Below the pieces are notes generated by a model that saw only the letters and a program-made list of their open reading frames with translations, had not been told where the DNA came from and searched no databases. Below, one piece after another: positions 1 through 64,000 of a stretch of 64,000 nt of DNA. Source of the stretch: Myxococcales bacterium (lineage in GTDB: Bacteria > Myxococcota_A > Polyangia > Haliangiales > Haliangiaceae); contig JAEUJY010000167.1 in assembly GCA_016794525.1 (NCBI GenBank), forward strand, positions 124,001-188,000, in the 5' to 3' direction. Numbering within the stretch: position 1 is the first letter of the stretch; the number at the start of each line of letters is the position of its first letter. The position numbers and the translations under genes are program-made.

Positions 1-173
1 ACGTAGGCGCCCTCGCCGATGATCAGCGTGTCGTCGGAGAAGATCTCGCCCTTGAGCTTGCCGTCGATGCGGACGGTCCCCTCGAAGGTGAGCTTGCCCT
101 CGAACGAGGTGCCGCGTCCGAGCAGGGTGTTGATCTCGCTGACGATGCCTTCACGTCGCGCCGGGGCAGTCAT
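1..173 (-). CDS. Bactofilin (partial, N-terminus only)
   Basis: The first 57 codons of a bactofilin, a polymer-forming cytoskeletal protein (DUF583 family) that assembles membrane-associated filaments. The visible part begins MTAPARREGIVSEINTLLG and continues with G(T/S)xFEGKLTFEGTVRIDGKLKGEI, the typical opening of the right-handed beta-helix. The gene runs off the left edge of the window. ATG at 173 was chosen because a TACCGT box lies 8 nt upstream (182-187) and the sequence matches the family from that point. It lies 53 bp downstream of a Ser/Thr kinase on the same strand. The family call is firm; the paralogue and cellular role are not known. Confidence 0.9.
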   Translation of the reverse strand, partial: MTAPARREGIVSEINTLLGRGTSFEGKLTFEGTVRIDGKLKGEIFSDDTLIIGEGAY

Positions 174-226
174 GATGGCGGACGGTAGCGGATCGCCCGG
201 GGCGGATCCAGCGGGCCGGCGCCCGG

Positions 227-3200
227 CTACAGCGCCGCGGCGATGGTCCGGACCCGCTCGCAGATGGCGGCGGCGCTGTCGATCCGGGCGAGCGCGTCCT
301 TGGCCAGGCAGTCGGCGACCAGCTCGTCGAGGGCGGGCGGCGCCTCGGGACACAGGCTGGACAGCACCGGCGGCTCGGTCACGAGGTGGTGGTGCATGAC
401 GTTGCCGTCGATGAACGGCGGCCGGCCGGCGCACAGCTCGAACAGCGTGCAGCCGACCGCGTACAGGTCGGCGCGGTGGTTGATGTTGGTGCCGCTGACC
501 TGCTCGGGCGCCATGTACAGCGGCGTGCCGCGGACGTCGGTCTGGCGGATCTCGATCTCGCGCATCACCCGGGCCAGGCCGAAGTCGCCCAGCTTCACGA
601 CCTTCTCGCGCGAGATGAAGATGTTGGCCGGCTTGATGTCGCGGTGGATGACCTTCTTGCCGTGGGCGTAGGCCAGGCCGGTGCACAGCTGATCGACGAC
701 GCCCAGCGCCTGGCGCACGCTGAGCCGGCCGCGATCGGAGAGGAGCTTCTCGAGGGTCATCCCGTCGACGAACTCCATGACCATGTAGTGCTCGAGCCCG
801 TCGGTCACCTGGTCGTAGACGGCGACGATGTTGGGGTGGTTGAGCTGGGCCAGCGCCTTGGCCTCTTGCTCGAAGAACGCCAGCGCGTTGGGCACCTCGC
901 GGACCGCGCGGGCCATCACCTTGACCGCGACGGTGCGCTCGAGGCGCAGGTCCCAGCCGCGGTAGACCACGCCCATCGCGCCGCTGCCCAGCTCGGCGTC
1001 GAGCCGGTAGCGGCCGAGCACGGTCGACGCGACGACCGCGTCGGTGACCGCGGTGATGCGCTGCGAGGCGCCGACGGTCGCCGCCGCCGCGGCCACCGCG
1101 GGCTGGCCGGCGCCCATGACCTGGGTCGGCGCCGACGCCACCACCGGCGCGATCACCACCGGCGTCGCGGCCGGGGCCGCGAACGGCGGCGGCTCGGTCA
1201 GCCGCGCGCCGATCGCCGCGTCGATCAGCGGCGCCGCGGCGGGCCCGTGCTCGGTGGGCGCCAGCGTCAGGCCGTCGGACACCTCGGCCAGCCGGCGCTC
1301 GCGCGGCAGGTTGATGATGACCTTCTCGATCTTGGCGGCGCTGATCGGCAGCGGCTTCTCGATGCGCAGATCGCCGGGGTCGATGAACATCGTGTGGCTG
1401 CCGACGGTCGCGTACAGCGTCACCTGGCCGGCGGCGTCGGTGTAGACCTTGTCGGCCTGGGCGTCGTCGAGCCACACCGCGATGCCCTGGCGCTTGTCGT
1501 CGTGGATCGTCACCTTGACCTCGGCGACCGGCAGGCCGAGGTCGAAGCGCGCCTCGACGTGGGCGCCCCGACCCACGGTGACCTGCTTCGAGTGCATCGG
1601 CGGCACGACGCGGTCGCCGAACTCGCGGGTGTAGACGCCGTAGACGTGGACGTGCCACACGCCCGGCGACACCCGGAACACGGTCCGGTCCGACGGCAGC
1701 CGCGCGCTGTGATCGGTGAGCTGGTGCCCGACCCGCAGGCTGTCCTTGCGGAACGCGGCCGGGTCGCCGACCGACGGCCGCCGCGGCGAGCGCGACAGCT
1801 CGATCGCCAGCACCTCGTCGCTGCCGTCGGGATCGCGCTCGATGAACACCGCGATGCGGCTGCGCCCGCGGATCACCCACGCCAGGCCGAACGCCACGAC
1901 GATCACCAGCACGACGGCGATCAGCGTGATGCGATCGCGGTTCCACCGCACCAGCCCGGTGGCGCCGCCGTCGAGCGTGGCCTCGAACGCGCGGGCGTTG
2001 GCGACGCCGCGCTCGAACAGGATCAGCCGGACCTGCGCGCGGCCGCCGTCAGCCGACAGCCGGTACAGCAGCAGGTGGGTCGCGCCGACGTCGCCGGCGA
2101 TCGCCGACAGCTTGTCGACGTCGATCGGCTCCGACACCCAGGCCGGCCCGCCGGTGATCACCGTCTTGCCCGCGGCGCGCAGGGCGGCCGACAACGCCGG
2201 CGCCAGCGGCGCCGGGTTGGCCTCGCGCAGCGACCACCAGCTGGCGCGCGGGCCGACGACGCCGACGATCGCGATCGCGGTCGCGCGCTCGAGGTCGAGC
2301 GGCGGCAGCATCGCGGCCAGCTCGCGGGTCAGGCGATCGTCGGCCGACGGCAGGGTCGTCGTGCGGCCGCTGCCGGTCCCGGCGGCGGGCTCGGTCGACG
2401 GCCTGGTCGCGAGGTCGACCGTCGACGCCACGCTGGGCGCGACCCGGTCGGCCAGCGCGCGGTCGGCGCGGGCCCGGTCGGCGTCCCCGCGCTTCTCGAG
2501 CAGCACCGCCCGCGCCCGCAGCACCGCGCCGCTGGCCGGGGCGCGCTCGCGCGCGGCGTCGATGGCGGCGCTGGCGGCGGTCAGGTCGCCGCGCCCGAAC
2601 GCCACCTGGAACGCGGTCAGCTGCTTCTCGATCGAGTCGTCGGGGGCGGACGCCAGCAGCGTCTCGGCGGTGGCCCAGTCGCCGCGCGCGATCGCCACCC
2701 GGGCCAGCTCGCGGTCGGCGCGGGCCGCGGTGAAGGCGTCGCGGGCCTCGTCGAGCCGCAGCGCCGCCAGCGCCAGTCGGCCGCGGAACAGCTGCGCCGC
2801 GGGATCGTCGATCGCCGCGGCCAGCCACACCTGCACCGCGGCCGCCACCGCGCGCGCGTCGGCGCGGCGCGCCGCGATCTCGGCGCCCAGGCGCAGCCCG
2901 TCGCGGTTGCCGAGCTGCGCGGCCCGCGCGGCCAGCGGCTCGAGCTGCGCGACCTCGCCGTCGTCGAGATCGACGACCCGCACCGACGCCAGCGCCGCGA
3001 GCGTGCCGTGGCCGGCGACGCGCAGGCCGAGCACCGACGCCAGCCGCGCCCAGCTGGGATCGGTGGTGGCGGCGGCCAGCGCCCGCGCCTCGAGGTCGGG
3101 CGGCACCGCGCCGGCCGGCAGCGCGACCAGCAGGGCCAGCCCCGGCGCGAACGGCTGCGGGCTGGCGAGGAGGCGGGTCATCGCGGCGGTCAGCGCGGCG

Positions 3201-4039
3201 CGGTCGCCGCGGGCGTGGGCCAGCCGCGCCGCCGCGACGTCGAGCCACGGCTCGCGGCCGGGCTTGCCGGCCAGCTCGCGGGCGGCGTCGTCGAGGGCGG
3301 CGCCGGCGAGCCGCGCCAGCGCCCGGGCGGCGCGCTCGCGCGGCGTCGTGCCCGGCGCGAGGTCGAGGATGTCCTTGGGCGTGCCGGCGATCTGCGCGAT
3401 CGCCAGCGCCGAGGTGCGATCGGCGGCGGCGCCGGCCCAGCCCGGGCGCAACGCGGCGGCGATCGCCGGCAACCGCAGCGCCACCACCGGCTCGCCGATC
3501 GCGACCGCCCGCGCCGCCGCCGCGAGATCGCCGCGCGCCACCGCGTGCGCGGCGGCGACGAACGGGCGCAGCTGGCCGATCGACGCGGCCGGCACGGTGA
3601 GATCGCCGACGGTCGGCTTGAGCACGGCGACCAGCGCCCGGGTCAGCGCCACCGCGTCGCCGTCGCCGGCGGCGGCGGTCCCGGCGGCCCGCACCGCGCC
3701 GGTGTTGTCGACGGCGAGGATCGACGCGCTCAGGCCGGTGCCGTTGCGCGCCAGGTCGCACGCGATCACCAGCTCGGCGTCGAGCGCCTGCATGCTGGCG
3801 GCCAGCGTCGCCGGGCGATCGATCGGCATCGCGACCCGGGCCAGCTCGGGCGCCGGCACCACCGCGCGGCCGTGGCCGTCGATCGACGAGCGCAAGAGCA
3901 GCGTCACCGCGCCGGCCGCGTCGTCGAGATCGGCCTCGGCGCGCACGTCGAGGACGACCACCCGCCCGGCGCGCGCCACGCCGGGCGCCGCGATCACGCA
4001 TGCCGCGACCGCCGCGACCAGGACCCTCGTGAGTCGCAT
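227..4039 (-). CDS. Membrane-spanning Ser/Thr protein kinase with N-terminal periplasmic sensor region
   Basis: A 1270-residue protein with the kinase at its C-terminus, the reverse of the usual bacterial order. A Sec signal peptide (MRLTRVLVAAVAACVIAAPG) leads into about 670 Ala-rich helical residues that look TPR-like. One membrane segment follows at about residues 702-725, then beta-rich linker domains, then a complete kinase domain at about 1008-1265. Kinase motifs are GSGAMGVVY (G-loop), AVKVM (Lys), HRDIKPAN (catalytic loop) and GDFGLA. The predicted topology puts the long N-terminal region in the periplasm and the kinase in the cytoplasm, which suggests an envelope sensor kinase. A perfect TATAAT lies 6 nt before the ATG. 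Confidence 0.88.
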   Translation of the reverse strand: MRLTRVLVAAVAACVIAAPGVARAGRVVVLDVRAEADLDDAAGAVTLLLRSSIDGHGRAVVPAPELARVAMPIDRPATLAASMQALDAELVIACDLARNGTGLSASILAVDNTGAVRAAGTAAAGDGDAVALTRALVAVLKPTVGDLTVPAASIGQLRPFVAAAHAVARGDLAAAARAVAIGEPVVALRLPAIAAALRPGWAGAAADRTSALAIAQIAGTPKDILDLAPGTTPRERAARALARLAGAALDDAARELAGKPGREPWLDVAAARLAHARGDRAALTAAMTRLLASPQPFAPGLALLVALPAGAVPPDLEARALAAATTDPSWARLASVLGLRVAGHGTLAALASVRVVDLDDGEVAQLEPLAARAAQLGNRDGLRLGAEIAARRADARAVAAAVQVWLAAAIDDPAAQLFRGRLALAALRLDEARDAFTAARADRELARVAIARGDWATAETLLASAPDDSIEKQLTAFQVAFGRGDLTAASAAIDAARERAPASGAVLRARAVLLEKRGDADRARADRALADRVAPSVASTVDLATRPSTEPAAGTGSGRTTTLPSADDRLTRELAAMLPPLDLERATAIAIVGVVGPRASWWSLREANPAPLAPALSAALRAAGKTVITGGPAWVSEPIDVDKLSAIAGDVGATHLLLYRLSADGGRAQVRLILFERGVANARAFEATLDGGATGLVRWNRDRITLIAVVLVIVVAFGLAWVIRGRSRIAVFIERDPDGSDEVLAIELSRSPRRPSVGDPAAFRKDSLRVGHQLTDHSARLPSDRTVFRVSPGVWHVHVYGVYTREFGDRVVPPMHSKQVTVGRGAHVEARFDLGLPVAEVKVTIHDDKRQGIAVWLDDAQADKVYTDAAGQVTLYATVGSHTMFIDPGDLRIEKPLPISAAKIEKVIINLPRERRLAEVSDGLTLAPTEHGPAAAPLIDAAIGARLTEPPPFAAPAATPVVIAPVVASAPTQVMGAGQPAVAAAAATVGASQRITAVTDAVVASTVLGRYRLDAELGSGAMGVVYRGWDLRLERTVAVKVMARAVREVPNALAFFEQEAKALAQLNHPNIVAVYDQVTDGLEHYMVMEFVDGMTLEKLLSDRGRLSVRQALGVVDQLCTGLAYAHGKKVIHRDIKPANIFISREKVVKLGDFGLARVMREIEIRQTDVRGTPLYMAPEQVSGTNINHRADLYAVGCTLFELCAGRPPFIDGNVMHHHLVTEPPVLSSLCPEAPPALDELVADCLAKDALARIDSAAAICERVRTIAAAL

Positions 4040-4045
4040 CCCGAA

Positions 4046-4051
4046 ATTATA
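4046..4051 (-). promoter_or_regulatory. TATAAT box 6 nt upstream of the kinase start
   Basis: The minus strand reads TATAAT, six bases, then ATG at 4039. There is no obvious -35 and no ribosome binding site. The spacing implies a leaderless or nearly leaderless transcript. Confidence 0.65.
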
Positions 4052-4072
4052 CGCGGTGGCCGCCGCCCGGGT

Positions 4073-6673
<2,601 letters not shown>

Positions 6674-6719
6674 GGCCGGTGACCAGGGTGCCTGGCGTTG
6701 CGGGTCGAGGCCAGGCTCG

Positions 6720-6752
6720 CACCTGCCTCCACCTGGGTCTTGCGAAAGACCC
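6720..6752 (-). terminator. Hairpin with conserved 3' tail after HATPase gene (copy 1)
   Basis: On the minus strand, 9 nt after the stop codon at 6761, there is a stem of 7 bp (GGGTCTT/AAGACCC, loop TCGC) followed directly by CAGGTGGAGGCAGGTG. There is no U-tract. The same arrangement follows the gene ending at 8419, so this is either an unusual terminator or a dispersed structured repeat. Confidence 0.55.
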
Positions 6753-6760
6753 TGTCTCGA

Positions 6761-7789
<1,029 letters not shown>

Positions 7790-7884
7790 GGGAGGTTAGC
7801 TTAGCCGAGATCCGGTGGTCGACGAAAGCCGCCCGGCGTGCATTCCCGGGTGACGTCTGGGTGAGCCTGTGCGACCATCGCCTC

Positions 7885-8289
7885 ATGACGGCTGCCCGCC
7901 TGCGCCTCCTGGCAGTCGACGACGAGCCGGACATCCTCGACTTCCTGGAGCGGGCCACCCGGCACCGGTTCACGGTCACCCGCTGCGGCAACGGCGAGGA
8001 CGCCCTGGCGCTGCTCGAGCGCGAGCCGTTCGACCTGCTGATCACCGACCACAAGATGCCGCGGCTGACCGGCCTCGAGCTGCTCGAGCGCCTGGGCCCC
8101 CGCTACCCGGCCATGGCCCGCATCCTGCTGTCGGGCTACACCGACGTCCCCGACGTCGAGCGCGCCGGCGCCGTCGGCCAGGTCCACCACTACGTGGTGA
8201 AGCCGGTCGACTCGCGCTCGCTCATCGCCGGCATCGACCAGGCGTTCAAGGTCCGCGCCGGCGAGGCGCCGTTCGTCAGCGCGACGTAG
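7885..8289 (+). CDS. Single-domain response regulator (REC)
   Basis: A 134-residue stand-alone receiver domain. Visible features are the acidic pair (AVDDEPD), the phosphoacceptor Asp in LLITDHKMP, LSGYTD (Ser/Thr switch) and VVKPVD (conserved Lys). The form resembles receivers of the RpfG/HD-GYP type, but no output domain is attached, so it probably works by protein contact. A GTG at 7861 could extend it by 8 residues; ATG 7885 is preferred because GACCAT lies exactly 6 nt before it, matching the start-proximal box seen elsewhere in the window. It is divergent from the HATPase gene at 7789, a plausible partner. Confidence 0.85.
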   Translation: MTAARLRLLAVDDEPDILDFLERATRHRFTVTRCGNGEDALALLEREPFDLLITDHKMPRLTGLELLERLGPRYPAMARILLSGYTDVPDVERAGAVGQVHHYVVKPVDSRSLIAGIDQAFKVRAGEAPFVSAT

Positions 8290-8291
8290 CC

Positions 8292-8345
8292 CCGGGCCGT
8301 TTCACCGACACCCCTCCGGGCCGTTTCAGGTGGGGGTTGTCCCCC
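8292..8345 (+). terminator. Direct repeat and G/C hairpin after the response regulator
   Basis: Two copies of CCGGGCCGTTTCA (8292-8304 and 8316-8328) are followed by a GGGGG-TTGT-CCCCC hairpin (8332-8345). The position just past the stop codon suggests a terminator; there is no U-tract. Confidence 0.35.
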
Positions 8346-8378
8346 TCGCAGCGCCGGGGTTCATGCGGCATGGTGAGG

Positions 8379-8412
8379 CACCCGCCTCCACCTGGGCCTT
8401 TGCGAAAGGCCC
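8379..8412 (-). terminator. Hairpin with conserved 3' tail after TonB receptor gene (copy 2)
   Basis: On the minus strand, 6 nt after the stop codon at 8419, there is an 8-bp stem (GGGCCTTT/AAAGGCCC) followed by CAGGTGGAGGCGGGTG. The stem differs from copy 1 but stays paired, while the tail is nearly identical. Confidence 0.55.
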
Positions 8413-8418
8413 GCCGGA

Positions 8419-10865
8419 TCAGTACGTGTACTCGGCCGAGACGTACGCGCGCCAGTCCTCCCACGGGTTGGGCAGGAACTCGAGGCGCGGCTCGTACGAG
8501 TAGAAGGCGTCCGACTGGTAGTAGCGCGCGTTGAAGGCGTTGAAGACGCTGCCGCGCAGCACCAGCTTCTCGCTCGGCGTGAAGGTCAGGCCCAGCGACA
8601 GGTCCGCGGCCGGCGGCAGGCGATCCATCACCAGGTCCGACGTCGCGCTGCGCACGCCGGCCGGCGAGGGGTTGCCCATCGGGTCGATGATCGTGCCCTC
8701 GTTGATCGGCACGCCGCCGGCGGTGGTCCCGGCCGGGGCTTCGCGGTAGCCGCGGTACTCGACCAGGCGGTTGGGATCTTCGATCGCGCCGACCACGCGC
8801 AGGTCGGTCGACACCGACAGCTTGTCGTCGATGAGGTTGAACACGCCCGCCAGGTGGAACATGTGCTCGGGCAGCGACTTCTGGATGCCGGCGTCGGCGG
8901 TGTTCATCCGCATCCAGGTGTACGCCAGCTCGAGGCGGTGACCGCCGACGACGTACAGCTTGGCCAGCGCCTCGGCCGAGTGGATGCCGCGCTCCGCGGT
9001 GTTTTCGTAGCGACCCGAGATCACCTGGATCGTGTTCTGCAGCCGCGTGTACGAGTAGTCGGTGCGGAACGACAGCTCGCGGATGCGGCGCTTGCCCTTG
9101 AAGATACGGGCGTTGATCTCGAGCTGCGCGGCGTCCGAGGTCTCGACCTTGAGGTCGGCGGCGCCGTCGAGCTGGACGGCCTCGCCGTTCGAGCTGGTGT
9201 TGTTGAACGCCGGCGGGCGGAAGCCCTGCGCGAAGTTGAGCTTGGCGTGCCAGTTGGGGATGAAGTTGTAGACGGCGGTGCCCGAGACCAGCGTCGTGAG
9301 CGGGTAGCTCTGCAGGCCGAGCCGCGCCGGCGCCGCCTGGATGCGGAGGCCGGCGTCGAGGATCAGCTTCTTGCTGGGGCGCCACTGCGGGTTGATGTAC
9401 GCGCCGAGCACCGCGCGGCTCGTCGGGAACGCGAACGTGAGCGGGCAGTTGGCGATGGGCCGCGTCGCCCCGGGGTTGTCGGGATCGAGCTCGCGGGGGC
9501 ACGGCAGCGGCAGGCGATCGAGGTTGTACGGGCCGATGAACGTGGCCTGGATGCCGTCGCCCTGCCGCGACCGGGTGGTGTCGTTGAGCGCGAACTCGCG
9601 GAACGCCTCGCCGCCGTACTGCAGGCGCAGGTTGCCGGGTAGCTCGTAGTCGCCTTCGATCGCCCCGCCGGTGCGGTAGGCGGTGGCGTTGAACGCGAAC
9701 GACAGGCCGCCTTCGAGCAGCCCGGGGATCGGCGCCAGGATGCCGAGGTGCTCGAACTTCCGCTGGAACTGCACGCCGTACGCCTGCAGCTTGATGCCGG
9801 CGCGGCCATCGGCGAAGCGGTTGCGGAACTCGGCGACCACGTAGCGGTCGAGGAAGTTGAAGTTGTTGTCGCGGGCGCGGCGCCCCTGGTCGACGCAGGT
9901 CGGATCGGTCGGCGGATCGGCGTACGGACAGCGGCTGTCCTCGGCCAGCGACTGCCGGGTCACGAACCCGGGGAAGCCCATCGGCGCGTGGTGCTGGATG
10001 TACGGCGCCTGCACGCGGATCTGCACCTTGCCCATCGTGAACTTCCCGAGGAAGTTGAAGATGTAGCTGCGGGCCGGATCGGCGGTCGTCAGCGGGCCGT
10101 AGTAGTCGATCGAGTTCGGTTGCGGCAGCGGCGCCGAGAACCGGTGCTCGGGCATCTGGAACGCCGGGCCCTGGTAGCTCTCGAAGGCGCCGTGCAGGAA
10201 CGCCTTGAGCTTGCCGCCGAGCAGGTCGGGCAGGCCGGCCATCGCGTAGACGCGGCCGTTGGCGCGATCGCCGTCGCCGTGGCCGAGCTGGCCGCCCATC
10301 TCGACGCCGTCGACGTCGTCGGCGTCCTTGGTGATGACGTTGACCACGCCGAGGAACGAGTTGGCGCCCCAGAGCACGCCGCCGGGGCCGGTGATGACCT
10401 CGATGCGCTTGATCGTCTCGAGCGGCTGGATGCGCGTCGTCGACGGGATGTTGAGGAACGGATCGAAGAGCGACATCGAGTCGTGCAGGAACTGCAACGA
10501 CTGCGGGATGCCGCGGGCGGTGTTCGACGTGAACTGCGAGTGCAACAGACCGACGCGCTCGTAGCCCGGGACGGTGTCGATGACCTGATCGAGCGTCTGG
10601 AAGTGGCGATCCTTGATCTCGTCGGCGGTGAGCACGGTGACGATCACCGGCGCCTCCTGCACCGTCGTCACGCCCTTGGCCGCGCTCTGGACGACGTTGG
10701 CCAGGTCGAGCGAGTCGTCGGACTCACCACCACCGCCGTCGCCAGCCGTGATGTCCATGACGACCACGGGGACCTCGATGTCGACCGGGGCCGGCGCCTC
10801 CTGGGCCGCCGCCAGCCGCGGCGCGACCGCCAGGAGCACGGCGGTGGTCAGCTGTGCGAAGCGCT

Positions 10866-10869
<4 letters not shown>
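8419..10869 (-). CDS. TonB-dependent outer-membrane receptor
   Basis: An 816-residue protein with a signal peptide (ends ...APRLAAAQ) and a plug domain at about residues 60-180. The plug contains APVIVTVLTADEIKDRHFQTLDQ, the GPGGVLWGANSFLGVVNVI motif typical of plugs, and IKRIEVITGPG. A long beta-barrel follows, ending in an aromatic residue (SAEYTY) as expected for Bam-mediated insertion. It takes up an unidentified ligand by TonB energy. It is the last gene of a four-gene operon; its ATG overlaps the OmpA stop codon (ATGA), and AGAGGA lies 5 nt upstream. No TonB, ExbB or ExbD gene lies in the window. Confidence 0.92.
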
Positions 10870-12793
<1,924 letters not shown>

Positions 12794-12797
<4 letters not shown>

Positions 12798-13909
12798 GGG
12801 CACTCGGCTCCGCCCGGCGTGACCGCGTCCTTGTGCTGCACGAAGACGACGCCGGGGATCGCGCCGGCGAGGTTCTGCGGCCACTGGCAGCCGGCCGGCT
12901 CGCCGCCGGCGCCGGTGTAGTTGTCGGGCGACGGGAAGCCGGTCACCAGGCCGGTGCCGTTGGCCCCCGTCGTCGAGCGACCGGTCGCGGGGTCGACGGT
13001 GCTGCGGGTCGTCGCGACCGCGTCGGTGAAGTAGTAGTCGTTGTTGGTGATCGGGTTGGTGCCTCGGCGGATCTGCACGCCCGAGATCGGGTTCCACGGC
13101 GAGTCGCCGTGGAGGAAGATCAGCGCCAACACGCCGCGCGCCGAGAACGACTGACCGCCGATGGCCGACGAGGTGGTCCAGGCGTCATCGGTCTCCTTGC
13201 GGGTCACGTAGACATGGAAGCCGCGCGCGGGCAACGCGTCGCCGTTGGCGAGCGCCACGCCAGTCAGCTTGTGATCGTCGGGCTGACCGTTGGCGTCGTC
13301 GACCGCCACGCCCATGAAGCCGAAGGACGCCTCGGGCAGGTCGGCGCCGCGGAACCGGCCGCAGGTGTCGACGACCAGGCCGCCTGCCGGATCCTTGGGC
13401 ACCGCGGTGGTCGGCCCCATGGCGAACTCGAGCGCGTCGAAGAACTGCACCTTCAGCGAGCACGGTCCGTCGGCGGTCACGGCGGAGCACGGCGCGCCGG
13501 TCGCATTCATCTCCGCGATCGGCGCGTTCGTCTCGGTGTCGTAGAGCTGACCGCAGATGGTGATCTTGCCGGCCGACGGCGCGGGGCACTGGATGGGCGT
13601 GCCGCAGTCGCCGCCCGTGCCCGTGCCCACGCAGGTCACGACCCCCGTGTCAGGATCGACTTGCTCCATCGTCGTGCCCTCGTCGCACACCACCACCAGC
13701 TCGGGCTCGCACTTGCCGTTGGCGCCGAGCACGGTGCCGGGGCCGCACTGCGCCGACCCGGGGTTGTCGTCGGCGGGCACGCACGAGCCGTTCTGCTCGA
13801 TGGTGCCGTCGCCGCAGTTGACCGCGTCGCAGCCCAGGTTGGCCAGGCCACCCAGCGCGACGACCAGGCCCGTTGCCAGGGCCGACTTCCATTTCGACGA
13901 GTGGTGCAT
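12794..13909 (-). CDS. Secreted lipoprotein of unknown function
   Basis: A 371-residue protein with a lipobox (GGLANLGC). A Cys-containing region of the EGF-like NCGDGTIEQNGSC type follows, then a beta-rich domain (KITICGQLYDTETNAPIAE) that resembles carboxypeptidase regulatory-like or cadherin-like beta-sandwiches. No catalytic motif is visible. ATG 13909 was chosen over TTG 13915 because GGAG lies 7 nt upstream. It is the second gene of the four-gene operon and probably works with the OmpA and TonB proteins at the outer membrane. The function is not recognised. Confidence 0.75.
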
Positions 13910-13942
13910 GTTCAAGCTCCGTGAGCGACCGAGGTGGGTCGA

Positions 13943-15019
13943 CTAGAAATGGACGTCGTCGTGGCCGAGGTTGGGAAAGATCGCCAGCCGCGCGGTGATG
14001 CGCGGGTTGGTCGGGTGCGCCAACGGCACCGTGATCACGCCGCGCGCCACCGAGCGCGGCGTGCCCTGCATGTACGTGTAGCCGGTGTCGCTGCGCTCCC
14101 CGGCGGGGACCGAGGCGGGGAAGTCCGGCTGGCCGTCGTGGTCGAGGTCGTCGTACTGCCAGTTCATCAAGAACGCGTCGAGCCCGACGAGGTTGTCGTC
14201 GACGAAGAAGCTCGAGCCGCCGACGAAGCCGCCGTTGGCCGGGTTCGAGCCGTCGACCATGCCGAAGAACTCGCCGGACAGCGGCAGCGTGAAGACCTTG
14301 TCCGAGCCCTCGTACCAGTCGGGGTTGGCCTTCCACAGCGCCTTGCACAGGCTCAGCCGCTGGGCGTTCGAGTCCTTGTCCATACAGCTTGGCGGCGGGA
14401 TCAAGAGCGGGTCCGCGCCGGCCATGCCAACGCACGCGGTGCCGATCGCCGGATAGCGGAAGTTGGCGAACGAGGTGACCGCCTTGAGCGCACCCTGATA
14501 CAGCGCGAGGTTGTTCACGCGGCGATCGGCGTTGAGCACGTCGGTCACCCGGTTGTTGCAGTCGGTGTCCGTGGCCGCGCAGTTGGCGTTGAACGGGTCG
14601 GCGATGCCGGTGGCCTCGCGAACCTTCGCGGCGATCTGGGTGACGTGGAGGCCGGGGTAGAGCGTGTCCTCGAGCTCGATCAGGCACGGCGACGACGTGT
14701 CGATGGCCGGGCGGACCACGAACTCCTTCACGTTGAACAGGTACGTGCGCTCGATGATCGGCTGACCGCTCGCGTCGAGCGCCTGCGTGCCGTCGGCGTT
14801 GAGCCGATACACCGCGTCGACCGCGTACAGCGCGAAGTGCGTGTTGACCGGCGGCTGGTCGGGCTCGGGCGTCTCCGTGCCGCGCGGGTTGACCTGCACG
14901 CCGCGCGCGAGATCGAGCTGCACGTTCGAGCCGTCGTAGGCCTCGACACATGCGCCAGCACCGACGGTTGCGAGCAACAAGACGGCAACATCAGCACGCA
15001 CGCGACGGACGATTCGCAT
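13943..15019 (-). CDS. Secreted protein of unknown function, first gene of TonB/OmpA operon
   Basis: A 358-residue protein with an N-terminal export signal ending near AVLLLATVGAGAC, a weak lipobox. The mature part is soluble and beta-rich, with six or more cysteines and NFRYPAIGTACVGMAGADP; I recognise no family. The ATG at 15019 has a good ribosome binding site (GAGGGG, 4 nt upstream). It heads the operon 13943-12794-10866-8419 and lies behind a strong promoter with an inverted repeat in the 5' UTR. Such arrangements suggest a surface-exposed partner of the TonB receptor, but that is inference. Confidence 0.75.
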   Translation of the reverse strand: MRIVRRVRADVAVLLLATVGAGACVEAYDGSNVQLDLARGVQVNPRGTETPEPDQPPVNTHFALYAVDAVYRLNADGTQALDASGQPIIERTYLFNVKEFVVRPAIDTSSPCLIELEDTLYPGLHVTQIAAKVREATGIADPFNANCAATDTDCNNRVTDVLNADRRVNNLALYQGALKAVTSFANFRYPAIGTACVGMAGADPLLIPPPSCMDKDSNAQRLSLCKALWKANPDWYEGSDKVFTLPLSGEFFGMVDGSNPANGGFVGGSSFFVDDNLVGLDAFLMNWQYDDLDHDGQPDFPASVPAGERSDTGYTYMQGTPRSVARGVITVPLAHPTNPRITARLAIFPNLGHDDVHF

Positions 15020-15028
15020 GTTCCCCTC

Positions 15029-15044
15029 GGACACTGGCGTGTCC
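15029..15044 (-). promoter_or_regulatory. Inverted repeat in 5' UTR of TonB/OmpA operon
   Basis: GGACAC-TGGC-GTGTCC forms a perfect 6-bp stem or operator-like palindrome, ending 9 nt before the start codon and just upstream of the GAGGGG ribosome binding site. It could be an operator or a translation-controlling hairpin. Confidence 0.45.
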
Positions 15045-15055
15045 CGATGAAAAAA

Positions 15056-15085
15056 ATGATAGCCGCGCGACAGTTCGCGAGTCAA
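15056..15085 (-). promoter_or_regulatory. Sigma-70 promoter of TonB/OmpA operon
   Basis: On the minus strand, TTGACT (15085-15080), an 18-bp spacer and TATCAT (15061-15056), followed by a T-rich stretch. The predicted transcription start near 15049 leaves a leader of about 30 nt with a ribosome binding site. It is the clearest classical promoter in the window. Confidence 0.75.
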
Positions 15086-15151
15086 TGCGGCGACGCACCA
15101 TGCGCCGCCGATCGCCGCCGCGATCACTCGGTCGACTTCGCAGGGCGCGAC

Positions 15152-16372
15152 TCACATGCGGCGGCCGAGCGCGAGCTCGAACGTGTAGACGCTGCCGTCG
15201 TGCTCGCCGGGTGCAATGTTTGCGAGCCCGCCGAAGGCACCGACCTCGGCGCTGTTGTCGGGTACGGTGCGCGGCGGACCGGCGACCAGATCGAACGCGC
15301 CGTCGACGCGCCACGCGCCGAAGCGGACGCCGCCGCCGACCGAGCCGCCGATCTTGGTCGAGTCGAGGTACTGGCGCTCGATCGTGCGATCCGGCACGGC
15401 GTTGCCGTCGACGTACGCGCCGGCGCGGACGGCCACCGTCGGCGTGGCCTGCCACTGCGCGCCGAGCCGGAAGCTGAGACTGTTGTCCCAGTCGAGCGCG
15501 TACACCTGATCGGCGGCGGGCCGCGCGGGGAAGCGCACCGCGAGCTGCTCGAAGCTCGTCCAGCCGGTCCAGTCGACCTGCGCCGAGACGCGCACGGTCT
15601 CGGTCGCGGCGACCGCGGCTCCGAATTCTACTGACTGGGGCCAGTTCTGCTCGTGCGACATGTCGAGGTCGAGGCCGCTGCCGATGGCGAGCTTGCCGCT
15701 GCCGGACACGTCGACGGTCATCGCGCTGCGCCACGTGGCGCCGAACGCCAGCCGCGGGATCGGCCGCCACGCGACGCCGAAGCCGACGCCAGGACCGAGC
15801 CCGAAGCCGGAGATGTCGCTGGTGACCGGGCGATCGGTGGTCTCGACGGAGAACAGCCCGACGCCGAGCCGCACGGTCGCACCGACGGCGAGGCGTGGCG
15901 TGACCTTGTAGGCGACGCCGCCGACGACCTCGAGGACGAGATCCTGCGTGGCGTCGATCGCCGCCATGCCGGTCTTGGCGTAGGTGAGCTGGCCGCCGTA
16001 CGGATTCCACACGCCGCCGCCGACGGTGACGCGGTCGCTGGCGCGGACGCTGACGCCGATGCTGGGCACGGGCACGATCGGCGTGTCGGGCGACTGCGTC
16101 GCGCCGCGGGTGCCGGCGGCGTCGATCGGCACGTAGCTGCGCGGGGCGATCACCAGCTCGGCGCCGAAGGTGGCGGTCGGGCTGTTGAGCGCGGGCGCGC
16201 CAGGGTTCCAGTGCCACGCGGTGCCGTCGTCGGCGACGGCGCAGAACGCGCCGCCCTGCCCGACCGCGCGCGCCGAGATGCCGTTGGGGCGCTCGAGGCC
16301 GCCGGCGTTGGCGACGCGTGGCGCGGTGGCGGCGGCGAGCAGCGCGGCGGCGAGGCCGAGGCCGGCCTTCAC
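15152..16372 (-). CDS. FadL/OMPP1/TodX-family outer-membrane transporter
   Basis: A 406-residue barrel protein. The N-terminus after the signal peptide reads GISARAVGQGGAFCAVADDG followed by a WNPGAPA motif, the hallmark of FadL-family channels for hydrophobic compounds. Repeated amphipathic strands such as WRPIPRLAFGATWRS and SFRLGAQWQATPTV continue to the end (ALGRRM). The GTG start overlaps the stop codon of the small lipoprotein gene (GTGA), with GAGGT upstream. It is the third gene of a coupled set (PEGA protein, lipoprotein, FadL). The substrate is unknown. Confidence 0.85.
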   Translation of the reverse strand: MKAGLGLAAALLAAATAPRVANAGGLERPNGISARAVGQGGAFCAVADDGTAWHWNPGAPALNSPTATFGAELVIAPRSYVPIDAAGTRGATQSPDTPIVPVPSIGVSVRASDRVTVGGGVWNPYGGQLTYAKTGMAAIDATQDLVLEVVGGVAYKVTPRLAVGATVRLGVGLFSVETTDRPVTSDISGFGLGPGVGFGVAWRPIPRLAFGATWRSAMTVDVSGSGKLAIGSGLDLDMSHEQNWPQSVEFGAAVAATETVRVSAQVDWTGWTSFEQLAVRFPARPAADQVYALDWDNSLSFRLGAQWQATPTVAVRAGAYVDGNAVPDRTIERQYLDSTKIGGSVGGGVRFGAWRVDGAFDLVAGPPRTVPDNSAEVGAFGGLANIAPGEHDGSVYTFELALGRRM

Positions 16373-16560
16373 TGCGGCACCTCGAGCGGCGCGGCGGCGG
16401 CGGCGTCGGTGACCTCGCAGACGCCGTCGGCGGTGCACACCTCGCCCTGCGCGGCGAAGCAGTCGCGGTTGGTCTTGCACGCGCGCGACGGCGAGCCGTC
16501 GTCGAACCAGGCGCAGCCGCCCATCGCGAGCAGGGACACGAGCAGCACGGCCTTCTTCAC
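16369..16560 (-). CDS. Small Cys-containing lipoprotein
   Basis: A 63-residue lipoprotein with lipobox LAMGGC and only about 45 mature residues. These contain a Cys pattern CKTNRDCFAAQGEVCTADGVC, resembling the DxDC...GVC modules frequent in myxobacterial secreted proteins. The GTG start overlaps the upstream stop and its own stop overlaps the FadL start, so three genes are translationally coupled. It may be an accessory of the FadL channel. No family is recognised. Confidence 0.7.
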   Translation of the reverse strand: MKKAVLLVSLLAMGGCAWFDDGSPSRACKTNRDCFAAQGEVCTADGVCEVTDAAAAAPLEVPQ

Positions 16561-17780
16561 AGCGCACCTCGGATCGAGACGCCCCAGCCGTCGCCGACCG
16601 TCGGGCCGATCTCGACCGGCGCGTCGGCGGGCAGCTTGGCGAGGAAGTAGATGCCGGCGCCGAGCGCGGCCAGCGACGCGACGACGCTGACGCCGCTGAC
16701 GATCGCGAGCGTGTGGCTGCGATCGGCGCGGGCCTGGATCTCGGCGCGGGTGTGGAGCGGCGCCTGCGCGACGGTCTCGGACAGCGGCACCGTGTTGGGC
16801 CGGAGCCGCTCGAGCTCCGCCCAGTCGCGCGCGTCGTCAGCGGCGTCGAACGCGAGCCAGCCGGTGACGGTGCCCAGCACGCCCAGGCCGGCGGCGGCGC
16901 CCAGCGCGATCATGCCCTTCTGGCGACGGGCGGCGCGACCGGCGGTGGAGTCGCGCGGCACGGCGATCTTGAGCTCCTGGCCACGCTCGACCTTGACGGT
17001 GCGCCGGTACGGCAGGTAGCCGGGCGCGGTGACCTCGAGCTGGTGCTCGCCGACCGGCAGCTGGTACCGGCCGCGATCGTCCAGCGCCAGCGCGGTGCTG
17101 TCGAAGGTGATCGTCGCGCCGGCCGGCGCGTCGACGCGCACCCAGCCCTCGGTCGGCTCGGTCGGGTTGGTGTCGACGGTCAGCGTGGCGGGGTCCTCGG
17201 CCAGCGTCAGCTCGAGATCGGTGACCACGCCCGGGATGATCGTGGCGGTGCCGCTGGCGGTCTTCCAGCCGGCCTTCGACGCGGTGACCTCGACCTTGCC
17301 CAGCGCCATGGCCTTGGGCGCCAGCGGCGACGCGCCCGCGCGCAGCCCGCCGATCGTGATCACCGCGCCGGCGATGTTGGTCTCGACGGCCAGCGCGCCG
17401 CCGTCGGCGAAGTCGCCGGTGAACGCCGGGCGATCGAGCGCGGCGCGGCAGTCGTCGTGGAGCTTCCGGGTCGCGACGATCTCCGACGACGCGGGGTTGG
17501 CGATGATCGCGGTGCGCGCGTGGGCCACGCAGTCGGCCCACTTCGACTCGGCGGCGTCGACGGCGGCCAGGAACCGCGGCGGGCCCGGCAGCGACGGCTC
17601 GATCGCCATCGCCCGCTCGAGGTGCGCGCGCGCCTCGGCGTACTGACCCAGCCGGTACGCGTCGGTGCCGGCCTGGAACTCCGACAGGAACTGCGATGAC
17701 GGCTGCGCCGCCCCGCTGGTCACGGCGCCGACCATGACGATCGCGCCAACCATCCATCGCACGAGCTTGCTCGGGTGCAT
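16557..17780 (-). CDS. PEGA/TPR membrane protein
   Basis: A 407-residue protein: signal peptide (ending VTSGAAQP), a TPR-like pair (GTDAYRLGQYAEARAHLERA), then PEGA-type beta modules (AVETNIAGAVITIGG, VRVDAPAGATITFDS, VGEHQLEVTAPGYLPYRRTV). Two hydrophobic helices follow near the C-terminus (GMIALGAAAGLGVLGTVTGWL and a second about 60 residues later). PEGA domains are found on secreted and kinase-linked proteins and their ligand is unknown. It leads the three-gene unit ending with the FadL channel. No TAnnnT box lies close to the ATG; GGAGGGAG lies about 12 nt upstream. Confidence 0.8.
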   Translation of the reverse strand: MHPSKLVRWMVGAIVMVGAVTSGAAQPSSQFLSEFQAGTDAYRLGQYAEARAHLERAMAIEPSLPGPPRFLAAVDAAESKWADCVAHARTAIIANPASSEIVATRKLHDDCRAALDRPAFTGDFADGGALAVETNIAGAVITIGGLRAGASPLAPKAMALGKVEVTASKAGWKTASGTATIIPGVVTDLELTLAEDPATLTVDTNPTEPTEGWVRVDAPAGATITFDSTALALDDRGRYQLPVGEHQLEVTAPGYLPYRRTVKVERGQELKIAVPRDSTAGRAARRQKGMIALGAAAGLGVLGTVTGWLAFDAADDARDWAELERLRPNTVPLSETVAQAPLHTRAEIQARADRSHTLAIVSGVSVVASLAALGAGIYFLAKLPADAPVEIGPTVGDGWGVSIRGAL

Positions 17781-17949
17781 TCGCGTCTTGGCTCCCTCCG
17801 TCGCGCCGTAATCATCCGCCGACCGGGCCCCTCACCACAACCTTCGCCTACCCCTCCACGACCCGAACCGCGCCCGGCGGCTGGCCCGGTTCGCGGGACG
17901 TCGCGTGCCGCAACGCGTCGCGCCGTGTGCTGGCGACGACGACCTGGGG

Positions 17950-18714
17950 TCACGCGGCGAGCGGGCCGGGTCGCTCCCACAGGCTGGGCGGCGCCCCGCC
18001 CCGTCTCCACCCACCCTTCATGAGCCAGGTCGTCGGCGCGGCGATCGGCATCGGCTCGAAGCCGCGCGGCCACGCGAACGGGACGCCGTCGCGCTCGGCC
18101 CAGCCGCCGAAGGCGACGCCGCTGGAGTAGCGATCGACCAGCGCCCGGCGCTGTCCGACGGCCGCGTGATCCTCGCGGTGGCGCCGCCAGTTGTTGAGCA
18201 CGTAGGCCAGCGCGTGGCGCGCCTGGCGCGGCGTGGCGATCGCGGTGGCGTGGTAGCGGTCGGTGAAGACCCGGCCGGTTCGCGGCGTGGCGCCGGCGAT
18301 GGAGACCGCGCGGTTCAGGCGCTTCGCGGCGGAGACGCACAGCGCGCGGACGCCGTTGGCCAGCGCCGTGCGGTCGTCGGCCTCGCACAGCAGGTGGATG
18401 TGGTGCCGCTGGATCGACAGGTGCACGACGCGGAAGCCGGTGCGCCCGGTCAGCAGCATCGCGATCATCGCCAGGCGCACCGCCGCATACGCCTTGCGCC
18501 GCCGAAGCCGCCCGACCTCCGGCGTCACCCGCAGCACGACGTGCACCGGCTGGCGGCGATCGTGGAACGGCCGCGCGCGGTGCTTGCCGCGCACCCGACC
18601 CGGCAGCGTGCGCTTGCGGCCCGCACCCGGGCGGCGGCCGCCGTGGCCCGTCGCGTTGCTCCCGGCGCGTCGAGGCGCGCCCGCCGTCCCTGGCAACCCC
18701 AGCTGCTTCGCCAT
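17950..18714 (-). CDS. REP-associated tyrosine transposase (RAYT, Y1 HUH family)
   Basis: A 254-residue HUH-type endonuclease related to IS200/IS605 TnpA. The metal-binding HUH motif is HHIHLL (about residue 104), and a candidate catalytic Tyr lies in FTDRYHA. The following segment ARHALAYVLNNWRRH matches the conserved Y-x-x-NP-x-R region of RAYTs. The N-terminus is a basic GGRRPGAGRK stretch also typical of this family. RAYTs are usually single-copy and act on REP palindromes rather than forming a mobile IS. An AT-rich TATATT lies upstream (about 18725-18731). Nearby repeats (18795-18859 and 19083-19408) are possible targets, unproven. Confidence 0.85.
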   Translation of the reverse strand: MAKQLGLPGTAGAPRRAGSNATGHGGRRPGAGRKRTLPGRVRGKHRARPFHDRRQPVHVVLRVTPEVGRLRRRKAYAAVRLAMIAMLLTGRTGFRVVHLSIQRHHIHLLCEADDRTALANGVRALCVSAAKRLNRAVSIAGATPRTGRVFTDRYHATAIATPRQARHALAYVLNNWRRHREDHAAVGQRRALVDRYSSGVAFGGWAERDGVPFAWPRGFEPMPIAAPTTWLMKGGWRRGGAPPSLWERPGPLAA

Positions 18715-18794
18715 CTTGATTGGGCCAATATATCGTCGACGGAGGAGGCGTCAAGGTTCGACGGGGTGCTGGTGGTCGAAATTTGCGGAGGCGA

Positions 18795-18859
18795 GCTGGC
18801 CCCGAGGGCGCTGTGGAGCTGGCGGGCGGCGGGCTGGCTCCGAGGGCGCTGTGGAGTTG
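18795..18859. repeat. Two-copy 27-bp direct repeat
   Basis: GCTGGCYCCGAGGGCGCTG begins copies at 18795 and 18833 (period 38). Each copy is 27 bases and they differ at two positions. They lie just upstream of the RAYT gene. I see no internal palindrome. Confidence 0.6.
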
Positions 18860-19082
18860 CCGGCGGTGGTGGACAACCGCGCCAGCCGGCGCGCGAGCGG
18901 GCCGATGGCGCGAGCGTTGCGCGGTTGCCCACACCGCCTTGCATCGCGGCGCAGCCTTGATCGCCTGCCTCACGCGATGGACGGGGCGCCGCGATTCACA
19001 ACACACACAGCGCGTGTCGCCGGGCCCTGACTACTTCGTTTGTTGATCAGAGAGAGAGGTGGCGGTGACGGCGACCGCGCAA

Positions 19083-19304
19083 CCCGCCGCACGGAGGGGC
19101 CTGCCTCCCCGTCCACCGTTCGCGTGGCGCGTGGCGCGGTGAACCACCTGCCTCCACCTGGGCCCCGGCGCATGCCGGGGGAGGGTTGGGCACGCACGAC
19201 CCGCCGCACGGAGCGGCCTGCCTCCCCGTCCACCGTTCGCGTGGCGCGTGGCGCGGTGAACCACCTGCCTCCACCTGGGCCCCGGCGCATGCCGGGGGAG
19301 GGTT
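19083..19304. repeat. 117-bp-period tandem duplication containing hairpin-plus-tail element
   Basis: Two 105-base copies (19083-19187 and 19200-19304) differ at one base, so the duplication is recent or maintained. Each contains the tail motif CACCTGCCTCCACCTGGG and a 7-bp hairpin CCCCGGC-GCAT-GCCGGGG. A third hairpin copy without the tail follows at 19369-19386. Only two full units exist and there are no spacers, so this is not a CRISPR array. Confidence 0.85.
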
Positions 19305-19386
19305 CCCCCGCGCGACCACACAACTCCGAAGCACCCGACCGTTTGAGGTCAGACGTCTCGGGTGGGGGCCCCGGCGCATGCCGGGG

Positions 19387-19408
19387 GAGGGTTTGGCGAC
19401 AAACCCTC
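19387..19408 (-). terminator. Hairpin after STAS/PDZ gene
   Basis: On the minus strand, 6 nt after the TAA stop at 19415: a 9-bp perfect stem GAGGGTTTG/CAAACCCTC with loop TCGC. A second G/C hairpin follows at once. There is no U-tract. Position and loop match the hairpins at 6735-6752 and 8394-8412. Confidence 0.6.
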
Positions 19409-19414
19409 AATCTA

Positions 19415-21646
19415 TTACTGCGTGGGGTCGTCGCGGTTCTGGCCGGTGCCGCCGCCGTAGCGATCCCAGACGTTGACGTTGCCGGTGCCGGGGGGCTTGC
19501 CGCCGCTGCCGGTGCCGCCGGAGGGGCGGGTGCCGCCGGCGTCGACGGGCTTGTCGGCGACGATGGGGACGCTGAAGGCCTTGGACTCGCCGTCGCCGGC
19601 CTGGACCTCGAGGCGCATGGTGCCGCCGATGGGCTTGAGGCGGGCGAGCTCGTCGGTGGTGAGCTGGGCGAAGCCGGAGGCGTCGGCGACCTTGGCGCCG
19701 GCGACGGAGAGGACGATGTAGCCGGGGGTCAGGCCGGCGCTGGCGAGGCCGCCCTTCTTGACGTCGATCGACGTGATGATCGCGCCCTTGGTGACGTCGG
19801 GGTAGCGCCACGCGAGCAACGGGAAGGTCGGGACGGCGGTGACGCCCTCGACGGTGGCGGTGGCCTGGTAGGCGGCCAGCATCTTCTTCACCTGATCGGC
19901 GGTGACGGTGACGCTGGCGAAGCCGACGAACTGCTTGCCGGCGCCGCCGGTGTACTCCTCCCAGTACGCCTCGGGCGGCGCCGAGAAGTTGCCGCTGGCC
20001 TTGAGCGCGCGGGCGACGCCGGCGCGCGCGTCGCGGACGGCGCGGCGGGCCTGGGCGCTGCGGGCGTCGCGCTCGGCGGCCGACAGCTTGGCGGCGCGGG
20101 CCTCGCGGTACTGCGCGGCGACCTGCGTGGTCCACGCGGCGTCGCCGATCTTGCCCTCGAGCGCGACCGCGAGGCCGTCGAGCGCGGCGTCGCCGGCCTC
20201 GGCGACGGCGTCGTCGGAGGTCGGCGCGAGGCCCGACACGCCGGTGCACTGGAAGCCGCCGGCGGCGTCGACGCAGCCGGCCGCGAGCGCGGCGTCGGTG
20301 GTGACCCACGCCGGGCGGACCTCGGCGGAGGCGCCGGTCTTCTGGCCGCGGCCGGGCGCGGCGCTGCCCTTGCCGCCGAACGTCTTGTACGCGAAGAACG
20401 CGGCGCCGCCGAGCACGACGGTGGCGATCGCCGCGGTGAACGCCACGCCGATGCCGCCGCCGCGGCTGGACATCGCCGCCTCGGCGACGGTGGTCGCGAC
20501 CTTCTTGGGCTGCGGCTTGCGCTCGCGCACCTCCTTGATCAGCTTGACCAGCTCGGCGCTGAGGTTGGGCTTGGGCAGCTTGGCCAGGTTGGCGAGCAGC
20601 CCCTCGGGCGCGGCGCAGGTGAGCGGGCCCTTGCAGTCGTTGCACTTGAGATCGGGCGGGGTCGCGAACTTCAACACCTCGTAGTGGGTGTCGACGTCGA
20701 TCAGCTGCCCGGCGGTGGTGCTGCACTTGGCGCAGGTGTACGGCAGCGTGAACGACGCCACCGACGCCTTGGGCCCGAGGTCCTCGGGGCGGGTCAGCTT
20801 GTCGAGGAAGCCGGGCGGCACCGCGGTCAGGTAGATCGCCTCGACCAGCGGGGTCACCTGCTGCACCAGGCTGCGCCACTCGGCGGCGCCGGCCGGCTCG
20901 ATCTTGCCGACGCCGGCGACGTCGACGACGATCGCGCCCTCGAGGCCCTCGGCCAGCTTGTCGCGCGGGAAGGTCTTGTCGAGGTCACCGGCCAGCTTGA
21001 TGAACGTGACCCGACCCTCGATGGTCTTGTCGACCCGCAGCTTGCGGGCGCTGTCGGCGATCGCGTAGGACAGCTTCGACGCGAGGAAGCTGGCGATGTC
21101 GGGATCGAGCTCGTACTTGTCCTGGCCGGCCAGGTACGAGAAGTACGTGATCGGATCCTCGTTGAAGTACTGCATCTCGCCGCAGCTCGCGCACGCGCGC
21201 TGCGCCGGCTTCATCGACTTGATCAGCTCGTGGTCGCGATCGGCCTGCAAGAGCACGCGATCGTCGCGGTCGCAGTAGTCGCAGTGGTACGGGGCGTAGA
21301 AGCTGTAGACCCGGCCGATGCCGGCGAAGTTGGCGACCATGTTCAGCTGGTCGACGATCTTCGGCGCGCACTCGACGAGGATGATCCGCTGCGCGACCTT
21401 GCCGACGCCGTTGATGAAGTCGACCCACTCGCGGATGCCGAACGACGACACCTTGCGGATGTCGCCGAGGTCGAGGATCAGCGTCCCCGACTTGACGCTC
21501 TCGGCCAGGCGCTTGCCCTCGAACGCCTCGTCGATCGTGCCGGCCAGCTTGAGGCACACCAGGTCGCCGTCGGCGAAGCGATCGATCTGCAGCTTCGGCG
21601 GCGGCGGCGAGATGGCGGTGGCGGTGGGGAGGGCGGCTGGTTCCAT
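19415..21646 (-). CDS. Two STAS-like domains with zinc ribbons, a TM helix and a C-terminal PDZ-like domain
   Basis: A 743-residue protein of unusual architecture. Residues about 18-110 form a STAS-like domain (LAGTIDEAFEGKRLAES...KVSSFGIREWVDFI), followed by a CDYC...CASC zinc ribbon. A second STAS-like unit (LAGDLDKTFPRDKLAEG) is followed by a CAKC...CNDC zinc ribbon. A transmembrane helix lies at about residues 393-416, then a linker, then a PDZ-like domain at about 618-695 (ITSIDVKKGGLASAGLTPGYIVLSVAG). STAS domains act as anti-sigma antagonists that bind HATPase kinases, and the gene just upstream (17-bp gap) encodes such a HATPase. ATG 21646 is supported by GAGG upstream. The combined role, a cytoplasmic switch coupled to a periplasmic PDZ, is inference. 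Confidence 0.75.
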   Translation of the reverse strand: MEPAALPTATAISPPPPKLQIDRFADGDLVCLKLAGTIDEAFEGKRLAESVKSGTLILDLGDIRKVSSFGIREWVDFINGVGKVAQRIILVECAPKIVDQLNMVANFAGIGRVYSFYAPYHCDYCDRDDRVLLQADRDHELIKSMKPAQRACASCGEMQYFNEDPITYFSYLAGQDKYELDPDIASFLASKLSYAIADSARKLRVDKTIEGRVTFIKLAGDLDKTFPRDKLAEGLEGAIVVDVAGVGKIEPAGAAEWRSLVQQVTPLVEAIYLTAVPPGFLDKLTRPEDLGPKASVASFTLPYTCAKCSTTAGQLIDVDTHYEVLKFATPPDLKCNDCKGPLTCAAPEGLLANLAKLPKPNLSAELVKLIKEVRERKPQPKKVATTVAEAAMSSRGGGIGVAFTAAIATVVLGGAAFFAYKTFGGKGSAAPGRGQKTGASAEVRPAWVTTDAALAAGCVDAAGGFQCTGVSGLAPTSDDAVAEAGDAALDGLAVALEGKIGDAAWTTQVAAQYREARAAKLSAAERDARSAQARRAVRDARAGVARALKASGNFSAPPEAYWEEYTGGAGKQFVGFASVTVTADQVKKMLAAYQATATVEGVTAVPTFPLLAWRYPDVTKGAIITSIDVKKGGLASAGLTPGYIVLSVAGAKVADASGFAQLTTDELARLKPIGGTMRLEVQAGDGESKAFSVPIVADKPVDAGGTRPSGGTGSGGKPPGTGNVNVWDRYGGGTGQNRDDPTQ

Positions 21647-21663
21647 GGGAGACCTCGGGGGTG

Positions 21664-22596
21664 CTACGCGAGCTCGCCGAACAGATGGAGCGAGCGCGCG
21701 AGGGTCCGGACCTCGCGCAGGTTGAGATCGAGCTCGAGCACCGCGGTGACCTCGGTGTGGCGGCCGCGCGCGACGTCGAAGAAGATCGCGAGCGCGTTGT
21801 GGTGGCAGACGCTCATGCCCAGGCCGGCGCCGCCGTGGCTGGTGTCCATCTCGCCGCCGGCCAGGCCGCGGGCCAGCCCGTCGACGACGTGCTTGCGTTG
21901 CAGCCCGCCGAAGCGGTCGCGCACCTGCACGACGACGCGGGTGCCGTCGGTCGCGCAGCGCAGCCGGGCGGCGTCGTCGGGCGCCAGGTGCACCACCGCC
22001 TTGCGGTCGCCGGCGTAGCGGGGGACGCCACGCTCGTCGACCGGCGCGTCGTACATCGCGTTCATCAAGAGCTCGTGGACCAGCTCGCTGGCCATCTCGG
22101 CGAGGCGCTTGGGCACCTGCAGCGCGGTCACGAAGTCCTGCACCCGGGCGACGACGCGGTCGCGCTCGTCGCTGGTGGTGACGCGCTCGTCGAAGCCGGT
22201 GTGACCCCAGTCGAGGTACGCGCTGAGCGGCGCTGGGCCGGCGGCCTCGTCGCGCGCGCGCCGGAGCAGCATCATCAGCTCCCACGGCCGCGGCGCGCTC
22301 TCGAAGTCCTTGCGGCCGAGGACGTGCATGACCTGCGGGCACTCGGCCATGTAGCGGAGCGCGCGCTTGAGCGGCTCGGCGGTCCACAGCACGCCGCGCG
22401 CGCCGGGGTTGGCGCGCAGCGCCGCCACCACCGCGTCGCCGTCGAAAGCGTCGGCGCACACGAGGCGCGCGCCGGCCGCCGCGGCGGGCAGCGCCGCGGG
22501 ATCCTCGATCAGGCTCGCCTCGATGCCCGATGACAGGAAGTGGCGCAAGACCCGGCGCCCGACCAGCTTGTTGCGTTCAAGTACGATGGCTCGCAT
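21664..22596 (-). CDS. HATPase (anti-sigma-type) regulator paired with STAS/PDZ protein
   Basis: A 310-residue protein. The N-terminal 130 residues (MRAIVLERNKLVGRRVLRHFL) look like a degenerate receiver fold. The C-terminal half is a GHKL ATPase with N-box HELLMNAMYDAPVDE (about 174) and G2 box GGAGLGMSV (about 255). No phosphoacceptor His is visible. It is a paralogue of the protein at 6761-7789. The next gene encodes STAS domains, the usual partners of RsbW/SpoIIAB-type ATPases, so a partner-switching pair is likely. A GTG two codons upstream (22602) is an alternative start. No sigma factor gene is nearby, so the final target is unknown. Confidence 0.75.
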   Translation of the reverse strand: MRAIVLERNKLVGRRVLRHFLSSGIEASLIEDPAALPAAAAGARLVCADAFDGDAVVAALRANPGARGVLWTAEPLKRALRYMAECPQVMHVLGRKDFESAPRPWELMMLLRRARDEAAGPAPLSAYLDWGHTGFDERVTTSDERDRVVARVQDFVTALQVPKRLAEMASELVHELLMNAMYDAPVDERGVPRYAGDRKAVVHLAPDDAARLRCATDGTRVVVQVRDRFGGLQRKHVVDGLARGLAGGEMDTSHGGAGLGMSVCHHNALAIFFDVARGRHTEVTAVLELDLNLREVRTLARSLHLFGELA

Positions 22597-22676
22597 CGAC
22601 ACCTGGCGCCGGGAGGACCAGCACCGTTACCAAAGGCTAGCAGACTTGAATAGCCGCCTCAACGAAACGGTCATGA

Positions 22677-22682
22677 TACGGT
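22677..22682 (+). promoter_or_regulatory. Extended -10 (TGATACGGT) upstream of TPR protein
   Basis: TG-A-TACGGT ends 7 nt before ATG 22690. It lies in the divergent region with the HATPase gene. Confidence 0.5.
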
Positions 22683-22689
22683 GAACGCG

Positions 22690-23808
22690 ATGCGGACGTC
22701 GATGCGTAGGCAGCTTGCGGCCATGTCGGTGGCGGTCGCCCTGTGTGGGGCGTCGACGATGGCGCGCGCGGGCGACGGCGAGCTCGTCGACACCGTCGCG
22801 ACCACCCGGCCGCGCGCCGAGCTGTCGGCGTACCTGGTGAAATCGGCCGAGGCGGCGGCGCAGAAGCGCGCCTTCGCCAAGGCGATCGCGCTGTACCAGG
22901 CGCTGGTCGTGGCCCGCGGCCCGGCGAGCCCCGAGGCCGAGCGGCTGGCCACGCTGTGGACGCTGGCCGGCCAGGCCGAGGAGGCGGCGCGGGTGTACCT
23001 GGCGTTCGCCGGCGCGACCACCGACGCCGCCGCCGCGACCAAGGCCAAGGCCGAGGCCGCGCGCCTGACCGCGCGCCCCGATCCGTTCGCCAAGCAGCTC
23101 GAGCTGCCGACGATGGCCGCCGAGGCCAAGCAGGCGTTCAAGCAGGGCCGCGCGGCGTTCGCCAAGAAGCAGTACGGCGACGCGCTGGTCAGCTACCAGA
23201 TGGGCTACGCGCTGGCGCCCGACCTGCCCGGCTTCCTCCGGGAGCTCGGCGCCACCTACGACAAGCTCGGCGCGACCGACAAGAAGCTCGAGTTCTACCG
23301 CGCCTACCTGCTCAAGCGGCCGTTCGGCAAGAACGCCGACGCCGTCCGCGCCGAGCTGGGCAAGGACCCCAAGACGCTGGGCTCGCTGGCGATGACGACC
23401 AGCCTGCCGTGCGACGAGATCTGGCTCAACCGCCAGCGGGTGCCGACGATGCCGGGCAAGCCGTTCACGGTCGCCCCCGGCAACTACAAGGCGATGTGCC
23501 TGTCGCGGAAGTACGAGATCGCGATCTTCGAGTACGCGACCGTCGCCGCCGGCAAGGGCGAGGTCATCCGCTTCGACTGGGCCATCGTCGTCAACCAGCT
23601 CGAGAACCCGTTCGGGCGGATCGCGATCGAGAACCCCCGCGCGGCCGGCGAGCTGCTCGACCTCGGCGTCAGCTCGCCCGAGGTCGGGGTGATGGTGGCC
23701 GGCGACGGCCGGGCGCTGCGGATGGTGCTCAAGGACGACAGCGGCAGCCGGACCGAAGAGCGGTCGGTGCGCATCAAGCCGGGCGAGCGCTACGTCGTGA
23801 AATGGTGA
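22690..23808 (+). CDS. Secreted TPR-repeat protein
   Basis: A 372-residue protein with a signal peptide (MRTSMRRQLAAMSVAVALCG, cleavage near ARA-GDG) and TPR-like helices. These include FAKAIALYQALVVARGPAS, AARVYLAFAGATT, AKQAFKQGRAAFAKKQYGDALVSYQMGYAL and FLRELGATYDKLGATDKKLEFY. A beta-rich C-terminus follows. It probably acts as a periplasmic scaffold. ATG 22690 is preferred over GTG 22681 because the latter overlaps the -10 box. It lies 17 bp before a Ser/Thr kinase on the same strand, which suggests a sensor or partner role, unproven. Confidence 0.78.
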   Translation: MRTSMRRQLAAMSVAVALCGASTMARAGDGELVDTVATTRPRAELSAYLVKSAEAAAQKRAFAKAIALYQALVVARGPASPEAERLATLWTLAGQAEEAARVYLAFAGATTDAAAATKAKAEAARLTARPDPFAKQLELPTMAAEAKQAFKQGRAAFAKKQYGDALVSYQMGYALAPDLPGFLRELGATYDKLGATDKKLEFYRAYLLKRPFGKNADAVRAELGKDPKTLGSLAMTTSLPCDEIWLNRQRVPTMPGKPFTVAPGNYKAMCLSRKYEIAIFEYATVAAGKGEVIRFDWAIVVNQLENPFGRIAIENPRAAGELLDLGVSSPEVGVMVAGDGRALRMVLKDDSGSRTEERSVRIKPGERYVVKW

Positions 23809-23813
23809 TGTGG

Positions 23814-23819
23814 TAGCGT
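23814..23819 (+). promoter_or_regulatory. TAGCGT box 6 nt before kinase start
   Basis: TAGCGT, then GGGGGC, then GTG at 23826. It fits the start-proximal TAnnnT pattern of the window. Confidence 0.45.
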
Positions 23820-23825
23820 GGGGGC

Positions 23826-25106
<1,281 letters not shown>

Positions 25107-25160
25107 GACCTCGAGCGGGGCTTCCGCGCGCGCCCGCCCCGGCGAGCGCCCCGATGCGCG
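25107..25160. terminator. Convergent gap with weak G/C inverted repeat
   Basis: The 54-base gap between convergent genes contains GGGGC and GCCCC about 18 nt apart (roughly 25117-25140), a possible bidirectional terminator. The stem is short and there is no U-tract. Confidence 0.3.
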
Positions 25161-26789
25161 TCAGTAGGTGACGCCGAAGGCGCCGACCAGCTTGGTGCGC
25201 TTCTTGTCGGCGAAGACCGCGATCGGGTAGGCGGTGCCATCGTCGTTGCGGACGAACGCCGCGGACACGCCGACCTTCAGCCCGGCGGCGTCGGCCTTGG
25301 CCACGGTGACCGGCGTCGCGGTGCTCGAGCGCTTCTCGAAGCCCTGCTTGGCGCAGTAGCTGCGGTAGATCAGCTTGCCGGTGTCGAAGTTGATCGCCTC
25401 GACGCGGTTGGTCTCCTTCCACACCTTGCACACCGGCTCCTTCCAGGTCTCCTTCTTGAAGGTGATCGCGAAGGCCTCGCCCTCCTCCTTCATCGTCGCG
25501 ATCGTGCCGCTCGAGCTCCCCGACGTGCCGTTGGCGTACAGCACCACCGGCTTGGGCAAGCCGACGCCGTCGTTGCCGCGGTTGGTGTCGAACTCGATCT
25601 TCTCCGAGGCCAGCGCGTGCCAGATCGCCGTGCGCACGCCCCAGCGCCGGGCGAAGCCGAGCGCGTAGCGGCCCCAGAAGGTCTGGGCGGCCGGGTTGCG
25701 CACGAAGCAGATCGCGGCGGCGCTGGCGAGCTGGCTGCCGACCGGGTCCTTGAACGCGTCGCGCAGGTCGTCCTGGGTGCGCGGCGCGCGGGCGGTGAGG
25801 TAGGTGGCCAGGTGGGTGCGCAGCGTCGCGTCGCAGCCGTCGAGCAGCTTCTTGTTGTGGGCGCGCTCGTCGTCGACCAGCTTGAAGGTCCACGCCAGCA
25901 GCGCGCCGTGCTTGGCCTGGTCGTCGGCGAACGCGGCGGTCGCGGCGGCGGGCAGCGCGTCGATCACCTTCGCGACCCCGCTGTCCTTGGCGGCCTCGGC
26001 GGCGAACTTCTCGGCCTGGGCCTTGACCGCCTGCTGGACCCGCACGAAGCGCAGCTTGGCGTTCAACCGATCGCGCGGATCGATCGTGGCGACGGCCAGC
26101 TCCTGATCGAAGCGCGCCCGATCGAGGCCGAGCGCGTCGGCCTTGCAGATCGCCCAGCGGCCGATCGAGCCGTGGTAGCTGTCGACGCACTGCTCGACGA
26201 ACGCGAGCTTGAGGTGCTCGGACGGCGCGGCGGTGGTGTCGAGCATCTCGGCGTACGACATGAAGTCCATGCCGTACGACGTGACCAGCAGGTCCTTGGC
26301 CACCAGCGCCTGGGTGCGGGCGTCGACGTCGGCGAACCGGGTGTCCTTGGGCGCGCGCGTGGGCGCCTCGATCCGGGCGCGACCGGGCGTCTGCGCGGCG
26401 ATCAGATCGGCGACGTCGGCGGCGCCGAGGCCGTAGAACGCGAGGAACCCCTTCCACAGCGGCGTCAGCTTGGCCTGGAGGTCGGGGTTGCCCGGGAACT
26501 TGCACAGCGCGTTGGCGAGGAACAGCGCGGTGTCGAGGTCGACCTGGGCCAGCGGCACGCCGTCCCACTGCTTGGCCACCTGGTTGGCGACGAAGTCGGG
26601 ATCGGCGCCGCCGCCGAGATCCTTGGGCGCGACCGCGGGACAGAACGCCGCCTGCTTGCCGGCCATCGAGGCCTTGATCCAGCCCTCGCGGTCCTGGTTC
26701 TTGTCGGGTAGCTCGGCGCGGGCGGTGGCGCCGACGGTGACGGCGCAGCCGAGGACGATGGTGGCGATCGAGTGCTTGAGGCGAGGCAC
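25161..26789 (-). CDS. Secreted protein of unknown function
   Basis: A 542-residue protein with a clear signal peptide (SIATIVLGCAVTVGATARAE). The mature part is mostly helical, with scattered cysteines (AFCPAV, LCKFPG, EQCVDSY, AICKAD, DGCDATL, AICFVR, PVCKVW, SYCAKQ) that could form disulfides. The last 150 residues are beta-rich (IEFDTNRGNDGVGLPKPVVL). I recognise no family and see no catalytic motif. The GTG start has AGGAG 4 nt upstream. It lies downstream of the small lipoprotein at 26904-27401 and may be read from the same sigma-54-like promoter. Confidence 0.75.
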   Translation of the reverse strand: MPRLKHSIATIVLGCAVTVGATARAELPDKNQDREGWIKASMAGKQAAFCPAVAPKDLGGGADPDFVANQVAKQWDGVPLAQVDLDTALFLANALCKFPGNPDLQAKLTPLWKGFLAFYGLGAADVADLIAAQTPGRARIEAPTRAPKDTRFADVDARTQALVAKDLLVTSYGMDFMSYAEMLDTTAAPSEHLKLAFVEQCVDSYHGSIGRWAICKADALGLDRARFDQELAVATIDPRDRLNAKLRFVRVQQAVKAQAEKFAAEAAKDSGVAKVIDALPAAATAAFADDQAKHGALLAWTFKLVDDERAHNKKLLDGCDATLRTHLATYLTARAPRTQDDLRDAFKDPVGSQLASAAAICFVRNPAAQTFWGRYALGFARRWGVRTAIWHALASEKIEFDTNRGNDGVGLPKPVVLYANGTSGSSSGTIATMKEEGEAFAITFKKETWKEPVCKVWKETNRVEAINFDTGKLIYRSYCAKQGFEKRSSTATPVTVAKADAAGLKVGVSAAFVRNDDGTAYPIAVFADKKRTKLVGAFGVTY

Positions 26790-26903
26790 GGGGCTCCTGG
26801 TCGAGGTGGTCGAGCCCGCGATGGTGCCCGATCTCGACGCGGCGGCCGCGGCGTCACCTCATGCATTTCCGGCCGCCCCGTGCGGCGGGATGCCGCGCCG
26901 GCC

Positions 26904-27401
26904 TCACGGCATCGCGGCGGGCCAGTCCATCTGGCGATCGAGGGACCACAGATCCTGCTCCTCGAACTTGTTGCCGTCGGGGCCGAGCACGCGCAGCGAG
27001 CTGGCGATGACCTCGGCGGTCGCGGCCTGCGCGGGGATCTCGAGGTGATCGATCTCGAAGCTGCACCAGCTCTTCGGCTTGCACGCGTACTTGCGGCCCT
27101 GCATCGACCAGAAGTCGAAGTCCTTCTCGAACGGCGTGCCGACCTTGACCTTGACCCGCTGCCCGGCCGTGTCGGCGTAGCGCATCATGATCCCGTAGCC
27201 GGCGACGGTCTTGTCGGAGAAGTTGTAGGCCTTGACCGCGATGCTGCCCCGCTCGCCGGGGGTGACCTTCTGGACGGTGAACGCCAGCGGCGCGCCGGTG
27301 GCCGGCTTGGGCGGCGGCGCGCCACCGCTGGAGCCGCTGCCGGAGCACGCGACGGTGGGGAGCGACAGGGCGAGGGCGAAGGCGGCGAGCAGGCGAGACA
27401 T
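26904..27401 (-). CDS. Small lipoprotein, likely sigma-54-controlled
   Basis: A 165-residue lipoprotein (lipobox PTVAC, then a Gly/Ser/Pro linker). The mature domain [21 protein letters not shown]...[11 protein letters not shown] looks like an Ig-like beta-sandwich of the kind that handles NFSDKTV-type loops; no named family is recognised. GGA lies 7 nt before ATG 27401. Upstream are a -24/-12-like element (27450-27465) and two palindromes (27517-27553) directly beside the sigma-54 activator gene, which makes it the best candidate target of that activator. Confidence 0.78.
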
Positions 27402-27449
27402 CGGGATCCTTTCGAGCGGCGACCCAGTGTCGCCGGCGACGGACGCTAG

Positions 27450-27465
27450 TACACGGCGCGTGCCA
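27450..27465 (-). promoter_or_regulatory. Sigma-54-like -24/-12 promoter
   Basis: The minus strand reads TGGCACG-CGCC-GTGTA. The -24 element is a perfect match to TGGCACG; the -12 element matches TTGCW at 3 of 5 positions (GT instead of GC at the core). It lies about 49 nt upstream of ATG 27401, with a GTCGCCGGCGAC palindrome near the predicted start of transcription. Confidence 0.55.
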
Positions 27466-27516
27466 GCGGGTGGCGCCGCGGATCTCGGCGGGTTGCGCGG
27501 TGGTCGAGGGAGGCCG

Positions 27517-27553
27517 CTGCCAGATCTGGCAGCGGCGCTGCCGGATGCGGCAG
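27517..27553. promoter_or_regulatory. Two tandem CTGCC-N6-GGCAG operator/enhancer sites
   Basis: Site 1 is CTGCCAGATCTGGCAG (27517-27532), within a perfect 24-base palindrome (27513-27536). Site 2 is CTGCCGGATGCGGCAG (27538-27553). Their centres are 21 bp apart, two helical turns, on the same face. They lie 50-90 bp upstream of the -24/-12 element and just after the stop codon of the sigma-54 activator. The layout matches upstream activator sites. Confidence 0.65.
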
Positions 27554-27558
27554 CTGGC

Positions 27559-29259
27559 TCACGCGAGGTAGCGGTAGAGCGAGCGCACGCCGATGTCGAG
27601 CTCGCGCGCGGCGGCCTCGCGATCGCCGCCGTGGCGCGCGACCGCCGCCTCGACGTACGCGCGGACGAACGCGTCGCGCGCCTCGGCCAGCGTGCGGGTG
27701 GGATCGCCGAGCCCGGCCGCTGACGACGCGGGCGCGGCGGCGGCGAGCTGCAGATCGGGCGCGGTGATCGTGGCGCCGTCGGCGAGGATCGCGGCGCGGC
27801 GCATCGCGGCCTTGAGCTCGCGGACGTTGCCGGGCCACGGGTGCGCGCGCAGCGCGGCCTGCGCGGCGGGCGCCAGCGCGTGGGGCGCCAGGCCGAGCTG
27901 GTGCTCGAGCTGCTGCAAGAACACCCGCGCCAGCAAGAGCACGTCGTCGCCGCGCTCGCGCAGCGGCGGCACGTCGATGCGCACCTCCTGGATGCGGTAG
28001 AGCAGGTCCTCGCGGAAGCGGCCGGCGGCGACCTCGGCCGCGAGATCGCGGTGGGTCGCGGCGAACAGCCGGAAGTCGACCGGCCGCGCCTCGGTCTCGC
28101 CGAGCCGCCGCACCTCGCGCTGCTCGAGCACGCGCAAGAGCGCGGCCTGCATCGCCAGCGGCATGTCGCCGATCTCGTCGAGGAACAGCGCGCCGCCGGC
28201 GGCGGCCTCGATCAGCCCGGCGCGATCGGTGGCGGCGCCGGTGAACGCGCCCTTCTTGTAGCCGAACAGCTCGGCGTCGAGCAGCGACGCCGACACCGCG
28301 GCGCAGTTGATCGCGACCAGCGGCTTGCCGGCGCGGCGGCTGCGCGCGTGCAGCGCCCGGGCCACGACCTCCTTGCCGGCGCCCGACGGCCCGTGCACCA
28401 GCACCGACAGATCGGTGGGGCCGACCCGCGCGATCAGCCGGCGCACGGCGTCGATCGCCGGCGACTCGCCGAGGACGTCGTCGGGGCCGGCGGCCGGCGC
28501 CTCGGCGCGGCGGCGCACCTGCGCGAGGAACGGCAGCGCCAGCGCGGCGACCACCTTGAGGTCGGCGTGGACGCGCTCGGGCAGGAGCAGCGGCCGGGCG
28601 CGCCCGCCGATGAAGATCGCGCCCAGCGTGCGGCCGCCGAGGCGCAGCGGCAGGCACACCACCGCGCGCAGCCCCAGCCGCACCACCGACCGCACCTCGC
28701 GGTACGGCCCGGCGGCGACGTCGTCGGCGCGCACCGCGGCGCCGCTGCCGAGCACCTCGTCGACGATCGTGTCGCTGAGCAGCTGGTCGGCGTCGTCGAG
28801 CGTGCGGCCGCTGGCGTCGCGGGCCACGGCGACCGTGAAGCCGCCGCGCTCGGCGAGGATGACCGCGCCCAGATCGGCGCCGGCCACCGCGATCACGCCA
28901 TCGACGATCGTGGTCAGCGCCTCGGCGGGGCCGTCGGCGCTCGCCAGCCGCTCGGCCAGCTGATCGAGGGCGAGGGTCTCGCCGGCGGCGATCAGCCCGA
29001 GCGAGTAGCCGTCGAGCTGGACGACCTGGCCGGCGGCGAGCGTGACGCGCTGGCCGCTGGCGAGCAGGTGGACGTCGACCGCGTCGCCGACCCGGTGGAC
29101 CGTGGCCCAGTGCGCCGGCAGCGACGCGACGCACACGTCGGCCGCGGCCGCCGAGCCGACGCTGGTGATCTGCTTGACCAGCGGCGCGCGAATCGCTACT
29201 CCACGGCCCGAGGCGACGATCAGCTCGTACCCCGGCCGCGTGGACCGCTCCGCTTCCAT
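27559..29259 (-). CDS. Sigma-54-dependent transcriptional activator (FHA-like, GAF, AAA+, Fis HTH)
   Basis: A 566-residue enhancer-binding protein. The N-terminal 95 residues resemble a degenerate FHA domain, followed by a GAF-type sensor at about 110-260. The AAA+ domain has GPSGAGKE (Walker A, about 288), GAFTGA (sigma-54 contact loop, about 337), ALFLDEIGD (Walker B, about 356) and [16 protein letters not shown] Fis-type HTH ends the protein ([20 protein letters not shown]). GAFTGA is intact, so it should contact sigma-54. A two-site palindrome that could be its binding site lies immediately downstream. It is divergent from, and overlaps by 20 bp, the start of a Ser/Thr kinase, whose phosphorylation of the FHA/GAF region is a reasonable guess. 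Confidence 0.93.
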
Positions 29260-31033
29260 ACGCCTGGGTTCATACCAGGTTCGCGAACGCCTCGGCGAAG
29301 GCGGCAGCGGTCAGGTCTATCGGGCCGACGGGCCCGCCGGCGTGGTGGCGATCAAGGTGCTGGCCCCGGCGGCCGACCTCGACCCGGCGGCGCGGGCCCG
29401 GTTCGGCCGCGAGGCGGCGGCGCTGGCGGCGCTGCGCCACCCGGCGCTGGTGCGGCTGCTCGATCACGGCATCGACGACGAGCTCGGGCCGTACCTGGTG
29501 CTGCCGCTGGTGGCGGGGCCGACGCTGCGCGCGCTGGTCGCCGGCGCGGCGCTGCCGCCCGAGGCCGCGGTGCTGCTGGCCGCGCCGATCGCCGACGCCA
29601 CCGCCGCGCTGCACCGCGCCGGCTACGTCCACCGCGACCTCAAGCCCGACAACGCGCTGATCGGCGCCGACGGTCAGGTCACGGTGATCGACCTCGGGCT
29701 GGCGTGGCACGGCGGGATGACGCGGCTGACCGAGACCGGCACGACGGTGGGCTCGGTCGGGTACATGGCGCCCGAGCAGCTCGAGGGCGGCGCGGTCGAC
29801 GGCGCCGCCGACGTGTGGGCGCTGGGCGTGATGTTGTACGAGTGGATCGCGGGGCGCCGGCCGTTCGCGCGGGCGCGCGCCGGCGAGGAGGCGGCGGCGA
29901 CGCTGGTGGGCAGCTACCCGGCGCTGGCCGATCGCCGCGTCGATCCGCCGCTGGCCGATCTGATCGCGCGCTGCCTGCAGCTGCCGACGGCGGCGCGCCC
30001 GACCGCGGCCGAGCTGGCGGCGGCGCTCGACGGCTGGCTGCGCGCGGCGGGCATCGCCGACGCGGCGGTGGAGCGCGCGGCGCTGGCGGCCGACGTGGCG
30101 GGGTACGCGGCCCGGGTGGCGCCGCGGCGGGCGGCGCAGGCGCGCGACGTCGCGCGGGCGGCGCTGGCGGCGGGCGAGCCGTTCGCGGCGCTGGCGGCGT
30201 GCGATCGCGGGCTGGCCTACGCGCCCGACGACGCCGACCTGCTGGCGGTGGTGCGCGAGGCCGAGCAGGCGTCGCGGCCGGCGGCGGTCGCGGCCAGCGC
30301 GCCGATCGCGGGCGGCGCGCCGATCCCGGCGCCGTGGCGGCGCCGACGCTGGGCGATCGCGGGCGCGCTCGCGCTGGCCGGGCTGGTCGCGCTGGCGGTG
30401 GTGTTCGCGGGCGACGACCCGCCGGCCAGCGACTGGCGCGCGACGCCGTCGGCCGCGTCGACGCCCGCCGCGCCGTCGGGGTGGACCACCCGCCCCGCCA
30501 CGCGGGTCGAGGTCGGCAGCGCCGAGGACGTGGCGCTGGCCCGCGGGATCGTCGGGCTGTTCGGCAAGGTCGCCGACGCCGCGGTCGCGCAGAACGCGAC
30601 GCCGACGACGGCGCGCGGCTGGTTCGAGCGCTCGCGCCGCGAGCCGCCGACCGACGCCGTGTTCAGCCTGCGCCGCGCGCTCGAGCTCGAGCCCGCCTGG
30701 CCCGAGGCCGCCCACGATCTGTGCCTGCGGCTGTTGCAGCTGCACGCCACCGACGCCGGCGCCGCGTGCGATCGCGCGCTGGCGCTGGCGCCCACCGACG
30801 TCGAGACCCGCGGCATGCGCGGCGCGGCGCGGCTGATCGCCGGCGACTACCCGGGCGCGATCGCCGATCTGACGCAGGTGATCCGCGCCGACGACGGGCC
30901 GGTGTGGCGCGTCGGACGCGGCAAGGCGTACCGCAAGCTCGGCAAGGCCGCCGAGGCCCGCGCCGACTTCCGCCGCGCCTGCGCGCAGGGCGATCGCGAC
31001 GCCTGCGGGCTGGCCGACGCGCCGGCGCCGTAG
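29240..31033 (+). CDS. Ser/Thr protein kinase with TM helix and TPR-like C-terminus
   Basis: A 597-residue kinase. Domain at about residues 10-280: LGEGGSGQVYRA, VVAIKVL, HRDLKPDN (about 130), VIDLGLAWHGG (DLG in place of DFG) and GYMAPEQ. A transmembrane helix lies at about residues 369-391 (WAIAGALALAGLVALAVVF). The extracytoplasmic C-terminus has TPR-like repeats (AVFSLRRALELEPAWPEAA, GDYPGAIADLTQVI). The GTG at 29240 fits the consensus, with TACCCC 6 nt upstream, and gives a start just before the glycine loop. The first 20 bases overlap the divergent sigma-54 activator gene. Confidence 0.88.
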   Translation: MDRSASIRLGSYQVRERLGEGGSGQVYRADGPAGVVAIKVLAPAADLDPAARARFGREAAALAALRHPALVRLLDHGIDDELGPYLVLPLVAGPTLRALVAGAALPPEAAVLLAAPIADATAALHRAGYVHRDLKPDNALIGADGQVTVIDLGLAWHGGMTRLTETGTTVGSVGYMAPEQLEGGAVDGAADVWALGVMLYEWIAGRRPFARARAGEEAAATLVGSYPALADRRVDPPLADLIARCLQLPTAARPTAAELAAALDGWLRAAGIADAAVERAALAADVAGYAARVAPRRAAQARDVARAALAAGEPFAALAACDRGLAYAPDDADLLAVVREAEQASRPAAVAASAPIAGGAPIPAPWRRRRWAIAGALALAGLVALAVVFAGDDPPASDWRATPSAASTPAAPSGWTTRPATRVEVGSAEDVALARGIVGLFGKVADAAVAQNATPTTARGWFERSRREPPTDAVFSLRRALELEPAWPEAAHDLCLRLLQLHATDAGAACDRALALAPTDVETRGMRGAARLIAGDYPGAIADLTQVIRADDGPVWRVGRGKAYRKLGKAAEARADFRRACAQGDRDACGLADAPAP

Positions 31034-31040
31034 CGCGCGG

Positions 31041-31784
31041 TCAGCGGTGCTCGGCGTAGACGCGCAGGCCGAAGGCGCCGGCGGGCGTCGCGCGCAGCTC
31101 GTCGACCAGCGCGCGGAACGACGGCGGCTGGTTGGCGGGCGACGGCATGTACGCGGTCGCGTAGGCGTCGGGCATCAGCACCGGCGCGGCCAGCGCGGCG
31201 AACGTGAGGTCGGCGGCGGTGAAGCGATCGCCGCACAGGTAGCGGCGGCCGTCGGCGAGCAGCGCCCCGACCTTGGCGAAGGCCGCGTCGACGACGACCC
31301 GCGAGCGCGCGGCGCCGGCGGCGTCGATGCGCAGGCCGCGCTTGATCAGGCGGACCACCACCGGCCGCGCCAGCCGGCCGCTGCGCGCCTGCCAGCCGGG
31401 CACGCCGCCGCGGTCGAGCAGCTCGGCGAACCCGCGCTTCGACGGGAGCAGGTGGAAGTAGCCGAGGCGCCGGGCCGCCGGGCCGAGGTGGAGGTCGAAG
31501 TCGTCCTCGAGCTCGGCGGCGGCGGGCAGGTCGGCCGGCGCCAGCGGCGCGGCGCGGCCGTGGGCGTCGCACCAGCGCAGGATGTCGGTGGAGTCGGCGA
31601 CGACGGCGCCGTCGGCGGTGATCAGCGCGGGGACCGTGCGGCCGGCGCCGGCGCGGCGCAGCGCGAGGTACGAGTAGATCGGCAGGTGGCCGTCCTCGAC
31701 GAAGTCGACGCCGGCGCGCTCGAGCGCCCAGCGCGCCTTCTCGCAGTAGTGGGAGAACGGGATCGTGACCAGGCGCGCGGGCAT
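31041..31784 (-). CDS. Glutathione S-transferase-like protein
   Basis: A 247-residue protein with an N-terminal thioredoxin-fold GST domain (PFSHYCEKARWALERAG, then YLALRRAGAGRTVPALITADG and VVADSTDILRWCD). The all-helical C-terminal half includes RRYLCGDRFTAADLTFAAL, the conserved GST N-capping/helix-6 region. Ser or Cys in SHYC may be the catalytic residue. The substrate is unknown. ATG 31784 was chosen because TATGGT lies 6 nt upstream. It is convergent with the kinase (7-bp gap). Confidence 0.85.
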   Translation of the reverse strand: MPARLVTIPFSHYCEKARWALERAGVDFVEDGHLPIYSYLALRRAGAGRTVPALITADGAVVADSTDILRWCDAHGRAAPLAPADLPAAAELEDDFDLHLGPAARRLGYFHLLPSKRGFAELLDRGGVPGWQARSGRLARPVVVRLIKRGLRIDAAGAARSRVVVDAAFAKVGALLADGRRYLCGDRFTAADLTFAALAAPVLMPDAYATAYMPSPANQPPSFRALVDELRATPAGAFGLRVYAEHR

Positions 31785-31790
31785 GCCCCG

Positions 31791-31796
31791 ACCATA
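31791..31796 (-). promoter_or_regulatory. TATGGT box 6 nt before GST start
   Basis: The minus strand reads TATGGT-CGGGGC-ATG. A divergent TAGACT box for the next gene lies 32 bp away. Confidence 0.5.
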
Positions 31797-31827
31797 CGCG
31801 GGACCGGCGCTCGCGGATCGGCCGTTG

Positions 31828-31833
31828 TAGACT
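31828..31833 (+). promoter_or_regulatory. TAGACT box 6 nt before lipoprotein start
   Basis: TAGACT-GCCGGC-GTG at 31840. It is part of the start-proximal TAnnnT pattern. Confidence 0.45.
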
Positions 31834-31839
31834 GCCGGC

Positions 31840-32487
31840 GTGCGCCCGGGAACGATCGTCGCCGCGTCGCTGGTGTGGCTCGCCGCCTGCGGCCGCGATC
31901 GCGACGACCCCGGCGCGGCGGTGCCGCCGACGATCCGCCGGATCGCGCCCGACGCCGGCTCCCCGGCGACGCCATCGGCGTCGCCGCCCGAGGATCCCGG
32001 CACGGTCGCCGGCCCCGGGCCCGCCGGCGGTGCCGACGTGATGGCGGCGTCGGACCCGAGCCTGATCACCTGCCCCGACCCGCTGGCCGGCGTCTGGATC
32101 GCCAAGACCCACGCCGCCACCACCGGCCGCTGGCACGAGCACCGGCTGAGCATCACCCGGCAGGGCCACGACTACCGCGCGACCCAGACCACGCACATGT
32201 GGTTCGGTGGCACCGACGATCCGTTCCCGCCGTCGTGCCCCAGCGGCGGCCAGCGCTGGACCGCGGTCGACATGACCGACGAGGTCGAGCTGCTCGAGGG
32301 CATCGTCCACGTCTGGGGCACCGCGATCACCAGCAACGTCACCCGCTGCGGGGACGAGCCGGTGCCCTACAACCTCGACTCGTTCACCGGCGCGCTGCGC
32401 CGCAACACCTTCGACGCGCTCAACAACGACGAGCACGACGCCCAGAACCGCCCCTACCGGTTCCGCCGGATCGCCTGTGCGCCGTGA
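31840..32487 (+). CDS. Lipoprotein of unknown function
   Basis: A 215-residue lipoprotein (lipobox WLAAC). After a Pro/Ala-rich linker of about 55 residues comes a compact beta-rich domain with LAGVWIAKTHAATTGRWHEHRLSITRQGHDY. It contains four cysteines (TCPDP, PSCPSG, TRCGDE, IACAP), which may pair. The domain resembles lipocalin-like folds that begin with a GxW motif, but I cannot assign a family. The next gene starts 31 bp downstream and has its own box. Confidence 0.7.
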   Translation: MRPGTIVAASLVWLAACGRDRDDPGAAVPPTIRRIAPDAGSPATPSASPPEDPGTVAGPGPAGGADVMAASDPSLITCPDPLAGVWIAKTHAATTGRWHEHRLSITRQGHDYRATQTTHMWFGGTDDPFPPSCPSGGQRWTAVDMTDEVELLEGIVHVWGTAITSNVTRCGDEPVPYNLDSFTGALRRNTFDALNNDEHDAQNRPYRFRRIACAP

Positions 32488-32518
32488 CGGCGCCGCCCAG
32501 GCGTGGTACGGATCGGAC

Positions 32519-32956
32519 GTGCGCCCGCTTCATCCCGCAACCTTGGTCGCTCTCCTCGGCAGCGCGGTCGTGGCGGCCGGGTTGTTCGTCACCGGCACCT
32601 ACAGCCTGGCCACCGGCGGCTCCCTGCCCTGGCTGTTCGCCGCGACGCTCGCCGCGCTGGGCGCGGTCACCGGCGCGCTGGTCGTCGGCGCGTTCCGCCG
32701 CCACCGTCCGTCGTGGGCCTTCCTGATCGCCGCCTGGGTGGTCGTCGGCTTCTGCGCGTTCTTCGCGCCGCCCAAGGTCTTCGACCTCCCGCGCGTCAAG
32801 CCGGTGACGATGGCGTCCGTGGCGCCGGCGCTGGAGAAGCAGAACGCGGCGATCAAGCGCGAGGTCATGGCGGTCTGCTTCGGCGCCGCGCTGCCGTTCG
32901 TGCTGATGTGCACCGGCCTCGCGATCGGGCGCCGCGACTTCGAGCGCACGGCTTGA
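32519..32956 (+). CDS. Four-helix membrane protein of unknown function
   Basis: A 145-residue protein with four hydrophobic segments (LVALLGSAVVAAGLFVTG, PWLFAATLAALGAVTGALVV, WAFLIAAWVVVGFCAFF and AVCFGAALPFVLMCTGLAI). A short loop (PPKVFDLPRVKPV) joins the third and fourth. GTG 32519 was chosen because TACGGA lies 6 nt upstream and the first helix follows. The next gene overlaps its stop codon by TTGA, so the two are coupled. No family is recognised. Confidence 0.72.
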   Translation: MRPLHPATLVALLGSAVVAAGLFVTGTYSLATGGSLPWLFAATLAALGAVTGALVVGAFRRHRPSWAFLIAAWVVVGFCAFFAPPKVFDLPRVKPVTMASVAPALEKQNAAIKREVMAVCFGAALPFVLMCTGLAIGRRDFERTA

Positions 32957-33831
32957 TCGATCGCCGCGCGCTGGCGCTGGTGGCGCTCGCCGCGGGGTGC
33001 CACGACCGTCGCCCCAGCGGGGCATCGCCGCCGCCGCCGCCGGTCGTCGACGCCGGCGAGTGCACCGCGATCGACTACCAGCACCAGCTCGACGTCGCCG
33101 AGGCCTCGGGCGCGGCGTGGCTGGCCGGGCCCCAGCGGCTGCTGGTGGTGTCCGACAGCGGCCACGACGGCGCCTACGTCGAGGTCGACGCCGCCGGCGT
33201 GGTGCAGGCCCGCGGCCGGCTGCCGCTCGGCACCTCCGGCGACGACGTCGAGGGGCTCGCGCTCGACGGCGATCGCGTCTGGGGCCTGACGTCGAGCGGC
33301 CAGCTGCTGGCGTGGCAGCGCGGCGCTCAGGGCTACACGCTGGTCGACGGCGGGCCGCTCGACGCGACCTGCGCGGCGACCACGGTGAACTGCGGCGCCA
33401 ACTACGAGGGCCTGTGCCTCGCGCCGAAGCCGCTGACCGACGGCTGCGACGGCTACGCCGCGTCGAAGGAGCACGGCACGCTGGTGTGCCTGCGCCGCGA
33501 CGGCCGCGGCTGGGCGATGGCCCGCGATCGCGCCTACCCGGTCTCGGACAAGGGCAAGCTTGCCGACTGCGCGATCGCCGCCGACGGCACGGTGTGGACC
33601 GGCGACAACGGCTTCGGCCTGGGCGCGGTGCGGCAGTGGGTGCTCGGCGCCGACGGGCCGACGCTCGTGGGCCAGGCACGGCTGGGCCTGGGCTTCCCCG
33701 AGGTGCTGGCGTTCGGCCCCGACCACACGCTGTACCGGTTCTCGGACCTCGGGGGCTCGCCCAGCCTGGCCGTGGCGTTCCGCTGCCCCGACCGCCTGCC
33801 GAAAGCTGGCCCCGCCGACGGCGCCGAGTAG
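32953..33831 (+). CDS. Lipoprotein with beta-propeller-like domain
   Basis: A 292-residue lipoprotein starting with TTG that overlaps the previous stop (TTGA). Lipobox VALAAGC. The mature part has repeated blade-like strands (QRLLVVSDSGHDGAYVEVD, DDVEGLALDGDRVWGLTSS, LADCAIAADGTVWTGDNGFG, EVLAFGPDHTLYRFSDLGG). This layout resembles SdiA-regulated or phytase-like propellers. Six cysteines may form disulfides. The stop codon TAG is also the first three bases of the TAGGAT box for nrdR. The function is unknown. Confidence 0.7.
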   Translation: MIDRRALALVALAAGCHDRRPSGASPPPPPVVDAGECTAIDYQHQLDVAEASGAAWLAGPQRLLVVSDSGHDGAYVEVDAAGVVQARGRLPLGTSGDDVEGLALDGDRVWGLTSSGQLLAWQRGAQGYTLVDGGPLDATCAATTVNCGANYEGLCLAPKPLTDGCDGYAASKEHGTLVCLRRDGRGWAMARDRAYPVSDKGKLADCAIAADGTVWTGDNGFGLGAVRQWVLGADGPTLVGQARLGLGFPEVLAFGPDHTLYRFSDLGGSPSLAVAFRCPDRLPKAGPADGAE

Positions 33832-33834
33832 GAT
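33829..33834 (+). promoter_or_regulatory. TAGGAT box 6 nt before nrdR
   Basis: TAGGAT-CGGCGC-GTG at 33841. The first three bases are the stop codon of the preceding gene. Confidence 0.45.
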
Positions 33835-33840
33835 CGGCGC

Positions 33841-34326
33841 GTGCAATGCCCGTTCTGCGGCAGCGACTCGGCGGTCACCGAGACGCGTGACAGCGCCGAG
33901 GGCGTGCGCCGCCGCCGGGTGTGCGCGGCGTGCAAGCGTCGGTTCACGACCTACGAGAAGGTCGGCTCGCCGGGCCTGCGGGTCGAGAAGCGCGACGGCA
34001 GCCACGAGCCGTTCGACGGCGACAAGCTGTTCCGCACGCTCGAGCGCGTCGCCCGCCACCGGGCCGGGGCGATCGACGCCGAAGATCTGCGCCGGGTGGT
34101 GCGCGACGTCGAGGCCACGCTGGTCGATCGCGCCGCGCGCTCGGTGCGGTGGAGCGAGATCGTCAAGCTGCTGCTGGAGCGGCTGCGGGCGATCGACGCG
34201 GTGACCGCCGACCGGCTCGAGGCCAGCTACAAGGACGAGCGCGGCCAGCTGCGGTTCGGCGCCGACGACGAGACCGCCCCGGCCGGCGAGCGCCCGCAGC
34301 TCGGGCTGTTCCGAAACGACGAGTAA
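33841..34326 (+). CDS. nrdR: Transcriptional repressor NrdR
   Basis: A 161-residue protein with the family's full layout: an N-terminal zinc ribbon with Cys at 3, 6, 28 and 31 (MQCPFCGSD...RVCAACKRRFTTYE) and an ATP-cone domain starting at VEKRDGSHEPFDGDKLFRTL. NrdR senses ATP/dATP and represses ribonucleotide reductase genes. No nrd gene or NrdR box is visible here. The C-terminus has a 15-residue acidic extension compared with typical 150-residue members. The GTG start is shown by the zinc ribbon beginning directly after it. Confidence 0.97.
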   Translation: MQCPFCGSDSAVTETRDSAEGVRRRRVCAACKRRFTTYEKVGSPGLRVEKRDGSHEPFDGDKLFRTLERVARHRAGAIDAEDLRRVVRDVEATLVDRAARSVRWSEIVKLLLERLRAIDAVTADRLEASYKDERGQLRFGADDETAPAGERPQLGLFRNDE

Positions 34327-34360
34327 GGCGCCGTCGCGGCGACCCGGCCGCGCGGTGTTG

Positions 34361-34366
34361 TAAGGT
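34361..34366 (+). promoter_or_regulatory. TAAGGT box 7 nt before SDR start
   Basis: TAAGGT-GCCGGCC-ATG at 34374. Confidence 0.45.
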
Positions 34367-34373
34367 GCCGGCC

Positions 34374-35195
34374 ATGCGCGAGACGCCGACGGCCGAGAGC
34401 CAGCACGTGTTCGTCCCCGAGCTGTTCGCCGGGCAGGTGGCCCTGATCACCGGCGGCGGCAGCGGCATCGGCCTGGCCACCGCGGTGGAGCTGGCGCGGC
34501 TGGGGGCGCGGGTCGCGATCTGCGGCCGCACCGCCGACAAGCTGGCCGCCGCGGCCGCGGAGCTGGCGGCGGTCGCGCCGGGCGGCGCCGCCGGCGTCCA
34601 CACCGCGGTGTGCGACATCCGCGAGATCGACGACGTGGCCAAGCTGGTCGCCGGCGTCGTCGAGCGGTTCGGCGGCGTCGACGTGCTGGTCAACAACGCC
34701 GGCGGTCAGTTCCCGGCGCCGGCGCAGCACATCTCGGCCAACGGCTTCGCCGCGGTCGTGAAGAACAACCTGCTCGGCACGTGGAACGTGACCCGCGAGG
34801 TCGCCAACCAGGCGATGATCCCGCGCAAGGGCGGGCGCATCGTCAACGTCATCGCCAACATCTACCGCGGCTTCCCCGGCATGGTGCACACCGGCGCGGC
34901 GCGGGCCGGCGTCGAGAACATGACGATGTCGCTCGCCGTCGAGTGGTCGCAGTTCGGCATCCTGGTCAACGCGGTGGCGCCGGGCGTGATCATCTCGAGC
35001 GGCACCAAGCGCTACCCGCCGGAGATCGTCGCGCGCTCGGTGTCGCGCACGCCGCTCAAGCGGGCCGGCACCGTCGACGAGGTCGCGGCGTCGATCGTGT
35101 TCCTGGCGTCGCCGGCGGCGCAGTTCATCACCGGCACGACGCTGCGCATCGACGGCGGCCAGGCCTTGTGGGGCGACACCTGGGAGCTACCGTGA
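34374..35195 (+). CDS. SDR-family reductase resembling trans-2-enoyl-CoA reductase (PECR type)
   Basis: A 273-residue Rossmann-fold reductase with NADP-binding TGGGSGIG, NNAGG and the GVIISSG loop. The classical YxxxK motif is not visible; in its place is GFPGMVHTGAARAGVENMT, very like eukaryotic peroxisomal trans-2-enoyl-CoA reductase and 2,4-dienoyl-CoA reductase. It probably reduces a fatty enoyl-CoA with NADPH. ATG 34374 is supported by the TAAGGT box. It lies between nrdR and a Cys-rich lipoprotein and has no obvious fatty-acid neighbours. Confidence 0.82.
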   Translation: MRETPTAESQHVFVPELFAGQVALITGGGSGIGLATAVELARLGARVAICGRTADKLAAAAAELAAVAPGGAAGVHTAVCDIREIDDVAKLVAGVVERFGGVDVLVNNAGGQFPAPAQHISANGFAAVVKNNLLGTWNVTREVANQAMIPRKGGRIVNVIANIYRGFPGMVHTGAARAGVENMTMSLAVEWSQFGILVNAVAPGVIISSGTKRYPPEIVARSVSRTPLKRAGTVDEVAASIVFLASPAAQFITGTTLRIDGGQALWGDTWELP

Positions 35196-35237
35196 CAGCG
35201 GCGAGGTAGGCGTCGGTCGCCCAACCGCGCTGTACGA

Positions 35238-35251
35238 GCGCTGCGCAGCGC
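35238..35251 (+). terminator. GCGCTGCGCAGCGC palindrome after SDR gene
   Basis: A perfect 14-base palindrome about 43 nt past the stop codon. A second, CCCCGGCCGGGG, lies at 35289-35300. Either could be a terminator or operator for the next gene. Confidence 0.3.
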
Positions 35252-35325
35252 CGCCGCGACGGTGGGCCGCACCACAAGAGTTTCACGGCCCCGGCCGGGG
35301 CACGCGGCGTGCAGCGCATCGCCGC

Positions 35326-36477
35326 ATGCGCACCCTTCGCCTGTACGTGCTCGGCTGTTCGGTGATCGCGGGCGTCGTCATCGCCATCGCCGCGTGCGGC
35401 GGCAGCGGCAGCAGCACACCCTGCGGCAACCTCGGCGAGGTCTGCTGCGACGGCCGCACGTGCGACACCGGCACGTGCAACGGCGGCGGCGCCGGCATCT
35501 GCGCGGCGTGCGGCCAGCCCGGCGAGGCGTGCTGCGATCTCGACACCTGCGGCAACGGTGGCTGCTGCGTCAACGACATCTGCACCGGCACGGGCTCGAC
35601 GTGCCCGACGGTCGGCGGCGCGTGTGCCGCCGGCAGCTGCGGCACCTGCGGCGGCCCCGGCCAGCCGTGCTGCGGCGGCCCCGGCGGCATCTGCACCGCG
35701 GGCAGCGTGACCTGCGTCGCCGGCGGCTGCGCGGCGTGCGGCGGCCCCGGCCAGCCGTGCTGCGACAACGGCAACGGCCCCGAGTCGTGCGGCGCCGACC
35801 TGGTGTGCGACAACGGCTCGTGCCGGACCTGCGGCGGGCCCGGCGAGCCGTGCTGCCCGGGCAGCATGTGCGACAGCGGCTGCTGCGATCAGGGCGCCGA
35901 CGTGTGCATCGCCGACGGCACCGCGTGTCGCTCCGGCGGCACCTGCGGCGGCGGCGTGTGCGTCTGCGAGGCCAACACGCTCGACTGCGGCAACGGCTGC
36001 CGCGACATCACCGCCAACCCCGATCAGTGCGGCGCCTGCGGCACCACCTGCCGCAGCGACGAGTACTGCACCAACTCGGTCTGCGAGTGCCGCCCCGGCC
36101 TGGTGCGGATGGGCACCGACTGCGTCAACCCCGACACCAACCCGGCGGCGTGCGGCCCGACGGCGCAGGTGTGCGGCGGCGCGACCCCGCGGTGCGAGAA
36201 CGGCGCCTGCGTCGCGCAGTGCAGCGGCGGCTTCGACACCTGCGGCAACCAGTGCGTCAACCCCGACACCGATCCCGAGCACTGCGGCGGCTGCAACCGC
36301 GCGTGCGCCCGCGACGAGGTGTGCGTGCAGGGCAACTGCGAGAACTTCGACGCGGCGGTCGGCTGCACCGCCTGCCCGTGCGCGGCGTGCGGTGGCGGCG
36401 ACAGCTGCTGCACCTACCCCGGCGGCACGACGCCGCAGATCTGCGTCAACAACGGCGGCTGTCCGCTGCCGCTGTGA
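35326..36477 (+). CDS. Cys-rich repeat lipoprotein
   Basis: A 383-residue lipoprotein (lipobox AIAAC). The mature chain is dominated by Cys, Gly and Pro with repeats of the form C-x-x-CGGPGQPCC (at least four clear copies; variants CGQPGEACC and CGGPGEPCC) and later CxxxxDTCGNQCVNPDTDP units. Dozens of cysteines suggest a disulfide-stapled, extracellular and protease-resistant protein. The family is common in myxobacteria but its role is unknown. No TAnnnT box lies near the ATG. The gene is convergent with the one at 36488. Confidence 0.82.
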   Translation: MRTLRLYVLGCSVIAGVVIAIAACGGSGSSTPCGNLGEVCCDGRTCDTGTCNGGGAGICAACGQPGEACCDLDTCGNGGCCVNDICTGTGSTCPTVGGACAAGSCGTCGGPGQPCCGGPGGICTAGSVTCVAGGCAACGGPGQPCCDNGNGPESCGADLVCDNGSCRTCGGPGEPCCPGSMCDSGCCDQGADVCIADGTACRSGGTCGGGVCVCEANTLDCGNGCRDITANPDQCGACGTTCRSDEYCTNSVCECRPGLVRMGTDCVNPDTNPAACGPTAQVCGGATPRCENGACVAQCSGGFDTCGNQCVNPDTDPEHCGGCNRACARDEVCVQGNCENFDAAVGCTACPCAACGGGDSCCTYPGGTTPQICVNNGGCPLPL

Positions 36478-36487
36478 TCGCGCGGCG

Positions 36488-37135
36488 TCAGAACGTCTGA
36501 TCGGCGAACGCGAACAGCAGCCACTGCGGCGCCGGGCCGGTGGGGTCGATCACCAGCGCGCCGTCGGCGTCGCCGCCGTTGCGGTGGATGAGGTGGGTGC
36601 TGTGGCTGTAGGTGCCGCCCGAGCTCGAGGCGTAGACCGCGATCGGCGCGCCGACCTGGATCGGATCGGCGATGCGCGCGGTGGCGGCGGCGAGCGACAG
36701 CGCGTCCCAGCCGGCGCCGCTGTGGACGCCGAGGTCGCGCGGGTAGTCGAGGGTCAGGCCGGGGTGCCAGCCGGGCGCGAACGCCGGCGCCGGCAGCGGC
36801 GCGGTGAGGCTGCGCATCCGGATGTCGGGATCGCCGCCGTTGGACAGCACGTTGACGACCATGCGGTAGACCGCGCCGCCGAACTCGACCTGCACGATCA
36901 CGTGATCGCGGTTGGGCATCGCGCAGCGCTCGGTGCCGGGCGCGACCACCGCGATCACCGTGCCGTCGACCCGACCGAACGCCGCGGTCAGCGTGTCGCC
37001 GAAGCTCGACGCGCAGGCCGCGTCCTTGCCGGCGTCGACGCTGGGCGCGTCGAGCGCGGCGTCGGGGGCGCCGGCGCCGGGATCGCCGCAGGCGGCGGCC
37101 AGGGTGAACGCGACGAGCCAGGCGGAGGTGCGCAC
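36488..37135 (-). CDS. Lipoprotein of unknown function
   Basis: A 215-residue lipoprotein (lipobox TLAAAC) with an Asp/Ala-rich linker after the lipobox. A beta-rich domain follows (GTVIAVVAPGTERCAMPNRDHVIVQVEF). It contains a possible cupin-like or carbohydrate-binding strand pattern, but I cannot assign a family. The GTG start at 37135 has TACACG 6 nt upstream. It is followed by the Cys-rich lipoprotein on the opposite strand. Confidence 0.7.
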   Translation of the reverse strand: MRTSAWLVAFTLAAACGDPGAGAPDAALDAPSVDAGKDAACASSFGDTLTAAFGRVDGTVIAVVAPGTERCAMPNRDHVIVQVEFGGAVYRMVVNVLSNGGDPDIRMRSLTAPLPAPAFAPGWHPGLTLDYPRDLGVHSGAGWDALSLAAATARIADPIQVGAPIAVYASSSGGTYSHSTHLIHRNGGDADGALVIDPTGPAPQWLLFAFADQTF

Positions 37136-37167
37136 GGCGCGCGTGTACCACGAGGCCGGCGCGGCGG

Positions 37168-37800
37168 TCACGCGGCGCGCAGGTAGCCCACCACCAGCGC
37201 CTGCGTCGCGCGGTCGTCCATGATCGTCGTGTGGGTGGCGTCGACCGTCTCGAAGCGCTCGACGCCGGGCAGGCGCGCCTCGTCGACGGCGACCGTGCCG
37301 TCGTGGGCGGCGTCGGGGGCGAAGACCCGCCCGCTGACCCACGACGTCGGGTTGACCAGCGCGCGGCGGCGCGTGCCCGCGATCACCAGGCACGGCGCCG
37401 GCGGCGCCGGCCACGCCGCGGGCGCCGCCAGCTCCTGCCCCGCCGGCCCGTAGAACCAGCGGAACAGCGGGTGGCGCGCGAACGCGGCGGCGATCTGGCT
37501 GCCCTGGTTGGGCGGCGCCAGCATCACGCCGCGCTGCCAGCGCAGGCGCGGATCGCCGAGGTGGCGCCACAGGATGCCGCCCAGCGAGTGGGTCACCGCC
37601 ACCAGCGGCCGATCGGGCAGCTCCGCGGCCAGGCGATCGGCGATCGCGGCGGCGGCGGCGGCGATCGTGTCGGTGCGCGACGGGTAGTCGACGGCCCAGG
37701 TGGCGAGGCCGGCCGCCTCGAGCGCGCGCGCCAGCCCGGCCATCGAGCCGCGGCGGCGGGCCAGGCCGTGCAGCAGCACGACGGTGGGCGCGTCGCTCAC
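37168..37800 (-). CDS. Alpha/beta-hydrolase (lipase-like)
   Basis: A 210-residue hydrolase with VVLLHGLARRRGSM (oxyanion region), THSLGG (nucleophile elbow, G-H-S-x-G type with T-H-S-L-G-G) and VDATHTTIMDD near the end (candidate catalytic His). A candidate catalytic Asp lies in the SWVSGRVFAPDAAHDGTVAV stretch. It resembles small esterases or lipases in the acylglycerol or PGAP1-like group. The GTG start overlaps the stop codon of the acyltransferase gene (GTGA), so the two act together, perhaps in lipid turnover. Confidence 0.82.
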   Translation of the reverse strand: MSDAPTVVLLHGLARRRGSMAGLARALEAAGLATWAVDYPSRTDTIAAAAAAIADRLAAELPDRPLVAVTHSLGGILWRHLGDPRLRWQRGVMLAPPNQGSQIAAAFARHPLFRWFYGPAGQELAAPAAWPAPPAPCLVIAGTRRRALVNPTSWVSGRVFAPDAAHDGTVAVDEARLPGVERFETVDATHTTIMDDRATQALVVGYLRAA

Positions 37801-39137
37801 GCGCCCTCGCGCGGGAACATCAGCACCAGCTCGGGCGGCCGCACCAGCGCGACGACACGGACGATCTCGTCGACCAGCGCCGCGCGCTCGCCGGCCAGCC
37901 GGCGGGCCTGGCGCCCGACGGTCAGCGCCCGGGCCAGCGCGCCGACGCCGCGGCGCAGCTGCGCGACGCGATCGAGCACGCGCAGCGTCGCGAAGCCGGC
38001 GATCGGCAGGTACGCGCCGACCGCCAGCGCGACCAGCGGGCCGAACCGCCACGCCACCACCACCGCGGCGGCGGCGTAGAAGGCGAGCACGATCAGGATG
38101 CCGGCCAGCACCTTGGTCGTGGCGATCACGTCCTTGCGCGGCGTGAGCCGCTTGCCCGCGACCCGCGCCAGCAGCACCGCCGGCAGGTGGAGCGGCGCGG
38201 CCGGCAGCATGATCGGGATCCACACCAGCAAGAACCCGAGCGTGCGCAGCACCCGCCCGGCGGCGGCGCCGGCGTCGAGGCCGCGCGCCAGCTCGCGATC
38301 GCTGACGCCCAGCTCGTCGAGCCGCGCCTGGTACGCCTGGCTGCGCGCGATCACCGCGCGGACCTCGGGCTGATCGCGCACCGCCGGGTAGTGGGCGTTG
38401 AAGCGGCGCGCCAGCTCGATCCGCTGATCGAGCTCGATCGCCGGCGGCTGGTACAGGCGGCGGACGGTGTCGAGCGCGCGCACCGTGTCCCAGTCGCTGG
38501 CGTTGATGGTCAGGCTGCGCAGCGACGCCTCGAGCCGGGCGGTCAGCGCGCGGGCGGCGTCGGGCGCGTCGGCCTCGGCGGCGGCCGGCGCGGCGATCGT
38601 GATCGGCGGGCCGTACTGCACCAGCACGCGGCTGCGGAACCGCTTGGGGTGGACGAAGGTCAGGCCGCACGGGACGACCACCACCGGCGCGCCGCGCCGC
38701 GCCGCGCCCAGCGCCAGCCGGGCCGCGCCGGTCTTGAGCCGCGCCAGCTGCGACGCGTCGTGCGACAGCCCCTCTGGGAAGATGCCGATCGTGTCGCCGG
38801 CGGCCAGCGCGTCGAACATCGCGGCGAACGCGGCGTCGTTGTCGAGGCCGCCGGTCGCGGCGCCGTGATCGTCCTTGCGCTTGAGCGGCACCGCGCCGAG
38901 CGCGCCGAGCAGCGCGCGCATGATCCGGGTCGAGAACAGCGTGTCCTTGGCGGCGAACCGCACCCGCCGCCCGCAGGTGGTGATGATCAGGATCGGATCG
39001 ATCAGCGAGTTGGGGTGGTTGCCGGCGAAGATCACCGGGCCGGTGGCGGGGACGTGTTCGAGGCCGACCACCTCGACCTGCCGGAAGAACACGCGCATCG
39101 CCAGGCCGAGGAACCAGCGCAGGGCCGCGTAGATCAC
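37797..39137 (-). CDS. PlsC-type acyltransferase with C-terminal membrane domain
   Basis: A 446-residue protein. The acyltransferase domain (about residues 10-210) has NHPNSLIDP (H-x5-D, as in eukaryotic GPAT/Sct1-like enzymes rather than the common H-x4-D), FPEGLSHD and VVVVPCGLTFVHP. A C-terminal region of about 200 residues has two membrane helices (FLLVWIPIMLPAAPLHL and GILIVLAFYAAAAVVVAW) and a final helical tail. It probably transfers an acyl chain to glycerol-3-phosphate, DHAP or a lyso-lipid. GTG 39137 was chosen because TACGAT lies 6 nt upstream. It is coupled to the hydrolase gene downstream. Confidence 0.87.
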   Translation of the reverse strand: MIYAALRWFLGLAMRVFFRQVEVVGLEHVPATGPVIFAGNHPNSLIDPILIITTCGRRVRFAAKDTLFSTRIMRALLGALGAVPLKRKDDHGAATGGLDNDAAFAAMFDALAAGDTIGIFPEGLSHDASQLARLKTGAARLALGAARRGAPVVVVPCGLTFVHPKRFRSRVLVQYGPPITIAAPAAAEADAPDAARALTARLEASLRSLTINASDWDTVRALDTVRRLYQPPAIELDQRIELARRFNAHYPAVRDQPEVRAVIARSQAYQARLDELGVSDRELARGLDAGAAAGRVLRTLGFLLVWIPIMLPAAPLHLPAVLLARVAGKRLTPRKDVIATTKVLAGILIVLAFYAAAAVVVAWRFGPLVALAVGAYLPIAGFATLRVLDRVAQLRRGVGALARALTVGRQARRLAGERAALVDEIVRVVALVRPPELVLMFPREGA

Positions 39138-39143
39138 GCGGCG

Positions 39144-39149
39144 ATCGTA
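39144..39149 (-). promoter_or_regulatory. TACGAT box 6 nt before acyltransferase start
   Basis: The minus strand reads TACGAT-CGCCGC-GTG. It is one of the best examples of the TAnnnT-N6-start pattern. Confidence 0.5.
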
Positions 39150-39237
39150 CACGCCGCGGCCGCGGCGGGGCGGGCGAAGACGGTGCGCGGCCGCGGCGGG
39201 CGCGGGCGCGCGGCTGGACCCACCGCGACCGCGGTGA

Positions 39238-39243
39238 TTCAAT
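39238..39243 (+). promoter_or_regulatory. TTCAAT box 6 nt before sigma-54 activator start
   Basis: TTCAAT-GGCCCC-ATG at 39250. A near-consensus member of the pattern. Confidence 0.4.
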
Positions 39244-39249
39244 GGCCCC

Positions 39250-40623
<1,374 letters not shown>

Positions 40624-40666
40624 CAGCGAGGCCATCTCTGGGTCCGCGCTACACGAGCTGCTCGCG

Positions 40667-43627
40667 TCAGCGGCGCGCGCGCTCCCAGGCGTCGAGCTCG
40701 GCCACGCCGGCGGCGCCGTCGTCCCCCAGCGCCACCAGCCGGCGCCGCGCGTCGGCGGCGATGGTCGCGGCGCGGGCGCGCTGGCCGGCCGCCCAGTACG
40801 CCTGGGCCAGCGCGGTGCGGTACAGGCCGCGGGCCAGCTCCTGGCCGTCGGTGACGTCGTAGGTCGCGAGCGCCGCCTCGAGATCGTCGATCGCGCCGCG
40901 GGCGTCGCCGGTGTCGACCCGGCACCGCCCGAGGTCGGCGCGGGCGTCGACGGCCTCGATCACGTCGAGGCTGTCGAGCCGGCCGTAGATCGCCAGCGCG
41001 GCCGCGAGCTCGACGATCGCCTCGCGCGGGCGGCCCTGCTGCGTCAGGATCGAGCCGATCGAGCGGCGCAGCTCGGCGACCGCGGCGGTGTCGGGGGCGC
41101 GGCGCGCGGTGCGGGCCAGCGCGTCGCGGTAGTACGCCAGCGCCTCGGGCAGCTGGCCCTGGTGCTCGCGGAACGCCCCGAGGTTCTCGACCGCGCCGAC
41201 CGTCGTCGACGCGTCGGGGCCGAACACCCGCTCGAGCGACGGCAGCAGCGCCTCGAGCTCGGCGCGCGCCTGATCGGGCTGGCCCGCCGCCTCGCGCATC
41301 GCCGCCAGGTTGGCGCGCAGCTCGAGGAGCTCGCGGCCGTCGGCGGGCTGGGTCTGCGCCAGGCTGGCCTCGGCCTCGCGCATCAGGCCGAGCGCGCCGG
41401 CGACGTCGCCGAGGTAGTAGCGGGCCGCGGCCTGGTTCGCGAGCGCGCGCCCGACGTCGGGGTGCGCGTCGCCGCCGTAGTCCTGGCGCAGCGCGGCCAC
41501 CACCTCGGCGAGCACGCGGTCGGCGTCGGCGGCGCGCCCGGCGTCGACGTACGCCGCGCCCAGGTTGTAGCGCGCGTGCGCGAGGTTGCCGCCGGGGCCG
41601 GCCGACGCGACCGCCACGGCGCGCTCGGCGTCGGCCAGCGCCGCGGCGCGCTCGCCGAGCTGCTGCTCGACCTGGCTGCGGAAGATGTACGCGTCGCTCT
41701 GCAGGTCGACGTCGCCGGTGCGTTCGGCCACCGCCAGCGCCTGCTCGATCAGCGCGCTGGCGCGCGCGGGCTGCTCGGCGCGGTTGACCGCCAGGTTGAT
41801 CAGCTTGGTCAACGCGACCCCGCGCGCGAGGTCGTCGTGCGCGCGGTCCGCGCTGGCCACCGCCATCCACAGCATGCGCTCGGCGAGCGCGGCGTCGGCG
41901 GTGAGCCCGGCCAGCCGCCCGAGGAACCGCGCGGTCAGCGGCGGGTAGCCGGTGAGCAACGCCCGCAGCGCCGGCAGCACCACCCGCCACGGCCGGGTCG
42001 CGAGCCGGCCGACCGCGTCGAGCTGGGCCAGCCGCGGCAGCTCGCGTTGCAGCGCCTCGACGCGGGCCCGCCGCGCCGGCTCGGCGGGCAGCGGCACGAC
42101 GTCGGTGAGCCGCGCGCGATCGGCGCAGTCGTCGACGCGCCCGAGCGTGGCCAGCAGCGGCTCGCTGCGCTCGACCACCGCGGCGTCGGCGCGCGCGAAC
42201 AGGGCGGCGACGCCGGCCAGCTCGTCCTGGCGCAGATCGAGGCAGCGCGTGCGCAGCGCGAGCACGTCGGCGGGCTGCTCGCGCCGCTCGTGGGTGGCGC
42301 GGCACGAGGCGTCGCGCATCGTCGCGATCCGCCGCGCCTGGGCGCCCAGCGCGCCCGCGGCGCGCCGCCACGCCGCCGGCGCGTAGCCCACGCCGGTGGC
42401 CGCGAACGCTCGCGCGCCGGCGGCCTCGACGGTCGGGTTCCACGCGTCGTCGACGATCGCCGCCACCGCGCGGCACGGGTCGGGGCGCGCCGGCGCGCGG
42501 CGCGCCAGCACCAGCGCGGCGGCCGCGATCGCCAGCGCCGCCGTCGCCAGCGCCGCCGCGGCGCGCCGCCGGCGCAGCCAGCGCCACGCCCGCGTCGACC
42601 AGCGGTAGCGATGCGCGGCGACCAGCCGCCCGGCCTGGTACCGACGCAGGTCTTCGGCCAGCTCGCGACCGTCGCGGTAGCGGGCGGCGGGCGCGCGCGC
42701 CATCGCCTTGGCGACGATCGCCGCCAGGTCGTCGGGGATCCGCGGCTCGCGCGCGCCGATCGCGGGCGGCGGTCCGGCGCGCAACGCGGCCAGCGTCGCG
42801 TCGGCGTCGCGCTCGCCGTACGGCGGCGCGCCGGTCAGCACCTGGTACAGCGTCGCCCCCAGCGCGTAGACGTCGGTGCGCTCGTCGACGTCGCCGCCCG
42901 CCGCTTGCTCGGGCGCCATGTACGCCGGCGTGCCCACCAGACCGCCGACGCCGGTCAGCTCGGCGGTCGCGCCGTCGGCCACCGGCGTCGGCCACGGCGT
43001 CGGCTCGTCGGCGGGCGCCGCCAGCAGCTTGCCGAGCCCCCAGTCGATCAGCGCCACCTCGCCGAACTCGCCGACCAGCACGTTCGACGGCTTGAGGTCG
43101 CGGTGGATCACCCGCTGGCTGTGGGCGTACGCCACCGCGTCGGCCACCGCGGTCACCACCGGCAGCAGCTCGAGCCGCTGCTCGAAGCGGGTCGCCGCGC
43201 GCATGCGATCGCCCAACGTCTGCCCGCCCAGCAGCTTCATCGCGTAGTACGGCGCGCCGGCGGCGTCCTGGCCGACGTCGTGGATCGGCACGATCGCCGG
43301 GTGCTCGAGGCGCGCCAGCACCAGCGCCTCGCGCTCGAGCCGCTCGGCGCCCGATCGATCGAGCGGCCGCTTGACCGCCACCTTGCGGTGCAGCTTGCGA
43401 TCGATCGCCACCGCGATCCGCCCGCCGCCGCCGCGCGCCAGCTCCTCGACCAGCGCGTAGCGCCCCAGCTCGCTCCAGCCGTCGGTCAGCGCCGCCGGGG
43501 CCGCGGCGACCGCGATCGGGTCGCGCGACAGCGTCGCGTCGGCGGCCGGCGCGCGCGCGGCCGTCCCGACCACCGTCGACGTCGCGTCGGCGTCGGCGGC
43601 CCCCGCCCCCGGGCTGGGTTCGTCCAT
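40667..43627 (-). CDS. Ser/Thr protein kinase with large TPR C-terminal half
   Basis: A 986-residue kinase. Domain at about residues 55-330: [30 protein letters not shown] (about 173), [11 protein letters not shown] (DWG in place of DFG) and AYMAPEQ. A transmembrane helix lies at about residues 360-385 ([17 protein letters not shown]). The C-terminal 600 residues are TPR repeats ([41 protein letters not shown] and others), presumably outside the membrane. ATG 43627 was chosen because CACGAT lies 7 nt upstream; longer starts are possible. It is convergent with the FHA activator. Confidence 0.88.
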
Positions 43628-43672
43628 CGCGACGATCGTGACGCCCCGCCCCCTCGGCCGCAAGCGATCCGT

Positions 43673-43678
43673 TACCCT
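43673..43678 (+). promoter_or_regulatory. TACCCT box 6 nt before leader ORF
   Basis: TACCCT-GCCGCC-ATG at 43685. The spacing points to the leader ORF, not to the SDR start. Confidence 0.45.
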
Positions 43679-43684
43679 GCCGCC

Positions 43685-43720
43685 ATGACGCCTCCCCGCA
43701 CCACCGTCGCGGAGCCCTGA
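43685..43720 (+). CDS. 11-residue leader ORF upstream of SDR
   Basis: ATG to TGA encodes [11 protein letters not shown]. It is preceded by TACCCT-N6 and ends 2 nt before the GTG of the SDR gene, so translation could couple to it. It may be a small leader peptide, or only a chance frame at the 5' end of a near-leaderless transcript. No attenuator structure is obvious. Confidence 0.35.
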
Positions 43721-43722
43721 CC

Positions 43723-44484
43723 GTGGATCTCGAGCTGTCCGGAAAGCGGACACTGGTGGCCGGCGCCAGCCGCGGCATCGGCCGCGCCATCGCGCTGGGC
43801 CTGGCCCGCGAGGGCGCGCGGGTGTGCGCGGTCGCGCGCGGCGCCGAGGGGCTGGCCGCGCTGGCCGCCGAGCTGCCCGGCGCGGGCCACGCGACCGTCG
43901 TCGCCGACGTGATCTCCGCCGCCGGCGCCAGCGCCGCGGTCGACGGCGCGGTGGCGGCGCTGGGCGGCCTCGACGTCGTCGTCTGCAACGTCGGCAAGTC
44001 GTTCGCCCGCACCGTCGCCGACATGGACGACGACGACCTCGCCCGCTCGCTCGACATGAACCTGTGGTCGAGCGCGCGCGTGGCCCGCCGGGCGATCGCG
44101 CCGCTGACCGCGGCCGGCGGCGGCGCGATCGTGCTGGTGTCGTCGATCTGGGGCCGCGAGGGCGGCGGCTCGCCGGGCTACAACGTCGCCAAGGCCGGCG
44201 TCGTCGCGCTGGGCAAGGCGCTCGCCCACGACCTCGCCGCCAGCAACATCCGCGTCAACACCATCGCCCCGGGCTCGATCCTGTTCCCGGGCGGCGGCTG
44301 GGATCGCCGGCAGCAGGCCGATCCCGCCGGCATCGCGGCGTTCGTCGCGCGCGAGCTGCCGTTCGGCCGGTTCGGCACGCCCGACGAGGTCGCCGACGTC
44401 GCCGTGTTCCTGGCCTCGGCCCGCGCCCGCTGGATCACCGGCGCCTGCGTCGTCGTCGACGGCGGCCAGTCGCGCGCGTTCTGA
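43723..44484 (+). CDS. Short-chain dehydrogenase/reductase
   Basis: A 253-residue classical SDR. Cofactor motif GASRGIG; Ser/Tyr/Lys catalytic set in VSSIWGREGGGSPGYNVAKAG; CNVGKS in place of the NNAG loop; C-terminal GGQSRAF. It oxidises or reduces an unknown alcohol/ketone with NAD(P)(H). GTG 43723 is the only start that keeps the full Rossmann strand. It lies between the kinase (divergent) and a P-loop protein. Confidence 0.88.
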   Translation: MDLELSGKRTLVAGASRGIGRAIALGLAREGARVCAVARGAEGLAALAAELPGAGHATVVADVISAAGASAAVDGAVAALGGLDVVVCNVGKSFARTVADMDDDDLARSLDMNLWSSARVARRAIAPLTAAGGGAIVLVSSIWGREGGGSPGYNVAKAGVVALGKALAHDLAASNIRVNTIAPGSILFPGGGWDRRQQADPAGIAAFVARELPFGRFGTPDEVADVAVFLASARARWITGACVVVDGGQSRAF

Positions 44485-44503
44485 GCCGACGCGCCCGCCC
44501 TGC

Positions 44504-44509
44504 TACCAT
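44504..44509 (+). promoter_or_regulatory. TACCAT box 6 nt before P-loop protein
   Basis: TACCAT-CGCGGC-ATG at 44516. The identical 15-base sequence precedes the gene at 52715. Confidence 0.5.
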
Positions 44510-44515
44510 CGCGGC

Positions 44516-45031
44516 ATGGCGGGCGCGCTGCACCTCATCATCGGCCCGGTCGGCGCCGGCAAGTCCACCTTCGCACGCGCGCTGGTGGCGCGGCGCCCGG
44601 CGTTGCTGCTCGTGCTCGACGATTGGATGGCGCGGCTGTTCGGCGCCGACCCGCGGCCGACGACCGATCGCGTCGGCTGGTACCTCGAGCGGCGCGACCG
44701 TTGCCTGGCGCAGGTGTGGGAGGTCGCGCGCGGCGCGTGCGCGGCGGGCTGCGACGTCGTGCTCGAGCCGGGGCTGGTCCGGCGCGCCGAGCGCGCGGCG
44801 CTGTACGAACAGATCGAGGACGCGGGCCTCGCGCTCACGGTGACGCTGATCGACGCACCACGCGACGAGCGGCGCGCGCGCGTGATGCGGCGCAACGAGG
44901 AGCGCGGCGCGACCTTCGCGCAGGTGGTGCCGCTCGAGTTCTTCGAGCTGGCCAGCGATCACTGGGAGCCGCCCGACGACGACGAGCGCCACGATCGCGG
45001 GATCGCCGCGCCGGCTCAGCCCCGCGCGTAG
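44516..45031 (+). CDS. Small P-loop kinase-like ATPase
   Basis: A 171-residue protein with Walker A GPVGAGKST at residues 10-18 and LVLDDWMARLF. It resembles the AAA_33/zeta-toxin/chloramphenicol phosphotransferase-like group of small kinases (VVLEPGLVRRAER, TLIDAPRDERRARV). The substrate is unknown and there is no antitoxin beside it, so a toxin role is not supported. The 3' end overlaps the convergent PilZ gene by 16 bp. Confidence 0.8.
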   Translation: MAGALHLIIGPVGAGKSTFARALVARRPALLLVLDDWMARLFGADPRPTTDRVGWYLERRDRCLAQVWEVARGACAAGCDVVLEPGLVRRAERAALYEQIEDAGLALTVTLIDAPRDERRARVMRRNEERGATFAQVVPLEFFELASDHWEPPDDDERHDRGIAAPAQPRA

Positions 45032-45450
45032 CAGGCGGCGTCGAACAGCGCGTCGTCGACGCGCTCGACCTTCTGCCGCGCGCGGTGGGTCTCGATCACG
45101 CACTCGCGCAACATGCGCAGGTCGCGCATCGCGGCCGACACCAGGCGGATGCCGGTCGTGCGCAGGAGGCCGAGCGGGCCGCCCTGCCCCGGCGGCGCCT
45201 GCCGCACCTGATCGAAGCACACCTCGCCGCGGGCCCAGATGACCTCGTCGACTTCGGGCACCTCGAGCTCCAGCACGATCTCGCGCGGCGTCGGCCCGCC
45301 GAGGTACGGCCGCTCGAGCCGCGCCCCCTCGGGCGACAGGTCGACGACCAGGCCCGGGCGATCGCGCCCGCCGACCAGCTCGCTGCAGAACGTCTCGACG
45401 TCGATGCGCGGCATCAGCCGACGCAGGTCAGCCCAGGAGGTGTGCATCAT
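45016..45450 (-). CDS. PilZ-domain protein (candidate c-di-GMP receptor)
   Basis: A 144-residue protein. PilZ motifs are RLMPR (RxxxR, about residues 11-15) and DLSPEGARL (D/NxSxxG), the two c-di-GMP contact sites. Beta-strand-rich sequence follows (IVLELEVPEVDEVIWARGEV) and a helical tail. It probably senses c-di-GMP and acts by protein contact. Two adjacent in-frame ATGs (45450 and 45447) are possible; TATCCT (45453-45458) lies 2 or 5 nt upstream. The upstream gene on the same strand ends at 45495. Confidence 0.82.
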   Translation of the reverse strand: MMHTSWADLRRLMPRIDVETFCSELVGGRDRPGLVVDLSPEGARLERPYLGGPTPREIVLELEVPEVDEVIWARGEVCFDQVRQAPPGQGGPLGLLRTTGIRLVSAAMRDLRMLRECVIETHRARQKVERVDDALFDAACYARG

Positions 45451-45494
45451 GTAGGATATTGTCCGACGCCTCGCACCCCGGGCCAAGAAAAGCC

Positions 45495-47096
45495 CTACCC
45501 CGGCGGCAAGTACCCGTCGCGACGGTAGTTTCCGCGATCCGTCGGCCACACCAGGCAGTTCGAAGCCGCCCCCGGCACCTTGTAGATCAGCGTCTGGCGA
45601 ACGCGGTCCTCGCCGTCCTTGAGCGACACCAGGATCTCCGGCGCGCCGTCGCCGTCGACGTCGCCGATCGTCGGCACGGGCATCGCGCCGCGGCCCGGCA
45701 GGTCGAGCGCGTGGCGCTGGTTGCCGGCGGCGTCGAGCACGATCAGCCGTCCGCCGCTCGCCGAGTACGTCGCGAAGACGATCTCGGGCACGCCGTCGCC
45801 CGACAGGTCGGCGACCACGACGCCGCCGGTGACCTCGGTGTCGCGCTGCGCGAAGTCGCGGGCCCACATCACCTGGGCGCGCGCGTCGACCGCGTGGATG
45901 CGGCCGTCGAAGCCGGCGAACACCAACTCGGGGCCGGGCCGCGTCGGATCCAGATCGGCCACCGCCACCTGGTTGGTCGCGCCGACGAGGTTGTCGCCGA
46001 AGTCCCACAGCCCGGCGCGGTAGTCGGCGAAGTGCGGCGGCGCGATCCACGCGTCGGGGCGCGTGCCGTCGGCGCGGGTCACCCACAGCGCCACCCCGTG
46101 CTCGCGCTGGTCCTGCGCGGTGTTCTGGACCGAGCCGAGCAAGATGATCTCGCCGGTGCCGTCGCCGTCGAGGTCGGCGATCGCCGGCCCGGTGTTGGTG
46201 AAGTGCCCCTGCAGGTCGACGGCCTCGTCGTCGGCGTAGCCCTGCTGCGCGAGGCGGTAGTCGAGCATCATCCGGATGCCGCTGTACTTGGTGCGCCCGT
46301 CGAAGATCGCCGCGGCGTCGAACGCGCGCCCGGTGCCGTCGTGGGCCGAGACGTAGGCGTTGTCCTGCGCCGCGACGATGTCGACGCGGCCGTCGCCGTC
46401 GACGTCGCCCAGCCCGACGTTCTGATCGTAGCCGCCGGTCACGTAGCAGGCGTCGTCGCAGCCGGCGGCGCCGCCGGTGTTGGGCGGGAAGCCGGCCACC
46501 GCGCGGCCGTCGCGCTCGACCGCGATGACGATGTCGCGCTGACCGCCGGCGTCGAGCGGCGTGGTCGTGACCGCGACCAGCTCGAGCGCGCCGTCGCCGT
46601 CGATGTCACCGGCGGCGAGGCTGCGCAGCTCGTCGCGCCACGCGAACGGGAAGCCGGGCAGCGCGGCGCCGGTGGCGTCGAACGCGAAGATGCTGTCGCG
46701 CGACGCCACCGCGACCTCGAGGCCGGGGCGGCTCGGCAGCAGGTCGGCCACCACCGGCGACGCCCAGATGCGGCCGCCGGTCGTCGCGCGCCACGCCTCG
46801 ACCGGCGCGCCGCCGACGATCCGCCACACCACCAGCAGCTCGTCGCGCGGCACCACCAGCTCGGCGGTGCCGTCGGCGTCGAGGTCGACCACCGCCGGCG
46901 ACGCCAGCCAGCCCTCGTGCCAGCGATCGGCGAGCGTGTAGGCCAGCACCGGCGCGGCCACGTCGGGCGAGCCGGTCTCCGCCGGGGCGCAGGCCGGCAC
47001 CGGCAGCGGCGCCGGCGGGCCGTCGCCGCCGTCATCGCCGCCGCACGCGATCGTCGCCACCGCCAGCGCGGCGACCGGCCTCAGCACGACCGACAC
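45495..47096 (-). CDS. FG-GAP/VCBS-repeat lipoprotein
   Basis: A 533-residue lipoprotein (lipobox VATIAC). Repeats of the FG-GAP/integrin-alpha type occur throughout (AVVDLDADGTAELVV, AAGDIDGDGALELVAV, GLGDVDGDGRVDIVA, AIADLDGDGTGEIIL, VADLSGDGVPEIVFA, TIGDVDGDGAPEILVS) and are expected to form a seven-bladed beta-propeller with calcium-binding DxDGDG loops. It is probably an outer-surface ligand-binding protein. The GTG start is inside the end of the upstream Cys-rich lipoprotein gene. It is the last gene of a kinase-led operon. Confidence 0.85.
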   Translation of the reverse strand: MSVVLRPVAALAVATIACGGDDGGDGPPAPLPVPACAPAETGSPDVAAPVLAYTLADRWHEGWLASPAVVDLDADGTAELVVPRDELLVVWRIVGGAPVEAWRATTGGRIWASPVVADLLPSRPGLEVAVASRDSIFAFDATGAALPGFPFAWRDELRSLAAGDIDGDGALELVAVTTTPLDAGGQRDIVIAVERDGRAVAGFPPNTGGAAGCDDACYVTGGYDQNVGLGDVDGDGRVDIVAAQDNAYVSAHDGTGRAFDAAAIFDGRTKYSGIRMMLDYRLAQQGYADDEAVDLQGHFTNTGPAIADLDGDGTGEIILLGSVQNTAQDQREHGVALWVTRADGTRPDAWIAPPHFADYRAGLWDFGDNLVGATNQVAVADLDPTRPGPELVFAGFDGRIHAVDARAQVMWARDFAQRDTEVTGGVVVADLSGDGVPEIVFATYSASGGRLIVLDAAGNQRHALDLPGRGAMPVPTIGDVDGDGAPEILVSLKDGEDRVRQTLIYKVPGAASNCLVWPTDRGNYRRDGYLPPG

Positions 47097-47722
47097 ACCC
47101 CGGACTGCGACGTGCACTCGCCGCTCTGCTCGCACTGCGCCGGCCCGGGGCAGTTGTTGCCGCCGGCGCACGCGGTCGGCGCGCACTGCGTGTCGCACTG
47201 GCAGGAGGTCGAGCAGTTGGTGCCGCCGGCGCAGCTGTTGGTGCCACCGCAGGTGACGTCGCACCGGCCGGTGCCGCACTGGATCTCGCCGGTGCAGCTG
47301 CCGGGGCCGTCGCAGTTGATCGTGCACGCCTCGCCCGGGGCGCACCGCACGCCGCCCTGGCACGAGCCGCTGCCCGTGCACTCGACGCGGCACGACCAGC
47401 CCGGCGGGCACAGCACCGGCGCGCTGCACGCGCCGCCGTTGTCGCAGTTGATCGTGCACGTGCCGGCCGCGCACGAGTCGCACTGCGCCGGGCACGCCGG
47501 GGCGTCGATCGCGGCGTCGACGGTGCGCCCGTCGGTCGCGGTGCCGCCGTCGCGCGACACGCACCAGCCGTCGACGCAGACCCGATCGCTCGGGCACCCG
47601 GGATCGCAGGCGTACGCGTCGGAGCGCGTGTCGATGCTGCAGCCGGGGCCGGCGAGGATCGCCAGCGCGACGGCGCCGGCGCTGACGACCAGCGCGACGA
47701 TGGACGTGGGGCGGGTCACCAT
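47081..47722 (-). CDS. Cys-rich lipoprotein
   Basis: A 213-residue lipoprotein (lipobox AGPGC). The mature part is highly Cys-rich: CPAQCDSCAAGTC, CTINCDNGGAC and CTINCDGPGSC are successive short modules with a C-x-x-x-C-x-(D/S) spacing. It resembles other myxobacterial disulfide-rich surface proteins. ATG 47722 has TGGAGG 4-5 nt upstream and overlaps the 3' end of the gene before it by 7 bp. The function is unknown. Confidence 0.78.
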   Translation of the reverse strand: MVTRPTSIVALVVSAGAVALAILAGPGCSIDTRSDAYACDPGCPSDRVCVDGWCVSRDGGTATDGRTVDAAIDAPACPAQCDSCAAGTCTINCDNGGACSAPVLCPPGWSCRVECTGSGSCQGGVRCAPGEACTINCDGPGSCTGEIQCGTGRCDVTCGGTNSCAGGTNCSTSCQCDTQCAPTACAGGNNCPGPAQCEQSGECTSQSGVCRSC

Positions 47723-48570
47723 GTGGCCTCCAGCTGGATCGTGGCCGTGCCGGGGGCGACCACCGGCGCGACCTGCATCGACGAGCGCTCGCGGTTGCGA
47801 GTGAGCAAGATCCACGCGCCGGCGGCGACCACCGCGACGCCGCCGCCGATCACCAGGCCGTTGCCGATCGACGCGTAGCTCCGGCCGTCGGACTCCAGCG
47901 CCGCGAGGTGCTCGAGGTCGGCGGCGGTGTTGGTCGGCGCGTCGTCGATCTCGCCCTGCTTGGCGGCCGCCAGGCCCCACATCACGAAGCCGCCGAGCAA
48001 CAGCGCGCCGCCGCCGATGCCGACGATCACCGCGCCCCGCGGCATGCCGCCCACGCGCCCGGCGTCGCCCGACGTCGCGCCGCCGCCGCCACCGCCGCCC
48101 CCCGCGCCGCCGTCACCGCCCCCGCCGCCGCTGGCACCACCGGCGCCGAGCATCGTCGCGACGTCGCGCTCGACGGTCGCCAGGCCGGCCTGATCGCCCT
48201 CGCCGGTGACGACGAAGCTCTTGCGCTGGCTCGCGCCGCCGCGCTCGCGCACCACCACCTCGACCTGGCGGTCGCGGCGGCTCACGATCACCAGCCGCTG
48301 GTAGCCGAGCTGCCCTGCGACCTCGTCGCGGCAGGCGTCGGCCGCGGGATCGCACCCGAGGATGAACGCCGAGTCGGCGAGGCTGGCGTCGGCCACCGTC
48401 GCGGCGGGCGCGGCCTGCTTGACCCCGCGCGCCGCGGCGCCCAGCACCGCGGCGTCGACCTTGCCGGTCGCGGCCTCGGCCGGGACGACGATCGTCTTGT
48501 CGTCGGCGCGCGCGGTGCCCGCGGCGACGCTGGCGAGCGCGATCATCCATCCAGCGGCGGCACGCATCAT
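47716..48570 (-). CDS. Two-TM protein downstream of kinase
   Basis: A 284-residue protein with a signal peptide (AAAGWMIALASVAAGTARAD) and an N-terminal domain of about 120 residues (VVPAEAATGKVDAAVLGAAARG...GYQRLVIVSRRDRQVEVVV) that resembles the sensor half seen at the N-terminus of the 227-4039 kinase. A Gly-rich linker (GGGGGDGGAGGGG) and two membrane helices follow (AVIVGIGGGALLLGGFVMWG and GNGLVIGGGVAVVAAGAWIL). Its ATG overlaps the kinase stop (ATGA). It may be the periplasmic sensor partner of that kinase; inference only. Confidence 0.72.
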   Translation of the reverse strand: MMRAAAGWMIALASVAAGTARADDKTIVVPAEAATGKVDAAVLGAAARGVKQAAPAATVADASLADSAFILGCDPAADACRDEVAGQLGYQRLVIVSRRDRQVEVVVRERGGASQRKSFVVTGEGDQAGLATVERDVATMLGAGGASGGGGGDGGAGGGGGGGGATSGDAGRVGGMPRGAVIVGIGGGALLLGGFVMWGLAAAKQGEIDDAPTNTAADLEHLAALESDGRSYASIGNGLVIGGGVAVVAAGAWILLTRNRERSSMQVAPVVAPGTATIQLEATW

Positions 48571-50792
48571 TTGAGCTTCTCCAGGCGAGCGCGGATCTGC
48601 GCCGCGTCGCGGGCGTTCGGGGCCAGGGCCAGGTACTCGCGGAACGCCCGCGCCGCGCGGGCCTTGTCGCCCTTCTTCTCGTAGGCCAGGCCCAGGCCGC
48701 GCTGGGCCGGCGCGTAGCTGCGATCGGCGCGCAGCGCCGCCTGGAAGCTGGCGATCGCGCCGTTGGCGTCACCGCCCATGACCTTCTTCAAGCCGGCCTG
48801 GGACAGCGCCGCGGCCTTGTCGGGATCGGGCCCCCGCGGCGCGCTGCCCGCGCCGGGATCGCGCGGCCCGGCGTCGATCGGATCGACGTGCGCCACCGCG
48901 ACCGCCGCGTCGACGACGATCGCCGCCCCGGCGTCGATCGGATCGGGGGTCATCGCCACCCCCGCGTCGAGCTCGACCGCCGGCCCGCCGACCGCCTCGA
49001 CCGCCGCGTCGACGGTCACCGCGGCCACCCGGTCGTCGACGCCGCCGGCCCGCGCCGCCGACGACGCGCCGCCGCGGTTGTGCATCAGCACCGCGAACAG
49101 CGCGATCAGCGCCGCCGCGCCCACCCCGGCCCCGATCCACAGCCGCCGCGACGCGCCGGCCGGCTGGTTCCACGCGACAGGGTCGTCGTCGCCGGCCGCC
49201 GGCGTCACCTGGATCTCGCTGTCCTCGGCGCTGTCGCCCGGCGCGGGCGCCACCTCGCCCGAGGCGGTGATCTCCTCGCCGGTCGGCGGGCGCAGCGGCA
49301 GGCCGCGCGGCACCGGCGGCGGCGCTGGCGTCGGCGGCACGTCGACCACGCCACTCGGCACCTCGATCAGCCCGCTCGGATCGTCGATCGCGTCACCACC
49401 GGCGCCACCCTCGCCACCCTCGCCTGCATCGCTGGCCGCCGCGGTCGCCGGCGTCGCCGGGTTCGGCCCCGGCAACGTCACGTCGCCGGTCTCGGCCTTG
49501 GAACGCGCCGACGGCGCCGACGGCACCGACGCAGTCGCCGCCCCCGCCTCGACCGCCGGCTCGGCCGCGGCGCCCGGCGCCGGCTCGGCAGACGCCGCCG
49601 TCGCCGGCTTGCCCACCGACGGCAGCGGCTTCGGATCGGGCCGCTTCAGCGACGGCAGCGGCGCCAGCTTGGCCTTGCCGTGGGCCTTGTGATCGACGGC
49701 GAGCTTGGCCGGCGCCGGCACCGGCGTCGCCTCGGGCTCGCGCTCGCGCTCGCGCCCCGGCTCGGGCGTCGCCGGCGAGCGATCGTCGAACGTGGCGGTC
49801 AGCGCCTCGAGCGTCCGCGCCGCAGGCACGCCGCCCTGATCGAGCTCGCGCAAGAGCTGGTGGCGCGCCGCGATCTGGCTGGCGAACGTCGAGCGCATGT
49901 ACGTCGCCATCGCCTCGTAGTCGTTGCGCTCGGCGCCGCGCAAGAGCGCGTTGAGCTCGTCCTGCATCGCCTTCGCCGACGGGTAGCGCGCGTCGCGATC
50001 CTTGGTCAGCGCCCGCGCGCAGATCGCGTCGAGCTCGGCCGGCAGCCCCGGCATCAACGACGACGGCGCTGGCACGACGCACGCGCGGATCTTGGCGAAC
50101 GTGTCGGCGTCGGTGGCGCCGGCGAACAGCCGCCGCAGGGTCAGCGACTCCCACAGCACGACGCCGAGCGCGAAGACGTCCGAGCGGCGATCGGCCGGGT
50201 GCTTGTCGAACAGCTCGGGCGCCAGGTAGCCGGCCTTGCCCTTCACCAGGCTGGCGTCGTCGGAGCTGCGCACCTTGGCGACGCCGAAATCGAGCAGCTT
50301 GGCCTGGCCGGTGTACAGCACGAAGACGTTGCCCGGCGTCACGTCCTGGTGCACCAGCTCGAGCGGCTCGCCCGACAGCGCGCGCAGCTCGTGGGCCGCG
50401 TGCAGGCCGCCGGCGCAGTCGCTGACCACCTGCGCGGTGCGCAGCGGCGACAGCCGGACCCCGCCCTTGGCGCGCTGGGCGCGGATGATCGCCGTCATCG
50501 ACTCGCCCTCGAGGTACTCCATCGCGATGAAGTACGTGCCGTCCTCCTCGCCGAGGTCGTAGATGTCGACGACGTGCGGGTGGCGCACCTTGGCGGCGAT
50601 GCGCGCCTCCTCGAGCAGCGCCTCGGCCAGCGCCGGCTTGGCGGCCAGGCGCGAGTGCACGGTCTTCACGACCACCAGCTTCTCGAAGGCCTTCGGCCCG
50701 CGCTGGCGCGCCAGGTACACCTCGGCCATGCCCCCCTCGCCGATGCGCGCGATCAGCTCATAGCGCCCGAGGGTCTGACCCGGGTTGCTCAT
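48567..50792 (-). CDS. Ser/Thr protein kinase with HQD catalytic loop, TM helix and TPR tail
   Basis: A 741-residue kinase. Domain at about residues 9-280: IGEGGMAEVYLA, LVVVKTV (Lys), HQDVTPGN (about 145, Gln for the Arg of HRD, Thr for Lys), LLDFGVAKV and GYLAPE. A long Pro/Ala linker follows, then a transmembrane helix at about 548-570 (WIGAGVGAAALIALFAVLM). A TPR-like tail ends the protein (AQRGLGLAYEKKGDKARAARAFREYL). The catalytic Asp is kept. TATCCT lies 8 nt before ATG. It heads the operon 48567-47716-47081-45495, whose gene ends all overlap. Confidence 0.9.
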   Translation of the reverse strand: MSNPGQTLGRYELIARIGEGGMAEVYLARQRGPKAFEKLVVVKTVHSRLAAKPALAEALLEEARIAAKVRHPHVVDIYDLGEEDGTYFIAMEYLEGESMTAIIRAQRAKGGVRLSPLRTAQVVSDCAGGLHAAHELRALSGEPLELVHQDVTPGNVFVLYTGQAKLLDFGVAKVRSSDDASLVKGKAGYLAPELFDKHPADRRSDVFALGVVLWESLTLRRLFAGATDADTFAKIRACVVPAPSSLMPGLPAELDAICARALTKDRDARYPSAKAMQDELNALLRGAERNDYEAMATYMRSTFASQIAARHQLLRELDQGGVPAARTLEALTATFDDRSPATPEPGREREREPEATPVPAPAKLAVDHKAHGKAKLAPLPSLKRPDPKPLPSVGKPATAASAEPAPGAAAEPAVEAGAATASVPSAPSARSKAETGDVTLPGPNPATPATAAASDAGEGGEGGAGGDAIDDPSGLIEVPSGVVDVPPTPAPPPVPRGLPLRPPTGEEITASGEVAPAPGDSAEDSEIQVTPAAGDDDPVAWNQPAGASRRLWIGAGVGAAALIALFAVLMHNRGGASSAARAGGVDDRVAAVTVDAAVEAVGGPAVELDAGVAMTPDPIDAGAAIVVDAAVAVAHVDPIDAGPRDPGAGSAPRGPDPDKAAALSQAGLKKVMGGDANGAIASFQAALRADRSYAPAQRGLGLAYEKKGDKARAARAFREYLALAPNARDAAQIRARLEKLK

Positions 50793-50800
50793 CCCATCGC

Positions 50801-50806
50801 AGGATA
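50801..50806 (-). promoter_or_regulatory. TATCCT box 8 nt before kinase start
   Basis: The minus strand reads TATCCT-GCGATGGG-ATG at 50792. A hairpin lies 14 bp further upstream (50820-50836). Confidence 0.45.
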
Positions 50807-50819
50807 GCAGGGCTCGCCA

Positions 50820-50836
50820 GGGATCGACACGATCCC
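50820..50836 (-). terminator. GGGATCG-ACA-CGATCCC hairpin after amidase
   Basis: A 7-bp perfect stem 16 nt past the amidase stop codon (minus strand). It lies just upstream of the kinase -10 box and could also be an operator. There is no U-tract. Confidence 0.45.
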
Positions 50837-50851
50837 CGGCGCCTACCTACC

Positions 50852-52417
50852 TCACCGCACCCGGATGGCGTCGGCGATGACGACCTTGCCCGCGGCGCCG
50901 GCGCGGGTCAGGACGACCTTGTTCCAGCCGGCGCTGAACGCGTACGTGCCGACGGCCACCCACTGCTGACCGTTGCTCTGCTGGCTGACCGCCCGGCGGC
51001 CCAGCTCGGCGCCGCTGGCGTTCTGCGCGACGAACGTCGCCGACGCGGTCCGGTTGGTGCCGGCGGTCCACCACGCCTCGATGGTCCGGGTGCCCGCGGC
51101 CGGCAGGTAGAAGTTGAACGTCGCGGCCGAGCCGGTGCCGGTGTCGGCGTACCAGTAGCCGCTGCCGTAGTAGCCGGGCGTCGACGACGACGAGGTCCAG
51201 CCGGCGATGTCGATGCGGGCCTTGGCGGCGTCGTTGTTGGCGTTGTTCGAGTCGACGACGATGGCCGCGCCCGGCGCCGGCGGGGGCGGCGTGCCACCGC
51301 CGCCGGTGTCGCCGCAGTACGAGCGCACCGAGTCGAGGTACGCCGCCCACGGCCAGTTGGGGCCCGGGTCGGTGCGGTTGTACGGCTGCAGCTGGCCGTG
51401 GCCGACGATGTGGAAGCGGTCGCGCGGGATGTTGTGGTCGCGGGTGATGTCGCAGGTGAGCTTGGCCGACGCGGTGAGCAGGCCGCTCGACCACGACGCC
51501 TGCGAGCCGAAGCCCGCGTGCTCGATGCCGACGGCGAAGTTGTTCACGCCGACGCCGTTCTTGGCGCAGTCGGTGTTGCCGTTGCGCGAGCACTCGTAGG
51601 TGGCGCCGACGTGCCACGCCTTCGAGGCCTCGCGCACCAGCTGGGTGATCTGCGAGCCCGACTCGTTGACGACGTAGTGCGCGCTGACGCTGCCGTTGAT
51701 CAGCGTGCTGACGCAGCCGGCGTACGCGCCCTCGCAGGTGTGGATGACGACGTGGGTGATGCCCGTCGAGCGGCTGCTGAAGTTGGGCGACGGCCGCCAC
51801 AGCGCCGGGGCGTAGTCGGGGCCGGCGGCGAACAGCGGTCGCGCCACCAGCGCCGCCATCTCCGGGTGCGGCCGCAGCGACGCCACCAGCTCGCCGCCCT
51901 CGGCGTGCTCCTCGGCGCCCTCGGCCAGGATGCGGAACACGTCGCCGCGCACGAACTGGCGGCGGCCCTCGTCGTCGGCGATGCCGGCCCACGCGGCCAG
52001 CACCGGCTCCCACGCCGCGAGGTCGCCGCCGCTCACGCCCTGGGCCGCCGCCTCGGCGGCGAGCAGCTTGGCGGCGGCGAGGATGTTGGCCTCGGCGCTG
52101 GCGGCGAGGTCGTCGGCGCCGTAGCCGGTCAGCGCGGCGCCGCGGGTCAGGTGGTCGGGGGTCAAGCCCATGACGCCGGTGTGCGTCGGGGCGCCGTCGA
52201 GCTCGGCCTCGCCGATCACCTGCTGCCAGCGGGTCTGGGCGTAGCCGACCGCCTTCAGCAGGTCGACCGGCACGCCGGTCTCGTCGGCGGCCGCCTGGTA
52301 GGTGCGATCGAGCTCGGTGACGACCACCGGGTTGGCGCCGTCCTCGACCACCACGTCGGTGGCACAGGCGGAGGTGGCGAGCGCGATGAGCAGCGAACCA
52401 GCGAGGCGCGACATCAT
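50852..52417 (-). CDS. N-acetylmuramoyl-L-alanine amidase with SLT-like N-domain and golvesin-type C-domain
   Basis: A 521-residue lipoprotein (lipobox LATSAC). An N-terminal region of about 130 residues resembles transglycosylase-type SLT domains ([38 protein letters not shown]). The amidase_2 catalytic core has [14 protein letters not shown] and [18 protein letters not shown] followed by DPGPNWPW (zinc and substrate residues). The C-terminal 130 residues resemble the golvesin/Xly cell-wall or sugar-binding module ([16 protein letters not shown]...[11 protein letters not shown]). It probably degrades peptidoglycan, perhaps that of prey. TAGTAG lies 6 nt before ATG 52417. Confidence 0.87.
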
Positions 52418-52714
52418 GCCTGGCTACTAGAGCAGCCACCATGCCACCCACGTTGTGCGCACATCTGCGACGTCGACGCCGTAACCAGATCCGCTAGTTG
52501 CGAAGCGACCGAACGTTGGTTGGGCCACGCGCCGGCTCGACTGCCCACCGCCGTGTGCACGCGGCCCGGGGCTCCGGTCCAGGATCGCAACCTGCGGTGA
52601 GCGCGCGGATTCGCTCGGCTCGCCGCGCGCGACGTCGCTCGGCCCGCCGCGTCATCGCCGCGATTCGCGGTCGGTGATCGGTGCGCGCTCGATCGGCCGG
52701 GCTACCATCGCGGC
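52418..52714. other. Intergenic region without recognisable genes
   Basis: About 300 bases between divergent genes. It is slightly less GC-rich near 52490-52530. I see no ORF, repeat or RNA gene, only the TAGTAG and TACCAT start-proximal boxes at its ends. Confidence 0.6.
52703..52708 (+). promoter_or_regulatory. TACCAT box 6 nt before beta-CASP gene
   Basis: TACCAT-CGCGGC-ATG at 52715, identical to the box at 44504. Confidence 0.5.
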
Positions 52715-54088
52715 ATGCCTGCCCAGCTCACGATCGCCGGCGCCGCCGGCGGGGTCACCGGGAGCTGCTACCACCTCGCCTTCGACGGCACCGCGATCGT
52801 CATCGACTGCGGCACGTTCCAGGGCGGGCGCGAGGCCGACGCGCTCAACCATCGTTCGTTCCCGTTCGATCCGGCCCGGGTCGACGCGCTGTTCCTGACC
52901 CACGGCCACCTCGACCACGCCGGCCGGGTGCCGCTGCTGGTCGCGCAGGGCTTCACCGGCCCCGTCCACGGCACGCCGGCCACGCTCGAGATCGGCTCCA
53001 TGATCATGGAGGACACGGTCAAGATCGCGGCCCACGCCGAGGGCCCGCCGCTGTACGACGCGGCGGCGCTGGGCGCGACGCGCGAGCGGCTGCGGCCGCT
53101 GCGCGGCTACCGCGCGCCGATCACCGTCGGCGCGTTCACCGTCGAGGCCTTCGACGCCGGCCACATCCTCGGCTCGAGCCACCTGCGGGTCAGCTGGCGC
53201 GACGGCGGCGCCGAGCGCGCGCTCCTGTTCTCGGGCGACATCGGCGTGTGCGGCACGCCGATCATCCGCGATCCCACGCTGGCCTGGGATCCGGCGCTGG
53301 CGGTCGACTACGTCATCACCGAGTCGACCTACGGCGATCGCACGCACCCCGATCGGGGCGCGGCCAAGGCCACGTTCCGCGAGGCGGTCGCCCGCGCCAT
53401 CGGCGACGGCGGCAAGGTGCTCATCCCGGCGTTCGCGATCGGCCGCACCCAGGAGATCCTGTACGAGCTCGAGGGGCTGATCGGCAGCGGCGCGCTGCCG
53501 GTCGTGCCGGTCGTGATCGACGGGCCGCTGTCGGCGACCGCGACCCAGCTCTACGCGCGCTACCGCGGCCTCTACGACGAGGAGGCGCTGGCGGCGCTGG
53601 CGCGCGACGATCACCCGCTCGAGCTGGACTCGCTCACCGTCGGGCGCGACGGCCGGGCCGCGGCCAAGATCAGCGATCGCGACGGCCCGGCGATCATCAT
53701 CGCCGGCTCGGGCATGTGCAACGGCGGCCGCATCCGCGGCCACCTGGCGCGCCACCTGCCCGACCCGCGCACCGACGTGCTCCTCGTCGGCTACCAGGGC
53801 GCGCGCACGCTGGGCCGCGCGCTCGAGGACGGCGCCCACGAGGTGTGGATCGACGGCCGGTCGATCCCGGTGCGCGGCCGGGTCACGCGGCTGTCGGGCT
53901 ACTCGGCCCACGCCGATCGCGACGGCCTGGCCGCGTGGTTCGGCGCGGTGCCGCGGCGCGGCGCGGCGACGGCGATCGTCACCCACGGCGAGGACGAGGC
54001 GCGCGCCAGCTACGCCGCGCTGCTCGGCGATCGCTTCGGCGCGCCGACGATCGTGCCCGCGCTCGATCAGACCATCGCGCTGCCGTGA
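52715..54088 (+). CDS. Beta-CASP metallo-beta-lactamase fold RNase/exonuclease
   Basis: A 457-residue member of the MBL-fold RNA-specific nuclease group (RNase J/CPSF-like). HGHLDHAG at about residue 63 and FDAGHILGSSH provide the metal ligands. The beta-CASP part includes FSGDIGVCG, ESTYGDR, AFAIGRTQEILY, GSGMCNGGRI and SGYSAHADRDGL, ending with VTHGEDEA (C-terminal His). It probably processes RNA ends. The next gene overlaps its stop by GTGA, an unexpected coupling to an aminotransferase. Confidence 0.93.
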   Translation: MPAQLTIAGAAGGVTGSCYHLAFDGTAIVIDCGTFQGGREADALNHRSFPFDPARVDALFLTHGHLDHAGRVPLLVAQGFTGPVHGTPATLEIGSMIMEDTVKIAAHAEGPPLYDAAALGATRERLRPLRGYRAPITVGAFTVEAFDAGHILGSSHLRVSWRDGGAERALLFSGDIGVCGTPIIRDPTLAWDPALAVDYVITESTYGDRTHPDRGAAKATFREAVARAIGDGGKVLIPAFAIGRTQEILYELEGLIGSGALPVVPVVIDGPLSATATQLYARYRGLYDEEALAALARDDHPLELDSLTVGRDGRAAAKISDRDGPAIIIAGSGMCNGGRIRGHLARHLPDPRTDVLLVGYQGARTLGRALEDGAHEVWIDGRSIPVRGRVTRLSGYSAHADRDGLAAWFGAVPRRGAATAIVTHGEDEARASYAALLGDRFGAPTIVPALDQTIALP

Positions 54089-55143
54089 CCGCCATCCCGT
54101 TCTTCGACATGCGCGGCGAGGTCGCCGCGATCCGCCCGGCCATCGACGCCGCGATCGCCCGCGTGCTCGACCACGGCGGCTTCGTCGGCGGCGCCGAGGT
54201 CGAGGCCTTCGAGCGCGCGCTGGCCGCGGCCACCGGCGTCGCCCGCGCCGTCGGCACCAGCTCGGGCACCGACGCGCTCCTGACGATCGCGATGGCGCTC
54301 GGCTGGGGCCCGGGTGACGAGGTCGTCACGACGCCGCTGTCGTTCTTCGCCACCGTCGGCGCGATCGTCCGGGTCGGCGCGCGGCCGGTGTTCGCCGACG
54401 TCGACGCCAGCCTCAACGCCGATCCCCAGGCGGTCGCGGCGGCGGTCGGCCCGCACACCCGCGCCGCGCTGCTGGTGCACCTGTTCGGGCGCCCGGCCGC
54501 GTGGCCGGCGCTCGACGTGCCGATCGTCGAGGACGCCGCCCAGGCGATCGGCGCGGCGCCGGTGCGCGGCGTCGCCGCGGCGCTGTCGTTCTTCCCGACC
54601 AAGAACCTCGGCGCCTGCGGCGACGGCGGCGCGGTCTTGACCGACGACCCGGCGCTGGCCGATCGGATCGCGCTCTTGCGCAACCACGGCGCGCGGCCCA
54701 AGTACCACCACGTCGCGGTCGGCGGGAACTTCCGGCTCGACGCGCTGCAGGCCGCGATCCTCGGCGCCAAGCTGCCGCACCTGCCGGCGTGGACCGCCGC
54801 CCGCCGGGCCCGCGCCGATCGCTACCGCGCCGGGCTGGCCGACCTGCCCGAGGTGCGCGTCCCCGTCGACGATCCGCGCCACGTCTACCACCACTTCGTC
54901 GTCCGGGCCGAGGCCCGCGATCGCCTGCGCGCGCACCTCGCGGCCGCCGGCATCGGCACCGAGGTCTACTACCCGTCGCCGCTGCACCTGCAGCCGGCGC
55001 TGGCGGAGCTCGGCTACCGCGCCGGCGCGTGCCCCGCCGCCGAGGCCGCCTGCGCCGAACTCGTCGCGCTACCGCTCTACCCCAGCCTGCCGCTGGCGGC
55101 GGTCGACCGCGTCGTCGAGCAGGTGCGCGCCTGCTACCGCTGA
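54085..55143 (+). CDS. DegT/DnrJ/EryC1-family aminotransferase
   Basis: A 352-residue PLP-dependent sugar aminotransferase-type enzyme. Key motifs are GTSSGTDAL (phosphate binding), PLSFFATVGAI, VEDAAQAIG (Asp for PLP ring nitrogen) and SFFPTKNLGACGDGG, where Lys (about residue 173) forms the aldimine. It probably aminates a nucleotide-linked keto-sugar for surface polysaccharide, but no other sugar genes are near. The GTG start overlaps the upstream stop. The 3' end overlaps the convergent S26 peptidase gene by 10 bp. Confidence 0.9.
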   Translation: MTAIPFFDMRGEVAAIRPAIDAAIARVLDHGGFVGGAEVEAFERALAAATGVARAVGTSSGTDALLTIAMALGWGPGDEVVTTPLSFFATVGAIVRVGARPVFADVDASLNADPQAVAAAVGPHTRAALLVHLFGRPAAWPALDVPIVEDAAQAIGAAPVRGVAAALSFFPTKNLGACGDGGAVLTDDPALADRIALLRNHGARPKYHHVAVGGNFRLDALQAAILGAKLPHLPAWTAARRARADRYRAGLADLPEVRVPVDDPRHVYHHFVVRAEARDRLRAHLAAAGIGTEVYYPSPLHLQPALAELGYRAGACPAAEAACAELVALPLYPSLPLAAVDRVVEQVRACYR

Positions 55144-55568
55144 CGCACGCGCGCGAGCCCGACCCGCAGCCCGGCCCGGGCCAGCCGCACCGCCGCGCGC
55201 AGCCGCTGGGTCAGCGACACCGGCCCGCGCGCCACCTCCGCCACGCCGATCACCTGCGCGTCGTGCACCAGCCCCAGCGCGGGCGCGACCTGGTTGTCGC
55301 CGGCGTGGACCCACCAGCCCAGCCCCGGCGCCCGGGCCAGCAGCCGGTGCAGCTCGAGCTGGCCGCCGCGGGTCACGAACGCCGCGACCTCGCCGATCCG
55401 CGGCCGGCCGGCCCGCACCCGCACCGCGTCGCCGCGGCGGATCACCGGCTCCATCGACACCCCGCCACACGTCACCGTCAGCCCGCCGTCACCCCCGCCT
55501 CGCGCGCGCTCCCGCAGCAGCTCGATCCGCGCGCGCACGCTGGGCGCCAGGTCGAGCCGGGGGATCAC
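55134..55568 (-). CDS. S26-family signal-peptidase-like protein, soluble, ER-type Ser/His
   Basis: A 144-residue protein. Residues about 33-51 read TCGGVSMEPVIRRGDAVRV, the S24/S26 Ser box (Ser38). About residues 70-92 give LELHRLLAR...WWVHAGDNQ, matching box D/E with His74 in place of the catalytic Lys and Asp91; this is the ER/SipW/archaeal-type arrangement. No transmembrane helix is visible before the Ser box, so it is probably cytoplasmic. The GTG start overlaps the stop codon of the 52-residue peptide gene (GTGA), which points to that peptide, or another in the cluster, as substrate. Confidence 0.8.
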   Translation of the reverse strand: MIPRLDLAPSVRARIELLRERARGGGDGGLTVTCGGVSMEPVIRRGDAVRVRAGRPRIGEVAAFVTRGGQLELHRLLARAPGLGWWVHAGDNQVAPALGLVHDAQVIGVAEVARGPVSLTQRLRAAVRLARAGLRVGLARVRQR

Positions 55569-55723
55569 GAGCTCTGCGGGTTGCCGCCGGGACAGGTGAA
55601 GCGGTTCGACTTGGCGCACGACAGCGCCATGGTCTCGAACACCTCGTCGCTCACGACCGCCGGCCGCTCGTAGGGGCGACGCGACGACGCGGCTTGCTCG
55701 GACTTCTTGCGCTCGGTGCTCAT
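55565..55723 (-). CDS. Candidate RiPP-like precursor peptide (52 aa)
   Basis: A small gene for a 52-residue peptide. The N-terminal half is charged (MSTERKKSEQAASSRR). It is followed by PYERPAVVSDEVFETMALSC, which contains a YxxP motif (residues 18-21) of the kind that PqqD-like recognition elements bind in lasso-peptide leaders. The tail AKSNRFTCPGGNPQSS holds the second of two cysteines (Cys36 and Cys44). A TAGCCT box and CTGGAG precede the ATG. The gene is coupled to the S26 peptidase and lies 43 bp after the large FG-GAP gene, in a locus with PqqD, radical SAM, HprK-like and methyltransferase genes. The precursor role is inference; the frame is clear. Confidence 0.68.
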   Translation of the reverse strand: MSTERKKSEQAASSRRPYERPAVVSDEVFETMALSCAKSNRFTCPGGNPQSS

Positions 55724-55732
55724 GATCGACTC

Positions 55733-55738
55733 CAGAGG
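55733..55738 (-). promoter_or_regulatory. TAGCCT box before peptide gene
   Basis: The minus strand reads TAGCCT-CTGGAGTCGATC-ATG, a -10-like box with a CTGGAG site 6 nt before the start. Confidence 0.4.
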
Positions 55739-55766
55739 CTAGCAGACATCGGGTCCATGGGCGAGG

Positions 55767-58700
55767 TCACATCCCGTCGTCCCACAGGAGCTGGAACCCG
55801 CCGTCGCGGCTGTTGCTGGTCCAGTCAGCCCAACAGACGTCATCCAGGCCGTCAGCGTTCACGTCGCCGGCCCAGATCGCGTTGACCGGGGAGCCGCCGA
55901 TGCCCGGGACCGCCCCCAGGAAGCTGGAAGGTCCCGTGATCACATGATCCGGCGCCGGGTTGAAGCTGACCAGCGGGCCGAACCACACCTCCAGCACCGC
56001 TGGCCCGGCCACCGCCTGCCGCGACGCGACCACGAGGTCCTCGTTGCCATCGCCGTTGACGTCCGGGTTGGTGCCGTTGGCGTTGTTCACCACCGCCATG
56101 CCGCGCGCCTGGTTGTTCGCGCTGCCCAGGAGCGGGGTGATGACCGGCGCGCCCCACGCGCCGACGCCGGTGGTGATGATCGTGGCCACGCCGCCCGTCC
56201 CGACGGTGTCGCCATCGACCACGAGGACGATGCCGACGTCGCCGTTGTACCGGTAGTCGCCGAGCACCAGCTCGCGGGCGCCGTCGCCGTTCTGGTCGGC
56301 GATCGACGCCGCGGTCGAGCCGAACTCCATGATGGTGTCGACGGTGGTCACGTGGATGCGCACGTCGCGCCCGATCGTGAACGGCTCGCGGGTCACGCCG
56401 GCGGCGCCGGGTCGCCCGCCGCTCGACCGCATCACCTTCAGGTCGGCGCCGGCCGCGCTGTCCTCGGCGTAGCCGACCACGAGGTCGTCAGCCGGGTCGG
56501 CGATGCCGGTGGTCGGGCCGACGTTGTGCAGGTAGTAGCCGAAGAAGTTGAAGCCAGCCTCCTCGTACATGCGGATCACCGCGGTGCCGCTGCCCGCCGC
56601 CGAGGCGTCCGAGATGCGGACCGTGCCGGTGGGCACCGTGCCGCCGTAGAACACCAGCGCCGCGCCCGCGTTGCCGGAGTTGCCGAACACCGCGCTGGTG
56701 ACCAGGTCGTCGGTGCCGTCGCCGTCGTGATCGGCCGCGGCCAGCTGCCAGCCCAGCGCGCTGCCCGAGAACCAGTTGACCGTCGTCGACGACAGGATCC
56801 GGCGCGGCGCGCTGGCCGGCGTCGTGGTCCCGGTCGGGAACGCGGCGCCGCCGTTCCACACGTAGATCGCGCCGCTGGTGCCATCGCCGAACGGTTCGCC
56901 GACCACCAGGTCGCTGCGGGTGGTGCTGCTCCAGCGCACCGCGGCCAAGGACGAGCCGAACGCGGCGTCGGCGGTGACGCCGCGCAGCGTGACCGACGGC
57001 GTGGTGGCCAGGCCGGTGGCCGAGCCGAAGTACACGTAGACCTCGCCGGCGCCGGCCACGCCGGCCGCGGTCACGAACGGCGCGCTCACCGCGACGTCCT
57101 CGAAGTCGTCGTCGTTGAACTTGCCGCGCACCATCGCCAGGCCGAACCCGGCGTCTCCGACGGTGTTGGGCGCGCCGAGCACCGCCGCCTGATCGAAGCG
57201 CGGCGTCAGCGGCCCGGCCACCTGCGCCGCCGAGCGGTTGCCCGCGTCGTCGACCGAGGCCACCGCGACCCAGTACGCGGTGCCGGCGCGCAGCGGCCGC
57301 ACCCGGACGGTCTCGGCGCTGCCAGCCGCGCCCGGCGTGGGGGCAGTCACCGCGGTGCCGGTGGTGTCGAAGTTGGCGTCGGTCAGCGCCGTGGTCGAGA
57401 AGCGGATGCGGTAGCTCGCCGCGCCGGCCGGCGCGGTGAAGCCCAGCCGGATCGACTGCCGGGTGTCGGCCACCGCGGTCAGGCCGGTCGGCGCGCCGGG
57501 CGGCGTCAGGTCGACGATCAGCGGCAGCGTCGCCGAGCCGGTGCGGGGCACCAGCGTGGCGGTGGCGACGATGCTGTACGCGGTGGCGCGGCCGGCCAGC
57601 GTCAGCGTCAGCGACCACGACGTGCCCGTGACGACCGCGGCCTGGGGCGCGCCGCCGTCGACCGAGATCGCGACCGTCGCGCCAACGACCGAGACGGTGC
57701 CGGTGAGCGCGAAGGTCAGGTTCGAGCCGACGACCGTGCCGTCCGCGCCGCCGACCGTGCCGTCGGCCGCCGAGCCGGTGAAGTTCACCGCGATGTCGGC
57801 CAGGTTGACGACGCAGTTCGCCGACGTGCCGACGTTGCCGGCGCCGTCGGAGGCGCGGCCCACCATCGTGTTGGCCCCCGGCTGGACGGTCACGAACACC
57901 TCGCCGCCGGGCGCGGTCACCGGCAGGGTCACCGTCGTGCTGCCGCTGGTGACGTCGATCTCGCGGTTCATCGCCAGCGGCGCGGTCAGGCGCATCCGCA
58001 CCTGCACGCCCGCGGCGGCCGCGTCCTGGTCCTGGGCCGGGGTGACCGTTCCGCCGCACGCGACGCCCACCGGCTGCGACACCTGGAGCGCGACGTTGGG
58101 CGCGAGGTTGTCGAACGCCAGGTTCACGCCGGCGGTGGTCTCGATGCCGTCGGCCGAGGTCACGCGCAGCGTGCACATCTCGCTGGCCTCGCATGGCACG
58201 CCGTCGCACACCGTCGCGCGCAGCGCGATCGCGCCGCCCGCGCCGACCACGACGCCGGGGTCGGTGCTGCCGCAGTCCGAGGTGATCATCTGCCCCACGC
58301 ACTCGGGCGCGCTGGCCGTGATGTCGATCTGCGCGCCGTTGGTGCCGTCGCCGTCGGCGTCGGTGGTCACCGTGCCGGTCGGCGCGCTGACGGTGATCGT
58401 GCAGCCGGCCAGCACGACGCGGTAGGCCTGGTCGACCATGCAGGTGTTGCCGGCGTGGTCGGCGGTCGCGAACCGCACCGTGTAGTCGGCCGGCGAGGTC
58501 GCCGGATCGAAGGTCGCCGCGGCGGTCGACTGGCCGGTCGCGTCGCGGTCGGTGCCGACCAGCGCGGTCGTGCCGCCGCCCGGCGCGGTGATCGTGAAGC
58601 TCGCGGCCTCGCCCTCGCCGTCGCCGCCGTCGCCGCCGCCGCGCAGCGTGACCTGGATGCCGTCGCTGAGGTCGTTGTTGGCGTCGACGCCCGGCGTGAT

Positions 58701-59486
58701 GCTGGTGCCCGGCGTCGGATCGATCATCGCGCACGCCGGCGCGACGGTGTCGACGAACACCGAGGTCACGCCCGAGGAGCGCGAGGTGACGCCGTCGGCG
58801 ACGCCGCACTCGGCGCGCAGGTTGACCTGGCCCTCGGGCGCGCTGGTGGCCAGGCTGACCGTGCCGGCGTCGCCGATCGTGCCGGCCGCGACCTCCATCT
58901 CGGGCACGCCGGGCGCCGACAGGAACAGCTTGACCTGCTCGCCGGGCCGCGCGGTGATGATCGTGTCGCCCTGGAAGCCGGCGGTCGCCGCGTCGGCGTC
59001 GGCCTCGGCGTTCCACACGTCGAGCGGCGCGTAGAACGGGTTGCTCGCCGGCGGCGTCGCGAAGCTGAGCGCGCAGTCACCGCCGCCCACCAGCGAGACG
59101 GACACCTCGTCGGAGTCGTTGCCGCACTGGCCGGCGTCGGACTCGACCCGCAGCGTCGCGCCGGTGGCGGGGATGGTCACGTCGGCGAACGTGAAGTTGC
59201 CGTCGCGATCGGTGCGCCCGGTCAGGGTCGCCACGACGGCGTTCTCGGCGTCGCTGACCGTCAGCGTCACCGAGGCGTCGCTGAACGTCGACTTGACGAC
59301 GACGTCCTGCTGGATGCCGTCGGTCCCGGGATCGCTGTCGGCGATGATCGGCCCCTGCGGCGACGAGATGAACACCAGGCTCTCGACCTGACACACCGGC
59401 CCGTCGCCACAGCCGGCGAGGGCAGAGAACACGGCACAGGTCGCGACGAGCGAACGTCCGAGCATGCGGAGCGAGGTCGAGGTCAT
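55767..59486 (-). CDS. Large FG-GAP/Ig-like/FN3 lipoprotein
   Basis: A 1239-residue lipoprotein (lipobox SALAGC). The first 700 residues are Ig-like or bacterial adhesin-type modules with many NGAQIDI, SFTITAPGGGT and AVVTGTSWSLTL strands. A fibronectin-III-like module follows (APTGLTAVADTRQSIRLGF...GTAYWVAVASVDDAGNRS). The last 450 residues are FG-GAP repeats forming a propeller (FGLAMVRGKFNDDDFEDVAV, LAAADHDGDGTDDLVTS, VNGDGNEDLVVAS, AGDVNADGLDDV). ATG 59486 was chosen because GGAAGGA lies 6-7 nt upstream; a longer frame exists. It lies between the radical SAM and peptide genes, so it may be the surface carrier or target of the pathway. Confidence 0.85.
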   Translation of the reverse strand: MTSTSLRMLGRSLVATCAVFSALAGCGDGPVCQVESLVFISSPQGPIIADSDPGTDGIQQDVVVKSTFSDASVTLTVSDAENAVVATLTGRTDRDGNFTFADVTIPATGATLRVESDAGQCGNDSDEVSVSLVGGGDCALSFATPPASNPFYAPLDVWNAEADADAATAGFQGDTIITARPGEQVKLFLSAPGVPEMEVAAGTIGDAGTVSLATSAPEGQVNLRAECGVADGVTSRSSGVTSVFVDTVAPACAMIDPTPGTSITPGVDANNDLSDGIQVTLRGGGDGGDGEGEAASFTITAPGGGTTALVGTDRDATGQSTAAATFDPATSPADYTVRFATADHAGNTCMVDQAYRVVLAGCTITVSAPTGTVTTDADGDGTNGAQIDITASAPECVGQMITSDCGSTDPGVVVGAGGAIALRATVCDGVPCEASEMCTLRVTSADGIETTAGVNLAFDNLAPNVALQVSQPVGVACGGTVTPAQDQDAAAAGVQVRMRLTAPLAMNREIDVTSGSTTVTLPVTAPGGEVFVTVQPGANTMVGRASDGAGNVGTSANCVVNLADIAVNFTGSAADGTVGGADGTVVGSNLTFALTGTVSVVGATVAISVDGGAPQAAVVTGTSWSLTLTLAGRATAYSIVATATLVPRTGSATLPLIVDLTPPGAPTGLTAVADTRQSIRLGFTAPAGAASYRIRFSTTALTDANFDTTGTAVTAPTPGAAGSAETVRVRPLRAGTAYWVAVASVDDAGNRSAAQVAGPLTPRFDQAAVLGAPNTVGDAGFGLAMVRGKFNDDDFEDVAVSAPFVTAAGVAGAGEVYVYFGSATGLATTPSVTLRGVTADAAFGSSLAAVRWSSTTRSDLVVGEPFGDGTSGAIYVWNGGAAFPTGTTTPASAPRRILSSTTVNWFSGSALGWQLAAADHDGDGTDDLVTSAVFGNSGNAGAALVFYGGTVPTGTVRISDASAAGSGTAVIRMYEEAGFNFFGYYLHNVGPTTGIADPADDLVVGYAEDSAAGADLKVMRSSGGRPGAAGVTREPFTIGRDVRIHVTTVDTIMEFGSTAASIADQNGDGARELVLGDYRYNGDVGIVLVVDGDTVGTGGVATIITTGVGAWGAPVITPLLGSANNQARGMAVVNNANGTNPDVNGDGNEDLVVASRQAVAGPAVLEVWFGPLVSFNPAPDHVITGPSSFLGAVPGIGGSPVNAIWAGDVNADGLDDVCWADWTSNSRDGGFQLLWDDGM

Positions 59487-59525
59487 GGACGGTCCTTCCC
59501 GGTCAGCCAGCATCAAGGCCACGAA

Positions 59526-60716
<1,191 letters not shown>

Positions 60717-60773
60717 GGCGTTGGCCCGACGTGGCCGGGGCGGGTACCAGGATAGACCCGGGGGCCGGCGGCA

Positions 60774-61610
60774 TCAACCCGCGGGCACGCGGGCGACGGG
60801 AGCTGCGATCTCGAGCACGGTGCCGACATGGGGGTCCTTTCGAAAGTGCAGGTGGAAGCACGGCGTGGTCGCGGTGATCGCGGCCACCACCTCGAGCACC
60901 CGCGCCGCGGTGGTGGGCTCGGCGACGTAGACCAGGACGTGGCGCAGCAGCTCGCGCAGCGCGGCGCCCGGCGGCACCGGGTCGCGGCGGTCGAACGGCG
61001 CCTGCACGAGGAAGTGGATCGCGGCCAGCGGCGCGGCGGCGCCGTGGGCCACGCCGGCCGGCCCGAGGTACGGCGGCACCTCGAGCGTGACGCCGGCGTC
61101 GGTCGGGCGCAGCACCAGCAGCTCGTCGGCGATCTTGGTGCAGCTCGGGTAGGCGTCGGCCAGCATCGACGAGATCGTCGACTTGCCGGCGCCGCTGACC
61201 CCGGTGAACACCAGCGCGCGGCCGGCGTGGGCCACCGCCGAGGCGTGCAGGATCACGGCGCCGTCCCGGGCCAGCGCCACCGACGCCGCGATCCGCACGC
61301 AGGCCTCGAGGCTGTTGGCCGACGGGCCCACCTGGAACGCGGCGGTGATCGGCGTCGCCGCGACGTCGACCACGCCCTCGGCGTCGTAGCGCTCGACGCG
61401 CAGCCGGCCGTCGTCGGTGGCGCGCCGCTCGAAGGCCGGGTAGCCGGGGCCCGGCTCGCGATCGAACCCGGCGACCCGCGCCACGGTGATCACCAGCCGC
61501 GGCGGCTCGGCGGTGGCGAAGCGGGCGTAGATCGGCGCCAGGTCGTCGAGGTCCCCGGGCTGGGACGCGACGACCTCGATCGGCAGGCCGGCGAAGCGAA
61601 AGCGAGGCAC
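60774..61610 (-). CDS. HPr kinase-like P-loop protein
   Basis: A 278-residue protein of the HprK-related group. A Walker A GVSGAGKST occurs at about residues 136-144, followed by ADELLVLRPT, the Asp-rich strand typical of HPr kinase. The N-terminal 120 residues (RFRFAGLPIEVVASQPGDL) match the N-domain of HprK-related kinases found with PqqD in peptide systems. It may phosphorylate a Ser in a carrier or peptide; no HPr gene is nearby. The GTG start has TAACCT 6 nt upstream. Confidence 0.83.
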   Translation of the reverse strand: MPRFRFAGLPIEVVASQPGDLDDLAPIYARFATAEPPRLVITVARVAGFDREPGPGYPAFERRATDDGRLRVERYDAEGVVDVAATPITAAFQVGPSANSLEACVRIAASVALARDGAVILHASAVAHAGRALVFTGVSGAGKSTISSMLADAYPSCTKIADELLVLRPTDAGVTLEVPPYLGPAGVAHGAAAPLAAIHFLVQAPFDRRDPVPPGAALRELLRHVLVYVAEPTTAARVLEVVAAITATTPCFHLHFRKDPHVGTVLEIAAPVARVPAG

Positions 61611-61616
61611 GTCGAG

Positions 61617-61622
61617 AGGTTA
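61617..61622 (-). promoter_or_regulatory. TAACCT box 6 nt before HprK-like gene
   Basis: The minus strand reads TAACCT-CTCGAC-GTG at 61610. It suggests an internal promoter in the peptide-modification locus. Confidence 0.5.
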
Positions 61623-61645
61623 GTGCAGATCCAGGGGGCTGGCGT

Positions 61646-62308
61646 TCACGGCCGGCGCGCCACCACCGCCGCGTGGCTCCACAGCGGCACCGGCGTCCGG
61701 GCGTCGACCCAGGCCGGGATCGCCAGCGCGTACGGCCACCAGCGCACCGAGCGCAGCCGCACGATCCGCTCGACGACGAAGCCGGCGCCGACCAGCGTCG
61801 CGACCAGCGCCGCGGTGTCGGCGGGCTGCCACAGCTCGGGCGGTGGCGGCGCCGCAGCCCGCCACGTCAGCGTCCGCCGCGGGTACAGGTGCGCGGCCAG
61901 CGCGCCGCCCGGCCGCAGCACCCGCGCGATCTCGGGCAGCGCGACCGCCGGGTCCAGGTAGCGCAGCGCGCCCTTGCCGGCGATCACCGCGTCGACGCTG
62001 GCGCTGGCGATCGGCAGCGCGTGGCCGTCGGCCTGCACCACCGCGAGGCCCCGGGCCCGGGCGTGCGCGAGCATGCGCGCCGCGACGTCGACGCCGACCC
62101 GCGTCGGCGCGGCGACCTGCGCGAGCAGCCGCCCGGTGCCGACGCCGATCTCCAGCACCCGCGCCGCGCCGCGGGTCGCGTCGAGCAGCACGCGATCGAT
62201 CGCGCGGGCGCGCGCGGCGCCGCGGCGGTCGGCGTGGCGCGCGTCGTAGCCGTCGGCCCCGGCGTCGTAGCCCGCGGCCACCGCGCGCCGATCGCGCGGC
62301 GCGGTCAC
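61646..62308 (-). CDS. SAM-dependent class I methyltransferase
   Basis: A 220-residue Rossmann-fold methyltransferase of the UbiE/Methyltransf_11 type. Motif I is VLEIGVGTGRLL, motif II is VGVDVAARML, followed by VVQADGHALPIASASVDAVI and IARVLRPGGALAAHLYP. The acceptor is unknown; its position in the locus suggests methylation of the peptide or a cofactor. The GTG start overlaps the PqqD stop (GTGA), and its stop is 35 bp from the HprK-like start. Confidence 0.88.
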   Translation of the reverse strand: MTAPRDRRAVAAGYDAGADGYDARHADRRGAARARAIDRVLLDATRGAARVLEIGVGTGRLLAQVAAPTRVGVDVAARMLAHARARGLAVVQADGHALPIASASVDAVIAGKGALRYLDPAVALPEIARVLRPGGALAAHLYPRRTLTWRAAAPPPPELWQPADTAALVATLVGAGFVVERIVRLRSVRWWPYALAIPAWVDARTPVPLWSHAAVVARRP

Positions 62309-62571
62309 GGCTCGACGACGAGGATGTGCCGCGCGACCAGATCGTCGAGGCACACCGCCGCGTCGGCGCGCGCGGTCGCCAGGTCGACCTCGTACTCCTT
62401 GCACAGCTCGGCCGCGGCGTCGTCGACCGAGGCCCCGGCGGCCGACAGCTTCCACAGGAGCGTCGCCGCGCCGTTGAGCGTGTGCAGCTTGTTGTCGTCG
62501 GGCGTCACCACGAACGCCTGCCCATCGATGACGCGGCCGGCGGTCTGCGGGTTGCGGCGGTAGCGCGCCAT
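62305..62571 (-). CDS. PqqD-family peptide-binding protein
   Basis: An 88-residue protein, the size of PqqD/RiPP recognition elements. It has the family pattern GRVIDGQAFVVTPDDNKLHTLNGAATLLWKL and DLATARADAAVCLDDLVARHILV. In known pathways PqqD presents the precursor leader to the radical SAM enzyme. ATG 62571 was chosen, not a longer frame, because the TAGCGT box lies 7 nt upstream and the family begins there. That box includes the TAG stop codon of the TetR gene. It heads the peptide-modification set and is coupled to the methyltransferase. Confidence 0.88.
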   Translation of the reverse strand: MARYRRNPQTAGRVIDGQAFVVTPDDNKLHTLNGAATLLWKLSAAGASVDDAAAELCKEYEVDLATARADAAVCLDDLVARHILVVEP

Positions 62572-62578
62572 GGCGGCT

Positions 62579-62584
62579 ACGCTA
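62579..62584 (-). promoter_or_regulatory. TAGCGT box 7 nt before PqqD gene
   Basis: The minus strand reads TAGCGT-AGCCGCC-ATG at 62571. The first three bases are the stop codon of the TetR gene. Confidence 0.5.
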
Positions 62585-63186
62585 CACGCCGGCGGCGGGC
62601 GCGGCAATCGTCGCCACCAGGCCGCGCAGCACCGCGGCCACGTCGGCCAGCGGCGCCGTCGAGCGCTGCACCTTGGCGAGCAAGAGCGCGCCCTCGACGG
62701 CGGCCAGCGTGAACGTCGCCAGCCGCGCCGCCAGCGCCGGCGGCGCGCCGAGCGCGGTCACCCGCGCGGCGATCGACGCCAGCCACGCGTCGTAGCTCGC
62801 CGCCACCGTCGCGCGCACCGCCTCGGACGTGCCGGCCGCCTCGAGCGCGACCGTCGCCAGCGGGCAGCCCTCGCGGAAGTCGGTCGCCACCAGCTCGGCC
62901 GCCAGCTCGTCGCACACCGCGGTGATCGCGCTCGCGACGTCCGGCGCGCGGGCGATCACCGCCTCGAGCCGGGCCCGCCACGCCGCGCCGGTGTCGGCCA
63001 GCGCCGCGCACGCCAGGTCCTCCTTGCCGCCGGGGAAGTGGAAGTACAGCGAGCCGCGCGGCGCGTCGGCGGTCGCGACCACGTCGGCCAGCGCGGTCGC
63101 GTGGTAGCCCTGCCGCCGCAACAGCGTCGCGGCGGCCTCGGTCAGGCGCGCGCGGGTGCGCTCGCCCTTGGTCGGGCGCGGCGGGT

Positions 63187-63190
<4 letters not shown>
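62582..63190 (-). CDS. TetR-family transcriptional regulator
   Basis: A 202-residue regulator with an N-terminal TetR HTH (RARLTEAAATLLRRQGYHAT...GSLYFHFPGGKEDL) and a ligand-binding helical C-domain similar to the TetR_C group with CDELAAELV and FREGCPLATVALEAAG (LmrA/YxaF type). The GTG start overlaps the stop of the flavin oxidoreductase gene (GTGA), so it probably controls that enzyme. It lies directly upstream of the PqqD gene but is separated from it by a start-proximal box. Confidence 0.9.

Positions 63191-64000
<810 letters not shown>

What the first reader, a model, noticed from the sequence alone, without database searches (positions are those of the whole stretch)
55134..62571. Candidate undescribed RiPP-like locus: precursor, S26 peptidase, radical SAM, PqqD, HprK-like kinase, methyltransferase and a giant lipoprotein
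Seven minus-strand genes in close order encode PqqD, a methyltransferase, an HprK-like P-loop protein, a radical SAM/SPASM enzyme, a 1239-residue FG-GAP lipoprotein, a 52-residue peptide and a Ser/His S26 peptidase. PqqD with SPASM enzymes is an established RiPP signature, and HprK-related kinases with PqqD are known in HPr-rel-A-type systems. I do not know of a described system with the lipoprotein, the soluble peptidase and this peptide together. No asparagine synthetase or transglutaminase is present, so it is not a lasso cluster. The combined function is inference.
Basis: partly seen in the sequence, partly recalled or inferred. Interest (0 to 1): 0.88.

Follow-up and report, generated by a model that had tools for sequence, protein, structure and literature searches.

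The report
Myxobacterial modified-peptide cassette with surface lipoprotein
A myxobacterium carries a conserved gene set that very probably makes a small chemically modified peptide, using enzymes of the kinds known from a recently described peptide family plus a radical enzyme, and pairs the peptide gene with one for a giant lipoprotein whose end is predicted to fold like the head of an animal integrin.

Summary
The seven genes are present at the stated places and the set is conserved: all 7 genomes of the genus carry the radical SAM gene, and 19 of 20 fetched regions show further cassette-type genes beside it. The 52-residue peptide belongs to a precursor family matched in 73 of 289 genomes of the class at E<=0.1, some by chance. 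Of 59 distinct precursors selected for a [YW]xxP leader, 57 have exactly two Cys and 58 have Ser/Thr in the last two residues. The nearest described system found is the Bacillota LPP family (PMC13381572, 2026). Leader motif (YxxP...FET), the PqqD residues that hold it, the Ser/His/Asp peptidase, the HprK-like kinase and a nucleotidyltransferase (just outside the window) match it. What differs: a radical SAM/SPASM enzyme, no Ser at the LPP phosphosite, no exporter close by, and a giant lipoprotein encoded directly upstream, ending in an integrin-like propeller (EGF-like repeats in some relatives). Best reading: a RiPP in which PqqD presents the leader, SPASM modifies the two-Cys core, HprK phosphorylates a C-terminal Ser, S26 cuts after FET, and the product works with the lipoprotein. 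All reactions and the lipoprotein link are inferred. New variant of a known kind.

The parts
62305..62571 (-). PqqD-family discrete RiPP recognition element (RRE)
   Evidence: PF05402 6.5e-13; best PDB sequence match is LppB of the LPP system, 9x8z_B, E 2.2e-4; N33 and D70, which hold Pro and Tyr of the leader in LppB, are kept (alignment and numbering checked), N in 32/32 and D in 30/32 aligned family members
61646..62308 (-). SAM-dependent methyltransferase, accessory
   Evidence: PF08241 7.9e-16; beside PqqD or HprK in all 7 genus members, and with PqqD on another contig in G006; not found in many loci of the class
60774..61610 (-). HprK-like kinase
   Evidence: TIGR04352 5.5e-7, below cut-off; AlphaFold2 model pLDDT 92.6 matches PEPCK (best E 1.6e-7, TM by query 0.51) and HPr kinase (3tqf 4.7e-5, TM by query 0.32); Walker A Gly, Gly, Lys, Thr each 35/35
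59526..60716 (-). radical SAM/SPASM maturase
   Evidence: PF04055, PF13186; CxxxCxxC plus seven further invariant Cys in 14 aligned sequences
55767..59486 (-). giant lipoprotein (1239 aa): lipobox-like LAGC (motif recalled), weak fn3 match, C-terminal integrin-like FG-GAP propeller
   Evidence: FG-GAP 2.2e-8, fn3 below cut-off; 11 sequences aligned; model of last 650 aa, pLDDT 86.9, best PDB matches integrin alpha heads (3fcu E 2.3e-13, TM 0.43 by query, 0.59 by target)
55565..55723 (-). precursor peptide gene, 52 aa
   Evidence: beside the lipoprotein in relatives; purifying selection
55631..55723 (-). predicted leader (residues 1-31): RRE motif YERP at residues 18-21, cleavage tripeptide FET at 29-31
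   Evidence: motif shared with LPP leaders; [YW]xxP in all 59 collected precursors, which were selected on it
55568..55630 (-). predicted core (residues 32-52): MALSCAKSNRFTCPGGNPQSS, Cys36, Cys44, C-terminal Ser52
   Evidence: two Cys in 57/59 and Ser/Thr within the last two residues in 58/59 distinct precursors
55134..55568 (-). S26 (SpI-like) putative leader peptidase, Ser/His/Asp; no membrane helix evident by eye
   Evidence: TIGR02228 3.8e-4, below cut-off; Ser 18/19, His 19/19, Asp 17/19 in the family alignment
62582..63190 (-). TetR-family regulator directly upstream, possible operon member
   Evidence: PF00440 4.6e-11, PF21993 2.4e-26; not next to PqqD in L028 or L035

Best explanation
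The locus is a RiPP cassette that combines LPP-type leader handling with radical SAM chemistry. Steps: (1) PqqD binds the YERP motif of the peptide leader; (2) the SPASM enzyme modifies the 21-residue core, most likely through its two near-invariant Cys (thioether or similar crosslink); (3) the HprK-like kinase phosphorylates a Ser, most likely the C-terminal one, and the nucleotidyltransferase encoded just outside the window may then elaborate the phosphate; (4) the S26 peptidase cuts after FET and releases the core; (5) the mature peptide works with the giant lipoprotein encoded just upstream, as its surface-displayed partner, ligand or cargo. Shown here: gene content, conservation, leader and catalytic motifs, predicted folds, co-occurrence. 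Inferred: every reaction, the order, the phosphorylation site, and the role of the lipoprotein.
For: Gene set conserved in the genus and beyond. Of 20 weaker loci chosen by the peptide alone (E 2.7e-5 to 0.004), 17 carried HprK, PqqD and rSAM together, 1 (L191) HprK and PqqD at a contig end, 1 (L194) was cut by a contig end, 1 (L190) had none. Leader identical in plan to LPP (YxxP, F-3 E-2 T-1). PqqD's best PDB match is LppB with both leader-holding residues kept. Ser/His/Asp conserved as in LppS. Kinase fold supported by a confident model. Two Cys in 57/59 and Ser/Thr in the last two residues in 58/59 distinct precursors whose cores otherwise vary. NTP_transf_5 over cut-off in 34/34 genomes with the cassette or part of it, against 6/29 relatives taken as lacking it; next to PqqD in G004, G005, G009, G016, and on one contig with PqqD and the methyltransferase in G006, where the cassette is split. 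Long ORF directly upstream of the peptide in 38/59 against 23/237 control genes.
Against: No product, transcript or reaction is known. Peptides were collected with a profile and filtered on [YW]xxP, so those counts partly reflect selection; many loci are related, so counts are not independent events. Nine of 59 precursors do not end exactly in Ser/Thr. No exporter among genes scanned between 45.0 and 64.0 kb. No S26 was found near the peptide in G007 (L033), though the contig ends 0.8 kb downstream. The upstream giant ORF is missing in 21 of 59 loci, 19 of which still hold HprK, PqqD and rSAM, and has other domains in some, so it is not needed for the enzymes to be kept together. PqqD can lie elsewhere in the genome (G001, G005, G006, G008). 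14 of 29 relatives taken as lacking the cassette have at least a weak NTP_transf_5 match. The rSAM chemistry cannot be read from sequence.
Confidence: 0.7

Rival explanations
1. It is simply an LPP family member: the kinase phosphorylates a Ser near the start of the core and the product is a linear polyphosphorylated peptide; the radical SAM enzyme is a minor tailoring add-on.
For: Leader, RRE, kinase, peptidase and NTP transferase kinds match. Loci of Peptococcaceae and Desulfosporosinus (L082, L083, L089) hold HprK, PqqD, S26, NTP_transf_5 and an ABC exporter beside a distant rSAM relative (23-25% identity); L083 also has a Wzz gene.
Against: The LPP phosphosite, core Ser3, is Leu in the window and in 41 of 59 precursors; core position 4 is Ser in 18 and Ala in 23 of 59, whereas Ser/Thr at the C-terminal end persists in 58 of 59. 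rSAM stands with PqqD or HprK in nearly all loci, so it looks like a core enzyme. No exporter near the window cassette.
Confidence: 0.15
2. The cassette makes a peptide-derived small redox cofactor in the manner of PQQ or mycofactocin, and the core is trimmed to a few residues.
For: rSAM models for mycofactocin and PqqE score among the best though far below cut-off; PqqD present.
Against: The Cys pair and C-terminal Ser/Thr are kept across divergent precursors, and a kinase and an NTP transferase are linked. I noticed no dehydrogenase in the recurrent set, but neighbours were not all annotated and part of the output was cut.
Confidence: 0.06
3. The giant lipoprotein, not the small peptide, is the substrate of the kinase or rSAM, and the peptide is a regulator.
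For: The lipoprotein gene lies between rSAM and peptide in the window type.
Against: 19 of 59 precursor loci lack a long upstream ORF yet keep peptide, PqqD, HprK and rSAM together; the peptide carries the RRE-binding and cleavage motifs. I did not search the lipoprotein for such motifs.
Confidence: 0.05

Closest known systems
LPP (linear polyphosphorylated peptide) RiPPs of Bacillota, Popov et al. 2026, PMC13381572 (abstract, sections 6, 7, 11, 12 and search passages seen; supplements not)
   Same: YxxP...FET leader, discrete RRE with N33/D70, SpI-like Ser/His/Asp leader peptidase, HprK-like kinase, an NTP transferase
   Different: Radical SAM/SPASM enzyme present; Cys pair in core; phosphosite differs; giant lipoprotein; Myxococcota, whereas the paper calls LPPs restricted to Bacillota; no exporter close by
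Paeninodin-type lasso peptides
   Same: RRE, HprK-like kinase, NTP transferase kind; C-terminal Ser as kinase target (recalled, not read here)
   Different: No cyclase or B2 protease in the scanned neighbourhood; radical SAM and SpI-like peptidase instead
HPr-rel-A system (TIGR04352/TIGR04353)
   Same: HprK-related kinase and PqqD-like protein
   Different: Both models far below cut-off
SynChlorMet cassette (ScmC/D/E/F models)
   Same: HprK-like, PqqD-like and SPASM proteins; weak matches to the ScmC, ScmD, ScmE and ScmF models
   Different: All far below cut-off (20.6/125, 17/100, 100.7/400, 51.8/400 bits); one SPASM gene in the window cassette
Sactipeptides/ranthipeptides (AlbA, SkfB, StsB models)
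   Same: SPASM maturase, Cys-containing core (class features recalled)
   Different: No such model over cut-off; thioether chemistry untested

Membership tests
LPP | Leader motif YxxPx(V)...FET before the core | tested here: met
   YERPAVVSDEVFET in the window; F at Y+11 in 44/59 and E at +12 in 46/59 precursors; motif
LPP | Discrete RRE of LppB kind | tested here: met
   9x8z_B best PDB match, E 2.2e-4; N33 and D70 kept. No tree of RREs was made, so clade membership is open
LPP | SpI-like Ser/His/Asp leader peptidase | tested here: met
   motif conservation with a sub-cut-off TIGR02228 match; no PDB sequence match
LPP | HprK-like kinase | tested here: met
   model fold and Walker A
LPP | NTP transferase | tested here: met
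   PF14907 match 2.1 kb from PqqD in G000, outside the window. That LppN is of PF14907 is assumed, not read
LPP | MsbA-like exporter | tested here: not met
   no ABC transporter among the called genes at 45.0-64.0 kb; the rest of the genome was not searched for one
LPP | Phosphorylated Ser at core position 3 | tested here: not met
   core position 3 is Leu in the window and in 41/59 precursors
LPP | No further primary modification enzyme (linear product) | tested here: not met
   radical SAM/SPASM enzyme present; 'radical sam' and 'spasm' do not occur in the main text of the LPP paper
Lasso peptide (paeninodin type) | Asn-synthetase-like cyclase and transglutaminase-like B2 protease | tested here: not met
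   neither among the called genes scanned at 45.0-64.0 kb; the two PF13471 matches of the genome lie on other contigs, C48 (over cut-off) and C59 (below). The cyclase was not searched genome-wide
HPr-rel-A | TIGR04352 and TIGR04353 over cut-off | tested here: not met
   29.0/200 and 15.2/35 bits
SynChlorMet | ScmC, ScmD, ScmE, ScmF models over cut-off | tested here: not met
   20.6/125, 17/100, 100.7/400, 51.8/400 bits
Sactipeptide/ranthipeptide | Cys thioether crosslink made by SPASM enzyme | not testable with these tools
   two Cys in 57/59 cores is compatible

The most novel reading that the evidence does not exclude
A radical-SAM-crosslinked, Ser-phosphorylated (perhaps nucleotidylated) peptide is the dedicated ligand or displayed cargo of an integrin-like or EGF-repeat giant lipoprotein, giving myxobacteria a family of matched surface peptide-receptor pairs for contact or kin recognition.
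Probability: 0.2. Interest if true: 0.87.

Novelty: new variant of a known kind. Interest (0 to 1): 0.68.

Why it matters
It takes a peptide machinery just described as restricted to Bacillota into Myxococcota and, by single loci, into several other phyla, and joins it to radical SAM chemistry that the main text of its description does not mention. The near-universal Cys pair and C-terminal Ser/Thr give concrete, testable sites. The recurrent pairing with giant lipoproteins carrying eukaryote-like adhesion modules hints at a surface function, where the roles of LPPs and paeninodins are stated to be unknown.

Tried and rejected
Considered and rejected: HPr-rel-A and SynChlorMet membership (cut-offs not met); lasso cluster (no cyclase or B2 among scanned neighbours); a defence system (PADLOC gave only low-scoring similarity to pVip, mad2 and VakA models); the TetR and FMN oxidoreductase genes as core members (in G006 a gap of similar size separates NTP_transf_5 and PqqD, but I did not read its contents).

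Led nowhere: the peptide has no NCBIfam, Pfam or PDB match; the S26 protein has no PDB sequence match; 'SynChlorMet' gave no papers. Paper searches for this cassette: none; 4 listed, which brought up the LPP paper; 4 listed; 20 of 1,083 listed; only the LPP paper; 12 of 48 listed. None of the listed titles describes it; apart from the LPP paper I looked only at passages of PMC12710340. The library holds open-licence papers only. Regex hunting for precursors in distant loci gave mostly chance ORFs. A clustering of neighbours (output partly cut) showed no exporter common to the loci that I saw. A long ORF in L083 holding RPYEKP was checked and is an HD-domain protein.

Rows dropped before counts: for the 59 precursors, hits without [YW]xxP 20-48 residues from the end (so the truncated L038) and exact duplicates were left out, and L190 had no hit with the refined profile; L191 is counted as having rSAM on a weak opposite-strand fragment; L060's upstream long ORF is probably a wrong frame, since gene calling puts a 158-residue gene there. 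Of the hits in the E range, two secondary ones (G104:C20, G164:C36) were not fetched; L183 and L184 of that set are the same contigs as L072 and L069.
Full report
Where it lies. The window is positions 124001-188000 of contig C72 of an unnamed 9.8 Mb genome, 96.7% complete. The contig of the nearest relative, G006, has the same length (373,684) as that of a MAG named Kofleriaceae bacterium Gw_SlAct_bin_340, and other relatives are MAGs named Kofleriaceae, Myxococcales or Deltaproteobacteria. So the host is most likely a myxobacterium of that group.

The observation. The seven genes are confirmed with the domains given in 'parts'. The peptide stop codon overlaps the start of the peptidase gene. 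The peptide gene is under purifying selection across six genus members: pN/pS for residues 17-52 lies between 0.12 and 0.46 in all 15 pairs; over the whole length it is 0.17-0.79, the N-terminus being freer to vary.

Conservation. The rSAM is matched in 28 of 56 genomes at E<=1e-20, including all 7 of the genus; in genus g5 of the same family only 1 of 16 has a match, a marginal one (2.9e-21). I fetched 20 regions around matches. By tblastn, lipoprotein and peptide lie beside the rSAM in L027, L028, L030-L035, L037 and L038; in L029 and L036 the contig ends within the lipoprotein gene. The lipoprotein was aligned for 11 genomes, one truncated. L041 showed only the rSAM. In G006 the cassette is split: HprK-rSAM-lipoprotein-peptide-S26 lie on C8, while PqqD, the methyltransferase and an NTP_transf_5 gene lie within 4 kb on C39. 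PqqD is also away from the rest in G001, G005 and G008, and was not found in G003, which is 75% complete.

A wide precursor family. A profile of ten peptides matched 73 of 289 genomes of the class at E<=0.1, some of them by chance. I read 20 further loci, the 19 strongest not yet read plus G228, and then 20 weaker ones (E 2.7e-5 to 0.004) chosen only by the peptide. In the weaker set 17 of 20 had HprK, PqqD and rSAM; L191 had HprK and PqqD at a contig end; L194 was cut by a contig end; L190 had nothing and is a false positive. Loci titled Elusimicrobia, Rokubacteria, Acidobacteria and Halobacteriovorax also had such a peptide beside the enzymes.

What the precursors share. Among 59 distinct precursors (all selected to have [YW]xxP), F stands 11 residues after the Y/W in 44 and E next in 46. 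Exactly two Cys follow in 57. The last residue is Ser in 44 and Thr in 6, and Ser or Thr is in the last two positions in 58. The stretch between is variable in length and sequence, so the Cys pair and the C-terminal hydroxyl residue are the constant features of the core.

Relation to LPP. Popov et al. 2026 (PMC13381572; I saw the abstract, sections 6, 7, 11, 12 and passages) describe Bacillota RiPPs with a YxxPxVLxHQxIxFETxxS motif, cut after FET by an SpI-like peptidase presented by a discrete RRE, and phosphorylated at core Ser3 by an HprK-like kinase; an NTP transferase and MsbA-like exporter complete the core. The window PqqD finds LppB (9x8z) as its best PDB sequence match, and keeps N33 and D70, which fix the Pro and Tyr of the motif there (numbering checked with 12 of 12 residues named in the paper). 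These are conserved in 32/32 and 30/32 aligned relatives. The S26 proteins keep Ser, His and Asp in 18, 19 and 17 of 19, as in the LppS triad. The kinase model (pLDDT 92.6) matches PEPCK and HPr kinase folds, with modest TM-scores, and its Walker A Gly, Gly, Lys and Thr are invariant in 35 of 35.

The gene outside the window. NTP_transf_5 (PF14907) is over its cut-off in 34 of 34 genomes with the cassette or part of it, and in 6 of 29 relatives taken as lacking it (14 of 29 have at least a weak match; the 29 had no rSAM match at E<=1e-20 except G028, which had a marginal one; 16 of the 29, G028 among them, are from one genus). In the host the match begins 651 bp beyond the window, divergent from PqqD and 2.1 kb from it. 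By coordinates it is within 0.3 kb of PqqD in G004, G005, G009 and G016; in most of the other genomes it lies elsewhere.

What differs from LPP. A SPASM enzyme with CxxxCxxC and seven more invariant Cys; Leu, not Ser, at core position 3 in the window and in 41 of 59 precursors; no exporter among scanned neighbours; and the giant lipoprotein. The main text of that paper contains neither 'radical SAM' nor 'SPASM', and it calls LPPs restricted to Bacillota. Loci L082, L083 and L089 of Peptococcaceae and Desulfosporosinus combine HprK, PqqD, S26, NTP_transf_5 and an ABC exporter with a distant rSAM relative (23-25% identity), a possible bridge.

The lipoprotein. A long ORF (>=600 aa, or shorter where cut by a contig end) ends within 450 nt upstream of the peptide motif in 38 of 59 loci, against 23 of 237 genes with a close same-strand neighbour in the regions gene-called (the first uses stop-to-stop frames and the second called genes, and the 23 include some cassette genes). 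The C-terminal 650 residues of the window protein are modelled at pLDDT 86.9 and match integrin alpha heads (3fcu, E 2.3e-13, TM 0.43 by query). In L072, L159, L162 and L170 the upstream protein has EGF-like repeats instead. The pairing suggests that peptide and lipoprotein work together at the surface, but this is inference from gene order only.

Verdict. A real, conserved, probably functional RiPP cassette; related in machinery to LPP but not filed as a member, since three tested LPP features are not met. The chemistry and role are open and directly testable.

Noticed in passing
G000:C72:188651-189220 (+), beyond the right edge of the window: Match to NTP_transf_5 nucleotidyltransferase, divergent from the cassette, probably part of the system.
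   Followed up: yes
L082, L083, L089: Peptococcaceae and Desulfosporosinus loci with PqqD, a distant relative of this rSAM, HprK-like matches (two in L082 and L083), S26, ABC exporter and NTP_transf_5; short YxxP peptides are nearby.
   Followed up: partly
L186, L187, L192, L195: Related cassettes with two HprK-like matches in a row, and precursors ending in Thr rather than Ser.
   Followed up: no
L158, L159, L162, L166, L072: Cassettes near what look like ATP synthase genes (recognised from memory of the protein starts); L072, L159 and L162 have EGF-repeat proteins upstream of the peptide.
   Followed up: no
L040:2296, L043, L060-L063: A second precursor subtype with a 'W-E-E' or similar stretch in the leader middle, including one in the window's own family (G014).
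   Followed up: no
window 45495-47096: Another FG-GAP protein with a lipoprotein-like start; no link to a peptide was looked for.
   Followed up: no
window 52715-55143 (+): Beta-CASP metallo-beta-lactamase and DegT aminotransferase genes convergent with the cassette; one or both are near it in five other genus members.
   Followed up: partly
window 63187-63978: FMN oxidoreductase gene, truncated by the window edge; with TetR it stands between NTP_transf_5 and PqqD in the host.
   Followed up: partly
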